From positions 124,001 to 188,000 of the forward strand of contig ML991807.1 of the NCBI GenBank assembly GCA_010094025.1: DNA of 64,000 nt, read 5' to 3'. Below are positions 1-64,000 of the stretch, in pieces. How positions within the stretch are numbered: position 1 is the stretch's first letter; each line of letters starts with the position of its first letter. Below the pieces are notes generated by a model that worked only from the letters and a program-made list of their open reading frames with translations, ran no database searches and was not told the origin of the DNA. Made by a program: the position numbers and the translations under genes. Source of the DNA: Viridothelium virens. Taxonomy: Eukaryota; Ascomycota; Dothideomycetes; Trypetheliales; Trypetheliaceae.

Positions 1-173
1 TAGATAGCCACTTAATCGTCACCCGCTCTCAGCAGTAGGCATAGCCCAGACTAGCTCTTACCCACAGTAGACCTAAGAATGATGTCCTCGTCCGCATTGA
101 TTAGCGGAAGCACATTAAACGCAGCAGTGTAACTTACCTAAGCGTCAAACGATCCATCTGAGAGCCTGGTGCA
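1..173. other. Left-edge flank
   Basis: This is sequence downstream of the first P450 stop codon. I see no gene or repeat in it; it probably contains the 3' UTR of that P450. Confidence 0.4.
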
Positions 174-2053
174 CTACTTCCTGTGAAATAGAATGCTTTT
201 GTTCGGGTCTGGGAAGTTTGCGTCTGCCCAGTTGAGGTTCTTTGGCCGACTTGCGCCGACTGGCAGCCGAAGCTCGTAACTCTGCACGATATGGCACAGA
301 ATGATCTTGCTCTCCAGCCCAGCAAAGAAGCGCCCGGGACACGCAAATCGCCCATGTCCAAAGACAAGGCTTCCGGGGCCAGTCGAGGTAAAGTGGGTAG
401 CTTTTAGCCCCTTCCAGCCGTCGCCTCGCCGTAGCCGGTCAAACCGAAAGCCATCGAATTCAGCTGGATGCAAAAAATGATCGGCTGACTGTGCATCCGG
501 TCCAGAGGCTACTGCTATGTAACTAGATCGAACAAGGCTCTGTCCATCAGATAGCTGGTAGTCTGCAAGTAGCTTACGATTAAAGGATACTGCTCATCAA
601 AGGTTAAGACTTCATCGGATGGCATATCGTCAAATGACATGAAAGGAGATATTGGACGTACAAGCACTGGGTGGATTGAGACGTTGAGACTCTTTCATAA
701 AACTGTCTAATTTCGACAACTTAGTGACGGTGGACTTCAGCATTGTGCCATTGTCGGCTTCTAGAGCCGTCTCAATTTCTTTGATAAGCTCCGGTGCGTA
801 TTGATCCCATCGAGCAGCTAAGTCGTAGATGACATTGGTAAGGTGATTCGTGGTGGTGTGGATGGCCGCGAAACTGAGACCAAGCTGACGATTGACTATG
901 CTTTCCGGTTCGGCATCAGGCCCCTCCGACATTTCTATCAGCGCGTCCAGCATATCCCGTGGCCTATCTACTCCGTGTCACAATTTCAATTCCACACAAG
1001 TTTTGGGGGCGCCATACCTTGATCTTGCCCATCTTCACGGGCTTGCCGTCGACGTTTGATTTCTGGAATGAGTATCCTTCGTGCGTTATAATGATGGTAC
1101 CAGATGCGCCAGATATGAGGACTCAATAATGCTCCAAAAAGCTGCAGAACTGGTGGTAAGACTTTCAGATACGCTGATGAGAGGAAAACACATGATGCAA
1201 AATCAATGGACGTATTAAGCCATGCTTTGTTTTCAACCAGCTGGTCTCCCACCAGGATGGCTCCCGTGGTACGTCCCACAATCTGTAACAATGTGTGATG
1301 CACCGGCACTGATGTCCAGTCTCGTAAATGTAAGTGGACAGAGCGCATCAAGCCAATAGCAGAAAGGATCAACTGTCTAACCTTTGCAGTCCGGAAACTC
1401 CTTCTCAAAAGCCAGCTTGCAGCGCTCGCTCAGTGGCCTAACTAGCGTCCCCAATTTCTGAGTAAGGTGGCTATGAATCACATTCCAGGTGACCTTTCCC
1501 ATCATTCTGTAGGCATTGAGCGAAGTGTAGGACCCAAGAAAATACTAGACCAAAGTTCAGCTAGATCCAAACATATGACGTTACCTTAGACCAAATTAAT
1601 GGAGAGAAATCCCCTCTAGGTATTACCTTATCAACAGCAAGAGATGAACTCGCAACAGACTCAGGCTGGCTTTTCAACTCATCAATATACTGCGGGGGAA
1701 GAATGAAGAGCTCTGGGTCCATCAGAGGCACTTGCACGATTTGGCCATTTTCCTACATGATTCTCCAATGAGTTTCAACAGTCTCAGGCTGTGGAAGGGA
1801 TGCGTACCTTCTTCAAAAATTCGAAGATCATTCGGTAGCCGCTAACCACATACTTAAAGCTCATCCGTAGCCTGCTAAGCCAGCTAGAAGTTGGGGCACA
1901 CAATATTCTAATTCTTCCATTGGCGAGTCTTTCATCATTTGTGTGAACAACACTGACGAATGATAGGTATAATAAGCCTAGAAGTATTATGGCGAATGTC
2001 GAAGATTGAAGAACTGAGAATGGAAAATGCCAAATCATAATTCTGAAACTCAT
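174..2053 (-). CDS. Cytochrome P450 monooxygenase, kaurene-oxidase-like layout, 6 exons
   Basis: This is a membrane-anchored haem monooxygenase, probably of the endoplasmic reticulum, that would hydroxylate or oxidise a small lipophilic substrate. Exons read 2053-1808, 1752-1627, 1544-1382, 1320-1018, 967-662 and 589-174; all phases agree and give 519 residues, a normal P450 length. A hydrophobic N-terminal anchor lies at about residues 5-30. The I-helix reads FAAIHTTTNHL, the K-helix ESQRLNP carries ExxR, and the haem loop is FGHGRFACPGRFFAG with the Cys ligand. The C-terminal ADANFPDPNKSILF signature is typical of fungal P450s of the CYP68/kaurene-oxidase type seen in terpenoid and meroterpenoid clusters. 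It looks intact. Its neighbours (FAD oxidase, second P450) suggest a secondary-metabolite locus. The substrate cannot be told from sequence. Confidence 0.88.
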
Positions 2054-3379
2054 CGTTGCTCTACCGTAACTTCCGATATCTGACTACCACAAGGACCTCG
2101 CAGTCTTCCGGTCTTTCACATGGTGGGTATCATAACTTCTTTAAGGTAGGCATGCCTTGCTTGAATAGGATTAATGAACGTTCATAAGCATAGATCTCTC
2201 AAAAACCGAAGCTAGAACGGATCCTGCAGTGTAGCCGACCGAGAAAATCGGCCGCTAGAATTTCAGCTTTAGGGGGCAGAACAGAGCTAGTCCCCAGCAG
2301 AAGCTATCCCTTGTAACGCTGGGCGGCAGCTCAGTTACTAAACGCTACCACTGGTCAACTGTGCGGCCGCAAATGTTCGGCGAAAATCCTTCGGCCCATC
2401 ATCCGGCGCCGATATTGCTCGGAAATTAGCATTCGGTGGAGTACATACTCCTACGTATTATAAGCAGAGTCCGGCCGAAATTCCTCGGGGCCATACTGAT
2501 GGTGCTCGGGCATACCCGTCTGGCCATGCAGTTGCCAATCACACTGCCACACTGCTTGATACAGCCAAGCTCGGATATCTACGAAGACAATGACCGATCA
2601 TGGCGTCGGCGCTGGAAAAAGCGTTTTCGCACCCGGACTCCAATCATTACTGAAGCTGCGGCATCCGGCAAGCATGGTCTACGACTTATCCCAGAGACAT
2701 GCTTCCATCACCATGCTCAGGGCGTACGGAGTACATCATAGGGTAACGAAACCATCTGTACCGCATTCCTGGTCCTCATGATAAGTTTTGCACCAAGAAA
2801 GGGCAATTGGGAAACATTCCCGATAACCGAGAGCTTATGCTTACACTAGAGCTGATGTTCGATCCAAGATGACCATTGAAAAGGATTTCTGAAGATAGGA
2901 GACCAAATTCGAAAGGTTAAGATACTGCGACGAATTGTATATATATAACCCTAAAAAGAAGAACCATGGGAAGAACAGTAGAGTACAATATCTTCGTTTC
3001 GTGGAAAAATGGATTATAGACAAAAAGTCCTGGCTTTGCCTCTAGAACCACCAAACAGCCTTCCACTCCAAACACAGTATTGCTGTCAACTACGTATTTT
3101 CAGCGTCAACTTGAGGTCTTCACTTAAGCAAAAATTTTGACTTTTCCTGCAAAGAAAAGTCGAAGTGACAGGCGCTGCTCGAGTTGATGAAGCATTGCAT
3201 AGAGTGTTTCCGAAGCCGAAATGCAAGAAATATGTCGAGGCAAGCTGAAACCCAGAATTTTAGCAGAGACTCGTCCAGTACAGTCCTTGAACATTTAACA
3301 ATGTGCTAATTACTATTAATAGATAAAGCACAACGCTTGTCCATACATACTGGGCTGATCTACTTTCTAGACTATAATA
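2054..3379. other. Intergenic: P450 promoter and FAD-oxidase terminator
   Basis: No convincing gene. It holds the promoter side of the upstream P450 (towards 2054) and the 3' flank of the FAD oxidase. Short CGG-rich words recur between 2234 and 2490, and one TACGGAGTAC copy lies at 2725-2734. An AT-rich TATATATATAA run near 2938 is too far from either start to be assigned. Confidence 0.4.
2725..2734. repeat. TACGGAGTAC near-palindrome, copy 1
   Basis: A ten-base near-palindrome in intergenic DNA. The same word recurs at 29808, 32893 (last base differs), 32929 and 33565 (opposite orientation). All copies lie outside coding exons. Confidence 0.6.
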
Positions 3380-5255
3380 CTATTTGATCTTGAAGCCTCC
3401 GGGTACTTGATGCTGAAACATGCCGGACGGGTCATATTTCTGACTCACAGCCTCTAGTTTCTTATAATTGTCAGCACCGTAACCGCGAATTGGGCTTTGA
3501 GAGGGAGCAGCATCGTTGAGGAAGATGAATTCGTCGTAGAGACCTCGCGCCTTCGTGAGAGTCTCTAGTTCAGCAATGGATTCCTCCATGATCTTGTTGA
3601 CTTTATCGTCATCGCTAGCAAGCTCGTAGCCAATGTTAAGGGAGAACCCTCATATGACGTTAGCATATCGCTGAATGAGCCAAGTGCCTATTATCTTTCA
3701 CTTACACATCTGCGGTCTGGGAGTCAGGCCTAGTGCGTTTCCGCCAGTTTTCTGTGAAGGTGTAATCATGCTTGTGGAGATTGGTTGAGGCATCAGCACA
3801 TAAGAACCTCCTTCAATGCCTCTCACTTTCAAGGATTCATTGGTAGATATGTGGCCCAGATCCACATAAGCTTGCTCGTCAAGATAGAGAGTTGTCGATC
3901 CCCAAGCCCATCTGTGAATAACAGTCAGCTCCATATGATGCACAGAGATGAGCTGCAACTGCTACCTTGGAACGGCGTAATTTATTTGAACATTGTTGGC
4001 CAGGTCAATAAAACTATCATACAAGGCGGTCGAGTCTTCCACGACTGGGATGTCATAGAATGGCTGAAACGCGGAGGGCTTCACTTCGTCCCCAAAGCTG
4101 ACGTAAGTCGCGAAGATTGTCTGGTTGTTGATTGCCAGATAGGTCAAAAGAGCTGTGCTTGTATCATTCACTTGACCTTGCTTTTGATACGCCTCCAATG
4201 CGCTCATGTACTGGTCTTGATAGGAATTGTTGTAAACAACAAGCCCACCCCATGCCTTTCCCGAAGGATAAGTCTTAAGGGACATTCGGGTGACAACACC
4301 TTATCCTATTCAGTAGATGGCAAAGAAGCTTCGACATGCAGATATACGAACCGAAGTTACTCGTCCCGCCTTTTAGGGCAAAGAAAAGGTCGGAGTTTGT
4401 TTGCGCGGATGCTGAAACGACACTGGCGTTTGCTAATACCACCTGTGCTATGCGTCAGTCATACTGTATCGTGACGGATACCGGAGAGGCTCACAGTGAA
4501 ACTGATTACATTGTCGCAGGAAAAGCCAAATCGATTCGTGAGATGCGAAAGTCCGCCTAAGTCATGTCAATCGCTCTTTCTTGTAGGTTGGAGTGTGACG
4601 TCCAACCTCCGATGGTCAGCGCAAGGCCTACTTCAGGAACTCTTCCGCCGACAACTATGCGACCGAACCCTTGTAAGTACTCGTACACGTCACCCCATCG
4701 ATTGCCATATCCAACAGTCGCGATCTGAGTTATATTGTCGTAATTGAGTTCGGTGACGTCAGACATCGAGATTAGGACACCATCGTCGATATTTGCCCAA
4801 CCCGCAAGCGGAGAATGACCCCCGGACCTTATCGCATATGGTGAATTTGTGAATCCCAGAACTTTTATAGCAAAGGCGACGTCGTTGGTGGATGTTGGCA
4901 AATATATGCAAGCTGGAGTTCCCCATGCGGTGGGGGACCTAGATTTGGTTAGCGAGCTGTGCAAAAGAAGTTTAAAAGCTATCATATCTTACCAATTCTC
5001 GTCCGCTTGCGCCGTATAGTTCGCACCATCAGCTGCAACCTCAACCCTTTGGTGTCGAGCAACTGATAGTATAGAGCAAGCCAGTACTGTAGAGCCGTCA
5101 TTTCTGACGCTGCTCGGGATGTCTGCAGGGTCTAATCCGACAGATTCCAGGAATGTGTTGATACTGGTGTTGCTGAGTAGACCGTCTAATGAGGGAATGA
5201 CACTTGCAGATGCCGCAACCGCGAAAAACAGAAATGAACAGAAAAAACCTAACAT
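3380..5255 (-). CDS. Secreted FAD-linked oxidase, berberine-bridge-enzyme type, 7 exons
   Basis: This is a VAO/BBE-family flavoprotein oxidase. Exons 5255-4993, 4938-4607, 4556-4495, 4442-4352, 4299-3966, 3911-3706 and 3648-3380 agree in phase and give 518 residues. The start is the ATG before an N-terminal signal peptide (MLGFFCSFLFFAVAASAS), so the protein is probably secreted or vesicular. The FAD domain shows YAIRSGGHSPLAGW, with the His that normally carries the covalent flavin, then VVGGRVPEVGLALTIGGGLS and GGTSNFGVVTRM. In the position where bi-covalent enzymes have a Cys there is none visible, so a single covalent FAD link is expected. The C-terminal BBE segment ends with QKYDPSGMFQ. 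It is transcribed away from the neighbouring P450 at 6017. A role tailoring the product of a local pathway is inferred; the substrate is unknown. Confidence 0.88.
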
Positions 5256-6016
5256 TTTCCACAGGCCCAAGGAAGGACAGCGATGCGGGAGGATGAAAAT
5301 AGTCAAATCCGATGTGTCGTGTTCAGGGCAATGTCTTATAAAGTCTACTGTAGCCCTCAGGCAGCGTCTCACACGGGCCGAGGATCGTTTACACTAACGA
5401 CTACTGACCCAGGGGGCACAGAAGGCAATGACCAACAGACCTTAGTGCAATATGCAGGCGTCCCGTTCCTTCTTTTTGTCAGGTGCCATGTGCGCTACAC
5501 GTGCGAATGCAGTGATCAATACCGAGCATCTGCACTTACCAAGCCATCTTATGTATTCTTGGGAAGTCAAACAAAGCAGCATTCTCGAGATTGGTTACCA
5601 ACGAGCAAGAGCTGAGTCGTTGGTGAGGCATAAAAGCCATGTGAATGACATGGCACCCTGGACCGATAATTCTCGGTCGACGGGTTTCACCAATTCTCCA
5701 TGCGACAATCGTCCGCAATAGTAAGCGGCACATCAGATGGGACACGGACTAAGAGCCAAAGCGGCATAGAACATGATGATTCTCTTCTCAGAGCGCCAAG
5801 CCCATGTCGAGCAGGGTCCAAGAAAGTTTCTTGAAAATGACGGAGAACCAATTGGAACTGCTGTTTGCTCTAAAGAAACGCACCGGTACTAATCGCGGTA
5901 TCAGAATCGTCGTCAGCCCAGGGGCCGCAATATCAGTATAGGGAAGGCTGGTATCCTAATCCTTTACTTTGCTGTAGCAATGGTCTGCGTCTGACGACGA
6001 TTTGCAAACGAAAGGA
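5256..6016. promoter_or_regulatory. Divergent promoter between FAD oxidase and P450
   Basis: A 761-bp head-to-head spacer between the FAD oxidase (minus) and the second P450 (plus). On the minus strand a CTTTATAA word at 5336-5343 sits about 80 bp upstream of the oxidase ATG and could be its TATA element. Shared control of the two tailoring enzymes is plausible but not shown. No gene is visible in it. Confidence 0.45.
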
Positions 6017-8097
6017 ATGAGAGACGCAACCTCAAGTGTTACCATGACATTATTCCTGAGCATTGGTTACCTGAGTGGCAATTTCATCGTCGGACTCGCG
6101 GCCTTCGTGTTTCTGCTTTTGAGGGCCTTTTATCGGCTGTATTTTCATCCACTGGCGAGATGGAACGGTTCGAGAATTGCAGCCATTGATACAGCATGGT
6201 AAGAGATGCAGGATTTTCCCGTGAAACTTGAATGTTACACATGACCGGTATGACTTATCTGCCGTTTCTCGTTCAGGTATGAGTTTTACTGGAATGTTCA
6301 CCTTCCAGGCCAACTGCTCTTCGAGATTGAAAAGCTACACAATATTTATGGTAACTACCTTGCGCAGCGCGCTTGCTCTTGAAGACAAAACACTTACCTT
6401 CCTAGGACCTGTCGTCCGCATCGGCACCAACGAGCTTCATGTGAATGATCCATCTGTCTATCTCGACATAACAAGCGTCGGCTCAGACTTCCGGAAAGAG
6501 CCAGATTTCTACCATGGAATATCTCTTGAAGGCACATCGATCGGAGGCACTGATCCGGAAAAGCATCGTGTACGACGACAAGTGCTTGCACCGGCATTTT
6601 CAGCCAGCACGATTCAGAAACTCGCCCCATTAGTAGAAAACAGTTTTAAGAAGCTGTGTGAAAAGATGGACTCCATAGCATCATCCGTTAATGCAGTCAA
6701 CGTGAAATTGGCATTCAAGAGCTTTGCTCTAGACGTGGTTAGCGAAATCGTTTTTGGACAAGCATTTGGGGTGATGGAAGAACCGAATTTTCATCATCCA
6801 TACTTAGACTCTCTCCAAGACACAATCAGAGGCGCTTGGATTGCTAGAGCGTTCCCAACTTTAAGTACACTATCTCGATCTTTGCCAAAATCCATATCGG
6901 CAGTTCTCTTTCCTTTGCCAATCGCCCAATTCTCAAAGGTGAGTCAACTAGACATAGTGGAGATCCTAAGAGTCGCAATATTTAGCCGGTGCTGACGGCT
7001 TGGATGACAGGATAATAAAGCTTTGCTCGATAAATATCTGAAAGAACGGAGATCAGCAATTCAATTGGCTGACGGAAACACTCAGAAGACCTATGGGACT
7101 CGAAAGAAAGAGTCCGTAGCGTTGGAACTGCTTCTCGATATCGATTCAGCCAAAGGACATATAGTACCCCCCCCTGACAAGCTACACGATGAAGCAATGA
7201 TGCTCCTCACCGCTGGTAATGATACAACGTCTAACGCAATGATCCTTGGATTGTATGAGATATGCAAACACCAAGACGTCCACCGCCGTCTAGAAGATGA
7301 ATTACGGTCTGCAGTGCCCACGCCGTCACAAGACATCAAGTACGCGACCGTAAAGAAACTTCCCTACCTAGTAAGCATGCCGAACGAAGCACAATCTCTG
7401 CTTTGTTGTATGTACTGAAGCACTGCGGTAGACAGCAGTCATCAAAGAAGTCCTCCGTTATGCACCCTCCGTGCCAGGACGGCTACCAAGGGTGGTGCCC
7501 GAAGGCGGATATGAACTTTATGGACAACAACTACCCGCAGGTGTATGTAGCTGCCGAAATCCAGCGCCCTTGACGAAAACTTATGCTGTAGTCTGACAAG
7601 TTCAGACCATAATTCATACATCAGCGTATCTTTTGAACCGTCACCCATCAATTTGGGGCCCCGATTGTAAAGAGTTCAAACCAGATCGCTGGCTGCTGCC
7701 AGATTCGTCTACGCTTGATAAATATCTAGCGTCATTTCATAGGGGTGCAAGACAGTGTCTCGGAATCAGGTGGGTTTTCTGCAAGATACACTGTGCAAAG
7801 TGTGCCTTGCCTTTGCATCCAGTATGTCCCGCAAAGAAGCATACTAACTTGTAGAAACAAGTCTCGCGTGGTGCGAATTGTATATCGTCTTCGCCACATT
7901 ATTCCGAAAATATGAAATTGAAGTCTTCAATACTAGCGATGCGGATATGGAGTGGTCGGACCATCTTCTGCTCTTGTAAGTCGATGTCATCCGGTGTCTT
8001 CAGACTTCTACCAGATCGAGAAACTGCTTGCTAATAGCATGTGGATAGGTTCCGCGGTAAAGATCTTCGTGTCAAACTAGAGAGAAAGAAAGATTAG
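6017..8097 (+). CDS. Cytochrome P450 monooxygenase, TRI4/trichodiene-oxygenase-like, 8 exons
   Basis: Exons 6017-6198, 6277-6350, 6406-6938, 7011-7370, 7432-7542, 7606-7769, 7862-7975 and 8049-8097 agree in phase and give 528 residues. An N-terminal membrane anchor is followed by YFHPLARWNG. The proximal region has YGPVVRIGTNELHVNDPSVY, and the segment DPEKHRVRRQVLAPAFS is typical of TRI4/CYP58-CYP65-like fungal P450s. The I-helix reads LLTAGNDTTSNA (oxygen-activating Thr). A VIKEVLR ExxR helix follows, then LNRHPSIWGPD. The haem loop is FHRGARQCLGI with the Cys ligand. The start is the first ATG of the open frame; an ATG at 6044 is an alternative. It appears whole. In this family the reactions are oxidations of terpenoid or polyketide skeletons; the substrate is not readable here. 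Confidence 0.88.
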
Positions 8098-8721
8098 GGA
8101 AGGCAGGTATGGGAGCAGGTCAGTAGCTCTGGGAAAGCGTGCATCAGGGAACACTTCAAGATCATACCTGGCGACTCAACAAAATGGTAAAAGGGACACA
8201 TATACTCGCAGGTCGTACGCTGATGCACGAAGCTTGACAAATTACCGAATTCGGTCCTCAAGAGTCTGAGTGATCTTGTAGTAAACATGCGTTTGCAGAA
8301 CAGGACTTTCGTGAGGTTTAGAGACCGCGCAGTGATTAAATATCTAGGCAATCGATTTTAAAGATGATATTTGATGGCGTAATTTGATGCTTAGATAGAT
8401 AAGTAAATGTAAGGGAGTGCATTGCGTTCCCGAACCATGACACTACATCTATCAGGATTCACGATATACGCATTGTTCCCTGAGGCAGAATCAGCCACGT
8501 AAAATATCTGAAGGAGACTTAGTCTACGGTCTGTGAGTCAAAAGATTATGCCAAGGAGATGGGTATGCCAATACGGTAAAAAAGTATTGATGACGTCTCT
8601 CTGAAAAAGCTAGGCTTGGTATCTAACTGTCTAAAAAGGTGATCTATGTCGACCAAATACAACCCTGTCTCAGCCAGCAATCTGTAACCAACATGAGCAT
8701 AGCATTTTGTGCATGGGCACT
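8098..8721. other. Convergent intergenic spacer
   Basis: The 624 bp between the stop codons of the P450 and the argininosuccinate synthase. It should hold both terminators. I see no gene or repeat. Confidence 0.5.
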
Positions 8722-11016
8722 TCATGCCTTGGTCAGACTCTTGCCTTCCTCAGCCTTCTGTATCCCGTATTTTTTAAGACGGATGGCATTGATGTTTATG
8801 AAACCGGCTGCGTTTTAGATCATCAGTCAGCAAAGCCGTCCGACACGGAGTTTAGGGCTGGAAGCAGTTGACAACTGTGGGAAGGTCGGGAGAGGTGTCA
8901 ATCTGAATTTGAGAACATACTTGTATCTATAGGGCTGAAATCAACCAGTGAGTCCATAGAGGCCTCCTCTGAGGAGTAGAGCTTCTCGGTCTCAGAGTTC
9001 CTGCTAAGAACAGACACAGAGCCTTTATAGCAGCGAAGTCGCACTTCCGCGTTCTAGCCAAGAATTAAGAGTTAGCAGTCAGCTCTGATGCGGTGGGCAC
9101 GGTTGTAATCAACGTCGTGGACAAGAGTCGGGGTTATGACCACATACCACTCGTCTCTGGCTGAAAACCAGAGAGTTCTCAATATACTCTCGTTCCGGTG
9201 AAAAGTAGAGTCCTGAATAGAGGAGCTTCGACCAGTGGTGAGTCACGAACTGATCGCGAAGGGAAATAACTTGGCCGTCCAGGGTCAGGGATTCAGCATC
9301 CAGGTGTGCGAGCCTGAGGATGGTCATGGCAGGCGAATCGTAACAGCCGCGGCTCTTTAATCCTATAAAGCGGTTCTTAGAACTCAGGTCAGCGGTCTGT
9401 GACATGGTGTCGGATTCGTCCGTTTAGGGACTCCTAGTCAGGGGCCCAAGGCGGCCCGGCCAATCCGGCAAAACGCAACAAACTAGAGAATTATTTTATG
9501 ACATACCTCAATGATATCAATTCTCCCGATACCAGCCCTTTTACCAATATCGTTGAGCGCGATAAAGAGCTCCAGGCTATCTGTATACTCCTTACCACCG
9601 ACTCGGAGTTTGACTGGCAGGCCCTGCTCGAAGAGAACAGCAATGTCAATGGGCTCATTAGGCGCGGCTTGGGGATCAACAGTGCGAGTCCACATGTCAT
9701 CTGGGGGAGGGATGGAGGGGTCCTCTAGAGCACCCGCCTCATAGCTGCAGTGGGCTATGTTGTCATCCATGCTGTATGGCTTGGCTTTGGTGGACGTCAC
9801 CGGAATTCCTGTAGCAGCGGCGTAAGAGATCAAGTCATTGCGACCTTGGAACCGGTTATAGAACTCCGGAACTCTCCAAGGAGCAATGATTTGGATCTTT
9901 GGGTTGATAGTGAGGAATGCCAATTCTGAATAAGTAACCTTGATCAATACGGTGGGCATGAGAGTTGGGAGTAGAATTGAACGCACCGAAGCGAATCTAA
10001 ATTTGATAGTTAGTATCAGATCGACTTGAGAAGCACAAGGATGGGGAAGCACCTACACCGTCGTTGCCTTTTCCCTACCATTTTTAAGAAGTCAGTCAGA
10101 TGTATCTCAGTTTTTACGGATAAAGATATTGTGAGCATTTCCTCCTGGCGGAGGCGGAGGCGGAAGTGGAAGCAGAAGGTGGAGAAGGAGGTGGAGCAGA
10201 AGGCGAAGGGCAAGCATTGCACCATTCAAAGGAGCAGGCCTCGCCGACGCCATCTCGTTCCTTGCTGGTTGCCGAGAGGATAGCAGAGATTAGGACAGCC
10301 GGAGGCGGCGGTTTCTCCGATTTTAATGATTAGAGAAGTACCGACGTAAGAAAAATAATTATCACGGATTTGTGAGGTTTTGTCATCGACATGAAGAATC
10401 CAGCGTACTTACGGTGCATCCATGGCTCACGAAATCACCTTTTAATGTAGAGTAAGTCCGGTGCAATCACTATCACGGGGACCGGTGATTGATCTCAATC
10501 AGCCCAGGTAGTAGGATACTTACAGCCTTCTTCTTGAGCCACGCGCATCTGCGCGCGAGCAATGACCGGACGGGCTAAGCTTGTCCCTAGATAATAAGCA
10601 GGCGATGAGCACAAACTTCGCCGACGAGGGTTTGCAGCGGCAACGCACCAAGCAAGCTGGGCGAGCGCCAATTAGCGAAGACAGGTTCAGAGGGTCAGGA
10701 AATTCGTACTATCTTCCTTCATATTGCGCGTTACACTGGACCGCACGGAAGCAAAGCTGTTCGACAAACTCGCGGCGCAAGTCCAGGATAACCATCTTCG
10801 AGGCACCAATCTTTTTCGCCTTGGCCCGAACCTCATCCCAGTCTTCCTCTTGGCCCACATCAGCAAGGAAGCAGACGACTTCATAATCCTCGTCCAGGAG
10901 CCAGCGCAAAATGCAGCTGGTGTCGAGCCCACCTGTGAGGTGTCAGTCGAGATTCCCTAAAAGCACGGCGAGTGCAAGAACTGACCGGAATAGGCCAGAC
11001 AAACTCTGCCCTTCAT
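8722..11016 (-). CDS. ARG1: Argininosuccinate synthase with four micro-exons, 11 exons
   Basis: This enzyme joins citrulline and aspartate using ATP to give argininosuccinate, the penultimate step of arginine synthesis. The model has exons 11016-10986, 10932-10710, 10656-10649 (8 nt), 10586-10524, 10438-10413 (26 nt), 10076-10059 (18 nt), 9996-9987 (10 nt), 9925-9507, 9375-9148, 9053-8921 and 8807-8722. All junctions are GT-AG and all phases agree, giving 414 residues, the normal family length. The PP-loop AYSGGLDTS spans exons 1-2. The citrulline-binding RYLLGTSLARP needs the 8-nt exon, and the ATP/aspartate loop HGCTGKGNDGIRFE is spread over the 26-, 18- and 10-nt exons. NRFIGLKSRG and KLLYSGLYFSPE follow. 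Compared with the usual loop HGATGKGNDQVRFE there are Ala-to-Cys and Gln-to-Gly changes, but the binding residues are kept. The 336-nt intron after the 26-nt exon is unusually long. The gene sits beside tailoring enzymes, so it may be a pathway-dedicated extra copy or simply the housekeeping gene. Confidence 0.88.
10140..10205. repeat. Purine-rich GGA/GAA low-complexity tract inside an intron
   Basis: The plus strand is almost purely GGCGGAGGCGGA- and GGTGGAGAAGGA-like triplets. In the sense strand of the synthase gene this is a pyrimidine-rich CCTCCGCCTCC tract in its longest intron (10077-10412). It is a microsatellite-like expansion and not a coding exon. Confidence 0.6.
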
Positions 11017-12235
11017 CTTCGAAGTCACTGGCGTCTTGAGACAGAAAATGATGTGGACTCTAAGGTTGGTGAAATGCTTGGAAAGGTGGGGGAGAAATTT
11101 TTTCTCCGCTGGCAACGCCCTGTGCCTTGACTCACGAACCTTAATGCTTCACACCGAAGACTGGTCCTCACTTTTCAAAATGCTGACTCAGCATATCTCT
11201 CCCGGTGTCGGACCCTTAACCTGCTACTACATGATGCTCTCCCTTGGCTTGCACGCGTCTAACAATTTACTCTTGTCACAGAGTACTCTATTGAGGGAGC
11301 TTGCCGTTCTGCATATTGGCGACGAGTGCATTATTTACATCTGAAATACTGGAACTGTTAGGTGAATGTTTGCTGATGTTGCTTCGCCATTTTCGGGGAC
11401 GTGGGCTTGTCTACTTGTGGGACGGGTCCTACCCACTTTAGAGGTGTCTCTAGAGCGTTACGAAGTATGGAAAGAAAATTAGACGATACTATAAAGGCTA
11501 GTCTTGCTCGGGAAATAATTAGGAGCGGGATGTACTAGCCAAGGGTGCCTGCTATATGCTCCGAACTCATACATTACAATACCTACCAGTTACGTGGCCG
11601 CTTGTCGCTGCTGTGTACGGTGGCCTGTGAGTAAGTCAATCAAGAGAATGCTCATTCCGAGATCAGTCTAGGCTGAAGGTCAAGAGCTATCTCCAACTGT
11701 GCTCATATGTGCGCTCATTCAGTGTAGCGGTAACTTCTGTATGTAAACCAATATCCCAGGCGGATGATTTGACTTCAGCGTGATACGTCGCCTCCGGCCG
11801 GCTGATCAAGCTAGACGAAGCAAGGACGACAGTCTTAAGGACCCTGGTGGGGCTTCGATAGTTCGTCAAGGGCTACCATGGGGGGACCGGTCCAACTGCC
11901 AGGCTATTTCTTCTCACGATTGCATTTGGCCCCATCCAGATTGTGTTGGAAACGAAGTCTTTTCTGCAATCCCATCTCCTTTGATACTCTAGAACAGTCT
12001 TCCTTGGCATCGAATACACAATCGATAACAATATGAACATTGAGCTCAAACAACTAGCTGTTCTTAATGTGTATAGCACAATGCACATTTCAGAACACTA
12101 CAGTGCGTTAGTACATGAGTGCAAGATTTACATTATGTCTATAGATTAGTGAGAGTTTCTACACAGGCCGAGAATCGCTGGGATGTGGCGCTCATTACAG
12201 AGGTGTTGCTCTCCGAAAATTGTTAGAAGGCTATA
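11017..12235. other. Intergenic: synthase promoter and TEL1 terminator
   Basis: The 1.2 kb between the start of the argininosuccinate synthase and the end of TEL1. Short open frames here show no family motif, signal peptide or splice pattern. I see nothing else in it. Confidence 0.45.
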
Positions 12236-15200
12236 TCAAGCCCAAGCACACCAGCCTGTTCTCAGGTTAGAAAAAAGATCGAAGTGAGGCCACTCATGGT
12301 CTTACCTTGAAACAACATCGCTAGATTCCTTTCATCCGTCGCTTGTTGGATCAGTTCATTTACCGTTGCAGTTGTGCTAAGCGTTTTGTTCAACTTCCTC
12401 TGCACCACACTCAGAGCCCTATCTGCCTCTCCCGCATCATTCTTCTTTCGACTTTCCTCTCTCCCTCCAGACACTCCCTTCCCACCCTCACCAGCCGCAT
12501 CCGTAGGTCTGCTTGCTCCCGACTGCGCATCTTGCATCTGCTTAGCCTTCAACGGAGATACCGACCAGCTATACAGTGGATCATAGCGCAACACATTCAG
12601 CAACGTCATGATGCTACTTTGCTCTCTCCTCAGCGCATCCAGCATAAACTCACAGCACCGCCGAAACACGCCCTCCACGCCCGTAATCCCCATCCCGTCC
12701 ACCACGTCTCGTGTCAATCGAAACGGCACCACCTCTGGCATTGGCAGCACTCGGCCGGTCTCGAAAGCTACGCCCAGGTCGATGTGCACGACCTCACCGC
12801 TCCGCTCATCCAGTAGAATATTGTGGAGATGGCGATCTCCGAGCCCGAGCACGTGGCCCAGGATGGAGATGGCGGCCGTGCTACGGGTATAGGCAAGGCG
12901 TCGGGTAAACCATTCGTCTGGATCCGTGAAGCGCTCGAGGAAGAAGAAGCGCATGACCGGGCTGAAGCGTGCGGTGATGGCGCGGTAGGCCGCGAGTTTC
13001 TCGTCGGGGGATCGCCCGGCGACTTCGGCGATTTTCTTGCGAGCGGCGTCGTTACGGAGGTCTTTGGGGTGGTACCTTTCATGGCCGGGAATGAGGAACT
13101 CGTGGAAGGCTACCGAATTCTGCACGAATTCGATGATGCCGGCGTTCTTACCATGGGTATGAGAGCTATGCGAAGAATTTCCGTGCGTGTGGTGACCGAG
13201 TGGCACAACTTTGTATGTGCGGATGCGAAGGTTACGACGGCGAGTCTCGCGGTGGTTACGCATGAGATTGCTAACTTCCGCAAATACTTGCTCCATAATG
13301 GCGTCTTGGCGTAGCTCATCAGTTCCGCCTTTGTACTGGTGTAATCGTTAGCAGGAGGTGGAAAGGAGGTGATTGGGAGACTTACCAGTTGCTTGTAGAT
13401 TCTACCGTCAGTAGCAATTACTTTTAGAATCATTGGTGCACTCAATCCTCCGGCGACTTGTATTGTCGAGTCGAACCTGACCATTTTCGGAATGTCTTCA
13501 TAGCTGCCACTCGGCCGTACCTCAATGTCCATAGTAGTAGGCGGCACGCCAAGTCTGGCTGCTGTCTCCCCGGCTGTTATGGCTTCGGGCATATGTCGTG
13601 GCGAGAACTTTTTGCCATACTTCTTTACGATACTTTCAGTAGGTGAACAAGCCAACTTTCCAAAACACTCATTGGTCTGGAAAATCTTCTTCCATAATTT
13701 GCGCGATGGAGACTTCTCGAGTTGTCCGGCAAGTTTCTTCGCAGCTGAGTTACGAGAAATCGCACTCTCGTCCTTACCACCCGGGGTTTTCATGCCAGCG
13801 TAAATGTGGTACATGCCATGGTAGGGATGTTCGGTGCAGATTCGCAAGACCAGAGATTGTAAGAGAGATTGGAACTTGCTATCCTCATCCTGGATCCTGG
13901 AGGATAGCTGGTTCATCAGGATCACAAACTTCCAAGACGGCGTCGCTGCAAGATTGCGTTCAACGCTTTCGTTAGTAATGGAAGCATCGGCATTCTCCAG
14001 CCATAGCGCAAAAAACCGGAGAACATCGTTGTCATGGGTATCGCTTCGTGCTAGGGTGCGAAGATAATTCTCCAAGCTATGGCCCAAAAGTATACTTCGA
14101 CTATCCCGCAAGCGCATATACTCTTGATTGTCGATTTCAAACCACTGCTGAGCCTTCTTGAGATTATGCTTGAGCTCTTGTTTCCCACTACTGCTTCCGC
14201 GTTGGGCAGATAGCATCTTCTGGAGTTCCGTCATTTCGGTGTGTTTCTGGTTACGTAGAGTTTTGACACGTTCGAAATCTTCTCGGCCGTCCGGACTCTG
14301 CAACTGTTGATCACAGAAAGTTGCAAAGGTGTGGAAAACTTGGCCAGAGACTTTGCCATCGGCCCGGTCTCCCAAAGCCTCTACAGCAGGGTTGAGATAT
14401 GATTTGATGACTTCATCGGGTTTTTCGAGGCGCGCTTCAGCAACTTGATAACCCTTGACAACATTAGCAACGGATATGTAGATCGGCTGAGAGACTCACA
14501 AGCTGAGCGAGCAAAGAAGCTTTTGATACTGGAATATCTTGACGCCCAAGGTTTGACTCCCCTTGTAGACTTTTGAGTAACTTGATTGACGACATCATTT
14601 CCCCTTGATCCCACAGAACATTTGCTAGCTCAATTGTTCTAGCAGCTCCGACTTCGATCCCACATTTCTGGCATTCGTCGGTCAAATTTATGAGATGCGT
14701 TGTTGCAGATAACGAATCCTGAAAGGCGTCATGCTTTCGAGAGATCGCAGAAGATGCTAACAGTGCCTCAAGTTCGATAGTGCGACTTCCGCGAAGACTG
14801 AGTGGTATTATACGTTGCAATTCGTTGTTCTTGCTAACGGAGCTGAACGTGGTAACCCGGCAAGACATGATTTGGCGGACGTCTTCATACCTTATACATT
14901 GTTAGCTCAAATATGAAGCATGCCTGAAGATCTACATACTCTCCCAAGGGCATCCATCCTTGACGTGATTGCATGTTTGACCAAGTATCTCGGAGCGCGT
15001 CCGCACTGCCAGCCCTCATCACATCGCTTGTCTCTGTCAGTACAGCTAAGGCTCCGAGAGGGCCATGTAAGAGTGTGGCTGTGGGAGATTGGGATGTGAC
15101 CCCACGCATGCATTCTAGGAGGCCAGAGTCGAGACCTCTCAGGATGAGGCTCTGATCATGGCCTGTGTTAAGGGTCTGGAAAGTCTTGAAAAGCGTCGCA

Positions 15201-18200
15201 CTGGGAGGCTTCGCGGAGTCGGGAGGTCGAAGGTCCCACTGTTCCAACCTTCTGGCAGTGTCGAGTAGCGATGCAGCAATATTTTCATCCATTGCATGAC
15301 CTTGCTGTGCATTGACCAAAGATTGAGTGATACTATTGACATTTAGCCGATTCAGAGCCTGTAGAATACCCCGGTAATCCGTGGCATCAAAGTTGGCGTC
15401 GCGTCGAAGTTGACTGTCAAGTCTCGCGCCACGATAGAGGAGACTCTTAAAGCCATTGCTCTCATGCTCGGCCTTTATCATCACTGTGTCAAGGCTCGGT
15501 TGCTGCTCTACGCCATAGAATGCATCGGGGTCACTAATGTTTGTATAAACCTCCAGCAATAGGTCATTTGGAATGGGTGTCTTGATCGTAGAAGAGCGCC
15601 GCGATCGTCCAGACTCTAGAGGGGTGGTTATTTCTGTAAGGAGTAAGGCTGTCTCATACATTCCGCATCTAGATGCAGCCTGAGCTGCGGCAAGGTAGTC
15701 AAGGCTCAGCCATTGATCCCGCGCTGCTGGTGTTTCTTCGTCCGGGACCGGTTGCGTTCGCAGGTATAGTAGACCGCGTAGGAGGACCTCAACGTGTACA
15801 TTGCCTTCCTTGGAACTACGCTTGAACCATTTTTCACATAGGCTCGATATCTCTTGACGGACTCTTTCATTCCTCCCCTTTTCTAATAGCAAGACCTCGT
15901 GAAGAACAAATGGAAATATGCGTTCGGCAAGCTCTTCTGCATGTGACAGAATCAATGGTAGCGCACCAAGAAGCGCGTCTTCAGCGGCCGCGTGAGCCAA
16001 GGCGATTGTCAGTCTCTGTATCCATGTCTGTGCATCCGTTTGCGAACACTCGGGAAGGCTTTCTCGAAGGGAAGCTCTGATTTCTGACCAGTTGGGCGTT
16101 CGATCAGGGCTGCTTGAATCATTCCGGACAGCAAGGTTCAGCGCTTGGTGTAGATAGCATGGTAGCAATTGTTCGAATGCAAGTATCGCTCCAGGATCGC
16201 GGAATTGATGAAAACGCATATTTGCAATTCTTATAGTCCTCTCAGCATAACTAACCTGCTGTCTCTGTTCACTTTGGAAAAGGTCGAGCAGTGCCTTTAC
16301 GATTGCATTTTTGGATTCCGAGAGGCCAGACTGCCCTCTCTCTGTAGAACTGAAGGATGGGCGATGATCGTATCCGTAGTTCTCAATCTGACCTTGCGAG
16401 GCAAAGGTGCGACCCAGCAGTCTAGCAGACCAGAGTAGGAACTCATCACTGACCTTCACTCGCTGACAAATCCGAAGAATAGAAGTAGAGTAGGCCACGG
16501 CATCAGCGTCGGATGCGAAAAGGTCTTGGTTAGGGATGTCCGGTAGCTCAAACTCTCTACATAACATGTGCAATGCATTATCCCTAGACGGCCGATCCAC
16601 AAGACTAGGTGACCTGTTCTCATCGCTTAAGAGTTCCCGCAGCAGGTAACTTTCTGCAGAATCTCTGGCGGCGTTTCCGATTTTCCGAATTTGACAAGCA
16701 GCATGTATCATCGTTCGGAAAGGTTGCTGTAGACTGCCTGCGACATTATCGATAGGGAAGTCCTCCAAATAAGCACAAAACCACCGGTGGAAGCTCTGAG
16801 CTTTGTTCATGGTCGCCCTGTACTGGCTTTCCTGCGTTGTACTGTCTTGTTCAGATAGAAGAAAAGCGCGGAGTGAGATGAGAATGAGCAACGCGATTCG
16901 AGCAAGGAAATATGGCCGTTCGACTAGGGACGACTTTCCGTATGCGAAAAGATATTGTACAATACCAAGCGTATCCTCGGCACAGTGCTGATCAGTAAGG
17001 AAAGGTCGAAGTGTTTGTAGGAGCATCTCGAGAGGATATCCTTCCAAAGCAACGTCACCAGCTAAGCAGAGAACGACTCTTGCCTTCCGAATGACAGAAC
17101 ATGCGTGAAGAGACCCCAAAGCTGGATAGATAGCGTCAAATAGCGAGCGGAGAACGTAGACCAAGACTGACGATTTCCATAAGGTTGGGAGCTCCACGTT
17201 CGCTCTGTGACAAAGTCGATCAATCCCGTCCAACACAATCCGGCTCTTAAATAGAGGTTGCTGGTCATGAGGCAGAAGTGCGTTTGAGGAGCTGGTCATC
17301 TTGATCATATTAAGGATTTTAGAAGAGTATTGGAGGTCAGCGCGCTTTTGGAAAGCCTTTCCGATCTCCGTTTCTTTCTGCATCAAGGCGAGCATGTCAG
17401 CAAGAATACTAGGAAAGAGGCTTTTGATGGACGAGATCAGAACGTCTTTCCCGACAATCTCTTTGATAGTTTTCTCCCTGATATTCTTTTCCCGGTCACT
17501 TGACATTTCGCTAATGTCAGACATCAGACAATAGGCAGTGACCTTGCCAATACAGTTCAAGACCAGTTCATAGGGCGTGGTCTCGAGTAGCGATGCGAGA
17601 GAATCGAGCTCTTCTCTCTTTGGATGCATTAGCAGCTGCGCGGTAATTTCTTCTCTGTTATCTACCAGTAGCTGCTCTAAAGTGGAATATTCAAAGATTC
17701 CGAAAGGAATATTCTTGATCGACCGTTGACGCAGCCCAGTGAAAAGAAGTTGGGGGGCAAATAGCTTGAACAAAGCCCTTGAATCTCCGAGTGATAAAGC
17801 CTGTGTTAATTGTCTAGTGCAAAACTTAGCATGCGCATTAGGACTTGGCATCGCCCCGGCTGTTTCGAAGATGCTATAAACACAACGACGTAAAAGCGTG
17901 TGCCATCTAGAGCCAAGGCGTGTAAACGCGAGAAGTCTCAACGCCATTCCCTCAGGCCACGACGTGTCGTCTGGTAAACTTGCCTGAACATCGGCAAATA
18001 TATTTTCATGAGTGCTTAGGACGAAAAGATTGAACATTTCTGGAATTAATGCAATGACGTGATCTTTAACGGGCAATTCGCCAACTTTTAGAATTGAGAA
18101 CAACGTAGTTCGAACGGAAGGTAGGTTGAGCTCTTGGATCTCCGGGATATTTTCGTCCGTTCCAAAATCTACTTTATATCCCAGTAATTTCACAAGTAGA

Positions 18201-21200
18201 TCAGCAAGTTTGACTTGACTATTCGGCGAGAGCAAGTTCCCAGGTAGACCTGTGTTGACAAACCATCCGTACATGTCGATTGCGTCGTCAAACAGACTCG
18301 CTATTGAAGGATTTGTCCAGACTGTCGTGAGACTTGTCAATAATTCAAGGCAAAAGCTCAGGGCGACCTCGCAGCGCTCATACTCGTATGACATCAAGCA
18401 CTCGGTTGCGAAATGATCCAAAAATCTTTCAAGATCGACTTCGGTCATCCGGACACCCGATTGCAAGACGGGTAGCAGCATTCGTCCACACGCAAGAAGC
18501 TCAGGCGGTGATATAAAAATCAAGTAGTCCACGAAGCTCGAAGAAAGAAGATGAGAGTCGATGGAATCAACACTTAACTGCAAAGAAGCGTACAAGCGGA
18601 TGGAGACTGCTGTAGATGACCATTGTGATTGTGCGTCATTTCTGGCAGCGAGCTCACTTCTTGCTATATTCATAAGCTCTGTTTGCCCACTGAGGTGACT
18701 TGCCTGAGACTCCATTCCTGAGTCAACATCCATGACGTCGAGATCATCATCCAGTCCATCACCCTTGCTAGGATTACACCGTTCTTCCAAGGACGATGAG
18801 AAAATCTTTGCAATGTTTGATAGACTTTGTAGCATTCTTGGAGGATGATGTAGTGAAAAGACCGCGAAGACCGCCGGAGCATAAGCACAAATCACTTCCA
18901 TCATTACATTAACGTTCTTTTCGTCAAAGTCTGAGCGAGTCATGAGACCTGCAACTGTGGTCGAAAGGATTTGTGTTTGTTCTGAGAGCCTAACAAGCCG
19001 ACGAGTGTCTTGGAAGTCTTCTACGCAAGACATTTCCGTTGCCACAAGACAAAGGCTGGTGAGAAGTCGTATCATGTCCGCGTTGATATCCTGTGGCTTA
19101 TGTGAGTAGGTTGCGAGAGCATCTGTAGCTTGAGCTAGCTGTGAAAGGCAAAAATCGAGGAGAGCGCCATCTCGGTCCACAGAAGCTAGTCTCCTTGCCC
19201 CTTGAATAACATCAGAATCCTGGTACTTGGCTAATGAACTTGACGACCATTCAACGCCAAGACTGACATTGTCTTTATTCAGCAGATAGGATGTTAGCGG
19301 GTATTGTTGATGTCTGTGCAACCAAGCTTGGCAGACATGCCCCAAGACTGTATTATGTGTCTGAACGTCTTCTTGCCACGCTCTATCAGTGCACGCGTAG
19401 AGAAGTCGTAACACATCTCGGGCATTTGAGTGGTGAGCGGCTTCAGAAGCGTATGACCGAATGTTAAAGTTGCCTGTAGTTTGGTCAAATGCAATCAATA
19501 TTTGTGAATACAAAAGCTGGTCTCACCTGGTGTCCATTTTGCCTGAAGCCATTGCAAAACACGCGTGGACGTGACATCAAAAGCAGTACGACTTTCGGAT
19601 GAGCGCATCTTGACGATGAGAGATAGGAGAGTTGAAGACGAGTCTGTCAAGAGAGCTGGACCGTGAAGATTTGTTGAAGAAATGACCGCCTCAAGAGCTG
19701 GCATAGTAACGCTGTGTGAGACGAGTCTGAGACGTAAGAGAGATTCCGCAAGATGACAAGCTGCTCTACAAGTAGCGGTTGAAGTGAACTGTCGGATAGC
19801 CAGTTGCCAAGCTGTAGTCCACAACATTAGGTACTCCGAGCCAGCGGAAACTCTGAGCCATGCGCAACTGGTAAGAGATAGATTAGCTTCAATATCTGTC
19901 TGTGTACTGCAGAAACATACCTCGAAAGTCCGACCATAGCCCAAGTAGAGATTTCACTATTTTCGTCTGATGCAAGTGCGAGAAGTTTCTCTAGGATGGA
20001 GCGCAAATCATCTTCGTGTACCGGTCTTTGGCAAAGTCTGAATATCACAACTTGTAGCGAAGCCAGTCTTTGCTGAAACCCAGGAGCCTTAGTACGACGG
20101 AGAAAATCATGCAGATGCTGAGAGGTTTTTGGTTTTTTGTGATGATCTTCGCGTTTATGTGCATTCACTTGCTCTGCTTGTTGGTTCTGCAATTGATAGT
20201 CTTGACTTGCAGACAATTCTGCAATGAGGTACACGATTGACCATTGCATCTCGGAGCGCGCTTGACCGGTCCGTAAATAGAAGGTTCCGGTCCTGAATAC
20301 CTCGGTTTCATAGAAGGGTCCAAGGGACAGGCCCAAATCACTGAGTTGCAACTGGCCAAGAGAGTCTCTTTCGGGGCGACGGGAATATTCTCCGTACAAT
20401 ACGTCGACTAGACTTTCAATATCAGTATCGATTGGGGGGTTGTCTGCATTAAGAAGAAGTGGTATATGATCCAACACGTAAACAAGATAGATGAGTATCT
20501 CCTGGTTCAAAGCTGACTCCTTGGATGTCCACATTTCCTTGATGAGAGGTATGAGCTGTCTCAGTGTTTCTAACATGTGCTCTTCATTATCATGTCGGGT
20601 GCGAGCAAGGACAGAATTGATGACGGCAAAACCATCGTGATGTGCACTTGTGGTTTTACTGAGTAGCCCCCTTTCTCTAGTGGAGTTTAGAAAACTCAAG
20701 ATGCCGCCAAGAATGTTAGTTTCTTGGTCCTTTATGGGAGCATTAGGCGCCAATGTGAGTTGTTTAAAAATTGCCATGACCTCGATGACATCCCTAGCAG
20801 AGAGGGAAGGTTTCCCAGTTGTTGCAGACGACGCTTTGCCAGAGGTGTGCGACGACCGTTGTGCTAGTCCATTTGTATTGCTCGATGGGGTTCTCCCGAA
20901 GCTTCCAAAGCTAATTTTAGTTCCACTTTCATCCTCAGCATGGCAGAGTCCGGCGACGCAGAAATCGACGAGGTGATTCCAGAGGTCACGGGGTAGATGC
21001 TCAACATGAGCAGGATGTTCTGAAATTTTGCGCAGACATTTGAGATAGTCCGAAATTAGTGGCTCACAATATCCACTATCAGCCACTGGCAGCATCTGAA
21101 CGATGTGTTTAAGCAAAGAACACACAGAATTTTCTCGGATTCTCGTTACGCCAGTTTCAACGACGAGGCGAAGTACGCTGGCACAGTTCTCGAGTCGTCG

Positions 21201-21498
21201 TCCGGAAAGTTGTTTTACTTGGGCTCTCGTGGCTTCCAAATATGACTTTCGCTCGAGGGAAGCGAAATGGAATAACGCCTCAAAAATCTGATAAAATGCG
21301 GCATCTTTCAGAGGATCTACTTTGCCACTACGTCGATTCTGGCTGAGGACCTCTTTCAGCGCGTCAAGTCCGCCATTTCGCTCCTTCACACTAGACGACT
21401 TGACTTGATCTGCCAGCTAGCTTAGCATTTCTCCGTACTATGGATGGTCGCTGCAGTCCAGTTTTACCTAATATGCTCGGAATATCAACCCCCGCCAT
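12236..21498 (-). CDS. TEL1: Tel1/ATM checkpoint kinase (PI3K-related protein kinase)
   Basis: A very large serine/threonine kinase (about 2,850 residues) that senses DNA double-strand breaks with the MRN/MRX complex and maintains telomeres. A 31-nt first exon starting at 21498 ([10 protein letters not shown]) splices to [19 protein letters not shown], the N-terminal TAN motif of Tel1. A long helical-repeat solenoid follows (21467-14885 with a few introns), then the FAT region (14868-13600). The kinase domain contains [24 protein letters not shown] (catalytic loop) and [11 protein letters not shown] (metal-binding loop). The FATC tail NLAMLFQ is joined by a last short exon to GWCAWA and the stop at 12236. 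An unusual His-rich insertion lies in the N-lobe (13143-13196). The gene lies head-to-head with NUP192. No disruption is seen. Confidence 0.95.
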
Positions 21499-21927
21499 CT
21501 TTGAACAACTGCCTCACTATGGCAAAGTGAAGTTCTTCATACAGCGAGAGAGTCATTGTCGTAGGTGGTGTGGCTGATGTTCAAACACAGTTTTGACCGA
21601 ATCCTACACACTGGGACATGTCACTGGCCGAGCACACAGATTTAGTATGGCGACTGGCTTCCATGGACTCATGAAGAGTTGTGACGTTTGTCATGTGTCA
21701 ATTGTCACAATGCCACTCGAGAGGCAGTCACATGGACTTCTTTGGTGTAATGTGAAGCTCAAGATGTGTATGATGCTTTTCGGCAAAACGTCGGGGCCGG
21801 CGCGTGGCGCGTCTCACATTTTGTTGTTGCAGCTTGCCGGGGCACTAAATATGCTATCACACTCTGAAGCTCCATGGAAAGGCGCCAATTTCCTTCTTCC
21901 TCCAACAGCTAGCTACCTTCCAGAGGC
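21499..21927. promoter_or_regulatory. Divergent promoter TEL1/NUP192
   Basis: A 429-bp spacer between two opposite starts. It must contain both promoters and 5' UTRs. I could not pick out a clear TATA box or other defined site. Confidence 0.5.
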
Positions 21928-24900
21928 ATGGCCGAGTTCGATGGTCTCGAAGCCCTTGAGGGCTTACATCGCGATCTCTTGTCTTTCTCCGAATCCCAAA
22001 TATCTAACGTCGAACGGCTTGAATCAGAGCTTCAACAAAGAATAGGCGACTTCAAAAAGCTGTTGGACAAGCCAAAGAAGAACGATAAGAGCCGTCAAGA
22101 TCTCAAATCAAGTGAGCAAGGGTTCAAGACCACGTGTTTTGTCCAATGTGCTAATTCAATGCAGAAACTGTACTGCAAATACAGGATGAAGAATACCAGA
22201 TTAGCGGAGAGTTCACCGACGAGACTGTCGAGGTAGCAGACGCGCTGGATCTGGATGAATTGGAGGCTGCCAGGCTTTTGATCGCCTGCCAGGAAGAAGC
22301 CGAAGTGATAGATCGGAAACCTTGGATTTGCACGGTCATCAACTTTCATCATCGCCGACTTACCCTCCTCGAATGTTTACGAATAATATTCAGGATATCT
22401 GTGGACGACGATAGAACAGAAAGTGAACGAATCGCATTTCGTGGCTTCGTTGATATAATTCTTCACTCTAAGGACAAGAGCTTGGAGAAGGGCTCACAGT
22501 ACTGGCGCCGATGTCTCTCAAGCATGAGTGATATTGAAGTTTGGCTCCGCCAACTAGCTGAAAGAGCTATGACAATAAACATTGTCGGACAAAGTCAACT
22601 CATAAACTTCACTGAGGTTTTGGAAGTGCAGCGAAGATCGTTAATTCAGCAGCACGATGCTCTCAGCGCCATAGCAGCATACTTGACCAAAGGTAGTCGT
22701 ACGGGACCTGACGACTTTCGATACTTACTCTCTAAAACCAAAGCAATAGACCGATATGACGCGGTCCTTATCCATTACGTCCCCATCATAACAACTTCTG
22801 TTGACAGTCTGGGATCTGTCTATAGTACAACTCCATTAGAGGAAGCAAGATTGATACACAAAGCACTGATAGATCAGAAAGAAGTGGCTGCTTTTGGTGA
22901 CCAGAGAGAATCCGCGTCTTGGGGCCAACGCAATTTTTATGCGTTGACCTTATTCCTCTGGCTTGTGGCGTACAGTGGCAGGTACAAGGATGATGGGATA
23001 GGAACCCAAATACAGGGAGTTGATCTAGAAAAAGAAGCCGACGAAAGAGCCAGGCTCCTCTCAGAGGCCTTGCAGGATGGCGCCCTGCACTTGGCATTAT
23101 CGGTCTGTCGTGACCTTCAACCTATGCAATGGCTTGACCTTGCGAAGCAAAGTTTATTGACATTTCTCCTTCCCGAATCCACACCGTTACCTTTTGATTC
23201 AATATTGCCATCGGATGATTTCCAGGACCTAATCATGCGGCAATTGCAAATCTTTGTGCAATATTTCATTGACAACATGCCTCAGGAACTCCGGAAGCTC
23301 AGGGCCGAGGAAAACGACCAAAGGATGCAAATCTTCACTCGATACCAAAGAGGTCCGGCGGAATACGAACTACATGTAGAAAGATTTTTGGTCATTATCG
23401 CTTACGCTTTCGCCAACTATCCAGAGATGGCGCACGAGTTTTGGGATTCGGATTCACAATTCTATGGATTCCTGCAATGGGCTGCAAGAAGACAGTCCAC
23501 GCCGCTTGCAGCTGCTTTTTGTGAAGTTGTGCGATCGATATCCGAAGGGGAGGAATGCGCAGAGGCCGCACACAGGTTCCTCCTGGAGGAAGGTGCCACA
23601 GCTTCAGGACAGATTCGCAGGATGAGTTCGTTGAGCTGGAGGCAGATGTTTGAAGAGCTGCACTTCTACGCCTCCAATCTTAGAGACAGACCTTCTCCGC
23701 CCAAGAATGCTTTGGTCCAGTCAGGCAAACCAATTGAAGATCAGATTGCAGAACCTGAGAGCGCGCTCATGCTACAATGTTATCTCAAGTTAATTGCCCA
23801 CCTGTACCGGCAGAGCCCTTCCGCTCGGAACCACACGATCTACATGCCGGATTACGACGTTGTGGAGGATCTGCTGATCTTGTGTAGTGCTGGGTTAGAA
23901 AGTTACCTCCGGGCCTGCGCATATTCAGCCATGGCGGCGCTTCTGACTGGCAAGGACGAATTCATCGGACAAGGCATGTGGGAAAAGTTTGACACCTGGC
24001 TGACTGGACAGCATACTTCCAACACGGCAGTTCTCAGGATCGCTGGTGGTCCACCGAATCCTGTCATGGCCGAGCAAATGATATTTGAAACCGTCGCAGC
24101 TAGTTTCGAGGAATCCGTCGCATTCGTCGAACTTCTTGAGAGTCTTGTTACTCCATATGCGGACAGTTCAAGTCTCTATGACTTTTTGCCTTTTGCAGAA
24201 AATCTTGGCAGCACGTATCGCATGGCAGGAATTGAGCCTTATATTGATTTTGCCCTTGGACGTGTTCTCGGATACAAATCTACGGAGACACAAGATCCTA
24301 CCCAATTACGAATGCTACAATGGCATTGTCTAAACTTTGCGGTTCTCTGTTTGACGAGCTTCAATGAAGATCTCATTATATTCGCTAACAGATCGAATGT
24401 ACCTGTGGATGAAGCAATGAAGGTCTCGTCCCTAGCAGCATACGTCAAACTCCATCCGTTTGCGAGGACAATGGAGTGGTTTTTTAATGATCGTGTCATC
24501 GCGGCTTTGTTCATGGCTACTCACCACGATGTCGACGAGGTTAATAATGCTGCACCGAATTCGCCACTTGTCATGGCGCTATCGCGTGCTATTGAGGTCG
24601 TGGATCTTGTTATGCGGCTACAAGCAACTTACTTGGATATCGTGCGACCACTCATTAAAATTCAGGCTACGACGCGCAGTGCTCCGGTCGCTAATTCCGC
24701 TCTTGCCTCATTTGAAGATGCTATTCTCAACAATTTACAGATTGTCGTTGATCTAAGCCTCTACTGTGGCACAGGCCATCAAGACCTAACTTTCCTGTCT
24801 CTGCGCCTACTTGAAAGACTCTCTGCTTCCAGGAAGTTGGCAGTATCTAATGCAACCGGTGTTGGACTGCGGGCGGAGCGAAGCAGGTTGATCAGCGTCC

Positions 24901-27152
24901 TGGAGAAGGATGGGGAGTCTGAACGAGTATCTCGGTCGCTAGTTAAGAACATGAAAATTGACGAACGTGAGCTAGAGGCGGGGATCGCATCGCCAGGCTA
25001 TTCGCTCAAGACAAGCATTGTCACATTTCTGGATAACTGCCTCTCAGCATTGCCTAACAGGCCTACACTTGCCCATCTTCTCCTAGGATTCTCATGCGGC
25101 AATACCACTCTCGATATTCCCGAAGACGGTCTCTTCATCGAGGGCACATCACTGTTCCACGCAGTGAGAGATCTTGCAGTTGCCTACCCAGTCGCCGATG
25201 ATGTAACCCTCCTATCCTGGCGCAGCGCCATCCGATGTGGAAGTTTAGATCTTCTCAAAAAACTATGGGTAGCTCCTATCTCGTCCATATATACCCTGAC
25301 GGAGCTTCGTGCTGTCGACTTCTTGTTTGATCAAGCTATCCGACAGCGCATCATTGGGCCAGAAACGCTCTGGGATGGCATATCACTCTACGATCCAAAC
25401 TTCCTCATTACTGACGGGGCATTGGCGTTCCGATTTTTCTTGCAGGAGCGTTCGGTATTCTTGGACTATGTTGCAGCAGAGCTAAGGTCCTCTACTGAGA
25501 ACAATACTCCCTCCCTAAGCGCCCGTGTACAGTCCGCACTTCTTGGCACGACAGTCTTCTCAGACGGGCAACAATCAATCAACCCAAACATTTTTGATCT
25601 GTTCGACTTTGCGGAGATCGAGATTCAGGATGTTGGACCAGTCGTCTCACTTGACCTTAATTTTCTTCGTGGCCTCGATTTCGAAGTCTGTAAGGCAGAA
25701 CGCGAAGGTAGCTTTACGCTTTACAATATCGCCAGTACTCGACAACTCATCGAGTTAAAGCGCGACAGCCTTATCAAAGAGGGAAAGCTAGCTCACGAGC
25801 AGAGTGACATATTTCAAAATGAATGCGACCGTACTATAGGGCTATTGGTAGCACACAATCAGCACGCGCGGATTGCCACTGCATCTTCTGAGACTCTCGC
25901 CGCTTGGGTCAGAGTGGTTTCTGTTACCTTGGAGTGCTGTGTCTTCGAGCCTGCCACAAAGATATCGTTTATTCTACAGGCACTTCAGGTCATTATGCCC
26001 AAAATGGAGAAATCTTTCGCAGACAATCCGGCGATTGCAGTAAGTCTTGCTGGTCTAGCGCGTACCCTCCTCAGGTTTGTCGACTTCGACAGCATGTTCT
26101 CCCAGAAAGGTCGAGCTCTCGATTTCGCCAAAGATCGCCTTTCACAGCTCTTCCGTGTCGCCCTAACGGGTGTAAACGCCAACGAATCTCCAGCAGAGTT
26201 ACGGGAGATCTGTTACCAGATATGCTTCTGTTACCTGTCTGGCTCGAGCAAGGGACCAAAGGGCCGGTCGAATTTGGGGGCGCAGAACTTGCGCACTGTC
26301 ATGTCTGCCGGAGATCGACTCATCGATATCACTTGTGATGATGCCTTTGCTGGCCAAGGCAATTGTCGGGTATCAGCCACGATGATGTTGAGCACTTTGG
26401 TGCTGCTCGCTCAGCGAGAAGATTCTAAGTACATGATCGAATCGTTCGTTCGTCTCAACTTCATCGGCGTTCTTGTAGAGCTATTAAAACACATACCTTC
26501 TGAGCTTAGGCAAGCTGATATCAATCGTGAGTCTCTTAAAAGTCACATATATCATTCAAGCACTGATTAGATTTCGCAGGCGCTGCGATGCTCCTCCAGT
26601 ATTACGACGCCGCGCTCGCGCTGCTTTTACGTATTGCTCAGACTCGAGCTGGTGGTCCCCGCATTGTTGGCGTTGGCCTCTTCCAAGCACTCCGCGAATC
26701 CGAATTTTTCACAGCGGATCCCGACATCGGCATCGAAATGGCGAGCCAGAATACTCTCAAGAGCTATTTTGACCTAATGCTCGCCATAATCAAGATCGTC
26801 AACGCCGTAATTCTGGTCAATGGACCACAGCACGCGCAAGGCATGCACCAAGCAAGGCAATTTCTTAAGGAATACCGAGGAGTCATCGTCGCTGTTTTTA
26901 AGCGAAATGCAAACATTGGCGGCTATTTGCCTCAAAAGACGATAGACCTGAATGCATTAGTGGATAACTTCACGGTTTTGATGTCTGCGACAGGTTTTCT
27001 GGAGGTAAGCATAACTGCAGCCTAGACTTCTGATGAATATTCTAACGCAAAAGGCAGCACGAGGAGAGTCAGACTCCCCAACGATCACGTTTGACTGGTG
27101 CCTTTTCATGAGGTGTTGTATGTCTTTGGAGATCGTGGCACCCTGGGTTTGA
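21928..27152 (+). CDS. NUP192: Inner-ring nucleoporin Nup192/Nup205
   Basis: A scaffold nucleoporin of the nuclear pore inner ring; in known complexes it binds Nic96 and Nup53. Exons 21928-22111, 22165-26526, 26580-27004 and 27054-27152 agree in phase and give 1,689 residues, the family's length. The N-terminal segment AEFDGLEALEGLHRDLL and the following acidic QIQDEEYQISGEFTDE match the Nup205/192 N-terminus. The rest is an all-helical solenoid without catalytic motifs. The last intron has a CTAAC branch site and the final exon ends in EIVAPWV. It converges with MRP17 (217 bp apart). Confidence 0.93.
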
Positions 27153-27369
27153 AGCGTGAGCTCGCGAGCCATACCTTATGGTTCTTGAGCAGTTTTGTAC
27201 AATACATAGTGTATGTAATGTCCGGTATTCGGGACAACAGATACCCAAACTCCGTAAATGCATAGAGGCCTCAACAGTAAAGTGCAGAAATCGTGACGCC
27301 GATTCAAATGCTCGACCATGGTGTCCCTCTGTCTGTCGATATAAATGATTTGCGACTTCCGAGGTAATC

Positions 27370-27902
27370 TCATGTTCTTTTCCCTTCTGCAACTCTTGGT
27401 TTGCTTCCCCAACCTGCCAAACCACCTACATCCTTGATAGCATCCAATGTAAACCCCATTTTCACAACACTGTAGCGTATCGTCCGAGGGTCCAGTCCCA
27501 TGGTCCGTCTCACAGCATGTTGTGTCCGTGCCGAAGAGTCGAAGCGCATGATGAAGTAGTGGCCCTTGTGGTGTAGGACTTGATGAACGCGGAGTGGTTT
27601 CGGGAGGAGAAAAGTGCCCCAGTTCGTGACACCGCGGACAACGCCACCGGCATTGAGAACGGTCGTGGCGGCTGATTTCGCAATTCTAAATGGTGTAGTC
27701 GTTAGCGAAAATAATTTTCCTGAATCCATAAGAACGGAGGTACAAAGATAATGCAGTGGAAAGTGCTGGATAGGAAGCGTAGATGGAAATTTCGTACTCC
27801 TTTACTTCGTTGACATTACCAGGCCGCACCTTAAACCTTGTTAGCGAGTTCCGTAAAAGCTTACACGATAGCACTTACTATACCAATCAGCTCATATAGC
27901 AT
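27370..27902 (-). CDS. MRP17: Mitochondrial small-ribosomal protein bS6m (Mrp17)
   Basis: A bacterial-S6-type protein of the mitochondrial small ribosomal subunit. Three exons: 27902-27879 (24 nt, MLYELIGI), 27829-27798 (32 nt, VRPGNVNEVKE) and 27685-27370; phases agree, 123 residues. Family motifs are MLYELIGI at the start, TVLNAGGVVRGVTNWGTF, GHYFIMRFDSS and DPRTIRYSVVKMG. Two of its exons are very short, which hides the N-terminus from simple reading-frame searches. The start ATG lies 162 bp from the divergent GCV3 start, another mitochondrial gene. Confidence 0.93.
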
Positions 27903-28064
27903 TTTGGCGGGGAGGACGAAGAAGCACGCACGGCAAAAGTTATCGCATGCTCGGGCGGCTTGACCGGAGGCCCAAGATAAAAGTCGCTTAGTCAGCTCGC
28001 AACTTAATTTATGCACTGTACCCCAAAGTTCCTCTCTCAACACCTGCAGTGCAATTGAACAAGA
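27903..28064. promoter_or_regulatory. Compact bidirectional promoter MRP17/GCV3
   Basis: Only 162 bp separate the two start codons, so the pair very likely shares a bidirectional promoter. Both products act in mitochondria, which fits co-regulation; this is inference from spacing alone. Confidence 0.6.
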
Positions 28065-28685
28065 ATGGCCTTGTCAAGGGTCGTTACGAGGGCAGCAAGC
28101 TCCATGAGAGCATCCAGTAGCTTTCTAGGAGCGGCAAATCCCTCAAGGCCAAGCTACCGAACTGCTCAAGCAGCAAAAAGGTTATCGCAACCCCCGTTGC
28201 AGAGGTCCTTCGCAAGCTCGAGACCGTTCGAGATCAAGAAATACACAGAAGATCACGAGTGGATAGAGCTACCAGATAGCGGGAACACAGGTATAGGCCC
28301 TCTCGGAAGCTTATCACCAAGGACTACATTAATTTGTTTCTTAGGCACAATAGGAGTCTCCAAATATGCTGCCGACGCCCTTGGCGACGTTGTCTACGTT
28401 GAGCTACCCACTGTTGGTCTTGAAGTCGGTGCTGGAGATACAATTGGTGCCGTTGAGTCTGTCAAGTCCGCATCCGATATCATGACGCCTGTCTCAGGCG
28501 TCGTGACCGAAGCCAACTCGCTACTGGAGGAGAAGCCGGCGACGATAAACAAGAGTCCCGAGGATCAAGGATGGATTGCCAGAATCCAGATTGAGAATAC
28601 GGAAGAGTTAGAAAGCTTGATGAGTGAAGAAGAGTACCAGAAATTCACGGATGAGGTAAAAGCGGACGACGAGGCCGGCCATTGA
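28065..28685 (+). CDS. GCV3: Glycine cleavage system H protein, mitochondrial
   Basis: The lipoyl-carrier protein that shuttles the aminomethyl group between the P, T and L proteins of the mitochondrial glycine cleavage complex. Two exons: 28065-28290 and 28345-28685, giving 188 residues. Residues 1-46 are rich in Arg, Ser and Ala, a mitochondrial presequence. The mature part has KKYTEDHEWIEL and the lipoylation site VESVKSASD, where Lys is modified. The C-terminus keeps the IQIENTEELESLM helix. The 54-nt intron is a multiple of three without a stop, so an unspliced transcript would insert 18 residues after the EDHEWIEL strand. Confidence 0.95.
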   Translation: MALSRVVTRAASSMRASSSFLGAANPSRPSYRTAQAAKRLSQPPLQRSFASSRPFEIKKYTEDHEWIELPDSGNTGIGPLGSLSPRTTLICFLGTIGVSKYAADALGDVVYVELPTVGLEVGAGDTIGAVESVKSASDIMTPVSGVVTEANSLLEEKPATINKSPEDQGWIARIQIENTEELESLMSEEEYQKFTDEVKADDEAGH

Positions 28686-30458
28686 TCCTGGAGTGCAGTA
28701 GGTCGAGTTTCGCGTCCCCTATGGGTATGGCGCAAGAGCGAATATTCAGTCTTGCATTTTCAACAAATCTCGGTAGCCGTACTGGCGTTTTCTAAGTATT
28801 CCATGACAAATACATGGTGTTCATGTGCTTATCTACCCCCACCGAATTGTCAATAGCCGAGAAGTGATCCTGAAGAGTAACAAGCACTGTTTCTGTTCGC
28901 GCCAGTAACTCTAAATGACCCACCTCCATGTCCCACGGCGAGTTAAAAGCACCTTCCCTGCGGAATATCCCACAGAAATAGCTACAAACATCGACAGCTT
29001 CGGATGGGTGGAACCAATGGCCCCTCTATGTGACTGACATTCTTCAGCAGGACGGCATGTGTCTAGATTGCTTCTGCTACCTCGATCGATCTGAACCGGC
29101 CGGCGGCGCCCCGTTCTGCGATTGCACGAAGCTATGACTGAAGTCAGGGTGACATTCTGAAGTCATGTTAATCTAGACCTTCATTTTTCGCCGGAAGGAC
29201 CGTGTCCGGGGACTCGTGATTGTCGTTGATCCATGAGGTGGCTGTGACATGTCCGAAATCTGTCCGGTTCGACTGCTGGACAGAAGATTTTTCCCATGCA
29301 AGCGCCTCGGCTAAACGGCACAGGAGTTTGGCTTTGAGGTCATTCCATGATGTTTTGCTTAATCGAGCAGTTGCTTTCATTGAAGAGCGCTACTCTTCAG
29401 CCTCCTTCTCCACACGGTCGTTGTACTCAAAACCAGAACCTTACTAGGCGAGAACACTCTTCTGATCTATGCGATCGCAAGCAAAAGAGATCAGTCTGGC
29501 GACTCAGTCTCATCAATGTCAGCTAATTGTCAAGTCTTTCGCATCCTTGCGTCTACGAGTCGAAGATAGATGTAGAGCCAGATGACGTTCCGCACTGATC
29601 ACACATCAGCTGCATAGGTACCTCTCTGAAGAAAAGACCATCAATCATGATGTAGAATACCGCGTTCTCGTTGCGTTGCTGTTTCGAATACAGAGCTCAC
29701 ATTCGCAATACGATCCCATTTCCAGATCCGACACCGTAGAGTAATGGAAAAACTTCGGGTCGCGATCCATGTCAGGCTCTGATCTTAGAAGGACCAGTGG
29801 CAACTAATACGGAGTACTGCATGCGCTGAGAAACTCATTCCCCCCTTTGGCTGAATTCGGCCGCGGCTGAGGTCACGTCGCTGCCATACATACGTAGAGA
29901 AATGTCTACGGATGAGTTAGGTATTTGCTGATCATGGCTTCCATGCTGGAAAAGAAAGACAGTTTACAAATGCCTGTCGGATCAGTCAAGTATTATTGCA
30001 TCCAGAACCTACATTCTGCCTCAATGCTCTCCGTCCCGTAGGAGCTAGTCGATCAGAGAAAATGGCTTGTGCAATTAGTATGATACTAAGAGCGGGACTC
30101 AAAACCCCTACCTGTAGGTACCTTATTTCTACGCTGCATTTTGCAAGCGGTTAACGCTGTCACCCTCTGTTCACATTTCCCTCCACCGTCCGCAATCAAG
30201 AGCCTGCCGTCAGCTTTGGCATGGACATACTCGTAACACTTCAGCTGGCGAGTAACTCATTTCGGTCTCACCGAAAAACGAGAATTAATCAACGCCACAT
30301 ATACCAAATGTACTCAAGAGGCTTTGCAATTGGGCAGCTCACAGCCCTACATCATATCTATCTAAGTACAATATCGCAATACCGAATCTTTGAATTATAA
30401 AGAATGTCGGCCCAGCCATGCTTGCCTTCAAGTAAGGAATCTCTCAAAACCCGACAGC
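28686..30458. other. Large intergenic region
   Basis: About 1.8 kb with no supportable gene. It carries one TACGGAGTAC copy (29808-29817). The short open frames show no motif, signal peptide or consistent splicing. It probably includes the promoter of the secreted-protein gene. Confidence 0.45.
29808..29817. repeat. TACGGAGTAC near-palindrome, copy 2
   Basis: Identical to the word at 2725-2734. It lies about 640 bp upstream of the secreted-protein gene. Confidence 0.6.
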
Positions 30459-31295
30459 ATGAAGCTACTGGCGATTTGCCTTGTTCTGCCTTTTTTTACG
30501 GCCATGCGCTCGGCAGCTCTTTCCACGCCCAACGGCAACGGCAGTTTCTCGAGGTAACTCTCCAAGACATTGACGATATTTGTTCTGACGAAGTCTCTGT
30601 TTAGCGGCTACAAGATAACACTGGATTATAAACCTGCTCCGAGTTCCAGAAGACACGATGCTGCATCTACAAACCTAGGACTCATGAGAAGGCAAATGTC
30701 CTACCCCATCAATCAATGTCCACAACAAGCTAGTGGAACATATCGAGACTTTACGGATTTTAGGGGATCTCGGTGTCTGACTGATACGCACTCAGGAGCT
30801 TGGGAGATTTCTTGTAATCCACCAATTGGCCAAACGCCTCCGTTCGGGATACCCTTCTACTGGTACGATGGTAGCTGCCGGCCGCATGAAATATGTATCG
30901 ATAGACCGGTTGACCCGTCCCAAATGATCCCTCATGGGCAGTATTCAACCGCCTGGTGTGTTGCTGGAAGCGCCATGGTGACGCTCTCCCAAGCTGCCCT
31001 AGCAAATGACGTTCGCCGGGTGCAGGCAACCCCACAAGACCGGTGGAGTATGAATGAGAATATCGAGATCATCTTGACTGGGCAAAATGACGACGATATC
31101 CTCTTCAAGGCTCATGAGATCACTCTAGGTGCGAGGGATACAAATAAAAATCCCGTAGGCCAGCCCATCTCGTGCTCGGAGTGTAGCAATCTACGCTTCT
31201 CAAACTGGCCTCAAGGAACAGCTAACTTCGATTCGAATATAACATTACCAAATGTCAATGATATTGCCAACCTGCATATGGTTAGCTGGTCTTGA
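30459..31295 (+). CDS. Secreted cysteine-containing protein of unknown function
   Basis: Two exons, 30459-30553 and 30605-31295, give 261 residues. The start ATG opens a clear signal peptide (MKLLAICLVLPFFTAMRSAA) with a likely cleavage after the Ala-rich end, so the product should be secreted. A dibasic RR near residue 50 and another soon after could be Kex2-type processing points, leaving a mature domain from about residue 65. The mature part contains eight cysteines (around QCPQQ, SRCLTD, ISCNPP, SCRPHEIC, AWCVAG and SCSECSN), no transmembrane segment and no catalytic motif I recognise. It could be a wall-associated protein or an effector-like protein; I do not know the family. The first exon decides that it is secreted; reading only the second exon would miss this. 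Confidence 0.75.
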
Positions 31296-31899
31296 AAGCC
31301 ACATTGGGCTGGATCTGGTTGCTTCGAGTATGAGAATATATCATCAACCCATTTCGATCTTCGGTAACCCGCTCAGGCACGGTTAAATAAATCACGTCTG
31401 TCTGCTCTGAATACCATTGCCGTGAGAATCCCAGACTTGTACTGATCGCGGAGGTCCGGTGAAGGGGGTGAGCCGCAAGGTTCAGGACTAGAAAAACATT
31501 TCCACAAGTATCGTCCAGTTTCGCAGTAATATCATCAGAGGAGTACGATCTGGTTGTAGATGCAACTCACGGACATAGATATGACATCCACAATCGATAG
31601 AGGACGGTAGAGGAAACTTGCGCTACGAACGAACAGACGGTGGGATAGCCTTGGCGCAACCAGAGCTTGGCCTGACAACAGTCAGGATCAGTGATGGTGA
31701 TGTATGGTGCAACAGGCTCGCCGTTGTCCCACATGAGCGGCTTGATACCAAACTTCGTACTGTACCGCATCACCGTTACAATCCCGATACGTGAAACGGT
31801 CGCTGGGGCAAAATCAATCCGTTTTCATGGTCTCATGCCTGTTTTCAAGACCATTTTTCTCATGCTCTTTAATATTACATTTTCCGTTTCTTGCCCTGC
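31296..31899. other. Convergent intergenic spacer
   Basis: The 604 bp between the secreted-protein stop and the DUF1295-type stop. It holds the 3' ends of both genes; no other feature is visible. Confidence 0.45.
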
Positions 31900-32700
31900 C
31901 TAGTAAATATAGGGCAGGAATTTATACGGAACTTTCTGCTTGAATTGCGTCCACTGCTCCGCATACCGCTCCTGGCAATAGTGATCCAGCACCGGGATCG
32001 CCCTTGCTAGGAAATCGTACGTAAACCCACCTGCTACCACAGCGCCCCAGATCCATCCTCCCGCAGCGAGCGCATATCCACTCCTCCACAATGTGTAGCC
32101 CGCATAGTTGACGTGCCTCGCGAGTGCCCACAGCCCTTCATCACACACCTTCCCCTTATTCTTCGGTCTCCGCTTGAACGCCCTCCGCTGGACCTCACTC
32201 ACGGTCTCCGTCAGAATGCCCACCACATACAACGCCGACCCCACCAGCAGCGGCGTCTGAGGGAAGTGCTCGCCGTTATTGGACGCGCTAGTCGCGGTGC
32301 AGATGAAGAACACCGAGTTCAGGCTGTTCACCACCGTGTTGAAAATGCTCACGCCGATGGCGCCGCTGGGGTAGATGACTTCATTGGCAATGCGCAGCAA
32401 CCAGTATTGTTGTTTCACCGCGCTACCGACACTCATGAGCAGGAGGATCAGGCGATATGGGGATAGGCTGAGGCGGTCGAGGAAGGAGAGGCCGGTGATG
32501 AGAGGGGGTCCTGGGGCAAGCGCGGAAGTACCCAGGCGTTGGAGGAGAGGAGCACCGAGATTGCGCGAGAGGATGGCATATTGGAGGAGCGGGTCTGCAG
32601 AGCGGAGGCCGACGAAGAGGCCAGTGCCCAGTGGCGAGGACTGGTAGATGCCACGGGTTTGGACGTTGTCGCGCTTCTTGGCTGTGGAGTCGTAGGACAT
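31900..32700 (-). CDS. DUF1295/steroid-5-alpha-reductase-like membrane protein
   Basis: A polytopic membrane protein of 266 residues in one exon. I chose the ATG at 32700 (MSYDSTAKKRDNV) because family members begin with a similar TAKKRDNV...RG.Y stretch; the frame stays open upstream to 32820. Several hydrophobic segments span about residues 60-240. The C-terminus has LARHVNYAGYTLWRSGY and ends RYAEQWTQFKQKVPYKFLPYIY-like (Tyr-rich tail), the arrangement of the DUF1295 / isoprenylcysteine-methyltransferase-like C-terminal fold. Enzyme activity (reductase or methyltransferase) is not assignable. It diverges from the PAP2_3 gene across 1.7 kb. Confidence 0.75.
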   Translation of the reverse strand: MSYDSTAKKRDNVQTRGIYQSSPLGTGLFVGLRSADPLLQYAILSRNLGAPLLQRLGTSALAPGPPLITGLSFLDRLSLSPYRLILLLMSVGSAVKQQYWLLRIANEVIYPSGAIGVSIFNTVVNSLNSVFFICTATSASNNGEHFPQTPLLVGSALYVVGILTETVSEVQRRAFKRRPKNKGKVCDEGLWALARHVNYAGYTLWRSGYALAAGGWIWGAVVAGGFTYDFLARAIPVLDHYCQERYAEQWTQFKQKVPYKFLPYIY

Positions 32701-32892
32701 GGTGAAGGGTGGGGGAGTGGAAGATCGTGCGGGTGCTCCCACCTCAGTGTAAGTAGCCCCTTCGTACGATGAGATGGAAGGGGTCCAGGAGGGTTGGTAT
32801 GGGAATTGATGGAATATCAAAGCAGGTCGTATGCACGTGTGGTTAGGCCTGAAAGTCCCTACCTAGTGATCATTACTGCTACCTACCTAGTG

Positions 32893-32938
32893 TACGGAGT
32901 ATTATTAGATGGTATTAATAATTACATCTACGGAGTAC
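32893..32938. repeat. TACGGAGTA pair, copies 3 and 4
   Basis: Two copies 36 bp apart: 32893-32902 (last base T) and 32929-32938 (exact TACGGAGTAC), in the spacer about 200-240 bp upstream of the DUF1295-type gene start. Confidence 0.6.
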
Positions 32939-33564
32939 CTTAGCTTCAAGCAATGAAATGTCATCGACTACAGCGGGCGAACTGCGTGCCAGGTCCACAG
33001 CCCGCAGCCGTAGAATCGGGTGCGACAGCGAAAGTACCTGCCCCTGCCTAGGTAAGGTACCAGTACCTGTCGAAAAGCTGTTGAAATTCCACAACTGAAA
33101 CCCGGTTCCAGAGTCTTTCATATCGTACGAATGCATTCTCCATTGTCGCGCTTGAAATCCCCATTTGCAACATGCTAAATAATTTCCCCTTCAAATGGAA
33201 GCCAAGCGTTTGAAGTTTCTCGGTCCCAGATCTGACTCCAGTTCTCGAAGATGAGGTATTTCACCCTGCAGCCTCACCGGATCATCGCAAACTTTACAGA
33301 TTCCTATTGGTGATGATGAGGCCAGTCAGAGCTTGAAGAGCAAATTCCCCTAGAGTAAAATCTCCGCCCCGCGCGCTTGAGTGGTGGAACGGCAGAGCCG
33401 GGGGTGATGCCGACGTGCTCGATCATAATAATGCCACGGTGCCACCATGCCTTTTACTTTGTGCTAAGAGGTGACGAGCTAAACTGAGTCTCTCATAAAC
33501 AGGCTCGCTAAGCGACGGCTCAAAATATATGTCCAGCTGCGACATGATCTGCATGATAGCCTGC

Positions 33565-33574
33565 GTACTCCGTA
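33565..33574. repeat. TACGGAGTAC, copy 5 (reverse orientation)
   Basis: Reads GTACTCCGTA on the plus strand, the exact reverse complement of the word at 2725, 29808 and 32929. Confidence 0.6.
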
Positions 33575-34371
33575 CCTGTTTTGCAGCTCAACTCTGTAAG
33601 TCTGATGTAGTTACTTGCAGCCTCACTAGTCAAGAATGGGGAAGGCATCATGTTTATGCAACCAGGTTCTTCCCTTAGTCAGATACAAAGCGCTTCAGTT
33701 ATTGGTCTATTTTGATAAGTGAGCTAGCCTCGATCGGCGAAGAGCCGCGTGCACGCGTTCGAGGTCCTCTAAGAACATCAGATTATTATCATTGGGTCCA
33801 CTCTCCGTAACCGACGGTGCAACTGCCCTTCAACCTGCTTCGGATGCATCGGATGCCAGCAGCATCTTCTTTCACCGAAGTTGACGTAGCTTTCACGGCT
33901 GACAGGCTCTGTGAGAGTGATATCGCCGAGAATGACCCTGTTTGTAGGCTCCACTGATTTCGTGGCGCCAATGGGCGTTATGATAGATCGCGATAGTCGG
34001 GATAGGATACTCTTACTGTCCCGATGTTAATGGTGTTCATCTACTCATCAATGGCGGCTCCGGCTTTGTCGGCTCGGTCTCTCTTTCCAATCCAAAGCCC
34101 GCATAATGTCGCCCTTGCAAGCCCTGGCATTAGACTGCCTCGATGTCAAGCAGCTTAAGCAACGCGCTCGCACCCTTTCTGTGGTGGGTTGTACATCGTT
34201 CACTTCAACAAGTCTACTAGCTTTCCTATCTCCGAACGTCACTTCCCCTTCAAGTTTTGAGCTTTTCAGAAGAAGCAGCTGGATACCCTCGTCCTTGCGA
34301 TCAAAAATCCCATCCCTTATCGTACTACATACCTTAGTTGACTGACGTGCCCACTTCGATATTCTGCCGGA

Positions 34372-35859
34372 ATGGGGGCGGGTGCTTTCATCGAACCACT
34401 TGTTGTGGTGACGCTCCTATTCGGCGGTACCTACATCAACCGGGACTCAAGCTACCGCATATCTTCCCGAGGTAGTTGGGGATGGGATCGTGAAAAGATA
34501 GGCGCAGGCAAAAGAGATGATTCACCGAGCAAGTTGGAGTCCGCGTTATATAGCCCTGCCTCTGACAAGGGATTACTTTCTCCACACTCGCCCAGGGCAG
34601 CATCACCCTTAGGAGATCCCAAATGGAGGACGAGGGAGGTGGCACTGGTAGGGTTCCGTAGAAGAGTTACAACGCCAAATACCCGAGTCTTCCGCGACCG
34701 ATTTCTTAGCAGGCTCTTGAGGAAATTCCCATTTCTCGTTGAGGCATGGTATTGGGCTTTGATCTACTGGGTGCGTCGACTCTGCTTTTCCTTCCGCCTT
34801 ACTAACAAGCATTCTCTTCAGGTCTATCAGCTTGGTCGAGCTTTCACAGCGGTAACTATCGTCGAAGGGACTGTCCATGTCGCGCGCAAACACGCTATCC
34901 AACTGATCCACCTCGAGAAACAGCTCCACCTCTTCTTCGAGCTTCCCATTCAACGCTTCTTCCTCCAACGTCCCTTCCTACTGCTCTGGATCAACCGCAC
35001 ATACTCGTTCATCCACATCCCCGGCACCATCCTCTTTCTCGTCTGGCTTTACTATTACACCACCACGCGCAATCGCGTCCTTGAAGCACAATCGCATAAA
35101 GCTATAGGGGAAGTCGATGGCAGTCCCGCTGGTCACCGACTGTATGAGGCTAGGCGACGCACCATGGCGATGTGCAACCTGATCGCGTTCATCGTGTTCA
35201 CGGCGTGGCCCTGCATGCCGCCACGCCTCCTCAGCGATCCCAAGTATCGGGGCGCCATGGCAAACGAAGCGAAGAGCTTCGGCTTCGTGGATACTGTACA
35301 CGGCAAGCATGGCGAGTCAAGCGTGTGGACGCAGAATCGGTTTTGCAACCAATACGGTATGTCTCTCAAACTCTCCTCCCATTTTCCATACATGCTTCTC
35401 CCAAATCTCTTTTTCAACCCCCTATCCCATCCTTTCCTCCAAACCGTCTCAATTCGGAATCCGCCCTTGTGCTTCTGCCATCTAACTCCGCCCTTTTTTG
35501 CGCGTTATGTAGCCGCCATGCCCTCTCTCCACTTCGGCTACTCCCTCCTCATCGGCCTCACCATCGCCACCATCCCTCTCCGCTCCTCACCTCACCCGTC
35601 CTCCACTCGCTCGCGCCGCCTCCTCCGCCGCGCCATTCTCGTCACCCTCGGTACTGCTTACCCCTTGCTTATCCTGATCGCTATCATCGCGACAGCAAAC
35701 CACTTCGTGCTCGACGCTGTTGCGGGTGCGTTAGTGTGCGGTGCTGCGTGGTGGGGCAACGGGATGCTGCGGAATTTGCTGGTTGTGGAGGACTGGTTCT
35801 TGTGGTGTGTGCGGATCGCGAAACCGGAGAGCTACGGGGAAGGGGAGACACGAGGATAG
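34372..35859 (+). CDS. PAP2_3/Aur1-Ipt1-like integral membrane protein
   Basis: A multi-pass membrane protein of the PAP2-like lipid phosphatase/inositolphosphotransferase superfamily. Exons 34372-34770, 34822-35356 and 35513-35859 give 426 residues. The conserved motifs are RTYSFIHIPGT before a transmembrane helix, AAMPSLHFGYS (active-site His) and ATANHFVLDAVAG (second His and Asp). The His/Asp pair resembles that of Aur1/Ipt1 inositolphosphoryl-ceramide enzymes, but this soluble-tailed subfamily is generally uncharacterised. The two introns are 51 and 156 nt, both multiples of three without a stop, so the frame reads through both. The spliced form restores the contiguous Ala-Ala-Met-Pro-Ser motif. 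Confidence 0.8.
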   Translation: MGAGAFIEPLVVVTLLFGGTYINRDSSYRISSRGSWGWDREKIGAGKRDDSPSKLESALYSPASDKGLLSPHSPRAASPLGDPKWRTREVALVGFRRRVTTPNTRVFRDRFLSRLLRKFPFLVEAWYWALIYWVRRLCFSFRLTNKHSLQVYQLGRAFTAVTIVEGTVHVARKHAIQLIHLEKQLHLFFELPIQRFFLQRPFLLLWINRTYSFIHIPGTILFLVWLYYYTTTRNRVLEAQSHKAIGEVDGSPAGHRLYEARRRTMAMCNLIAFIVFTAWPCMPPRLLSDPKYRGAMANEAKSFGFVDTVHGKHGESSVWTQNRFCNQYGMSLKLSSHFPYMLLPNLFFNPLSHPFLQTVSIRNPPLCFCHLTPPFFARYVAAMPSLHFGYSLLIGLTIATIPLRSSPHPSSTRSRRLLRRAILVTLGTAYPLLILIAIIATANHFVLDAVAGALVCGAAWWGNGMLRNLLVVEDWFLWCVRIAKPESYGEGETRG

Positions 35860-36517
35860 ACAGGTTGGCTGAGGCGATGGAGCCGTTGCTGGAGACGGAG
35901 TGAAGATTACGTTATGCATTGTAGGGGACGCAACTGTATTTTAGGGTAAGAAAAAGGTACGGTGGACGTTGGACTATAGACGGGGTTTTGGATTGAGCGT
36001 TTGGGCGATCATTAGAGGGTTGGGTATACTAGTATGTGTGGAGGGAATAACGGTTCTTGAATATTGAGTAAGAGACTTTTCTTCCAATTATTATCCGAGA
36101 TTTTCGCGAAAGCTGCTGTAACTCCTGGTGGCCATGCTGATTGTGTAGTAGTGTAATGAATAGTGGCTGTTCCGCAGATACCAGTGACGCTAAAAACAAA
36201 TCAAAGATACCTCCGCTCATAAAACCGTTGTACCAACGCCATCGCTTGTCAATTGCTATTTATGCTGATAGAATCCCCATGAGAAGCAGACACCCTCCCA
36301 AAGATTCAAAGTGCAAAGAGATCCTATGAAAGAGTCTCCAAAAGCGCAGAGTTAGTAGATGGCCTCCCAGGAAAATAATTATCAAGAAAAGGGTATATCC
36401 TCCGCCATCCCACCCAGAAACGGGTTGCCTAAATCGCTTTCCACAGTCAATAACAAGAAGGGGAAGAAATCAAAGATGGAAACCTCAGAGCAACCTTCCC
36501 AGTTACAGACCCGCAGG
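35860..36517. other. Convergent intergenic spacer
   Basis: The 658 bp between the PAP2_3-type stop and the LDB19 stop. No gene or repeat is visible. Confidence 0.45.
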
Positions 36518-38170
36518 TCAAGTCCTCTGATTCACCCCCATCTCCTCCGTCACTCCCACCGCCCCCGACGACGACGGCCTTGACCCCATCGGAGCCACCG
36601 CCCCCAAACACGCACGATCCCTCCTCATCATCTCCACCAACGGATCCTCCTCCACCCTCCTCCCCAGCGACGTCTCAGCCTCCATCCCCAAACTCAGCCC
36701 CTCCGGCGGCTCATCCAGCGGCGGGCCGAAATACGGCTCAATCCCCGCATAGTGCGGCGGGCTGGGCGGGACATCCTCGTACACCGGCGGCTGCTCCTCA
36801 TCCCACGCGATGCCCAAGCCCGCGCGCTCCGTCACGACGACCTTGAACGTCATCTTGAGGACGCGGGCGGCGCCGGTGGGCGTCGCGACCGCGGCGGGGC
36901 TGCGCGTCGGTACCCACTCGTCTTCGATGACGAGCTCGACGACGAGCGAGTGCGTGAGGTGGATGCCACCGCTGCCTCCTTCTCCGCCAGCGGACGATGG
37001 GGAGGGCGAGGGCGAGTCGACGTCGCAGAGGGGACGCAGGTTATTGAGGATATGGGCGCGGAAGTCGAGCTCCACGGCGCCGAGCAGCGTGGCGTCGGGC
37101 TCGGTGGTGGTAGGCTGCGGCTTGGTGTTCGGGTTGGGCACGACGGCGGCGTAGTCGGTCTTCCAGCCGGACTTAAGCTCGTCGTGGCCGATGATGCGCG
37201 TCTCGGTGTGGGAGCGGCTCTTGCTGCTCTCTCGGCTGCTGCCCTTTTCGCTGTGTCGCGCGCAGGCGGGCGCGTGCGCCGTTTCGTGCTGCTCGATGCG
37301 CCACATGAGGCGTCGCAGGCGGCAGCGGGAGATGGAGCCGTCTCGGTTGGGACTGACGAGGCCGGAGAGGCGGAATTCGACGGGGAAGGAGCCGATGGGG
37401 TGGATGGTTTGCGGGAAGAAGGCTTCGGCGACGAGTTTGGTGGGGGGGAAGATGCGCTTGAAGTGCTTGGGTTCGCGGCTTGGAGGAAGAGCACGCTTCA
37501 TTTCGAGTTCATGGCAGTGGGTGATTTTCTTGCCAGTTGACAAGGTGGCTTTGGCGATCAAGTTGTAGGTGAGGATTGCAAGGTTGCCATGGGTGGTGGC
37601 TGGGAGGTGGTCTGGGAGGACCTCGCTGAATGGAAAGAAGTGTTTGTGGGAGTTGAGAGTTCGCGGCTCGTTAAAGATTCTCCACGTTCGCAAGGTGTTG
37701 CTGGATTCAGTGCAGCCGGGACAGCTCGAGACGACAGGTTTCATATAGTGATAGGTTTCTCTTAGCTCGACCTCCAGCTCGTTAATGGTGACTCGGTCTG
37801 GAATGACGTCGAGTTTGAGCTGTGCAGACATAAGAAAGCCAGCGGAACTATTAGATGCAGGTCCAAGGAACAGAATCGGTGGCGATTCCATCTGAATGCT
37901 CATCTTCATTACCTGTGGTATTGCAGGCAGACTGGCCTCCCTTTGGGTTTCTTTCTTGTCGGAGCCATGGATTTTGCCAATAATGCTTGTGCGCTTGAAA
38001 TGATCCATACTGGAGCGGCGCTTGTCCATCAATTCAGTAGATCCTCTGCTGTCGTTGTCTGCCTTTTGCAGGAACTTTTTGAGTGGCGAACTTTGCGCGA
38101 CAACATTTTCGCTTTGGTTTGGAGCATGAGCATGACTACTACGCTCCCAGCGAAGGAGGCGGCCTGGCAT
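36518..38170 (-). CDS. LDB19: Arrestin-related trafficking adaptor Ldb19/Art1
   Basis: An alpha-arrestin that recruits the Rsp5/Nedd4 ubiquitin ligase to plasma-membrane transporters for endocytosis. One exon, 550 residues from the ATG at 38170 (MPGRLLRWERS); the frame continues upstream only with a GTG, so this ATG is preferred. The arrestin core shows PVVSSCPGC, SHKHFFPFSEVLPDHLPAT, FPPTKLVAEAFFPQTIHPIG, RLRRLMWRIE, GHDELKSGWKTD and CDVDSP, all Ldb19-family positions. The C-terminal ERAGLGIAWDEEQPPVYEDVPPSPPHY-like region holds two PY motifs (PPVY and PPHY), which are Rsp5-binding sites. The 3' half is very GC-rich compared with its neighbours. Confidence 0.9.
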   Translation of the reverse strand: MPGRLLRWERSSHAHAPNQSENVVAQSSPLKKFLQKADNDSRGSTELMDKRRSSMDHFKRTSIIGKIHGSDKKETQREASLPAIPQVMKMSIQMESPPILFLGPASNSSAGFLMSAQLKLDVIPDRVTINELEVELRETYHYMKPVVSSCPGCTESSNTLRTWRIFNEPRTLNSHKHFFPFSEVLPDHLPATTHGNLAILTYNLIAKATLSTGKKITHCHELEMKRALPPSREPKHFKRIFPPTKLVAEAFFPQTIHPIGSFPVEFRLSGLVSPNRDGSISRCRLRRLMWRIEQHETAHAPACARHSEKGSSRESSKSRSHTETRIIGHDELKSGWKTDYAAVVPNPNTKPQPTTTEPDATLLGAVELDFRAHILNNLRPLCDVDSPSPSPSSAGGEGGSGGIHLTHSLVVELVIEDEWVPTRSPAAVATPTGAARVLKMTFKVVVTERAGLGIAWDEEQPPVYEDVPPSPPHYAGIEPYFGPPLDEPPEGLSLGMEAETSLGRRVEEDPLVEMMRRDRACLGAVAPMGSRPSSSGAVGVTEEMGVNQRT

Positions 38171-39512
38171 AACGGATCTGGCAATCGCAGGCGCCACTGC
38201 TGCACGTGTTCGACGCCCACCGAAGCGGCGAGAAAGCGCGAGCTGCAATTGGCGCCTGCCCACGCGAAAAATTGGCCGATTGACGTATGCGGGGTATCAG
38301 GCAGGGAAACAGTGGAACCGTTTCTGGTTCCTGAAAACTGCAATAGAAGTGCTGTAGAATGGGAAAAAACAGTAGAACCTTCTTGCTAATCCGTGGCCGG
38401 CGAGGCAGCTTGTCTTCTTTATTTACGCGACTTGTTGGGCCTTGTCTGACAACTATTGAATTCGCCTTGGTCCGGCATGACTGTCCTAGTGGCCAAATGG
38501 AAAGACTTCACCCAGTCAAGGCGCGGCTATTACGTTTCTGCTGGGTCACCAGCCCTGCTCGGCTGGCCCGCTACTCACGGCGGTCAATCCAGTTGAACGA
38601 GGCTTTTGAATTTGCTCTTCCATACCCCCGCATTCCGACCTTTTTCTCAGATCTAGCGACCGGATTCGCAATGTGCACGGGCATGGTGGGCATGATGTGA
38701 TTCCTTGCTTTCGCTTTCTCCGTGGAGCATCGGATCCACCGCCAGAACAGTCCCTCAAGGTCCTCCTACTTTCAGCCTTGATGTCGTCAATTGAGTTCCG
38801 AATGACATCTTACGTGTAAGCCATGTCCTAGAACCAAGCATATGGAAGATATAAAAAAGTGGAGCCGCTCTCACGTGTCCCTGGTCTTGCACCACAATGC
38901 AGTGTGATGCGCTCGCCACTGGAGGCAGCTCTACCGAATCGTGCGAGTTCAACAGCACCAAAGTTTCTTGGGGTTGGTGGGATCGGGCCGCTGCGAATAA
39001 GCTCCATCTCGGATCCCCAAATAAGGCCATCATGGCGATCGCTTTCCCTATTGAGCACCCGGCGTATCGGCCACCTCCGAGGTAGAAGGTGCAGAGACTT
39101 TATAAGAAAGTGCATAAACTCTGGAGCTATCTTCGTCATAGATGAAAGCAATATCTACTACTTTTCTACAGGCTATCTGTGCCATGATAAGAGCCTACCC
39201 CAGCTACTAGGGTCAAGGATTCGTAGAAAGCAAACAAAGTTACGCCAAAAGCCTGGCCATGCTCCAACCCTGAACCTGTGCAGTAAAGAAGACAACCGGG
39301 GTATAATGTTTCCTGGGCGGCATGACAGAATCGACATCTCTAATCCCAAAACAGAAGCAGAGAAGAACAACTGTGCAGGGTGCCGCCTGGGTTGCACGAG
39401 GAAAATGCAGAATGTAAAGCGATGAAAGAATGAAAACGCCCCTCAAACCGCACATCAATATCATGCAATCGTTCTCCATGCGCACTTCTGGTTCCGTATG
39501 CTCCTCAGACGC
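38171..39512. other. Intergenic: LDB19 promoter and TEA4 terminator
   Basis: About 1.3 kb, transcribed into from neither side except at its ends. A 188-codon plus-strand open frame at 38859-39425 shows no family motif, so I leave it out. No repeat was noticed. Confidence 0.45.
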
Positions 39513-42500
39513 TCATGCCTTTGTGGTTGTGGCTCCGTTCATCCTTCTTCTTGTATTGCTGTGGCTGCCTGGCCCAGCCATACCCTTTCGTTCCATCCAC
39601 TGCCCGAGAAGGCCATCCAGCTGACGGTTCATATCTCGAAGCGATTTTCGTTCGTCAACGAAGAGATCTTTCATAAGAGGATGATCCGCTGAAACAGGCA
39701 CAACGTTCGTCTTATCTCGCACAAGGAGCAACATGTCGCGGATGTCATTGTCGCCGTTCATGTAAGAATGCAATGCGGCATCGGACCATATTGGTCCATT
39801 CGAGGTCGCAGTCGAAGTGTGCTGTGAAGATGGTGTTGGCGGAGTGTCAGTGTTGCGAGAGGATGGGGAGGATCGGGCAGCCGTGTTCGCGGAAGCATTT
39901 TGAGGCGGAGATCGGTTACCAGCGATACCCAGGTCGTTGCTTGCAACAGAACGCGATCCCGAGATAGGCGAGGTGACTGTAGGTGTAGAGCTTGAAGTAG
40001 AAGAGGGCTGGGCTTGTTCTTCCTTCAAACGATTTCCGATTGGTGAGACTGGCGAGTGTTCTTCGTCGGATGAATGTTCAGTGGTAAGTGGTGGAGGTTT
40101 TCGTGGGTCCATGGAATCAAAAGGTGAAACCGCTTTGGCCGACTCTGTACCTCTCGTGATTTCTTGGATCTCCTCGCTATCCTCACTGGCTTTCCTGGAG
40201 GTAGAAGTTTCGTTCGGATCGTCAAAAGGATTGGCTGGCGGTGTGGCATCTTCAGGTGAAGAATCAAAATCGTCAAGCTCCACCCGCTGTTTAGCTTTCT
40301 TCACCTTTTCTGGCCGTGACTCGGACGGGCGTATGAGATTGGTAATCGGGGAAAGTTTGCCACCTCTTTCTTTCGGTGAGCCAATCTCCAGATGTTGATC
40401 ATTTGTCTGGGAGTCTGTGGATATTGGCGGACTTATGACCGACTCCTCTGGTGGAGTTTGCTCGGAGTCTGACTGAACCAGACGCATTGTAGGTGGCGAA
40501 GACAGCTTTTCATCCATGCCCGCTGGCGCTGATGCTGACCGGGGTTCTTCCATGGGTGGCGATTTGACTCTCGAGTTTGGAGAATTCGAATTTGGCGGGG
40601 ACTTTTGTAGCTTGCCCTTGCTCAATTGCCGTGCTGGAGCCTGTTGAGTTGCCACGGGCGTCTTTTCGCTTATGAGTCCATCCTGGCTAGTAGGCGATGA
40701 TACTCTTGATGAGTCGAGCTCCTTTTCATCATCATCGTCCACCAGCTTTCCCTTTTTATCCTTCTTCTTGCTTTTGAAAAGGCCACTGAGCATTCCAGGC
40801 TTTTTCTCCTTCCTTTTCTTATCGTCCTTCGGGCGTTCTGAGGGGGGCACACTCTTCTCGAGCTTATCGCCAAGATTACTTTCCTTGACATCGACTGATC
40901 GCAATGATGAGTTTGAATCATCTCTCAATAAGTTTGGTGTTAGTGTGATCTTGCGAGTTTCAACGCTGTCGTCTTTGAAGAATGAATCTGTATTGCGCAT
41001 GGTCCCATTGCGTGACCTTCCGCGAGAGCCATCTGGGATGATATGATCAGTATGTAGACTATTAGTTCGGAAGAGGTCCAGCGTACCTGGAGGTGAAATA
41101 ATCTCGTCACTAGTCCGCGGCATCGCATTATCGTCGCTTGCTGGCTCTGCGATATGGTCCTCACCAGAGACAGCGCCTTCTGGGTTCTCAGGAGCTGGAC
41201 CTTTACTAGCACCGTTGACTTTCAAGGGCTCAACAACAGCTGTTTCATCCCTTTCAGCTTCCTCCTGACTGGTGCCTTCAGCTGTTTCCTGATCCTCGCC
41301 GTTATTTGCGGTTCCATTCGCAAGCGCGTTTAGCTCGCCGTTCTCTTCCTCATCGCTAAAATCGCCAAAATCCTGAGGTTCGACATAGGTAGGTGCAGTG
41401 AATGTGACTGTCTTCGCATTTCGCCGTCTCATAGCCTTTTTGAGAGGATTCTTAGATTTCTCTGGGTTATCGCCAAGCATCGTCGCGGAAAGCTACATCA
41501 TGTCAGTTTCGAAAATGGAGTCATAGACACATAGTAAATTACGTCAATATTCCTATGTTTGTTGAGGCGTGCCAATCTTTCTGTTGGTGTTTCGATATGT
41601 TCCGCAGGTAGATAGCCTTCATCCAACGGTTAGCAGGTTCCAATTCCACGTCCAAAACGGTGTACTGTGAGTGAGGGACTGACCAATGCTGCTGTCCTTG
41701 ACAATGCGAACAAGCCACCAATAGCTATTACTATCATCGAGCAGTACCATGGTGTCGCCCTTGGTAGCATTTGCTTGGCCTTCTACGGTGGCCACAAACG
41801 TGTGGAGGGCATAGACGAACTCGAAGTCGATATCTTCTGATTCCCGTAAGCATTCACCCCCCCAACCAGAGTCGATAAAGCGCTCATCATCAGAGAAAAG
41901 AAAGTCGTTATCATCATTTGCGGTTTCTTCATCGAAACTAGAGCCTTCGTCATCGCTAATCCAGGAAGAACAGGAGCCATTGGGAGAAGGGGGTTCGTCT
42001 GCGGCGATTGCAGCTAGAAGTGGATCATTAGTGGGAAGCAAGATACTTTCCAAATCATCTACAAAACCTTCGTCCTCACACAGGTATTCGTTTCTAAGAC
42101 TTTCCGCTGGAGCTTTCGAGGACGCTCTTGCAAAAGCGATTTTTGGGGGTGGACTATCTGGTCGAAGCTTCTTCTTGGAAGGCGACTCGTTCTCGGCAGA
42201 GACCTCGTGGGCGATTGGGTCAAAGATATCATCTGGTGAGTCCTCGAGATCGTCGAATTCGTCATCATTGTCGAGGGTCCAGTTATACTCACCCCGCAAA
42301 TGATGATGACAACCCTTTAAGCTGAGGGAACTTTTTTTCTGGGCAAGTGGTGACAAAGGAAAGTGTTGTGGTGTTGTGTCGAATGGTGAAGAAGAGTCAA
42401 GATTAGGTGAATCAGATTGGCGGAAGTTACTTGTGCTGTAGGAGAGCGGAATGTGCTGTGGCGTAGTTGTACATGGCGAAGAAGAAGAGCAGAGATCTGA

Positions 42501-43080
42501 ACTTTGGTATGGGGTTGGTGATGACAGAGTTGGTGTCGAAACGGATGGCGAGGTCGGTATCAAAGAAGATACCCGACGTGGCCATGTAGGAAGTGAAGGC
42601 AACCCACCATCATCTATGGAAGGAGAGCTTGAGATCTTGTCGATCATGTCGTCGTCAACTTCCGTTTCCGATTCTGCCATTTCTGCATCCTCCTGTCCTG
42701 ACTGTCCTCCGTTTTGCTGGATTGCCTGCTCATCTCGTTGATAGAGATGCTCCCCATTTGCACCATTGGACTCGGTCTGGGCGTCGTCATGTTCAGATTC
42801 GTCCTGCAATTTATCTGTGGCATGCCATGCTTCAGCTAGTCGGTCCTTTTCCTCCTGCCTTTCTTCCACTATCTGGTGCACTGATGCTGCTTGATGTGGT
42901 GCGGCGGGGCCAGCGCCCAAAGGTGAGGGATGTTCAGGTTGAAGCGAATGATCTTGAGCAGAAGGAGATGTTTGGTCTTGCAAGTCAAGAGTATCTCCGC
43001 GATGTCAGCTCAATCGACTCGAAGAACATGACTCTCCAGCCAAGTCGCATACCTGCTCTAATAATTTGCGGCCGCGTCAT
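39513..43080 (-). CDS. TEA4: Tea4/Bud14 SH3 polarity protein
   Basis: A cell-end marker and protein phosphatase 1 (Glc7/Dis2) regulator that links microtubule tips to the formin machinery for polarised growth. A short first exon at 43080 (MTRPQIIRA) joins DQTSPSAQDHS; two further introns lie at the end of the SH3 domain (near 41680-41620 and 41540-41490). The SH3 domain reads FEFVYALHTFVATVEGQA, then GDTMVLLDDSNSYWWLV, then GYLPAEHIETPTERLARLN, with the LNKHRNIDLSATMLGD continuation typical of fungal Tea4. Long acidic and Ser/Pro-rich disordered regions flank it. The C-terminus has a conserved VPVSADHPLMKDLFVDERKS-like segment. Total about 1,130 residues. The annotated first Met is an ATG in the small first exon; the long frame alone starts with TTG. 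Confidence 0.87.
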
Positions 43081-43932
43081 TTCGGCCTGGTGCTAGGTGC
43101 CGAGTCTGGGCACCGATCAAACGCGCCTAGGATCATCCGTCGGAAGGAGGGCAGAAGGGTGAATGGTAGATGGAAGGTAGGTAGGTAGGAATGAGGTGAA
43201 ACAACAGAAGCCGAGTAGACGTGGTTGAAAAGCTGGGCTGGGTCTGGCGCTGTAGTCGGAATTGCGTTTGACCAAAAACCGGCGAGGAGAATTGCCTACT
43301 GCTGATCACGTAGCAGGGCAGGGGAAGTTGGCCGTCTTTCCTGCCACCTGATCGACATGCGGCGGAGACGTTTCAGGACAGGATCCGTGCCGAAGGCGGT
43401 GCGTTCAATAACGCAAAGCGATGGTGGGCAAACCAGAAAAATCGTATCGCCGCCAGTCTTAGTGGAACGAGTGTCCGACCAAAAGGAGAATAACAAGATA
43501 GGCGGAAATTATGAAGCACTGGGGGGGGTGCGTGGAGGGGGGCAGTTAGCCAGAGTCGGAGGAGATGGGGGAACTTTTGTGACCGGGGGCTCGCTACTCG
43601 ATGGCTCTTGGACTTGGAATCCGGGTGAAACTAACGCTAGAGATTAAGTGATTCGCTTGTCACTCCCCGGTCGGTCTAATTTCGACGTTCCCGCCCTCGC
43701 ACCCATCGCCGCTTCCACTTTCTTTCCCTGCAACTGGCCACCTCACGGCTTCCACATCAATCATAATCTCATCCGACACGTGCACTTTGCACAACCTTCA
43801 GAAGTGCCAACCGGAAGCACATGCAGGCACATACCTATAGGTACCTAAGGTGTGTGTATCGTAAAACAGCAATGGTACTTATTAAGTAGGTACCTTAGGT
43901 ATCTATGTCTGCACGGACCCAATTGTTTGTTT
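43081..43932. promoter_or_regulatory. TEA4 promoter region and EFL1 3' flank
   Basis: The 852 bp upstream of TEA4. It includes a GGTAGGTAGGTAG run near 43170 and two GGTACC-centred words at about 43840-43856 and 43886-43903 that mirror each other imperfectly. No gene is supported. Confidence 0.4.
43840..43903. repeat. Paired GGTACC-centred words
   Basis: The left copy reads TAGGTACCTAAGGT and the right copy TAGGTACCTTAGGT, about 33 bp apart. They share the central GGTACC and are near-palindromic together. Related CCTAGG/GGTACC strings occur near 30110, 33050 and 49890, all outside exons. Confidence 0.5.
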
Positions 43933-46900
43933 TCATCGCTTCATCGTCTTTTGCTTCTCCGCATTCTCTACTAATTTCTTCCCTGCAATAAACAAACCCT
44001 TCCTCCTCCGCACCCCTTCCATGTACCTCTTTGCCACATTCTCCTTATCTGCCAGCTCTCCAAGATCTTCCAGCTCCTCTTCAGTAAAAGGCACCCAGAA
44101 TGGATCCTCATCCAACATCTCAAATCCCTGGAAAATGAGCTGCGGACTAGCAGCACCCGACGTGCGTTTGCGGATCTCGTCACTGAAGCCGAAAGATTCC
44201 GCTACGGGGAGGAGTGAGACAATGGTAAAGAAGGGCGTTCCCTCGTTCATGGCCTCTGACAATATTCTTCCTCGTCGACGCGTGATGACTCCATAGACAC
44301 GGCCAAGTACTTCAGCTGCAAGGTTGTCAGCTTGGTATCACGATCAGAGCGCTTACGATGTACTCACTCGATGCTTGTATCTCGCAGCTGTACATTGCAA
44401 GCAGCATTCGCGGACTCCAGTCTAGGAAGCCTTGACGGATTGATTCTCTTGCTGTGCGGATGACTTCTCCCGTGAGCCGGCCGAGCTTTTCGCGCGCACG
44501 ACTGTCTTCATCCGATGGCACCGATACCGTGACATCCTCGAGAAAGACTGCGACGCCTTGCATAGGTTCATTACAGAGGGGCCCTTGCGCCGTTGCCAGT
44601 TGAAAGGCATACGATATCTTGTCGGAAAAGTCTCTCGCTGTAACAGTGTCCGCAGAGATGTGTGTGACCTGTCCATCGGTAGAAACCTCCTGGTCGTTTT
44701 CTTCTCTTAGACTGCAAAAATATTAAGTCTGCGTTCATAGCGAGGGTAGAGAGAATATTTTGACCATACAATTTGTTGCAAATCTCTTGATGAGTCGCAT
44801 CGATAAATAGGTTGGGCCCAGTTCTTCGTGGTCCGAATGCAGATATCTTTTCGACCACATCTTTCCATAAATCGGCCTCCTGTTTTGCTTCTAAAAATGC
44901 AAGTTTTAGTTGCGCCTTGAAGTCAGCTAAGGAGAGCACATTTCCTGTGTCAGTAATACCAGCACCTTCAAGACCGTCACGCTCTGCAATTTGGTCTTGA
45001 GGAACATCAAGTGGAGTATCAGTACCGCGTACACCTTCCTCTTCTGCTTTTCGTTCGGCATATAACGTCTTGATTGCAGTGGTATTTTTGCTCAGAAACT
45101 CTGTCACTGGTGTAGGCAGTGGATGCACTCGTATTCGCACAGTGACCTGCTTTGAGGTGGTTGTTCCCACTACGGTGCCGCGAGGCAGGTCCTTCTCTTT
45201 TGGAGGATTCATCTCAGCAGCACTGACGATGCTTTCTCGATACGGTACAATTGGCTCGCCAGCTTGGATCTCGCACCTGGCAAACCGTTCTCTTAAGTCT
45301 TTCAAACACCTCTCGAGATGTAGCTCACCAGCCGTCAAGATAACATGCTCCCCACTTTCCAGTACTTCATACTCCGCACAAGGATCACTCTGCTCCAGCA
45401 GTCTCAGACCCTTTACCATTCTGTCCAGCTCGCTTGGGTTCTCCGGTTCCAGTGCGACGCGAACGATAGGTTGACTGCCCAGATTGACACCCGCAAGGTT
45501 GACACTCCCTTCCAATTGGCTACAAAGCGTGCCCGACTTCAGAATATGGCCTTCGAGCCCCGCCACTCCAAAGACGACGCCTGCTGGAACAGACGGAAGC
45601 GACTCGAGCTCCCGTCCCATCAATAGATATAGCGCCGTCACGGTAACCTTCTGCGGCTCCGGATGCGCGTGTGGATTTGCAGGCGAAAACTTCGGCGGCA
45701 GCACGTAAACTTCATCCCCCACGCTCAGTGTCCCTGAGTATAATCGGGCAAATCCAATTAGATGCTCTGGATCCGGCTTCTGCTCTTCCTCGGCTTCTTC
45801 TTTTACGCCGCTTTGATCACTGATTGTAGTGCCACCTAAGACGTCAGCAACGCTACTCATGTCGCTGTCGTCTCCGTCAGCAACCGCTTGAGCTTTGGCA
45901 AACTCTGCGCGTTTCTTTCGCGCCAATTCTCGAGCTTCTTCAGCACTCATGGTGCCACCGGTGCGTCGTTTGTTTTGTGGAAGTTGGCTTTGTGGGATGG
46001 CGACCATTTTGCTGACGTAGGCGACCATAGGGGCATCGGCCTTGGTCTGGAATTTGGTCATCGCGTTGAGGACGTCAGGAGAAACATGAGTAGCTCCGGG
46101 CGACGAAGCGATGATGTCCGACATCCGGGCGGCTTGAGATACGGGCGGGGATGGGAGATGTTCGATCACCGAGACTAATAATGCTGTTGACAGAGGAAGC
46201 CAGGCTGCGAACAAGGTGGTGAGAATGGCGCGAGGATCTCTTGAGCGAAGGACGTGGGATGGGAGGTTTATGGATAGTGATTTGGTGATCTTTTCGATCA
46301 TTGTGGGATCACTACAACAAAGAGAAGAATTATAAGCATCGTTCTATTGCTTTGATGATATTGTACACTGGATCTAACAGAGAGGAAGAGAGTCCACGCA
46401 CCCCTTGCCTTTATTACCACCTGTCGTGGCTTCGTATACGGCCCAGATGTTGTCGAGCACTAGCTGAACAAACATCGGTTTTAAATTCCTACCTTTAAGG
46501 TGCTTTGAGCTAAGCACTCGTTTCGTCTTAGGATCCAGGTAGAAGTCGCCCCAAAGGACCTTCTCTAGTATTGCACGCTTGATGCCAAGCTTCTTCTCCC
46601 ACAAGCCCGCAAATTGCTTAATGGTAAAGGCCCAGCCATCGATAGCACTGCTGAAGATGACATTGTTCTTTTCAGGGGCAAAGTAGATATCCTCATCGTC
46701 TTTCTCTTCGTATCCTGCATCAGATACCGTGGTGGCGATGCCATCATCAACGTCAGCAGTGCTGCCATTTGACGGTGCAGAACGCTCCTGCGTCTTCGCA
46801 CTGGTAGCGGTTACGCGCTCATCAATCCTCTCCCGCCACCTCAGATCCTCCTCCATCCGCTCACCTTGGAAGAAACTCCCCATCACTGCGTTCACCTGCT

Positions 46901-47506
46901 CCAGCAACTTACTCAGATGCGTATTTGCCTCGGCAGCACTCATTCTCAGCTCTGTAATCAACCGATCCATTTTGTTGATCACGAGTATCGGCTTCATTCG
47001 CTCGATCCACGTCTGCCGCAGTACCGTTACCGTCTGGCTACACACGCCTTCTACCGCATCCACTAGCACAACAGCGCCATCACACAGCCGCGAGGCGGTA
47101 GAGACTTCACTGCTGAAGTCGATGTGACCGGGAGAGTCGATCAGATTGATCAGGTATTCTTTCTGCTTGGGCGCTGCGTCGTCAGGAGCCGCGCGTCGGA
47201 GCAGTGAGAAGTAGAGGGAAATAGCGGAAGATTCCATGGTGATGCCTCGCGTCTGCTCGTCTGGGCGGGAGTCCAGGTAGCGAATTTTGCCGGCGAGTTT
47301 GGGAGAGATGATGCCGTTGGTGGCGATGAGAGCGTCGGTGAGAGAGGTTTTGCCATGGTCGACGTGGGCGAGGATGCAGATCTGGGAGCGTGAAATGGAT
47401 CAGTGATCCTACATGCATACGTGTATTATGAATTACAACGCACATTCCTGATATCATCGGCCTGTCGCTGCAGCGCAACGAGTTTCTCGGGATTAACAAC
47501 AGGCAT
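43933..47506 (-). CDS. EFL1: Elongation factor-like GTPase 1 (Ria1/Efl1)
   Basis: A cytoplasmic GTPase related to eEF2 that, with Sdo1/SBDS, releases Tif6/eIF6 from pre-60S ribosomes. The ATG at 47506 starts [21 protein letters not shown]; an intron follows, then [16 protein letters not shown] (G1), RGITMESS (G2), [14 protein letters not shown] (G3) and INKMDRL (G4). An acidic insertion lies in the G domain (about 46650-46790), as in the family. Domains II-V follow, with [15 protein letters not shown]. The C-terminus ends in the [20 protein letters not shown]-type tail and stops at 43933. About 1,060 residues in several exons. No disruption seen. Confidence 0.93.
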
Positions 47507-48106
47507 GGTGGTGAAGGTATGACGTCGTTGTGACCTGGAGTTTGCTGTGGATCATAACGTTTCGGTGCCTGTCTCTGTAGGATCAGTTTGCTAGGGGCAA
47601 ATACGACTGTTCAGGTATTTTTGGACGTTGGAATGTGCGGATAAGGTTCTTTGTTGTGTGAAAGCGGCACGGGAAGATCTGGTGGCTTGCGTAGGTCAGC
47701 ATCCCTCCAGCATCTTGCAGCATTACTAGGCGCTTTTGTCCCCTAGTCAAACACAAAACGAAGAATGCCCGACCATTTCTGCCTCGCACGGAGTATTTCT
47801 CTTACTGGCCCCTGTTTTCCCTTGCTCCGTCCCCGCACCTCCTAATTCTAGCCGAAGCGTCATCGTCCGTTCCTGCAGCATCTTCGCCCCATCACATTCT
47901 AGCATGGCCACTTGGTAAAGCTCGACTCGAAATCTTCTTGCTCTCTTTTCGCACCCACACATGTTCTTGCCATTTGTATATGTCGTAATCGTTTTCACCC
48001 AAGTCGGTCTCTTAAAAACAGCAGCCACTCCTCCGTAGCACCCATGACCCGATTCTGATCGTCCGTTACACTCACTCCTTGAAACCATCCCTTTGGAACA
48101 GCAAAT
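47507..48106. promoter_or_regulatory. Divergent promoter EFL1/OPY1
   Basis: A 600-bp head-to-head spacer between EFL1 (minus) and the PH-domain gene (plus). It includes both 5' UTRs. No defined site or gene is visible. Confidence 0.45.
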
Positions 48107-49600
48107 ATGGCCGACGTCTCTCAGCCATCATTCCAAACTCCATCAAGAGCGCGGGATATTCCATTACATGCATTGAGAGTCGCTCCTCCCACATCAGTCC
48201 CCATGCCTTCATCTATCCAATCTCTCAAGCACGGCCATATGAATCTCGGCACCTTCTCTCCCGTTAGCCAAGACGGCTGTTTCGACTTCGATCGCGTCAT
48301 CAAATCCGGCCAAGTCCTCAAGCGCACACGAAAGACTAAGGTAATACCCCATTCCCATTAACAACTCCCCAATCACGCGCCAAGAGATCCACGTACACTA
48401 ACCTGACGCACGTGAATCCAGTCCTGGGGCCCCATCCACCTCGTCCTCCGCCCCCACCACCTCTCCATCTACAAGGACGCCAATGAATCCCGACTCCGGC
48501 ACCAGCTCCGCCTCTCCGACGTCACCGCCATCGCCCGCCAGCGCGATCCCCGAGGGAAGGCCGCCCACGTCTTCGGCGTCTTCTCCCCAAGCCGCAACTT
48601 CCACTTCTCCGCCTCGTCAGACCGAGAAGCGCAGGAGTGGGTCGAGCTGATTCGGCGCGAGGCGCGCATCGATGAGGAGGAGGAAGAGATGTTCTTGACG
48701 AGTCCGGGAGATCGAGAGAGGGAGGACGAGGGGCTGCTCGAGAGGAAGAGGGAGGACTTGTTGGGACGGAATGGTGAGGGGGGAGCGGTGCGGTTGGGTG
48801 AGGAGATGCTGGGGGATGCAGCAGCAGCAGCAGGAGGAGGAGGGTATAGTTCGTCCGAAGCAGAGGTCTCAGCGCCGAGGGGGTTGCATGTCCCGAAGCG
48901 TGGGAGGGATGCAAAGTCCGCAAGCGCGCAGGCCGTGCACCAGCAGCAACAGCAAGGAAAGCGGACGTCGCATGTGGAATATTCTGGGCCGGAGATGGGC
49001 TCGTGCTCGGATTTCTCGGACGCAGGTATCGTGGGAATGCAAAACTCGGCCCTCTCACTGCCGTTAGGGGATCATACTGGGACCAAGGGCCCACAACAGC
49101 CTATTCCTGCTATCTATGCGGGAAGTGCGCCAGTTATGCGGCGGAATGCGAGTCAGATGAGCGGTGTCGGCGGTTCCACGGATGATGCAGAGCGTGTGGT
49201 TTGCCAAGGATGGCTACACCTCTTGAAGTCCACGAGGGGGATGCGACAGTGGAAGAAGGCTTGGGTGGTTCTTCGTCCCAAAAACATTGCTTTCTACAAG
49301 AACGAAGAGGTAGGCTCGGATTAGCCTTACTTATCGTTTGTAGGGCAGAAACTAATATGTTCCTTACAGGAGTATTCCGCCACGCTCATTCTCCCCTTCT
49401 CTTCCATCATCGACGCTGTCGACCTGGACCCTATTTCCCGACGGCATCCGTTTTGCATGCAGATCATTGCTGAAGATCGCAACTACCGATTTTGTGCTCA
49501 GGATGAGGACTCACTCGCCCGCTGGCTCGGTGCCTTGAAGAGCCTGCTTGCGAAGCGGAAGGAGGCGGCGATGGTAAAGAGTGGGGCCTCTCCAAAGTAA
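48107..49600 (+). CDS. OPY1: Double PH-domain protein, Opy1-like
   Basis: A membrane-lipid-binding adaptor; in yeast Opy1 binds PI(4,5)P2 and the kinase Mss4. Exons 48107-48340, 48422-49309 and 49370-49600 give 450 residues. The first PH domain runs from about residue 62 (VIKSGQVLKRTRKTK, SWGPIHLVLRPHHLSIYKD, to EWVELIRREA). The second begins at VCQGWLHLLKSTRGMRQWKK and ends RFCAQDEDSLARWLGALKS. They are separated by a disordered linker with Ala- and Gln-runs encoded by GCA/CAG triplet repeats (48819-48850 and 48940-48955). Start ATG is followed by MADVSQPSFQTP. The two-PH layout and length suit Opy1. Confidence 0.75.
48815..48845. repeat. GCA/GGA triplet microsatellite in OPY1
   Basis: Consecutive GCA then GGA triplets encode an Ala run followed by Gly in the linker between the PH domains. 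Likely length-variable between isolates. Confidence 0.6.
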
Positions 49601-50146
49601 TTGAGGGAAGAGTAATGAGGGAAGGACATTGGGATAAGCACAAGACATGACGAGAAAGTGTATATCGAGTAGGTCACTGGTTATGGGGATATGATTAGAC
49701 GAGGATACCATTTTTTGATTAATGGATTCAAGGCATGGACCTTTTGGGCGTTATATACCACGGATTGGACAGAAGCATTTTGGGCCGACGTTTAGGTCTA
49801 TGTGTATATGATTGGCGCCTTCGGTACGCATGGGTATGTGACATGGGTATTTTTATAATATCAAATGTGCTCGCACACGAAGTTTATCTGCCTAGGTAGT
49901 TGGGTAAACATTGTAGAGCGGTTGAGGCAGCTGTCTACAAGCTTGGACTTTTTTTCTTTTTTGGGGTTCCCTTTGGCATGATATTGAAGCACGGTTTTTT
50001 GTGAAGATGATTACTGTTTGCTATTTGCTATGCTAACCCCAATACTATCAAGCCGTTGATCGGCCTCAGTATCATCCTAATCCGGTAGGCCTTTGCCATC
50101 CCTCATGCAGCCCAAGCAAAGCCCACTCGTCATATCAGAGCTTCCC
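49601..50146. other. Convergent intergenic spacer
   Basis: The 546 bp between the OPY1 and CAND1 stops. It contains a poly-T tract near 49950 and a CCTAGGTAG word near 49892. No gene. Confidence 0.45.
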
Positions 50147-53100
50147 TCACCGATCTTTCTCTCTCAGTTCGTCCTCCGCCGCCTTCACCAACGCCGGGAA
50201 CTCTTTCTTCACCCACTCCCAATAATCCCTCCAATCCCTGACCTCCATCCCCGACCCTTCCGCCGCCGGGACCTCTCTGCTGACCAATACACTCGCTTTC
50301 ACCACTCCTTTACTCTGCTCTTGCATGCGCTCCAAATCCTGCTTGACCGCATTCTCTTTCGGCTTCTGACTCAGGACAGAGCGAAACGCCTTCGCCACCT
50401 GCTCCAACCGCCTCACGCTCTCCTCCTCTGGCGCCAGCGTCAGCAGCTTCCCGAACATAAGCAGGCACAGCACGCGGATGTCGTGCTCATCGGTGATGCC
50501 CGCGACGACACGGTCGTAGAGGTTCGGTAACAGAGGCGACAGATGCGGGAAGGCGGTATCCATGAGGCCGTAGAGCGTCTCGTAGGCTGACTTGCGTAGC
50601 TCGAGACCATCGTCGACTTTGTGTTTGAAAGGCCCCATTTGGACCTCTCGGACGAGTTCCGGCCGGACGAGAGTTTCTTTGATGGCGAGGGGAATGAGCG
50701 TAGGGAAGTGTGGCGAGATGAGGTCGGGTTTATTGTGGGCGGCGGAGGTGAAGGTGGTGAGAGCAAGGCGGCGGTCTTCGAGCGAAGGGTCGTTGAGCAT
50801 GGTTGTGAGCATAGAGATGATGCTTGGCTTGAGATGTGTATCGTATGAAGAGTCGGAGTCTGCGAATGTGTAACGAAGTGCAGAGATGACCATGCCACGC
50901 GTATCAGCCTCGGAGTCTGTAAGGAACGTCTGTAGCTGCGGAATGTAGACCTTGGGATCGATAATCGCAAGTCTGCCAATACATTCGGAGCCGATTGCCC
51001 TATTATCCTCAGATTTGGAAGCTGCGACAATATTCTGCCACAAGTCATTCGCATAAGGGATAATGTCGGCCTCAGCCTCGCTGTGTTGCAATATCTCGCG
51101 TACGGAATGAAGTAAGAGGTACTTGCTGGTAGCAGCACCTCCCATGGTTGACAGAATGACCGGGAGATATGTCTTGATATTGCCAGCTCCTGCACGACCC
51201 AGCGCCACTGCAGCTGCCAGCGGCACCTTATCCGATGTGGCTGCAAAATAATTGGTGAAAAGATCAGGTTGCAAAGGTGAAGACGTGCCCATTCGCAGAC
51301 CAGCCTCACCAAGTACTGACAGAGCCAGGCACTTTCTCTGATCGTCCTTCGCAGTCCGGAGTTCGTTGATGAAATCGTCGAGCTTGACGCCCACACTAGG
51401 TCCACCAAACACTAGTAGTGTCCCAATGACCTTGCCGGTCAAATCAGGGTTGCCACCAACACCAACGTCTTTCAAGAAAGCTTGCATGAGACGCCCGCCA
51501 GCGCCCTGTTCGCCAATTGACCGGACGAGGATGAGCAGCGCATCCACCACCGGATCGCTCAGTGGTGTCGAACCTACAAAGCAGATTGCCTTGACAGTAT
51601 TATCATTAATGATGTTTGCAGCACTGTTTTTCGCAAGTGTTGCCAGGATGATAAGTGCTGGTCCAAGTAGATGAAGATCATTAGAAGTTAGCAGAGGGAG
51701 CAATAAGCTGACGACCTCTTCAACGGTCTTTTCGTCAAGATGTGCCCGAGTTGCTGGGTTCGCAACTAGCATGCGCAAAGTTGCCAAACTAGAACCCCTT
51801 AAGGACCGGCTTGCCTTCCGTAACTGCGCACCCAGCTCAAGAGCGACACCGGTCACCCACTCGGTCATGAACTCGTTCTTATCTTGAGCCAGCGCGGCCA
51901 CAGCATCAACTGCACGTACAGATGCCAGCCTCGTAAGTTCGTTCTTCATTCGATCTTGTAGGAGCTCCAGTCCAGCAAAACGCTTCTGCCGGTGTAACAG
52001 ACTCGCGCCCTGTGGCCCAGATGTGCGTCCGAGCAGGAGACCCAAGCTGTGTACGGCGCTTGATTTGACTTCAGTATCTGTGTCCTGAGCAGGAATGCGA
52101 TCTACAATCATATCGTAAAGGCGTTCCAGGTGCGTGGAATGATTCTGGCTAGGAGATTCTGAGCGAGGCGGAGTTAATGCCTTGACACACTGCTCAGCAG
52201 CATTGAGTGCCGCAACTGCAACTTTACTGAAGCGGTCTTTGATAGCTTTGGCAAGAGCTGGAACAATCTTTGCGAGATATGGTTCAAGATCTTTCGAAGG
52301 ATGTGCCTCGGCGATCACTGCTACTAAATGCAATGCTTCGATCCTCAGGTTATTAGCCGTTGCTGCGGAAGCACCAGTACTTGACACAGAAGAGCTCAAG
52401 GCCTCCAAAAGAGGCGTTACGATCTGATCCAAGAAACTTGAAAGCCCACCGTGCTCGGCGATGACAATATCTTTAAGTAATGTGAGAGAAGCCTGTTTCG
52501 TAGGTTGGGAGCTTGTCTTCAAGAGTTTGGAAACACCGCGAACGATGTCAGGGCTAATTTGCGCAAGACTTGCTTGAGGTCCTGTTTTTGGGCCGACAGG
52601 TTTCGGGGGCGACACGTAACCTGATGCAAGCGAAAGTTGAGTTGGGGTATCAAACATGCTAGCATCGCTGCCAACGCGTCTGCGCTTACGGCTTGGTGGA
52701 GGCCCCATCAGGCCGTCCTGGACAACTCCGTTCGTTGTGCTCGTTGTCATAGGCGCTTCCTCGCCAGTTCGTCTCACGAGTGCTGTCAAGCTAGACAGTA
52801 CTTCCAATCGAACATTCTCTTCCCGCTCTTTAAATCGCGAAATCAGGGCTGGTGCAATTTGAGAGTACAGTGTGCCATTTTCGAGCAGATCACCGCTACC
52901 ATGCATGGTTATTATGGTATAAATCACCTTTGCAGCACAGCGACGGACTTTCCAGCTAATGTCGTCTTCATCATCGAAACCAGCTTCTTCTTCAAAATCT
53001 TCATCTTGGTCGAATTCGTTGTCTTCATCCTCGTCTCGCGTGCCACCCATCTCGTCGTCGTCTTCTTCATCATTATAATTCGGATCATACTTTAGGAAAC

Positions 53101-54169
53101 GTAATGCTGCGTCAATGCTATCCGGGATATATGCAATCATGTCTGGACCACAGGAGGAAAGGAAGGCTTCCAGCGCTGTCAAAGCAGCTTCTCGAGCTTC
53201 ATCAACTTGTGGATCACGCTCCTCCTCATTCTCCGAATCTGCCATCTCCGAATCCAACTCATCCGCACTAAGAGCACTTATCACAAAGGGACATAGTGTC
53301 TTGAGGTATGGGCCGAACTTCCTTGGGATCGATCTCGCCATAGATCCCAGAATGGTGATGTATAGCTTTCGCTTGGCTGGCGTCAGATGCGGGTTGCGTA
53401 AGCTTTCAATTAAGTGCGATAGGAACGAGCTCAGAAGCGAGTCAGAGAAGTATGAAGCCAGGACAGACATGGCAATGACAGCTTTCTTTCTCAAAACGGA
53501 GCCTGAACGATCACTCTCGATTATTTCGCTCGTGATCTTCTGTAGGGCATATATTTCCGGCTCCTGAAGCATAGGTCCAAAACAGCGGGCAACTTCGGTG
53601 AGGACGTCGATGGCGTTGCTATCTGTCCCATTTTCCATGTCTACTTGAAGTAACCCTTTCGGGGGTTTGGGTAAATCCTTTCGTCCTGTCGAGACAACGT
53701 TGTATCCTACAAGACGAGGAATCAGAACCTTGGTTATCGCTGAGTGCGCATCTTGTACAGCCTTGGACCGAGGCACGCCCGGTAATGGTCGAGGCAAAGA
53801 AACAACGACTGCCCTGAGAGCAAGCGCTGGGACGGAATTATCCACGGTATTGCCCGTCTGTAGATTCGAGATTTTGTCTATCATCGGACCCAGTATTGTA
53901 TCCGGTGCCTTGGTCACGAATGGGCCAAGACACTTGACAGCCATATTTTGAACCTCTCCATTTGTATCATTGAGGGTATGTAGAAGCCCGTCCACGGTTT
54001 TGGCGGAGATGGTGTAGTCAGAGGATAGGAAGGTCGCATGGCCATTGTTCAGTATCTGCTGGAGATCATTGAGTGCCATATAACGGAAGTCTGCGTCTGC
54101 GTCGTGCAACTTCGGGAGCAGCGTAGCCACGTTGGCGGAGCTAGGGTTTTGAGGTATGCTGGTGGACAT
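50147..54169 (-). CDS. CAND1: Cullin-associated NEDD8-dissociated protein (CAND1/TIP120)
   Basis: A HEAT-repeat exchange factor that binds un-neddylated cullin-RING ligases and swaps substrate receptors. One exon of 1,340 residues, start MSTSIPQNPSSAN at 54169. HEAT repeats cover almost the whole length: ADFRYMALNDLQ, GEVQNMAVKCLGPFV, SWKVRRCAAKVIYTI near the N-terminus, and the TIP120 C-terminal domain with HKVDDGLELRKSAYETLY. A strongly acidic loop (DEEDDDEM to DDEDD, about residues 378-415) precedes the SWKVRRCAAK repeat, as in the family. It is the longest uninterrupted exon in an intron-rich window. It diverges from the mitochondrial protein gene at 54736. Confidence 0.93.
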   Translation of the reverse strand: MSTSIPQNPSSANVATLLPKLHDADADFRYMALNDLQQILNNGHATFLSSDYTISAKTVDGLLHTLNDTNGEVQNMAVKCLGPFVTKAPDTILGPMIDKISNLQTGNTVDNSVPALALRAVVVSLPRPLPGVPRSKAVQDAHSAITKVLIPRLVGYNVVSTGRKDLPKPPKGLLQVDMENGTDSNAIDVLTEVARCFGPMLQEPEIYALQKITSEIIESDRSGSVLRKKAVIAMSVLASYFSDSLLSSFLSHLIESLRNPHLTPAKRKLYITILGSMARSIPRKFGPYLKTLCPFVISALSADELDSEMADSENEEERDPQVDEAREAALTALEAFLSSCGPDMIAYIPDSIDAALRFLKYDPNYNDEEDDDEMGGTRDEDEDNEFDQDEDFEEEAGFDDEDDISWKVRRCAAKVIYTIITMHGSGDLLENGTLYSQIAPALISRFKEREENVRLEVLSSLTALVRRTGEEAPMTTSTTNGVVQDGLMGPPPSRKRRRVGSDASMFDTPTQLSLASGYVSPPKPVGPKTGPQASLAQISPDIVRGVSKLLKTSSQPTKQASLTLLKDIVIAEHGGLSSFLDQIVTPLLEALSSSVSSTGASAATANNLRIEALHLVAVIAEAHPSKDLEPYLAKIVPALAKAIKDRFSKVAVAALNAAEQCVKALTPPRSESPSQNHSTHLERLYDMIVDRIPAQDTDTEVKSSAVHSLGLLLGRTSGPQGASLLHRQKRFAGLELLQDRMKNELTRLASVRAVDAVAALAQDKNEFMTEWVTGVALELGAQLRKASRSLRGSSLATLRMLVANPATRAHLDEKTVEEVVSLLLPLLTSNDLHLLGPALIILATLAKNSAANIINDNTVKAICFVGSTPLSDPVVDALLILVRSIGEQGAGGRLMQAFLKDVGVGGNPDLTGKVIGTLLVFGGPSVGVKLDDFINELRTAKDDQRKCLALSVLGEAGLRMGTSSPLQPDLFTNYFAATSDKVPLAAAVALGRAGAGNIKTYLPVILSTMGGAATSKYLLLHSVREILQHSEAEADIIPYANDLWQNIVAASKSEDNRAIGSECIGRLAIIDPKVYIPQLQTFLTDSEADTRGMVISALRYTFADSDSSYDTHLKPSIISMLTTMLNDPSLEDRRLALTTFTSAAHNKPDLISPHFPTLIPLAIKETLVRPELVREVQMGPFKHKVDDGLELRKSAYETLYGLMDTAFPHLSPLLPNLYDRVVAGITDEHDIRVLCLLMFGKLLTLAPEEESVRRLEQVAKAFRSVLSQKPKENAVKQDLERMQEQSKGVVKASVLVSREVPAAEGSGMEVRDWRDYWEWVKKEFPALVKAAEDELREKDR

Positions 54170-54735
54170 TGTGGAAATGTTGTATAAATCGGTGATCTGC
54201 TCAGCTTGAGTGGAACCGGAGACTAGGTTTAAGTCGAGAGATCTTCGGGGAGACGTAAGGAGCGCAATGCGAAGGCAGCGGTGGAGCTACCTGCTTATTA
54301 GGTGGTTGATGCAACGAGATGTGAGTGGTAGAGAAATCACAGCAGCAGCACACCTTTCCACATTTATAGGTCACAAAGATAAAGAGGGTAGCGAGTGTAT
54401 TTCTCACGACCCTTCGATTCTTTGGGAATAGTCACGCTCATGAGCTTCTGCAGTCACCCACGCCGACTTTTGTATGAGCGACCCAAGGAGGGGCACACTC
54501 GAGATCGAGTCGCCAAAATGCGGTGATGCCTCCCGCGTAGCTCTTCGGCACCTTGCTCATTCTGGCTAGAGCGTCTTGGATTAGCTCACCTTATGCTCAG
54601 GAACAATTAAGTGACGTTGAGAAAACTGTACCCTCCTACCTCCTAGCTTTGATCTCGTCATTGAACACCCTGTAAGCCCTTTTCGCCCTAACAGTTCAAT
54701 CAATTGCTTCTTCAGCTGATAGTTGTAGCTTCAAG
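54170..54735. promoter_or_regulatory. Divergent promoter CAND1/mitochondrial protein
   Basis: A 566-bp head-to-head spacer holding both 5' regions. No gene visible. Confidence 0.45.
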
Positions 54736-55881
54736 ATGGCATTTTCAAGGACTTCTGCCCTCAGAGCTGGCGCTCGTGCCAATCTGATTCGCCCTTCCCT
54801 ACGGTCCTCGCGGCCCCGTCCATTACAGCGTATAGCTCGGCGGACCTATGCCGATGGTGGCCACCATACGCAAGCGAAGAGCAATGATCTGACATGGTGA
54901 GTTCAATTACGGTATCGGAATCTCACGAGGACGTCTGTCAGCATCATCTGTGCTAGTTCCGTTGCGCTTGAGACCTCGTCTTTGAATGAACGCTTGTTGA
55001 CTCTCGTACTGATGCCATTCCTTAGGGGTCTCGGGGCCGCTGCAGTAACGATCCCGGGCGCTTGGTATCTCCTGCAACCCGGCGCTAATGGTCACCATGG
55101 CGACGATCATAGCCATGCCAAGGAAGAGCATGAGGAGGAGCACGAAGAAGAGACCGAAGAAGCACCTAAGTCAGAGGGTGATGGTGAGGAGCAGAATGGC
55201 GATGATGGAGAGCAACAACGTGAAGAGGAGCAAAAGGATGAGCCAAAGGATAAGCCAAAGGTCTCAGAAAGCGAAGGCAAAGGGGTCACCGACCTGTCAG
55301 ATTCCGACAGCGACGAGCTCCAGAACACCAAGGTAGCAGATGAAAATGATAACACATCCAAACATGAGACGCATGTCCTGGAACAAGACACGAAAGGCAC
55401 TCCTGAAGGCGTGCGGTTCAAAGGAAAGACGAGTCAAGGCGATGAGGATAATGAGATGACTGACGTCCGGAAGCACGTCCCAGATGCTAAGGGTGGGGCG
55501 AAAAAGCGTATTGATAGCGGTTACGCCATATCACAGAGCGTGGATAATCCTGGGGCTGATGGTGCCGGTGGCGGAACGGACCCAGTTAGCCAATCTTCCC
55601 TACACTGACTGTATCATCTCTAAGACCCATACAGATGGCTGCGAAGCAAAAAGGACTGTCAAACACCGAGACAAAACACTCGACCGACATCAAGAACAGT
55701 CCAGAGAAGAGCAAAAAGGGTGAAGGCTCCCCAGAGACCTCCAAAACCATTGGCACTGTGAAGGTGGACCGCCCCCAAGTGAGTTCAAATTTAGTACAAA
55801 CAGGGTGCAAACATATCACTAATCTATTTGGTCAAGCGCTAATCTTATCGTCACCTCTAGGCGGAGAATAAGGAATGTTGA
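54736..55881 (+). CDS. Mitochondrial membrane protein with acidic linker, function unknown
   Basis: Exons 54736-54896, 55026-55584, 55635-55778 and 55861-55881 agree in phase and give 294 residues. The N-terminus (MAFSRTSALRAGARANLIRP and on to a second Arg-rich stretch) is a mitochondrial presequence. A single hydrophobic segment, GLGAAAVTIPGAWYLL, is a likely inner-membrane anchor. A long Glu/Lys-rich charged region follows, and the tail reads GLSNTETKHSTDIKNSPEKS, a motif recurring in fungal mitochondrial proteins of unknown role. The 50-nt third-from-last intron (55585-55634) removes an in-frame stop, so the C-terminal motif is only seen after splicing. Confidence 0.75.
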
Positions 55882-57080
55882 TGGACAAAAAATGCATCGT
55901 GTCAACCACCACTTTCCAAAAAGGCAAGAAAGGGGAAAGAACATTAATTTCGTGGGTTGCAGCTCACGGCAGCCACTATGCCAACTTGCATTGTCATGTA
56001 CCTAGTGACTCCCCTGAGCGTTTTTGTACTTCGAGATCGATGTAATTTGGCCTACATTCCAGGTAAAAGTCATTAACCGCGGGTTATATGCTCGAACAGT
56101 GGCATACCTTGAACAAGTTGTTGCCCAATGACCAAAGCAACCGCCTTCCAGCTGAATCATAAGAAAGTCATGTATTACAGTCTTGATATTGAGTTGTAAG
56201 TTTTGTGAAGGAAAATGGTTGAAGGCTGTCACGGCGTTGAGGCAGGATAACACTGCTACGGATCACTGTCTTCTGAACCACCATGTGCCAACGTACTAGG
56301 TATGAATCTCAAGATACTCAGACCTTGACAGAAGCGACCACATTATGTATATATGTGCAATGCACATAGTATATCTCTGATTGGGTCCGGTTGCGAAGGT
56401 CATCTGAGATCTAGAAACCGGCGATGAAGTGGACCAAATCCCCCTAAAAAGCAATGTTACTTTCTTTCAGAGTTTGACCGCTATCTACCGCAATTTTCAA
56501 TTTTCTTGTTCCTTATTCTGAAGAGAAGATTAAAAAGACAGGCCTCAAACGTATTTCTATTCCTTACGTGTTGGCAGCTTCGACCACACAGATCGTCTCA
56601 GTTATGGACCTGTATGCTTGTGATAGAACAGCGCTCCGGAAATGATGCCAGGAATTTCCCTGCGAAAAACGACGATGAGAAAGCACAAGCTTTTGCTCAT
56701 ATCTACCGAGCGTATAGGTCGATCGTGACAAAGAGCATAGAGTTTGTCCATTAACGCCGTTAAGAACACTACCTATCACTCAAGGATAATTTAAACAGTA
56801 CTAGGTATTTAGCTCTGAACCCTCGAACACTGTCTACGCATCTGAAGACAAACAACGAATCCTTTTTGAAGACGACGAAGAAGTCTTCGAGAATGCTGCG
56901 CAGCAGCTTTTCGAGAAGATACCGTGGGATGATGTCCAGGGCCTGTGATAAGATCCCAAGCAACGTCCTCCAGGCAATAATCCGCTCGAGAACCTCTTCG
57001 AGATCCCTCCATCAGTAAGTCTTAGCCTCCCGACCCATTCCGACGCTGCCTTCTACATCAAACAGTCTCCAGCCTTCAAA
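55882..57080. other. Intergenic region with an orphan exon-like segment
   Basis: Mostly without support for a gene. At about 56809-56949 the plus strand reads an acidic, coding-looking segment (EDKQRILFEDDEEVFENAAQ, then QLFEKIPWDDVQGL and a stop) preceded by a TTTAG acceptor-like site. I could not attach it to upstream exons. Confidence 0.35.
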
Positions 57081-57677
57081 ATGCCAGCTCTTCCTCCACC
57101 CCATCATCCGCCGCGAAGCCTCCTCACCTCCGCCGGCACCCTCACCCATCTTGTTCTCGTCTCGTCCGGCGCCCCAAACCCCTGGCCTCGCAATTCCGCT
57201 GTCGATCACCTCGCCACCATCTCCTCCGCGGACGCGCCTGCCGCAGCGCCATCTTGCATCCCGACGACGAAGACGGGGGACCGGCATCTCCACACGTTCA
57301 ACATGCCGCGCGTGCAGTACGTTGCAATGGGCAGCAAAGTCGGTGCTGTGATCACAACGAGGAGTGCGCTGTATATCGTCTTGTTCTCGCCACTGGGACT
57401 GACTTTCGACGAGACGCAGCAGGTATAGGAGCCGCGTATAGCGGATCTAGACCAGGAGCCGCTGGACTCGAAAGGGTTGGAGCCGTTGGTGTTAGTGCTT
57501 GCTCGGATTGGCCGAGCTTTGTAGATGTGATGGTGGGGAAATCGCCGCTCCTAGACCAGTTTGTGTCGTTAACGGAGGAGATGGTGTGGATGACAGGGAA
57601 GAGGATGCGTACGCAATTGGGGGTTGGAGGCGATGAACACTTTGGCTTGGACGCGACGAGGTGTGCGGTATGGTAAG
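57081..57677 (+). CDS. Unrecognised coding-like gene, two unjoined segments
   Basis: An open frame from the ATG at 57081 runs 115 codons (MPALPPPHHPPRSLLTSAGT at its start; later VQYVAMGSKVGAVITTRSAL, YIVLFSPLGLTFDETQQ). A second coding-looking frame at about 57440-57677 (GVSACSDWPSFVDVMVGKSP to DEHFGLDATRCAVW) lies in a different frame. No GT-AG pair with matching phase joins them within the normal intron sizes of this window. It may be a gene with a sequencing or real frame break, or two unrelated segments. I do not recognise the family. Confidence 0.4.
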
Positions 57678-58183
57678 ATGAGATGGACTTTGCTGAAAAT
57701 TGGCGTAAACTGCGGATTGACGTACGAGACGGGAGTAAAGTGGTAATGGTCGGGGCGGGAAGCGAGAGCAGTTTCTTCGTTGTGACGTGAGGGAGCTGGG
57801 ATGCAAGAAATTGATCTGGGTCGTGCACTGCTCAACGACATCGAAGGTGACAGACATTTTGAGTTCTCAAGCCTGATGGGATACCAAAAAGGTTTCCAAT
57901 TTGACTGACGAGAACCCACAAAAACACCCAGTAGGATAGTCAAGGAAGAGTGGTTTGATAGCTCTGGCCCTTCCTACAGCCCGAGAGGCCCCAGCAGGAC
58001 TTGCAAAGATAAATCATTATCTTCAACATCGAACCCATCAGCGATTATGAGTAGCACCTGGTACGGCCTTCGGTAGAACATAACGGAGGAAATGTATTTG
58101 GAGTATGTCAGTCCTAACTATGTTTAGCAGAGCCCCGGAGCCGCATATTCTATACTGAGATCTTCAATCAGCAGGGAGAAGCA
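57678..58183. other. Convergent intergenic spacer
   Basis: About 500 bp up to the end of the AAA+ gene. Nothing recognised. Confidence 0.4.
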
Positions 58184-61100
58184 TTAGTAGTCCTTGCTAT
58201 TTCCAAAATCATCGTCTCGTAATTTCTTGAACTTGGCAGTGGTCGCCGGATCTTCACCGTGTGTACTGTTGATGTATTTCTTGAAGTTGTCAGACATATC
58301 AACCACCTGCTGAATATGATCCACCGTCAGTTCGGCATCTATCACCCGCTCGCTCGATCCACTCTCCTTCGCTTGCCGTTCATTCTCATGCTTCGAGTCA
58401 AAGAGAGCAAGTGATACTGCAGTCTGGAACGCTAGTACAACCCGTTAGTCTTAATTGAGTAGAAGGCATGATCTTTCCACGCACCGTTTCTGATTTCACG
58501 TCCATTCCAGTCAAGATTAAGTAATTCGTTGTCGATATACTTGGTAACGTTGTAGTCGACTTTGACATCTCTTCTTTCCTTTCCGAGTTTCCTCAGATTG
58601 TTCTTCCAAATCTGTTTGCGGGATGCTGGAGTGAATTTGTTAAAGTGCAGCGAGAAGTGTATCCTGTGTTTGTCAATTCATTGTCTTACAATGCACTGTC
58701 AAAAAGGGAGCTTTGCTTCAAACCAACCTTGATGTGATCGCTTCGTCGAAATTTCCCACGCGGTTAGTTGTCAAGAATAAGATTCCTCGGTAGTATTCGA
58801 CTTCTCTCAGAAACACTTTCGAAAGTCAGCATCAGAATGGACAAAACGCGAGGAATTCAGTTCAGGACCGACCTGAGACGACACTGTTATGTTCGATACT
58901 ATTTGAGAAATCTCTTGCCGAGAGATATACATGCTAAAAGGTTTAGATCAGGAACTCTACGTCCGTGGGTCTGTAGGGACTAGGGATCTTACGGCTTCGT
59001 CAAGAAGTACAACGGCATTCCAATCTTGTCCTCGCCTCAGATATTTGCGTAGATTTCTCTCTACCTCGATGGCAGTAGAACCAATGTCTCCACCTGTAAG
59101 TGGTAGAAGTGGCCGTTCGGTATATTCTGCAACGCATTCTGTGCAAATAGTCAATTACAACAAAGTAAAGAAAAAATAGAGATAGGCTACCAGCTGTAAG
59201 GGTTTTGCCAACACCAGGCGGTCCATGAAGGAGACTAGAAGGCTGTAAGTGATAGATCGGAATGCGCATGTACATGGACAAGTTTACAATATATGTCCTT
59301 CTCCTTTTCCTTGGATGAAGTCCGCAGAGTACGTATCCATGGTACCCCGACTCGTGTAATTAGAACATATTGCCTTGATTAGATTTTTCGTGTTGTCGTC
59401 TTCAAGGACAAGCAGCTCAATTGCGTTCGCGTCAATCTTTGGCTCGGTCAGTTGGTTCACGTTGAGAAGGCCTGCAGTTCGGACAGTCAGCATGTAGTCT
59501 ACACTCAAAACTTAATCGGTATAGCAAACTCACACCATCTTCTTTCTTTCAGTATATACCCGTAGACCATGGCACTGCATAGAAAAAAGATATTCTCGTC
59601 GTCCAATTCAGACTGGCCTCGGTCGATATTATCCCATTTGCGAAATGGGTTTGGCTTGCTTTGAGGACGGTCGATCTGTGTACAATTTTCGCACATGCAA
59701 CCTGGGTAAGTATTCATAATTTCACGGCGGAATTTTCCAAGCAGAGGTCTTTGAAACTCCCTCTCGGTATCGGTGCGATCAAAGTCGAAGTTCGAACGGA
59801 ACTTCGATTCGCGCCAAGGCTCACATGTTGCATCGCAAATAACACGCGACGAGAAGTACTAGATTAGATCAGCAAATTTCAGGAAAGATAGGAGGAAGAG
59901 GACTGTACCTTTCTTCTAGGTACATCGCAAGTCAGCCCGGTGAACTCAAGATATGTAGGACGCTTGGAGATTTCGAAGAACTTTCTCCCGCGTTCGATGA
60001 GTTGTCTCCTTATAGGTATCTCATCCGCTGGATCGGTGTACAGCGCCGTAGGGAAACATGGGAGCGACGTAATCTCTTGCTCTCCTTTGAACGGTTTCAC
60101 ATAGAACTTGACTTCTGCACGCCCCAGTTCAGTGCCATCGAAATCTACATGCCAAGCTGTCACCTGAAAAGACCGCTCGCTGTCCCGGCCCGAGTAGTTT
60201 GGATCTATCGATGAGATGACAAATGCTTCGAGTAGCTCTGCCCTCCAAGCATACACTTCCAGGCCTGGTCGAAATAGTACCGGTAGCTGATCGTAGGTCA
60301 CAAGATTTTCGTCGAATGATTTCCTTTCTGATCGCTCTTGATGGAGATTCTCTTCATTATCGAGAAAGCGGATCACTTCATCGATGTGGGCGTTACAGTC
60401 TTTGACATACTGCTCGTCGTGCGTCGACGGATGCTCAGTTTTATATTATAAGAGCTCCTGCCGGTGATGGTGAAATAGCAAAAGATTAGGCTTCAAACGG
60501 CTCAACGAACCGTCTGTCAAGCTCCAGCCAGGATAGTATCCTACTACAGCTCTGAGAACGTTCAAAATCATTGGAGAGGGGATTGAAACGTATATTTTCG
60601 CCCCTTTGAGGTCGATGGAATCTAGCGCGACCTGGGATGCTTTTTCCCGCAGTGTGGTATTTACCTCCGTCAACTTCTCAATAACGGGGATACCTCGCTG
60701 TTGAAGAGGTATCCGAGTACGAGGTTCAGTGGACGTCACTTCTCCGACGGCTGACCCATCATGCCCAAAATAGCGATAAGAGTACCTTGCCTTCGGTAAA
60801 TAGGTCACTTTTGTCGACTTTATATCAGGGTGGGATGAGCCTGAGCCGTGATTTGTGGCACTCCTTGTGAGAACGGAATGCGTAGTATCTCCTGAAACCT
60901 CTCTCCGAAGGATGATAATATCGTGTGCGGAGCATTTGAAGCGATGCTCTGGGTGTGGCTGCCGTGCACTTTCTATACAAGTTGAACAAAAATCGAAGTC
61001 GTCACAGACTTGGCAATTATACCGAACCCCAAAGAGTGCCTACTTGCGGTGAGCATCCTACAACTAAGCGCGGAGAGTAACATACGTTACGACATCCATC

Positions 61101-61646
61101 ACACGTCGCAAAAGTACTAAAGGACCCATCTACGTCTAGAGACGGCGTTAGGACCTTCTCTCGCAGAGGCTTCCCATCGGAGGACGAAAGTTGTTCCACT
61201 TGCGGGTGCTCTCTGGAATGTGCAAGTAATTTCTCTTCAGCAGCCTGGACTTTAGAAGCATTTGAGTCCTGTTCTAACGTTAATGGAATCCTCCCATATC
61301 TGTTCCAAACCCACTCACTTTCGTCTCGCTCTCATTATCGCGTGCTGCAATTTTGCTGTTTGTCGAGCTGGTGGTCTCTTCCGCAGGGTTATCCTCCTTC
61401 ACTGAGTCCGCAGGGTCAGCCGACTCCGCATATTCCTGTGCAATAGTCGTTCTCAAGTCCTAGAAGGCTCATGAATCAGCATTTAGAAAGCCATTCGAAG
61501 CGATCGTAAGTATCATGAAGTCTTAGAGCTCGATATCGTTGCTTGGTAGAGGTGCCGATTGGATCAAGTGACTTTGAAGTTAAACTCACGGTCACAAGAG
61601 ATTCAGGAAGTTGCCGCTCCGCGGCATTCTCTTGCCTTGGTGTCAT
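58184..61646 (-). CDS. ZZ zinc finger + DUF7025-like + AAA+ ATPase
   Basis: A multi-exon gene of roughly 970 residues. Near the N-terminus a ZZ-type zinc finger is assembled across an intron: CDGCRN joins ALFGVRYNCQVCDDFDFC and STCIESARQPHPEHRF. A DUF7025-like region follows (VPSP-type start, ILNVLRAVVGYYPGW, LVTYDQLPVLFRPGLEVYAW). The AAA+ domain has Walker A HGPPGVGKT, GGDIGSTAIEVERNL, Walker B VVLLDEAHVYL, sensor/arginine-finger region LTTNRVGNFDEAITSRIHF and a C-terminal NLDWNGREIRNA segment. Many short introns join with matching phase. The stop is at 58184 (DDDFGNSKDY). The start at 61646 (MTPRQENAAERQ) is the first ATG in the good frame; a longer 5' end is possible. This ATPase family is widespread in filamentous fungi and poorly characterised. 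Confidence 0.82.
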
Positions 61647-63366
61647 TTCCTTCTGCAGTACAAGCTGTCTGTTCTGAAATCTCAATGACAGCGGGTTCTT
61701 TGATTGCGTCACATTCAACGACTTCGCTACGTAATGTCAGACTCGATTTGAGGCAGGGACTATTTGACCAACGTGTAGCGTCCGACTGTTGTTCTCACTC
61801 GGAGAAAGATGGACGAGCGCTGGGATGCTCTAAGCATGATCCCTAAAGGAGGACATGGTCAAAGTTTAAAGTAATTTCTTTAGATCTTTCGCCGCATGCT
61901 CGCCTTCCAAAGTCCAGATTTTGTAGTTGCCTAAGGATACCCGTACTAACGCATTAGTGCGAACCCGAAAACATAGGTAAGCATGGACTTAGCCGCCCAT
62001 GATGCAAGAGTAGGCCCCGATGAGTCGCATAGCCATGAAAGCTACCTGTTTGATAATGCGCGAAGTTCTGGGCTGGATTATTAGCACAAAACTACATCAG
62101 CCGCCACCAATACAGAGCTAGTATAGACCCCCAGCCATGAATATATGGCGGACAGTAAGTTCCTTCCCACACCAACTTCCCACGTCCGATCTCCACGACT
62201 AGCATTAGCGTATTCTCATACAATGTGAAACTGCTTGGTACTGAAGGAGAGAATTCGGAGGAGTGTGGAATGATTCCTTCGGTCTTGATTCGCCAAGGCC
62301 CTTGTGCAAGTCTCTCAGATAGGTTTAGAAGGCGCCATTAAAGGATGCCGAAGATATCGGACGTAGTGGGGATAGTTACGTCCGATTCTCTTATTTACTT
62401 CAGGGGGACGTTTCAGCCTCGCAGAGGGGATGTCATCAAGGATCTATAGCAAAGATTCGAATGGCTCGAGGGATCGGTGGAGTCTCCCTCTTCGGTAGTG
62501 TTTGACTTCTTTCGGAACGAGGCTGCGGTGGCGCATGTTATGTCTCTACTCTAGGCGTCCGACAGAGTGACCTGATGTAGAAGCGGCGGACCGCCACTTA
62601 GAAGACCTCGAATCTAGCTTTAGAGGCCGCAGATGCAAGCTTCTGTGGCTAACAAGAAGATAATCAGACACGAGGTTGACATTATGCGGGAGTAGTGGAA
62701 AGTCATTGCTGCCTATTTGCAAAGCTGCCAAGTCGCGGATCTGCGGTGCTGAGGTGAATCTTTTTGACGCTCTGCGGAGCCATACCAAGAGGGGAAAGAT
62801 GGATGGATGCTAGTCGTAATAGAGTTAGGTACGCAGGGCAATATGCGGGGCAGTAAATTACAAAGGGCAGGCACGGCACGGCGAGGCTGTGCACGCCGAC
62901 CAAATCAGCCTCACATGTATGTCAGGCAGTGGTGGACAGTCGAGATCATACAATACGTCTTAAAGCTGAAAATCCATGCTCTGGAACGCTTTGCACTGTC
63001 TTGTGTCTTGGCTCGTTCTTGGCTTTCTCGAGGAGGCCTCCAATCAGCTCATACAGCAAGTGGGCGCGTCCAGTGGCTACTCTAGCGTGGTAATGCCTCG
63101 AATCAAGTCAGTGTGGATTACATTGCATGAATCGCAGTGTCATTAGGAAAGCCAAGTCGTAGGTACAATTGGCGTGGATCTGCTGATATAGCTAGAAGGT
63201 CCCTCAGTAGGGTCATTCCGGCCATCGGAGACGCCTGCCTGTTGTACAGCATTGAATCTGCTTGTCAAGCTAGCCACGCGCTGCTCGGTCGTTAAAACAT
63301 CTCCTCGATTGCACATTGATTCAGGGTTGGCCCAGTGAAACTAATTGGTACCGCATTAATGGAGTG
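61647..63366. other. Intergenic region before the right-edge gene
   Basis: About 1.7 kb. It may hold the 5' end of the AAA+ gene (a GTGAGA...CGTAG intron-like segment near 61740-61805) and the promoter of the right-edge gene. No other gene or repeat could be supported. Confidence 0.4.
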
Positions 63367-64000
63367 ATGATGAACATGTCGTCGAGTAATGCTTTCTCTG
63401 GCAAGGAGATTACCAGACGATTTACAGATGAGCTGCCTGGCCAAAACAGACTTGAAATCGCTGTTCAGGAGCCTCCGCTCGACCCACCTTGGACATCATT
63501 GGAGCCTGACGAAACCTTGCTACAGAAAGATCGCCGTGACCTACGACGCATTTTTGCGCAAGGTGACACTGAAGAGTGACGTTACCGCCCTTCACTATCT
63601 TCCAAGTCTTTCAAGCTGACAGGTCTGCAGAACATATTACGAAGCTGAGAGAGAGGAAAAGCGTCTGCTTAATCAGTGGAAATCTTTTCAAGATAATCTT
63701 CCCGAAATCAGTCAGGAGACATCAGGGTGGTACAAACGTAGAGCTAACAAGACGAAAAATGAAGTCATCAAACAAATGAAAGATCTGGAAGTCGACACAT
63801 TTCAAGATGTCGAGGACATGGTCGAGAGTTGTAGAAACTCATGGGTTCAGAAAGATCGTCTGCTAGGTGGCAAGGTGTGTTCATCGTCCGCCCCCCATCC
63901 CCTTCGTTGCTAAAGGCCATCACGAAAAGGCCCAGGAAAGGTTTCATAAGATCTGTAAAAGCCTTGATATGCACAAGGGAATCTTCGAATTCTTTCCGTC
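63367..64000 (+). CDS. N-terminal part of a possible fungal NLR/NACHT-type protein (cut by window edge)
   Basis: Three exons can be joined in phase: 63367-63575, 63631-63866 and 63916 onwards. The reading is MMNMSSSNAFSGKEITRRF, then QEPPLDPPWTSLEPDETLL, then EETYYEAEREEKRLLNQW, SCRNSWVQKDRLLG, and HHEKAQERFHKICKSLDMHK at the window end. The W..KDRLLG..EKA...FH..C.SLD.HK pattern resembles the helical N-terminal region (DUF7708-like) of many fungal NACHT and ankyrin-type proteins. No nucleotide-binding domain is inside the window, so the class is a guess. The true 5' end may lie upstream of the chosen ATG. Confidence 0.45.

Follow-up and report, generated by a model that had tools for sequence, protein, structure and literature searches.

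We identified an argininosuccinate synthase gene of Viridothelium virens in which the active-site part is divided among micro-exons of 8, 26, 18, and 10 nt. The gene lies on the minus strand (11016-8722) of the window, the stretch of 64,000 nucleotides analysed here (C37:124001-188000 of a 30.7-Mb genome assembled in 175 contigs). Joining its 11 exons by script gave a product of 414 residues, with the ATG at 11016 and the stop codon ending at 8722. All ten introns begin with GT and end with AG; both the splice junctions and the length of the product had been foreseen in the original prediction and were reproduced. When internal exons no longer than 30 nt are counted as micro-exons, four exons of the gene fall in this class, all of them bordered by canonical GT-AG splice sites. 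Introns 2 to 7, six in number, are crowded into ~42 codons, at residue positions 84.67, 87.33, 108.33, 117.0, 123.0, and 126.33, and leave core exons of 8, 63, 26, 18, and 10 nt. In our reading, which we regard as very probable, this is a working synthase and the sole intact copy found, and its core, although cut by six introns, would be assembled from constitutive exons by intron definition.

The joined gene model, read on the minus strand, starts with exon 1 (31 nt, 10986..11016, including the start codon at 11016), intron 1 (53 nt, 10933..10985), and exon 2 (223 nt, 10710..10932), the 3' end of which reads GGA AGA TA. Intron 2 (53 nt, 10657..10709) runs from GTACGA to CGCCCAG with a branch-like CTAAT at -19 and is followed by micro-exon 3 (8 nt, CTTGCTTG, 10649..10656), which finishes a Tyr codon, encodes two Leu residues, and supplies the first base of a Gly codon. 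This exon is the sole exact solution at its place and is compatible with P0070, a protein model of Bathelium. A YTRAY branch motif was looked for in intron 3 (62 nt, 10587..10648, GTGCGT to ATCTAG), and none was found. Exon 4 (63 nt, 10524..10586) and intron 4 (85 nt, 10439..10523) lead to micro-exon 5 (26 nt, GTGATTTCGTGAGCCATGGATGCACC, 10413..10438), which together with one base of exon 4 encodes CDFVSHGCT. Intron 5 (338 nt, 10075..10412) contains a short low-complexity stretch, as seen in a repeat search. Micro-exon 6 (18 nt, GGAAAAGGCAACGACGGT, 10057..10074) encodes GKGNDG and is separated by intron 6 (60 nt, 9997..10056, GTAGGT to TTTAG, branch CTAAC at -17) from micro-exon 7 (10 nt, ATTCGCTTCG, 9987..9996), which encodes IRF plus one base. 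Micro-exons 5, 6, and 7 were also recovered by an exhaustive splice search, and the last of them is backed by relatives. Downstream of intron 7 (61 nt, 9926..9986, GTGCGT to TTCAG) lie exon 8 (419 nt, 9507..9925, extending to residue 266), intron 8 (131 nt, 9376..9506), exon 9 (228 nt, 9148..9375), intron 9 (94 nt, 9054..9147), exon 10 (133 nt, 8921..9053), intron 10 (113 nt, 8808..8920), and exon 11 with the stop codon (8722..8807). Exon 8 was additionally placed by a genome search, and introns 7 and 8 by fragments of relatives. The predicted coordinates of the 8-nt exon (10656-10649), the 26-nt exon (10438-10413), and the 10-nt exon (9996-9987) were exact; the 18-nt exon exists as predicted, but its position, given as 10076-10059, was 2 bases too high and is corrected here to 10074-10057. 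Elsewhere in the 64-kb window, long single reading frames at 50147-54169 and 14885-26570 encode 1,340, 1,542, 520, and 1,436 residues, which suggests that the intron density of the synthase is not general there.

The splice structure was examined by exhaustive enumeration of exact GT-AG structures that give the conserved peptide in the two broken stretches of the reading frame, introns shorter than 40 nt being disallowed. A single solution was obtained for RYLLG in the first stretch and a single one for CDFVSHGCTGKGNDGIRFE in the second, each being the micro-exon structure, and the expectation that the 8-nt exon restores RYLLG in phase was thereby borne out. None of 5,000 dinucleotide-preserving shuffles of the first stretch and none of 2,000 of the second yielded a solution; the same was true for the part with the 18- and 10-nt exons (0 of 2,000) and for the 10-nt exon alone (0 of 10,000). 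With a cruder mononucleotide shuffle, the first stretch gave a solution in 2 of 3,000 cases. Of 269 single-intron structures in the second stretch, two were in frame and stop-free, and neither yields the conserved peptide.

The product scored 467.7 bits against the argG equivalog TIGR00032 (cut-off 268.2) and contains complete PF00764 (1-162/162) and PF20979 (1-219/219) domains. It matched the structure of human ASS1 (2nz2) with an E value of 1.4e-135, and the alignment was ungapped through residues 80-130; the stretch encoded by the micro-exons aligns without gaps, in agreement with their predicted location inside the active-site core. Residues Y85, T117, N121, D122, and R125 are presumably involved in substrate binding. 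A whole-genome search with the protein returned two places, the window gene and one on contig C56, and no second intact synthase was found in this search of all 175 contigs. The copy on C56 (~184201-185232, minus strand) is decayed, with stops and an absent 5' part; its summed tblastn bits were 329.5 with Orbilia P0114, 291.4 with Aspergillus flavus P0049, and 256 with the window gene, so that it resembles the two former enzymes more closely than the latter. Argininosuccinate lyase (argH) was detected in the genome with a score of 556.9 bits; the matched stretch contains a single in-frame TAG, perhaps part of an intron. Since the window gene is the only intact synthase found and argH is present, it probably serves arginine synthesis in V. 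virens.

Residues 70-135 of the synthase align without gap or insertion in 114 of 120 relatives, the best 120 of 7,999 full-length matches. A search with exon 8 returned 131 proteins, and the following counts refer to the best 120 of these. The fragments among them were taken as unspliced genomic frames because they continue at their ends into unrelated sequence. Homology starts at residue 126/127, the position of intron 7, after an unrelated tail in 24 of the 120 fragments; 20 read across this site and 76 do neither. At the site of intron 8, homology ends at residues 264-269 in 61 of the 120, and 21 continue past residue 275. If these fragments are unspliced frames, introns 7 and 8 would be common to many relatives, though not to all.

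Five of the 24 tails were at least 30 residues long, two had 20 residues, and 17 were shorter. The pattern AG-(A/G)TTCGNTTYG-GT (hyphens mark splice junctions) fits in one register in four of the five long tails (P0242, P0248, P0261, and P0344), which are interrelated and do not count as four independent supports. In each, the fitted peptide can be read as an AG, a ten-base exon that encodes (I/V)RF and contributes one G, and a following GT. From the second base on, the implied ten bases are TTCGCTTCG in P0248, TTCGATTTG in P0242, and TTCGCTTTG in P0261, and the differences are synonymous. No 10-nt exon was found in the 91-residue tail of P0360 or in the 20-residue tails of P0246 and P0263, the latter two of which may be too short to reach it. 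When the seven tails with at least 20 residues were shuffled, the fit arose by chance in 96 of 20,000 trials, and it arose in 45 of 3,950 control windows of 40 residues from CAND1. The readings of these tails, and those of P0054 and P0070 given below, were framed after inspection of the proteins concerned. When intron 7 of the window was compared with that of relatives, the number of shuffles (out of 2,000) that scored as well was 0 for P0242, 0 for P0249 (over 11 residues only), 27 for P0246, 45 for P0248, 86 for P0245, 900 for P0344, and 1,916 for P0261; the low counts for some relatives speak for descent of intron 7, which P0344 and P0261 do not support. Among four fragments that start at GKGND, an AG-GGN acceptor at residue 117.0 can be fitted by eye to P0313, P0320, and P0348 and does not fit P0307, so that the starts of these three could agree with the intron 5 acceptor. 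A separate 26-nt or 18-nt exon received no direct support in any relative examined. DNA of relatives was also searched for in viral contigs (11 pattern matches, none from relatives) and in genome contigs (64 pattern matches at 24 loci, all with bacterial titles).

Two public models are listed for Bathelium mastoideum, P0054 and P0070, both from MAGs and both broken in the core. P0070 has ACSVCHCDVSRFLWVSNLTASS instead of GRYLL. Its insert, ACS followed by V, fits G-C(C/T)TGCTCG-GT, with the first G from exon 2, and the insert, running on to CAG, would fit the 8-nt YLLG exon followed by unspliced intron 3. Control proteins matched this pattern at 12 of 160,019 positions, and when the insert was shuffled 20,000 times, 100 shuffles matched at the first residue. 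In P0054, RYLLGTSLARP is intact and the break lies further on, where RFVS fits GACCAG (or GACGCG) followed by (A/G)TTCGTTTCG, that is, the 10-nt exon in spliced form. P0018, which clusters with Bathelium at 100/100, has an uninterrupted core on a 1,432-base contig. The gene had been expected to be invisible to most gene predictors; both Bathelium models are indeed broken in the core, but each seems to retain one tiny exon. Core residues are lost or gained in other public models as well: P0074 (Cenococcum) lacks FVSHG, QCNAQYEGRY is shrunk to H in P0104 (Niveomyces), and P0053 (Letrouitia) has 24 extra residues. These changes are probably annotation errors at introns. Comparison with orthologues, proposed earlier to date the introns, gave a divided answer on the micro-exons: frames of relatives can accommodate the 8-nt and the 10-nt exon, so that traces of two or more of the four appear to be present in relatives, whereas neither the 26-nt nor the 18-nt exon was seen as a separate exon and some relatives seem to lack these introns.

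A spliced counterpart of the gene may be present among the relatives. P0241, on a 48,915-base contig, carries exon 8 with intron-like sequence on both sides, and P0001, on a 2,175-base contig, holds all 414 residues in one uninterrupted frame; the two are identical at 140 of 140 residues over exon 8. P0001 therefore most likely represents a transcript, already spliced, of the corresponding gene in a close relative, although it might instead be an intronless gene copy. P0080, P0081, and P0082 (83-86% identical), whose contigs measure 21-33 kb, keep one open frame between about residues 19 and 342 and, judged by eye, leave homology there at the intron 9 site. They look as if all introns between about residues 19 and 342 went together and the intron at 342 was kept. 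P0265, which groups with P0018 and P0054 (SH-aLRT 99), is open from residue 101 to 266. If P0080-P0082 and P0265 are unspliced frames, some relatives are without these introns and intron presence is patchy.

The kinship of the genome was assessed with the CAND1 homologue at 50147-54169, whose closest named matches were Bathelium mastoideum (82%), Bogoriella megaspora (76%), and Glonium stellatum (66%). Bathelium belongs to the Trypetheliales in the Dothideomycetes, and fungi of the Trypetheliales are lichen-forming, as V. virens probably is. The window synthase was nearest to P0005 and was 91% identical to P0004 of Glonium and at most 82% identical to Bathelium-type sequences, so that the synthase tree is at odds with the kinship given by CAND1 (82% for Bathelium, 66% for Glonium). 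A tree in which the window and Bathelium synthases were held together was rejected (p-AU 0.0142, for a group picked after a first tree). The names in the synthase clade belong to several fungal classes, and the mixed clade may reflect transfer or old paralogy.

The first broken stretch could also be read without the 8-nt exon, through one 94-nt intron (10709-10616) that gives RYLCSSPAYYLGTSLARP, an in-frame insert of seven residues. Among seven single-intron structures, this is the only one in frame and stop-free. We nevertheless consider it very unlikely, since its acceptor, GCGAAG, has no pyrimidine tract and the pyrimidine-richer CTTATTATCTAG comes after it, and since the six of the 120 best-listed relatives whose core is not free of gaps and inserts do not have that insert either. 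In addition, the insert of Bathelium P0070 matches the 8-nt exon and then an intron, and seven more residues would alter the spacing of what we assume to be the citrulline-binding loop. Even less probable, in our estimate, is a dead gene, its core broken by insertions with GT-AG ends that are coincidental or leftover. The second synthase copy of the genome is decayed, but the six core introns of the window gene are all GT-AG and phase-preserving, the splice solutions are unique, and the residues encoded by the four micro-exons match those of P0001; the genome search gave no further intact synthase, whereas argH is present. The weak points of the micro-exon structure are intron 3, for its missing YTRAY motif, and intron 2, whose donor GTACGA looks weak.

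Recent, independent gain of the introns in V. virens, for example from introner-like elements, would account for the three relatives at 83-86% identity that seem to be without all introns between residues 20 and 342, and such elements are known from Dothideomycetes, as summarised in PMC4457414. We judge this origin unlikely. The 861-base region of the intron cluster has no second copy in the genome, although diverged copies could escape the search, and introns at residues 126.33 and 266 are found in many fragments, with intron 7 resembling that of P0242. Many similar genome copies would mark an introner-like element; the search with the intron cluster returned the query place only, and no inverted repeats were found within the cluster. 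Recent gain of all introns is overturned for introns 7 and 8 by the fragments of relatives, and introns 2-6 may have been gained independently. We favor an inherited cluster, of which introns 7 and 8 and the 10-nt exon, at a minimum, would descend from an ancestor common to V. virens and other ascomycetes of the enzyme clade; some relatives would later have lost introns, perhaps through mRNA-templated gene conversion, with loss as the presumed direction.

In fungi, introns measuring 50-60 nt are probably recognised whole, across the intron. The 8-nt and 10-nt exons are each flanked by introns of 53-62 nt, a size fit for intron definition, and the earlier concern that exon definition should be very hard therefore loses its force. 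Each intron would be recognised across itself and the tiny exons would be included constitutively; we infer this inclusion in the mRNA of V. virens, and the order of splicing, from the gene model. Neighbouring splice sites around the micro-exons are only 8-26 nt apart, and spliceosomes could hardly flank 8 nt simultaneously; adjacent introns would therefore leave one after another, each removal fusing a micro-exon into a larger exon. Skipping is predicted to give a stop after 84 residues for exon 3, after 140 for exon 5, and after 154 for exon 7, and loss of the 18-nt exon 6 would keep the frame and remove GKGNDG. All four micro-exons are thus needed for the frame or for a conserved motif. Retention of any of the ten introns would lead to a stop within 43 residues of the junction, after 84 residues in the case of intron 2. 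Skipping of the 8-nt exon joins TA to GGA and creates TAG, and unproductive splicing could in this way set synthase output, for example in response to arginine. The early stops on skipping exons 3, 5, and 7 or on retaining any intron accord with such a device, as does a glucose-dependent microexon switch described for Trichoderma in PMC11121469. We find it improbable, since any frame-shifting exon would behave likewise and P0080-P0082 and P0265, seemingly without introns, manage without it. It is just as doubtful that the cluster was long kept in several ascomycete lineages with the 8-nt exon acting as a skip-to-stop valve that tunes the synthase. Constitutive inclusion remains our preferred reading.

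Four micro-exons in the active-site core of a metabolic enzyme had been called remarkable for a fungus; fungal micro-exons down to one nucleotide are already on record: according to PMC12940212, CYP621A of Fusarium has a one-nucleotide exon and CYP5141A1 of Phanerochaete an 8-nt exon. The synthase exons resemble these in being tiny fungal exons within a conserved motif, critical for the frame, hard to annotate, and recognised through relatives, one of them intronless. They differ in that the exons of PMC12940212 belong to P450 genes and the Fusarium exon has read support, whereas the synthase has four within ~42 codons of a primary-metabolism enzyme, predicted here from genomic DNA. In Trichoderma, glucose decides the inclusion of an Xlr2 microexon and two proteins are made; according to that report (PMC11121469), fungal microexons had previously been tested only in Schizosaccharomyces pombe. 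Like the Xlr2 microexon, which is conserved in relatives, those of the synthase occur in a filamentous ascomycete, were at least partly missed by gene models, and have canonical sites; for the 8- and 10-nt exons, conservation in relatives is also indicated. A switch of the Xlr2 type requires an in-frame length, and of the four lengths only 18 is divisible by three, in contrast to 8, 26, and 10; since these three exons shift the frame and skipping of the fourth removes GKGNDG, a useful shorter protein is not to be expected. In plants, microexons of 1-15 nt are conserved and often misannotated, on a large scale, and a plant peptidase M1 gene has adjacent microexons of 5 and 12 nt (PMC8831610). 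The synthase shares with them tiny exons in core motifs, in part with signs of conservation, and their misannotation, and neighbouring microexons were thus already known; the exons reported there are from plants and other genes, and the synthase has four in one stretch. Hosts of introner-like elements outlined in PMC4457414 belong to the same fungal class, but the synthase introns, unlike such elements, have no second genome copy. No report of micro-exons in argininosuccinate synthase was found in the literature searched (titles and abstract openings). What is unusual is the density, with four micro-exons in ~42 codons of a primary enzyme, together with the evidence that relatives share at least the 10-nt exon.

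These results have consequences for annotation and for the study of fungal splicing. Public fungal gene models can drop the catalytic core of a universal enzyme, and since both listed Bathelium models are broken in the core, claims of pathway completeness made from such annotations can be wrong. With exons of 8 and 10 nt between introns of ~60 nt, in an enzyme that is presumably required for growth without arginine, the synthase gene is an extreme natural test of fungal splicing and would offer a compact system for studying the order in which crowded introns are removed.
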